Position numbers and translations under genes: made by a program. DNA of 7,791 nt from an uncultured Bacteroidales bacterium (GTDB taxonomy: Bacteria > Bacteroidota > Bacteroidia > Bacteroidales > UBA932), in NCBI GenBank assembly GCA_946614205.1, contig CAMOGR010000110.1:1-7791 (forward strand), written 5' to 3'. The notes beneath the pieces are model-generated. The model did no database searches. It saw only the letters and a program-made list of their open reading frames with translations, and was not told the origin of the DNA. Of the stretch, positions 1-7,791 are shown piece after piece; position 1 is the first letter of the stretch, and every line of letters starts with the position of its first letter.

Positions 1-1359
1 CGGCAGGCTCACGAAACTGCCGTTGTCGGTGCAGTTGACGACCGCCCAGTCGACGCTCTCGGTAAGATTGAAAGCACCGTTCTGCACTGAAGCCTTGCCG
101 CTGACGGCCTCGCCCCCGATGGAACGTACCTTGACGGAAGAAATGGATGCGCTGCCCGAAACCTTCACATTGATGACGGCAACGGGATCGGTGAAGGTGA
201 GGATATTTCCGGTTTCGGGGCTGTACGATGCATATCTGGGGTAATTGGTGAAGTTCGACTTCGTGGTGTTCCAGAACTGAGACATGGGCACGACAACGTC
301 GGTCTTTACGTTGGCGCCGTACCATTTGGAGGATCCGGAATTGAACAGTACGGCCTCGTACTTCTTGTCGGCGGCCTCGTTGACCTCGATATACCTGCGG
401 CCGTTTGCGTCGGTCTTTACGGGATATGCGGCGTCGTTTATCCTCATGCTCCAGGAACCGCTGTCGGAGAGCCCGAGTGCGTCACGCAGGCTGTTGTCGT
501 AATTGATGTAGAAACGGACCTTGCCGTTGGAGGCTATGATTGAGTTGAGTCCTTCGAGCACGCCGAAGGTCCCTCTCTTGATGGTACGGGCTTTGGCTGA
601 TACCAGTTCGGAGTCAGGCACGCCGTTGCTGTGCCTGAGGGTGATGCCGAAGCCTTTGGAAAGCTCTGCCGGCAAAAGAACGGCATAGTAGAAGTTCCCG
701 GGAACGAAGCCTCCGTCGGGCGCCTTGAGCGTAATCTCCTTGCTTCCGGCGGTGATGCCTTTGAGCACGGGTATACCGCCTTCGAATGCTACGCTGGCTG
801 TACCGGCGATGTCTTCGTTGTTGTTTCCCTTGATGACGATCTCGCTGACTCCTTCTTCGGAAAGTGCGAACTTGATGCCGCCTGCTACATTGAAGAATGT
901 CATGGTCCGGCTTTCGGACTTGGCGACGGTGGGGAAGGCCTTGCCGTCGAAAGAACCGGCGACGGCTTCCTGCACGGCAGGGACGGAAACGGAAATCTCT
1001 CCGCCTGCGCTTACTGCCGAGGCGTTGTCGGCGGGATATACGCCGTAGAAGTATGTGGAAGTTTCGCCTACGGTTCCGGCAAACGTAGCTGTCTTGCTTG
1101 CAGAGCTCTCCTTGGATGTGAATACCGCACCCGTGGTCCCTTCGCCGGCGAATACCATTATCTTGTCGCCGGCATTCCACCAGACGCTCTTGCCGTCAGG
1201 CTGTACGGCGGTGCGCGTGGCAGGATCGAGGCCCTCGCGCACTGCGACGACCGTGTCCTCTCCGGCAGGGATGACTATTTCTTCCTGCTTCTCCTTGGCA
1301 CAGGAGAATACGGCGGCTGAAGCGAATGCCAGCATCGTTACTTTGCAAAATCTCTTCAT
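1..1359 (-). CDS. Fimbrillin-like (Mfa-like) lipoprotein, 3' truncated by window edge
   Basis: This frame is open without a stop from the ATG at 1357-1359 to position 1, giving 453 N-terminal residues; the C-terminus lies outside. The signal peptide MKRFCKVTMLAFASAAVFSC places the lipidated Cys at 20, followed by A-K-E-K-Q-E-E, a charged tail consistent with surface export. Residues about 36-270 carry a classic fimbrillin-like pattern: ATRTAVQPDGKSVWWNAGDK at 47-66, VYPADN at 107-112, VPAVQEAVAGSFDG at 126-139, FFNVAGGIKFAL at 155-166, and FYYAVLLPAELSKGF at 223-237. Residues about 274-453 appear to be a further beta-rich domain; part of it (VINVKVSGSASISSVKVRSI) echoes residues about 161-190 and may be a second, degenerate copy of the same fold. 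No enzymatic motif is seen in the visible part. Such proteins are usually surface adhesins or pilus-associated subunits in Bacteroidales; the specific role here is unknown. It follows the 43-aa peptide gene by 11 nt. Confidence 0.85.
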   Translation of the reverse strand, partial: MKRFCKVTMLAFASAAVFSCAKEKQEEIVIPAGEDTVVAVREGLDPATRTAVQPDGKSVWWNAGDKIMVFAGEGTTGAVFTSKESSASKTATFAGTVGETSTYFYGVYPADNASAVSAGGEISVSVPAVQEAVAGSFDGKAFPTVAKSESRTMTFFNVAGGIKFALSEEGVSEIVIKGNNNEDIAGTASVAFEGGIPVLKGITAGSKEITLKAPDGGFVPGNFYYAVLLPAELSKGFGITLRHSNGVPDSELVSAKARTIKRGTFGVLEGLNSIIASNGKVRFYINYDNSLRDALGLSDSGSWSMRINDAAYPVKTDANGRRYIEVNEAADKKYEAVLFNSGSSKWYGANVKTDVVVPMSQFWNTTKSNFTNYPRYASYSPETGNILTFTDPVAVINVKVSGSASISSVKVRSIGGEAVSGKASVQNGAFNLTESVDWAVVNCTDNGSFVSLP

Positions 1360-1370
1360 GGCAGTCTCGT

Positions 1371-1502
1371 TTAAAAGTCCCAGTTCTCATCCACGATGTC
1401 TTCCGAGCCTCCGTCTACGAGGCTGTCACAAAGCAGGACGGGGATGTATGCGTCCACTTCGGTCTTGGGCATTTCGTAGTCCCTTCTGTTACGTTTGATC
1501 AT
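1371..1502 (-). CDS. 43-aa peptide of unknown function, WD[YF]-terminal family
   Basis: This small ORF has its ATG at 1500-1502 and TAA at 1371-1373, 11 nt before the following fimbrillin-like gene. The product begins MIKRNRRDYEMPKTEVDAYI and ends SEDIVDENWDF. It matches the 44-aa peptide at 4487-4621 without large gaps: Y-E-M-P-K-T-E-V against Y-Q-T-P-K-A-E-L, then a Leu-containing centre with D-S, an acidic stretch, and terminal W-D-F against W-D-Y. The match begins upstream of the internal Met11, which supports the first ATG as start. There is a basic N-terminus (K-R-N-R-R), one Cys at 25, and no signal peptide or membrane segment. Like its relative, it sits directly in front of a lipoprotein with a fimbrillin-like N-terminus, which suggests a functional link to that protein type. 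The function is unknown. Confidence 0.7.
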   Translation of the reverse strand: MIKRNRRDYEMPKTEVDAYIPVLLCDSLVDGGSEDIVDENWDF

Positions 1503-1527
1503 TGTTCTGACGAATATTGATTGTTGG

Positions 1528-1557
1528 GGCAGGCTCTACGGTCAGGCGGGGCCTGCC
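1528..1557 (-). promoter_or_regulatory. Inverted repeats in the widest intergenic gap (possible attenuator or weak terminator)
   Basis: The 61-nt gap 1503-1563 between the EEP gene and the 43-aa ORF is the longest in the window. It contains GGCAGGC (1528-1534) and GCCTGCC (1551-1557), a perfect 7-bp inverted repeat with a 16-nt loop. The arm 1551-1555 can alternatively pair with 1543-1547 (CAGGC/GCCTG, 3-nt loop). The two hairpins cannot form together. No T-run follows on the minus strand, so it is not a standard intrinsic terminator. No clear Bacteroidetes promoter (TTTG / TAnnTTTG) was recognised. Partial termination, mRNA-end protection or attenuation are all possible. Confidence 0.3.
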
Positions 1558-1563
1558 AGTGCG

Positions 1564-2523
1564 TTATAAGGTCATAGTGATAAGTGCAGGGTAATGGTCC
1601 GAAGGATGGCAGAACTTGCGGATTACCGAATCACGCTCCGCCGCGGGGAAGCCCTCGTACAGATATTCTGCCGATTTGACCTTATCCATCAGCGGGGGAG
1701 TGACGTAGACCATGTCTATCCTTCTCCCCGACAGCGTGCTCTTGCAGAACTGCCCCCTGTGCATGGCCTCGATGAGGTCGATGTAGGGAGTCTTGCCCAG
1801 CACATAGTCGTGGACGAGGAAAGCGGGGTCGGATGCTTCGCGCTTGTAATGGAAGTTGTCGACGGACGAAACCGTATTGAAGTCGCCTGTCATCAGCCAC
1901 ATCTGTCCCTCCGCTCCGGGAACGCTGCCGATGGTCTGCTCGCAGATGTATTTCATTTCGGCGGCGCGGAAGTAGTCTCCTCCGCGGGCGGCAGAGCTCG
2001 CCTCCTGGTCTTCTGCGCCATAGGCGTACTTGAACGGATAGGTGTGAAGCGTCACGATGTTCAGTTCCTTTCCGCCTCCGAGCTCGACCTTGGCCCAGCC
2101 GGCGCCGTGGACCACGATGATGTCTTCGCCGTTACCCGTCATGCGTTTCACGATCCTGAGCGGGTACTTTGACGTGATGACTTGCGGGAAGGTGTCACGC
2201 ACTCCGCACACCAGCGTATAGCGATGCCCGTACCGCCCGGCCAGGATGTCCCAGTTCCAGGGAAGGTACTGTTCTTCCGGCATCTGCATCTTTTCCTGAG
2301 AAGCAGTCTTGTAACGGGAGCCGGCTTCGGCCCATATGCAGATGTCCGGGTCGATTTCCTGGACGAATGCGATGAAGTTGTCGTATCCGTTCCCCTGGTC
2401 CGACCACATGCCGTTCTGGATGTTCCAGTAGAGGATTTTCAAATCCTTCCCTCCTGCACCGGAGCAGGAGAGAAGGAAAAATGAAAAGGAAATCAACAAC
2501 AGTGCTTGAAGATACTGTTTCAT
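1564..2523 (-). CDS. Endonuclease/exonuclease/phosphatase-family lipoprotein
   Basis: This encodes a 319-aa metal-dependent phosphoesterase of the EEP fold (PF03372), near the usual size for the family. The start overlaps the preceding stop (TAATG at 2521-2525). The N-terminus is a lipoprotein signal peptide (FLLSC, Cys20) followed by S-G-A-G-G-K-D, lacking the acidic tail seen in the other lipoproteins here, so periplasmic rather than surface location is possible. EEP motifs appear in order: WNIQNG at 33-38 (Asn34), WAEAG at 64-68 (metal-binding Glu66), TLHTYPF at 158-164 (His160), GDFN at 213-216 (Asp214, Asn216), RRIDMVY at 267-273 (Asp270) and PSDHYP at 307-312 (Asp309-His310). All catalytic positions look intact, so an active enzyme is expected. 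Substrates in the family include nucleic acids, inositol phosphates and sphingomyelin, and sequence alone does not say which applies. Position inside an adhesin-like operon favours an extracytoplasmic substrate such as DNA or a phosphodiester polymer. Confidence 0.92.
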   Translation of the reverse strand: MKQYLQALLLISFSFFLLSCSGAGGKDLKILYWNIQNGMWSDQGNGYDNFIAFVQEIDPDICIWAEAGSRYKTASQEKMQMPEEQYLPWNWDILAGRYGHRYTLVCGVRDTFPQVITSKYPLRIVKRMTGNGEDIIVVHGAGWAKVELGGGKELNIVTLHTYPFKYAYGAEDQEASSAARGGDYFRAAEMKYICEQTIGSVPGAEGQMWLMTGDFNTVSSVDNFHYKREASDPAFLVHDYVLGKTPYIDLIEAMHRGQFCKSTLSGRRIDMVYVTPPLMDKVKSAEYLYEGFPAAERDSVIRKFCHPSDHYPALITMTL

Positions 2524-4472
2524 TACGGTGCTACGTAAGTCAGGCCTGTAATCTTTGCTGCATTGGTAGCGGAGAATGTTCCGATGTAATTGAGGAAATT
2601 CTCGGAATCGACGCTGTACATTTCACCACCGTATACGCCTATCCTGCCGCTGACGGTGACGTCGCTGATATGGTCGAATTTGCTGCAATTGGCACAGATG
2701 AGCCCGAGGTATGAAGTGTTTGCGCCGAGTATGGTGCCGTAGTTGGCCCCGCCTTCGATATATGCTGAATCGATGTCGAGGAGAGCTGCGAGACCGCCTG
2801 CCGTCGTCTGTTTGTTGCTCGTCGTCAGATTGCCGTAGTTGACGCAGTCCACAAGTCCGCAGTTTGTCTTGAGGTAGCATACCACGTTGCCTATGCGGCC
2901 GTTGACAAAATCATTGGTCTGGTCTGCATAGTTGGTGCAGTTCTCGATGACAGTGTTGCAGTTGGCAGTGGCGAGGATGCCGCAGCTGCGGCCGACGTTG
3001 AGCGTAATCTTTCCCTTGGCCGTGCAGTTCTTTATCCTGTTGAAGACGTTTGCGCCGCTGGCCGTGGTGGCGAACCCGGCAATTCCTCCGAACTGCACTC
3101 CTGTTGCGCCGGCCTTCGTGTTCATTCCGCTTCCGCCTGTCACGGTAAGTTCGACAGTGCAGTCTTCTATGATGCTTTCGCCGTCTTCGTCGTCACTGAA
3201 CACGAAGCCGGCTATCCCACCGATGGCGAAACGCTTGTTGTCGGTGTTGTTACCATAGCTTTCGATGCTTCCCGTGACGTTTACATTGCTGATGCTGGAA
3301 GCGTAAACCGTTCCTGCCAGCACACCGGCGTCTGCTGCAGATTCAGCGCTGAAGATCACCCCGCTGCATTCGACATTGAGGTCCTTGACGGTTGCGCATA
3401 CGAGCGATCCGAAGATGCCCCAGGTGCAGCCGTTGGCGATGCTGGCGCTGCCGGCACCGAACTTTATCGTATGGCCGCCGCCGTCAAACACATCGGAGAA
3501 GGACGCTCCTTGAGGTGCGCATGCATTGTTGCCGTTCCCCGTGCTGGTAACGTTGCCTACAGGAGTCCAGGTGCTGTAGGAAGTGAGGTCGATGTCTGCA
3601 AGGAGGGCGATCTTGCCGTCGCTGTTCCTCCACTTGTCAAGAGGCTCTCCTGCATTGACGGCATCCCTGAACGCTGCAAAGTCTTCAGCGGAGGCAATGC
3701 CGCCTGAAATTGTGGCGGATGTGATGGAGACTTCCGGCATGGCCGTCAGTTGTCCAGCCTTCAGCGTCCGGGCGTTGGTGCCCTTTACCACTTTGAGGCC
3801 GTCAGTCGTCGTGAATTCAACTTCGAAGCCTTTCCCGTAAGCTCCGGGAGGGATGGAGATATAGATGTCAAGCGGAGTTGAACCGAGGGCTGTTCCCTCG
3901 CAGTCGATGACTATCGTCTGGTACGATGCGTCGATTCCTTCGGTGAGGGCGGCATCGGTATAGTTGATTCCGAAAGGACCGCTGACCTGCTCTCCGTCGT
4001 TGCCCTTGAGGGTTACGGCGCTGAGTTTCAAGCCGTCGTCTCCCGAAACAGGTATCTTCAGGACGGCAGTCAGAGGATGGAATGACAGGGAAGTCCCGGA
4101 CTCGGAATATGCGGCCAGGGGTATGTCGGTCGTCTGCTCGAGAAACAGTTCTTCGCTGAGCCAGACGGTATCGTCGTTGTAGTACAGCATTGCGGGGCAG
4201 ACCGCGCAGTACGGGGCGCTGACGGCATCGGCGAATTCGAAGCTGGCGCCCTCTCCTTCAGTATTGATTGCGCTGGAGCAGACTCCGTTGACGTCAATGG
4301 CGTCATCAGCGTCCCAGCTTACCTTGACTCCGTTTATCGCAGTCTTGGTGAGAGGGGAGAGCGTGGCCTCGAGCGTGGTCACTTTCGAGAGTTCGGGAGC
4401 AGATTCCTGCTTGGTACAGCCCACTGTGAGCAGTGCAGCGCATGCGGCTGCGGCAAGTATGTACTTTTTCAT
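2523..4472 (-). CDS. Fimbrillin-like (Mfa-like) lipoprotein with C-terminal GLUG-like beta-helix
   Basis: This encodes a 649-aa predicted surface lipoprotein. The signal peptide MKKYILAAAACAALLTVGC puts the lipidated Cys at 19, followed by T-K-Q-E-S-A-P-E. Residues about 31-250 look like the fimbrillin/Mfa-like N-terminal fold of Bacteroidales: LTKTAINGVKVSWDADDAIDV at 41-61, HPLTAVLKIPVS at 132-143, and the closing ARTLKAGQLTAMPEVSI at 234-250. Residues 257-649 form a Gly/Asn-rich repetitive region with GLUG-like units, homologous along its whole length to residues 136-530 of the BACON lipoprotein upstream. In the first 80 or so aligned columns just over half are identical by eye, with shared blocks STGNGNN, GGGHTIK, ATVKDL, ADAGVLAGTVY and YIEGGANYGTIL. 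It likely acts as an adhesin or surface-binding protein; the ligand is unknown and no enzymatic motif is seen. Its start is 14 nt after the 44-aa peptide gene. Its stop overlaps the next start by 1 nt, consistent with translational coupling. Confidence 0.88.
   Translation of the reverse strand: MKKYILAAAACAALLTVGCTKQESAPELSKVTTLEATLSPLTKTAINGVKVSWDADDAIDVNGVCSSAINTEGEGASFEFADAVSAPYCAVCPAMLYYNDDTVWLSEELFLEQTTDIPLAAYSESGTSLSFHPLTAVLKIPVSGDDGLKLSAVTLKGNDGEQVSGPFGINYTDAALTEGIDASYQTIVIDCEGTALGSTPLDIYISIPPGAYGKGFEVEFTTTDGLKVVKGTNARTLKAGQLTAMPEVSITSATISGGIASAEDFAAFRDAVNAGEPLDKWRNSDGKIALLADIDLTSYSTWTPVGNVTSTGNGNNACAPQGASFSDVFDGGGHTIKFGAGSASIANGCTWGIFGSLVCATVKDLNVECSGVIFSAESAADAGVLAGTVYASSISNVNVTGSIESYGNNTDNKRFAIGGIAGFVFSDDEDGESIIEDCTVELTVTGGSGMNTKAGATGVQFGGIAGFATTASGANVFNRIKNCTAKGKITLNVGRSCGILATANCNTVIENCTNYADQTNDFVNGRIGNVVCYLKTNCGLVDCVNYGNLTTSNKQTTAGGLAALLDIDSAYIEGGANYGTILGANTSYLGLICANCSKFDHISDVTVSGRIGVYGGEMYSVDSENFLNYIGTFSATNAAKITGLTYVAP
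2526..3704 (-). repeat. Paralogous beta-helix-coding block, copy B (in fimbrillin-like lipoprotein)
   Basis: This block codes for residues 257-649 of the fimbrillin-like lipoprotein and is the downstream partner of 4628-5812, at an offset of about 2.1 kb in the same orientation. The similarity begins at the GGI motif right after the fimbrillin-like domain, so the duplication boundary coincides with a domain boundary. Confidence 0.8.
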
Positions 4473-4486
4473 TGCTTTACAGTGCT

Positions 4487-4621
4487 TTAGTAGTCCCAGG
4501 AACCGTCTATGAGTTCGAAGTCGTCGATATTTCCGGAAAGGCTTCCGGAGTCTTCCAGAAGGCTCAAGCCCGGAGAGAATTCTCCGAGCTCAGCCTTTGG
4601 TGTCTGATAGTTGGACTTCAT
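4487..4621 (-). CDS. 44-aa peptide of unknown function, WD[YF]-terminal family
   Basis: This small ORF fills the gap between two long genes. Its ATG (4619-4621) lies 3 nt after the stop of the BACON lipoprotein (TAATTTATG), and its TAA (4487-4489) is 14 nt before the next start. The product is 44 residues, acidic, begins MKSNYQTPKAELGEF and ends FELIDGSWDY. It has no signal peptide, hydrophobic segment or Cys. It aligns with the 43-aa ORF at 1371-1502: both have Tyr, then P-K-x-E-[LV], a Leu-rich centre with D-S, an acidic tail, and a terminal W-D-[YF]. Tight packing, a filled gap and a second related copy make it likely to be real. From general recollection, short ORFs of this style are common in Bacteroidales near surface-protein genes, but I know of no assigned function. 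A role as a peptide precursor, assembly partner or leader ORF would be speculation. Confidence 0.72.
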   Translation of the reverse strand: MKSNYQTPKAELGEFSPGLSLLEDSGSLSGNIDDFELIDGSWDY

Positions 4622-4624
4622 AAA

Positions 4625-6217
4625 TTATTTTGCTACGAAGCTGAGGCCCGAAATCTTTTCGGCAGCGCCGTCGACGAGGAAGCCGATATAATCCATGAAG
4701 TTGTTTGCGTTGACGTCTTCAAGGTTGTTTGCGTCAGAACCTATCTTGCCGCTGACGGTGACGCCGCTGACATGGTCGAACTTGCTGAAGTTGGCTCCGA
4801 TGAGGCCTCTGTACTGATTGTTCGTGCAGAGGATGGTTCCGTAATTGGCACCGCCTTCGATGTAGCAGCTGTTGTCGTTCAGGAGAGCGAACATTCCGCC
4901 TGCGGTGGTTGCGGAGTCGGTGGTGGTGAGGTCGCCGTTGTTGACGCAGTCGATGATTGCGCAGTTGACTGCAATGACGCAGACGAGGCCGGCCTCGCGT
5001 CCGTTGGCGAAGTTGTTGACCTGGTTTGCGTTGTTGACGCAATTCTTGAAGATGGTTCCGGAGTTGCCGACACCGGCAAGACCTGCGCAACGGCCGCAGT
5101 CGATTGCGAGGGAACCGTTTACGGTGCAGTTCTCGATGTTGACCCGGGAGTCGTCCTTGGGAGTGGTGCTGAAGCCGCAGATGCCGCCGAAGTGTACGCA
5201 GGTTGCGCCGTTCTTGGTGTTCGCGCCGCTGTTGCCCGTGACCGCAAGGTCTACCTCGCAGTCCTTGATGACGGTGTCGTAAGATACGCCTTCTTCAGCG
5301 ATTGCAAATGCAAATCCTGCGATTCCGCCGGTGGCGAAACGCTTGCTTTCGGTCTTGGTGCCCTTTACGTTGAGTTTGCCCTTTACCTTGACATTCTCGA
5401 TGGTGCTGCTGTAAACGGTGCCGGCGAGTACGCCTGCGTCTGCGGTGGCTTCAGCCTCGAGGGTGACGTCGGCTTCGAGCGTGAGGTCCTTTACGGTAGC
5501 TTTCTGGAGGCATCCGAAGAATCCCCAGGTGTTTCCGTCGGCAATGACGCCGCTGCTGGCCTTGAAGTTCTTGATGGTGTGTCCGCCACCGTTGAAAACG
5601 CCGGTGAAGGGTGAACCCTTGGGATCGCTTGCGTTGTTGCCGTTGCCGGTGCTCTCGACAGCTCCGATAGGAGTCCACTCGCCGAAGGAAGAGAGGTCCA
5701 GGTCTGCGAGGAGCTCGACTTCACCGTTTGCATTGAGCCAGCGCGAAATTGCGTTGCCTTCGTTGACGGCGTTTACGAAGTCTGTGAACTCGGCTAGATC
5801 GGTGATGCCGCCTATGCTTGCGTTAGGGTCGATGACGGCGGTGTGTCCGAGCTGGCTGATGGGGACGTCGAGGGTCTGGCCGGAGCCGCTGAACTTGAGG
5901 ACGCCGCTGCGGGGTGCGGTGTCGGTCGCCTCGTTCTTGTAGTTGGAGGCAATCTTGAGGGTGATGATGGTGCCGTTTTCATTGCCGGCCCCGGTGTTGG
6001 GGCTTGCGGTCACCCAGTCTGGAGTGAGGACGAGCCAGCTTGTGGCGTTGGTCTTGAGAATGAGGGTCTCATCGCTGGGATTGTTGGCCGCGATGTCGCT
6101 GATGGCGGTCCTGTCTGCAGTCATCGTGTAAACGACTTCGGGTTCTTTTTCCTTACAGGATGCAATCAGTGCAGCTCCGAGGAGGAGTGCAAAAGAGGTG
6201 CGGATAAATGCTTTCAT
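4625..6217 (-). CDS. BACON-domain surface lipoprotein with C-terminal GLUG-like beta-helix
   Basis: This encodes a 530-aa predicted lipoprotein. The start at 6217 is preferred over an in-frame ATG at 6274, because it begins directly with a signal peptide (MKAFIRTSFALLLG) and avoids overlapping the upstream gene; the 20-nt leader is A/T-rich without a Shine-Dalgarno. The lipobox is I-A-S-C with Cys21, followed by K-E-K-E-P-E, a charged tail typical of surface-exported Bacteroidetes lipoproteins. Residues about 30-124 resemble a BACON domain: a WL.L.PDW core near 61-68, S-P-N-T-G-A-G at 72-78, R103-S-G, and a terminal SQLG. Residues 136-530 form a repetitive, Gly/Asn-rich region with GLUG-like units (GGIAGF, GVLAGTVY, GGANYGTIL, C.N.G patterns), predicted to be a right-handed beta-helix. 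No catalytic motif is seen. The role is probably binding or adhesion at the cell surface; the ligand is unknown. The C-terminal region is paralogous to that of the lipoprotein at 2523-4472. Confidence 0.88.
   Translation of the reverse strand: MKAFIRTSFALLLGAALIASCKEKEPEVVYTMTADRTAISDIAANNPSDETLILKTNATSWLVLTPDWVTASPNTGAGNENGTIITLKIASNYKNEATDTAPRSGVLKFSGSGQTLDVPISQLGHTAVIDPNASIGGITDLAEFTDFVNAVNEGNAISRWLNANGEVELLADLDLSSFGEWTPIGAVESTGNGNNASDPKGSPFTGVFNGGGHTIKNFKASSGVIADGNTWGFFGCLQKATVKDLTLEADVTLEAEATADAGVLAGTVYSSTIENVKVKGKLNVKGTKTESKRFATGGIAGFAFAIAEEGVSYDTVIKDCEVDLAVTGNSGANTKNGATCVHFGGICGFSTTPKDDSRVNIENCTVNGSLAIDCGRCAGLAGVGNSGTIFKNCVNNANQVNNFANGREAGLVCVIAVNCAIIDCVNNGDLTTTDSATTAGGMFALLNDNSCYIEGGANYGTILCTNNQYRGLIGANFSKFDHVSGVTVSGKIGSDANNLEDVNANNFMDYIGFLVDGAAEKISGLSFVAK
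4628..5812 (-). repeat. Paralogous beta-helix-coding block, copy A (in BACON lipoprotein)
   Basis: This block codes for residues 136-530 of the BACON lipoprotein. It is the upstream member of a tandem in-frame duplication, paired with 2526-3704. Similarity runs to the last residues (ISGLSFVAK against ITGLTYVAP). The most conserved DNA stretch is 4747-4795, which matches 2645-2693 at 44 of 49 bases by eye, including a 17-base identical run. Confidence 0.8.
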
Positions 6218-6237
6218 AAAAAATAATTTTGGGTTGA

Positions 6238-7791
6238 TTAGTGTTTTTTTCGTAAAATCATATATGTCAGGCAACTGCGCTCACCGCCCGAGTCGCAAGG
6301 ACGGCTTACGATGCTTCCGCGGGAGGTCGCCGGATTCCAGATCCACATGGAGGAGGAGCCGCCGCCGTCCATCCTGGTTGCGTTCCAGCCGCCGAGCTTC
6401 CGGGCGATGCGGAACATCTCATATCCCTTGACGCCCATGGAATACCACAGCTGACGCCCGTCTATTTCAACCAGCCATACCTTTTTGCCGTCCTCGCTTA
6501 CGATGGGATAAGTCATTGGATCGTAATTGGTAATGGTCTGGTTGGTAGTCGGAATCGTGGATGTGGCGTCATTGCCTCCGTCCATTATCATGAACATGGT
6601 AGAAGCGAGGGCTGTTATCGGAGTAGCGTCATGCCCTTCGACGCTGATGTCGCATTTGAACTCAATTGCGTCGCCAGGCTTCAATGCCGCAAATTTCGAT
6701 GCATTGCTTCCGCTCACGGCTATGCCGACCATGCCCTCCCGGGTAATGTACGGAAGGTCGGCAAGGTAGCTGCTGCGGCCGTCCAGGACGCTGACCACCT
6801 TTGCCGGTGCATACCCGGCATTGACTTTCATCGGCTCCGAGTTGTATTCGCAGATTACATATACGACATCGCGGGCCAGATCGTTGACGAGCTCGGGATG
6901 CGCCTTGTGCGGCGTGCGTACGTACCTGGACGTAAACAGGTTGACGGGCGAGACCGAAGGGGAGGAGTGCCGGAGCGTAGTGTCGTTTACCGTGTTGAAG
7001 GCATACTCGGCGCCTCCTGAGCGTATCTTCCCGGAGAAGGCTTTCTTGCCGCAGGCGGCTGTACCGTCTGCATAGACGGCAAACGCCCAGGAATGATTGA
7101 CAAGGTTCTTCACGACGGAGGGATTGTTGATGTACACAGGTTCTCCGTCCTGTACGTGGAAGCCCCTGGAAATGCCGTTGTTGGAATCGAAGAAACAGCA
7201 GTTGGTGCCGGCAAGCACCGACTGGCCTTCGCCGCGCTTGCGGGAGCAGAGCTGCGAAAGCGTCTCGCGGATGTTGAATCCGTTGTTGATGTTGCCGTTT
7301 CCGTTGGGGTTGGGGAACAGGTCGTCAGCGACGGCTGTGGCGAGTTCTATGCCGGGAACCGAGAGATCGATTTCGAGTACGAACATGTGCCGGGGGACCT
7401 GCGTGAAGGAGTAATGGTAATATGTCGCTCCTTCGTGCAGCCTGATGCTTTCGACAGTCTCCCAGTCGTAATAGGAATCCGCCGTCCAGTCGATGTAGTT
7501 ATCCTCGATTACGTATCCGCTGGAGGCGTTCATCATCGAGTTCAGAATGGCGTCTGACGGCGCTGCAGCCGGGTTGGAGACGTATTTGTCATAGTCTCCG
7601 ACATGGCCGTTTCCTGTATTTCCGGTGAAGTTTTCCTTGACTTTGTTGAAGGAACAGCCCCAGCCGGGACCGAGGGACCCCGATATCTTGCCGAGAACTG
7701 CCCCTTTGTTGGTGCATCTTGAGATGACTCCGTCGTTGTGCCCGACCAGGCCGCCTTCCTTGCATGGAATGCTGACCAGCAGGTTGCCGTT
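6238..7791 (-). CDS. GLUG-motif protein with C-terminal phosphodiester glycosidase (DUF2233/NAGPA-type) domain, 5' truncated
   Basis: The reading frame is open from the window edge to the TAA at 6238-6240, so 517 C-terminal residues are visible and the true start lies outside. The ATG at 7536 is internal, because coding continues upstream without a stop and includes a GLUG motif (visible residues 14-32, GLVGHNDGVISRCTNKGAV). A linker of about 60 residues follows. The rest matches the DUF2233/NAGPA family (PF09992): G-T-N-C-C-F-F-D near residues 195-202, RGFHVQDGEPV near 209-219, WAFAVYADGT near 235-244, and the hallmark MDGGGSSSMW at 474-483 close to the C-terminus. Characterised members include the human mannose-6-phosphate uncovering enzyme, which removes GlcNAc from a phosphodiester. 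Bacterial substrates are mostly unknown, so the reaction here is inferred from family. The protein is probably secreted, but its signal peptide is not visible. The next gene starts 20 nt downstream, which suggests one operon. Fusion of the enzyme to adhesin-like repeats suggests the repeats hold it on the surface or on its substrate. Confidence 0.85.
   Translation of the reverse strand, partial: NGNLLVSIPCKEGGLVGHNDGVISRCTNKGAVLGKISGSLGPGWGCSFNKVKENFTGNTGNGHVGDYDKYVSNPAAAPSDAILNSMMNASSGYVIEDNYIDWTADSYYDWETVESIRLHEGATYYHYSFTQVPRHMFVLEIDLSVPGIELATAVADDLFPNPNGNGNINNGFNIRETLSQLCSRKRGEGQSVLAGTNCCFFDSNNGISRGFHVQDGEPVYINNPSVVKNLVNHSWAFAVYADGTAACGKKAFSGKIRSGGAEYAFNTVNDTTLRHSSPSVSPVNLFTSRYVRTPHKAHPELVNDLARDVVYVICEYNSEPMKVNAGYAPAKVVSVLDGRSSYLADLPYITREGMVGIAVSGSNASKFAALKPGDAIEFKCDISVEGHDATPITALASTMFMIMDGGNDATSTIPTTNQTITNYDPMTYPIVSEDGKKVWLVEIDGRQLWYSMGVKGYEMFRIARKLGGWNATRMDGGGSSSMWIWNPATSRGSIVSRPCDSGGERSCLTYMILRKKH

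Follow-up and report, generated by a model that had tools for sequence, protein, structure and literature searches.

Introduction

SecM, TnaC and MifM are nascent-chain arrest or regulatory peptides that are made just upstream of the gene they control, and the peptides described here are alike in being made just upstream of a gene. The known arrest peptides are unlike the present ones, in which both the length of the tail and the distance from the motif to the stop codon vary; a further difference from SecM, TnaC and MifM is the absence of a signal sequence and of RNA structure at the junction with the next gene. Lasso-peptide and RiPP precursors likewise have a Y-x-x-P motif near the N-terminus, a conserved first half and a variable second half, but here no family match lay above cut-off and the tail is also found on large lipoproteins.

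According to PMC4833913, leader ORFs that work with re-initiation are short and end about 10-20 nt before the structural gene, and leader-gene gaps peak at 10-11 bp in Actinobacteria, with a peak also in Bacteroidetes. The ORFs described here share this arrangement but encode a conserved peptide family, precede a single class of downstream gene, and have a tail that also occurs on large upstream proteins. In the type V pilins FimA and Mfa1 the subunits contact one another through an exchanged strand, as set out in PMC7616799. The FimN partner domain resembles these pilins in its predicted fimbrillin-like fold, whereas the tail is acidic, Gly-rich and often located on a micropeptide without export signal, and is lacking from classical Mfa_like_1 genes.

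Results

Organization of the locus

The window, meaning the whole stretch of 7,791 nt that was analysed, was found by ORF listing to contain genes on the minus strand only, in the order NAGPA, BACON/GLUG, micropeptide A, FimN/GLUG, EEP, micropeptide B and a second FimN gene. The features are as follows.

6238..7791, minus strand: GLUG/NAGPA (phosphodiester glycosidase) protein, open at the window end (ORF list, Pfam)
4625..6217, minus strand: BACON/GLUG lipoprotein, without preceding micropeptide (here the BACON and GLUG matches score under the Pfam cut-off)
4487..4621, minus strand: micropeptide A, 44 aa, MKSNYQTPKAEL...GSWDY (ORF list, BLASTP, syntenic homologue L001:5984-6118)
4490..4546, minus strand: acidic tail of micropeptide A, aa 26-44 (sequence and family comparison)
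4473..4486, minus strand: 14-nt gap between the stop of micropeptide A and the FimN start (sequence)
2523..4472, minus strand: FimN lipoprotein 1, 649 aa, with lipoprotein signal, predicted fimbrillin-like N-terminal domain and GLUG motifs (GLUG match, AlphaFold2, Foldseek)
1564..2523, minus strand: EEP lipoprotein (PF03372), without preceding micropeptide (ORF list, Pfam)
1371..1502, minus strand: micropeptide B, 43 aa, MIKRNRRDYEMPKTEV...ENWDF (ORF list, BLASTP, homologues L001:9100-9231 and in L030)
1374..1421, minus strand: acidic tail (aa 28-43) of micropeptide B, LVDGGSEDIVDENWDF (almost the same sequence in L001 and L030)
1360..1370, minus strand: 11-nt gap between the stop of micropeptide B and the FimN start (sequence)
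1..1359, minus strand: FimN lipoprotein 2, open at the window end (ORF list; row 2 of FimN profile A5)

A sequence-only reading of the window had proposed that the short ORFs at 4487-4621 and 1371-1502 are related, that each lies 11-14 nt before the gene of a fimbrillin-like lipoprotein, and that the BACON and EEP genes have no such ORF before them. Both sets of coordinates were confirmed, on the minus strand, and the gaps are 14 nt (A) and 11 nt (B). A single BLASTP comparison of the two peptides gave 33% identity over 43 columns with an E value of 6e-6, in agreement with their being related. No micropeptide precedes the EEP gene, whose start overlaps the preceding stop at base 2523, or the BACON gene, which begins 20 nt past the NAGPA gene.

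Synteny and selection

The closest locus, L001 (a MAG, 'uncultured Bacteroidia bacterium isolate RUG12551'), is 65% identical to the window in the best segment and has the same gene order, with both peptides in place (5984-6118 and 9100-9231). As this syntenic locus has both ORFs at the same places, the micropeptides are not chance ORFs. Upstream of the L001 module are genes for SusD and for a BACON-NAGPA protein; the L001 homologue of the 4625..6217 lipoprotein contains BACON above the Pfam cut-off, and that of FimN lipoprotein 2 (9242-12406) ends in a C-terminal Exo_endo_phos domain. Both peptides and FimN genes were also present on a single contig of genome G085.

The sequence-only reading had named a dN/dS near 1 as grounds for rejecting it, and the syntenic pairs gave values of 0.22-0.54. 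Between the window and L001 the ratio was 0.34 for micropeptide A and 0.37 for micropeptide B; for B it was 0.54 between the window and L030 and 0.41 between L001 and L030, and for A it was 0.22 between L001 and L085, the synonymous sites of the window-L085 pair being saturated. The pooled value for the peptide family, 0.29, is biased low because its pairs were picked for at least 50% identity, which was not the case for the syntenic pairs. Judging from these alignments, with dN/dS below 1, selection acts at the level of the peptide. Selection on the RNA in place of the peptide was rejected, as synonymous change exceeded nonsynonymous change. Codon use in the tails is broadly as in the rest of the ORFs, and the tail Gly codons lean to GGT.

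Distribution of the micropeptide family

When peptide A was used as sole query in phmmer only the peptide itself was matched. Profile searches for the peptide, with the L001 genome included in each sample, gave matches in 45 of 61 genomes of the L001 genus sample (profile A2, E ≤ 0.1), 91 of 249 genomes of the family sample (profile A3, E ≤ 0.01), 13 of 247 genomes of the order sample and 8 of 395 genomes of the class sample. A lack of conservation in related genomes, which the sequence-only reading had also named as grounds for rejecting it, was thus not observed. Profile A3 was built from 82 of 95 peptides after 13 near-duplicates or odd ones had been removed by hand. The number of copies per genome reached at least 28 in the family sample.

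A protein database contained 78 relatives at E ≤ 10; Pfam domains were absent from all of them, and the few that were named were called 'hypothetical protein'; no Pfam or NCBIfam model fitted the family, the only matches being single weak ones. The micropeptides thus constitute an unannotated family of about 45 residues in one Bacteroidia family. Literature searches, with most subscription papers outside their coverage, found no paper describing the micropeptide-FimN pairing, and the passages of PMC13376575, PMC7903761 and PMC7324362 consulted make no mention of fimbriae or pili.

Association with the downstream gene

The gene following the peptide was FimN-type at 83 of 90 loci, compared with 5 of 99 background genes, using a cross-validated profile trained on the other half of the data; the 90 loci comprised 30 first loci and 60 more taken in rank order among the matches listed. 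This supports the proposal that the function of the peptide is tied to its fimbrillin-like partner, for which the sequence-only reading had suggested a chaperone, a regulator, a leader ORF or a peptide product. Seven loci were misses: at L041 the contig ends, at L049 there is a fragment at 19.4 bits, and at L113 the FimN gene is present with the chosen start 132 nt off. At L094 the peptide precedes a thioredoxin-like lipoprotein, and L058, L137 and L120 contain orphan peptides with no gene after them. At new places in the family the next gene was FimN in 23 of 25 cases (27 of 29 when L264, L268, L280 and L287, seen before, are included), and at the two misses, L279 and L292, the peptide precedes a secreted protein. 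Other exported proteins follow the peptide at L012 and L005. In genome G001 all 17 peptides have a FimN gene next, mostly at places already counted.

The gap between peptide and FimN gene had a median of 13 nt with quartiles of 11-18 nt. A stop and a start at short distance, the arrangement looked for in translational coupling, were found at 74 of 80 peptide-FimN junctions (gap ≤ 35 nt), compared with 27 of 48 junctions between the upstream gene and the peptide. For 29 of 75 pairs the nearest relative in peptide space was also the nearest in FimN space, where about 1 was expected, which is the pattern of a module inherited together.

In the reverse direction, a micropeptide preceded 22 of the 30 best FimN matches, one from each genome, and 31 of 60 FimN genes that had been chosen for having no listed peptide. 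It also preceded 6 of 142 non-FimN genes, and the loci of all six had been fetched by the peptide search. In a later set a micropeptide was present before 30 of 68 FimN genes and absent before 38. The counts of 182 and 19 among 273 FimN genes rest on a collection of loci, duplicates included, that had in part been picked for peptide or tail. The consistent pairing described from the sequence alone therefore holds as a strong preference for FimN genes, and fails as a uniform rule in view of the orphans, the other exported partners and the out-of-family relatives described below, which mostly have no FimN gene.

Only one of 25 classical Mfa_like_1 genes had a preceding peptide, a loose match that is probably spurious; 30 loci had been fetched, 28 given and 25 were readable, and two below the family cut-off were left out. 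A general link to all fimbrillins was rejected on this count. The partner class is narrower than that originally proposed and consists of FimN lipoproteins, often long and multidomain, and not of classical Mfa_like_1 fimbrillins.

The FimN partner proteins

The FimN domain of the gene at 2523..4472 was modelled by AlphaFold2 with a pLDDT of 90.2. The six best chains in a Foldseek search belonged to five Bacteroides 'putative cell adhesion protein' structures (3t2l, 4k4k with two chains, 3ufi, 3up6 and 4h40), with TM values of about 0.3-0.54 and about 0.5 for the best three entries. These five entries, which we take to be fimbrillin-like structures, place the modelled N-terminal domain of FimN in a fimbrillin-like fold. 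A comparison of the FimN sequence profile with the PDB gave no match, and Mfa_like_1 (PF13149) matched only 5 of 82 partner proteins at E ≤ 0.01. FimN-type lipoproteins occur in great numbers in these genomes, with matches in all 61 genomes of the genus sample and at least about 45 in several of them.

Architecture of the peptide

The Y-x-x-P motif was present in all 108 peptides compared, a count that is uninformative as the motif was part of the recognition criterion. A second motif, [LIVM]-C-x-[ST], was found in 79 of the 108 and was located 16 residues from the Y of Y-x-x-P in 67 of these 79. The region that follows is acidic, with a median net charge of -4 over the last 16 residues; 81% of the peptides have no K or R within these 16 residues, and 102 of 108 have an aromatic residue among the last six. 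The sequences describe a peptide whose N-terminal half has fixed spacing and whose acidic tail varies, an aromatic residue being located close to the end. From the Y to the C-terminus there are 28-53 residues, of which 8-33 follow [LIVM]Cx[ST], and an arrest motif at a fixed distance was rejected on this range. The predicted structure of the micropeptide is mostly extended (pLDDT 76, pTM 0.22).

Tails on large upstream proteins

Several FimN genes that lack a micropeptide come immediately after a large ORF whose end resembles the tail of a micropeptide, for example ...SSQPGGNEGIGYDQY and ...AAADNEGYGSEDFEW. A tail rule was written after inspection of a first set, in which it fitted 5 of the 22 large ORFs that directly precede a FimN gene, doubtful ones included, and 0 of 215 others. 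The rule is strict and fits just 43 of 88 micropeptides. Applied unchanged to a later set it fitted 8 of 14 such ORFs and 0 of 63 others after one hand reassignment, the raw counts being 7 of 13 and 1 of 64, with the one control adjoining a FimN start at 18 nt. L309 and L355 are tailed by appearance yet fail the rule. Some of the tail carriers are orthologous and the number of independent events is consequently smaller: in the later set L294, L308 and L312 form one group of orthologues, L309 and L336 lie side by side in the same operon, and L296 is orthologous to L161, which served in making the rule.

Among 12 longer stretches the tailed carrier had a lipobox-type start in 10; none was found in L370 and the start was cut off in L372. 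The carriers include BACON/Big_2 proteins and FimN proteins, so a similar tail can be carried by a peptide of 45 residues or by a large surface protein, in each case directly before a FimN gene. In L366, L368 and L371 the genes run from micropeptide to FimN with tail to FimN without tail, and in L365 from a lipoprotein with tail to FimN with tail to FimN. The tail was absent from all four FimN proteins that have no FimN gene directly after them (in L366, L368, L371 and L372).

Possible roles of the tail

It is tentatively proposed that the micropeptide is a stand-alone carrier of a C-terminal tail that goes with the next FimN gene and acts in cis. The nascent tail would comprise the last residues made before the stop codon, a few nucleotides from the FimN start, and could affect termination or the hand-over of the ribosome to that start, giving translational coupling. 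Where a large ORF precedes the FimN gene the tail would be fused to it, and elsewhere a dedicated micropeptide with its fixed-spacing N-terminal half would supply the tail. A role at the ribosome is the most economical, because the micropeptide has no export signal and the tailed carriers are mostly lipoproteins; the ribosome and cytosol would be the only place certainly common to the micropeptide and the C-terminus of an exported lipoprotein. Folding of the junction RNA gave a mean z of +0.18 (n = 80, median gap 13 nt), so coupling or attenuation based on a hairpin is not supported and was rejected.

Several observations count against a role in cis. The length of the tail and the distance from motif to stop are variable, peptide and tail are both missing before many FimN genes, fewer than half of the micropeptides conform to the strict tail rule, and there are the orphans (L058, L137, L120), the other exported partners (L094, L012, L279, L292, L005) and the out-of-family relatives, mostly without a FimN gene after them.

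The main rival, which is possible though doubtful, is that the tail is a docking tag that binds the next-encoded FimN domain, either as a cytosolic chaperone or as a surface peptide that takes part in assembly, thereby setting the order of the subunits. The tail correlated with the FimN domain (r 0.125-0.134, P 0.001-0.003), and a partial r of 0.116 (P 0.013) persisted after the signal peptide had been allowed for. Tails of 13 hand-chosen, de-duplicated large carriers, compared with those of 78 micropeptides, resembled the tails of micropeptides before the most similar FimN genes (P 0.0005-0.0045). Docking explains this covariation better than action in cis does, and is also consistent with the absence of the tail where no FimN gene follows and with the strand exchange of type V pilin assembly, as described in PMC7616799. 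Against docking, the correlations are weak (0.10-0.15), and that between tail and downstream signal peptide (r 0.15, P 0.001) is as strong as that with the domain, which is what linkage would predict; a signal peptide is missing from the micropeptide while most tailed carriers are lipoproteins, and a docking partner need not be encoded a few nucleotides upstream. The N-terminal half did not correlate with the tail (r -0.03) and correlated weakly with the signal peptide (P 0.035); with FimN it gave no correlation in two tests and a small excess in another (0.268 compared with 0.238, P 0.0033). Tail and FimN type do covary, and this could reflect protein contact or plain linkage.

An extended form of the docking proposal, which appears unlikely, is a matching code in which the tail of each upstream partner fits the next FimN domain, the order of the operon becomes the order of surface assembly, and the micropeptide starts the chain.

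It is improbable that the micropeptide is an ordinary small leader ORF, with any short upstream ORF raising re-initiation at FimN and the amino acids mattering little. The short gaps resemble those given for leader genes in PMC4833913, but the amino acids are conserved with dN/dS below 1, the spacing from Y to [LIVM]C is fixed in 67 of 79 peptides, and a similar tail is present on large ORFs.

Least probable is that the micropeptide acts on its own, as a small protein or RiPP-like precursor, with the N-terminal half as leader, the tail as product and the position before FimN inherited by linkage: the fixed half and variable tail do look like leader and core, and out-of-family relatives follow large exported proteins with no FimN gene after them, but this reading does not predict the tails fused to large lipoproteins, and none of 82 members passed any NCBIfam RiPP family cut-off; a single member gave a weak lasso-peptide match, to the first 9 residues of A, at 11.6 bits against a cut-off of 33.

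With the FimN association an unannotated micropeptide family gains a strong and testable genetic partner, and the tail would be the part that matters. Action of the tail in cis would, if true, represent a new kind of nascent-peptide coupling; a docking role would amount to an assembly code for surface lipoproteins.

Peptides outside the family

Among the weak matches in the class sample outside the family, a FimN gene followed in 1 of 12 cases. Of 12 non-family peptides inspected, about 7-8 follow a large protein at a distance of 0-57 nt, and on visual inspection the end of that protein is similar to a T9SS sorting tail; the NCBIfam T9SS model matched 2 of 5 tested, below cut-off. The non-family peptides may be remote relatives that have a different role, or they may form a group that only looks similar.

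Gene content of the operon

The operon of the window (1-7791) and of the syntenic locus of a relative, L001 (63-12406), looks like a SusCD-type locus, apparently directed at a phosphodiester, because it combines a SusD gene, seen in L001, with genes for a NAGPA phosphodiester glycosidase and a separate exonuclease-endonuclease-phosphatase (EEP, PF03372) protein, and because the second fimbrillin-like (FimN) protein of L001 bears a fused EEP domain.

Elsewhere, a micropeptide gene precedes an EEP gene, in the order micropeptide, EEP, FimN, and is interrupted:

G001:C77:4221-4343, micropeptide gene with an in-frame TAG (L005 / L025)

An intact relative of this gene lies directly 5' of a FimN gene in genome G105 (L091). 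The start of that FimN gene appears joined to the start of the EEP gene.

Micropeptides and their neighbors

Profile searches gave at least about 45 FimN-type genes per genome in G001, G063, G069, G085, G090, G105 and G106. No lipoprotein gene was found 3' of the micropeptide at loci L058, L137 and L120, the first two encoding micropeptides that are 92% identical and orthologous in sequence. At L094 the gene after the micropeptide encodes a thioredoxin-like lipoprotein that lacks a FimN domain. Its counterpart at L168, a similar protein, itself bears the micropeptide-like tail, and a FimN gene is next.

Outside the family of the L001 genome, peptides resembling the micropeptide were encoded 0-57 nt downstream of large exported proteins:

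L236, L244, L249, L250, L237, L072, L076 and L080, loci with such peptides

The C-termini of these exported proteins look similar to T9SS sorting tails.
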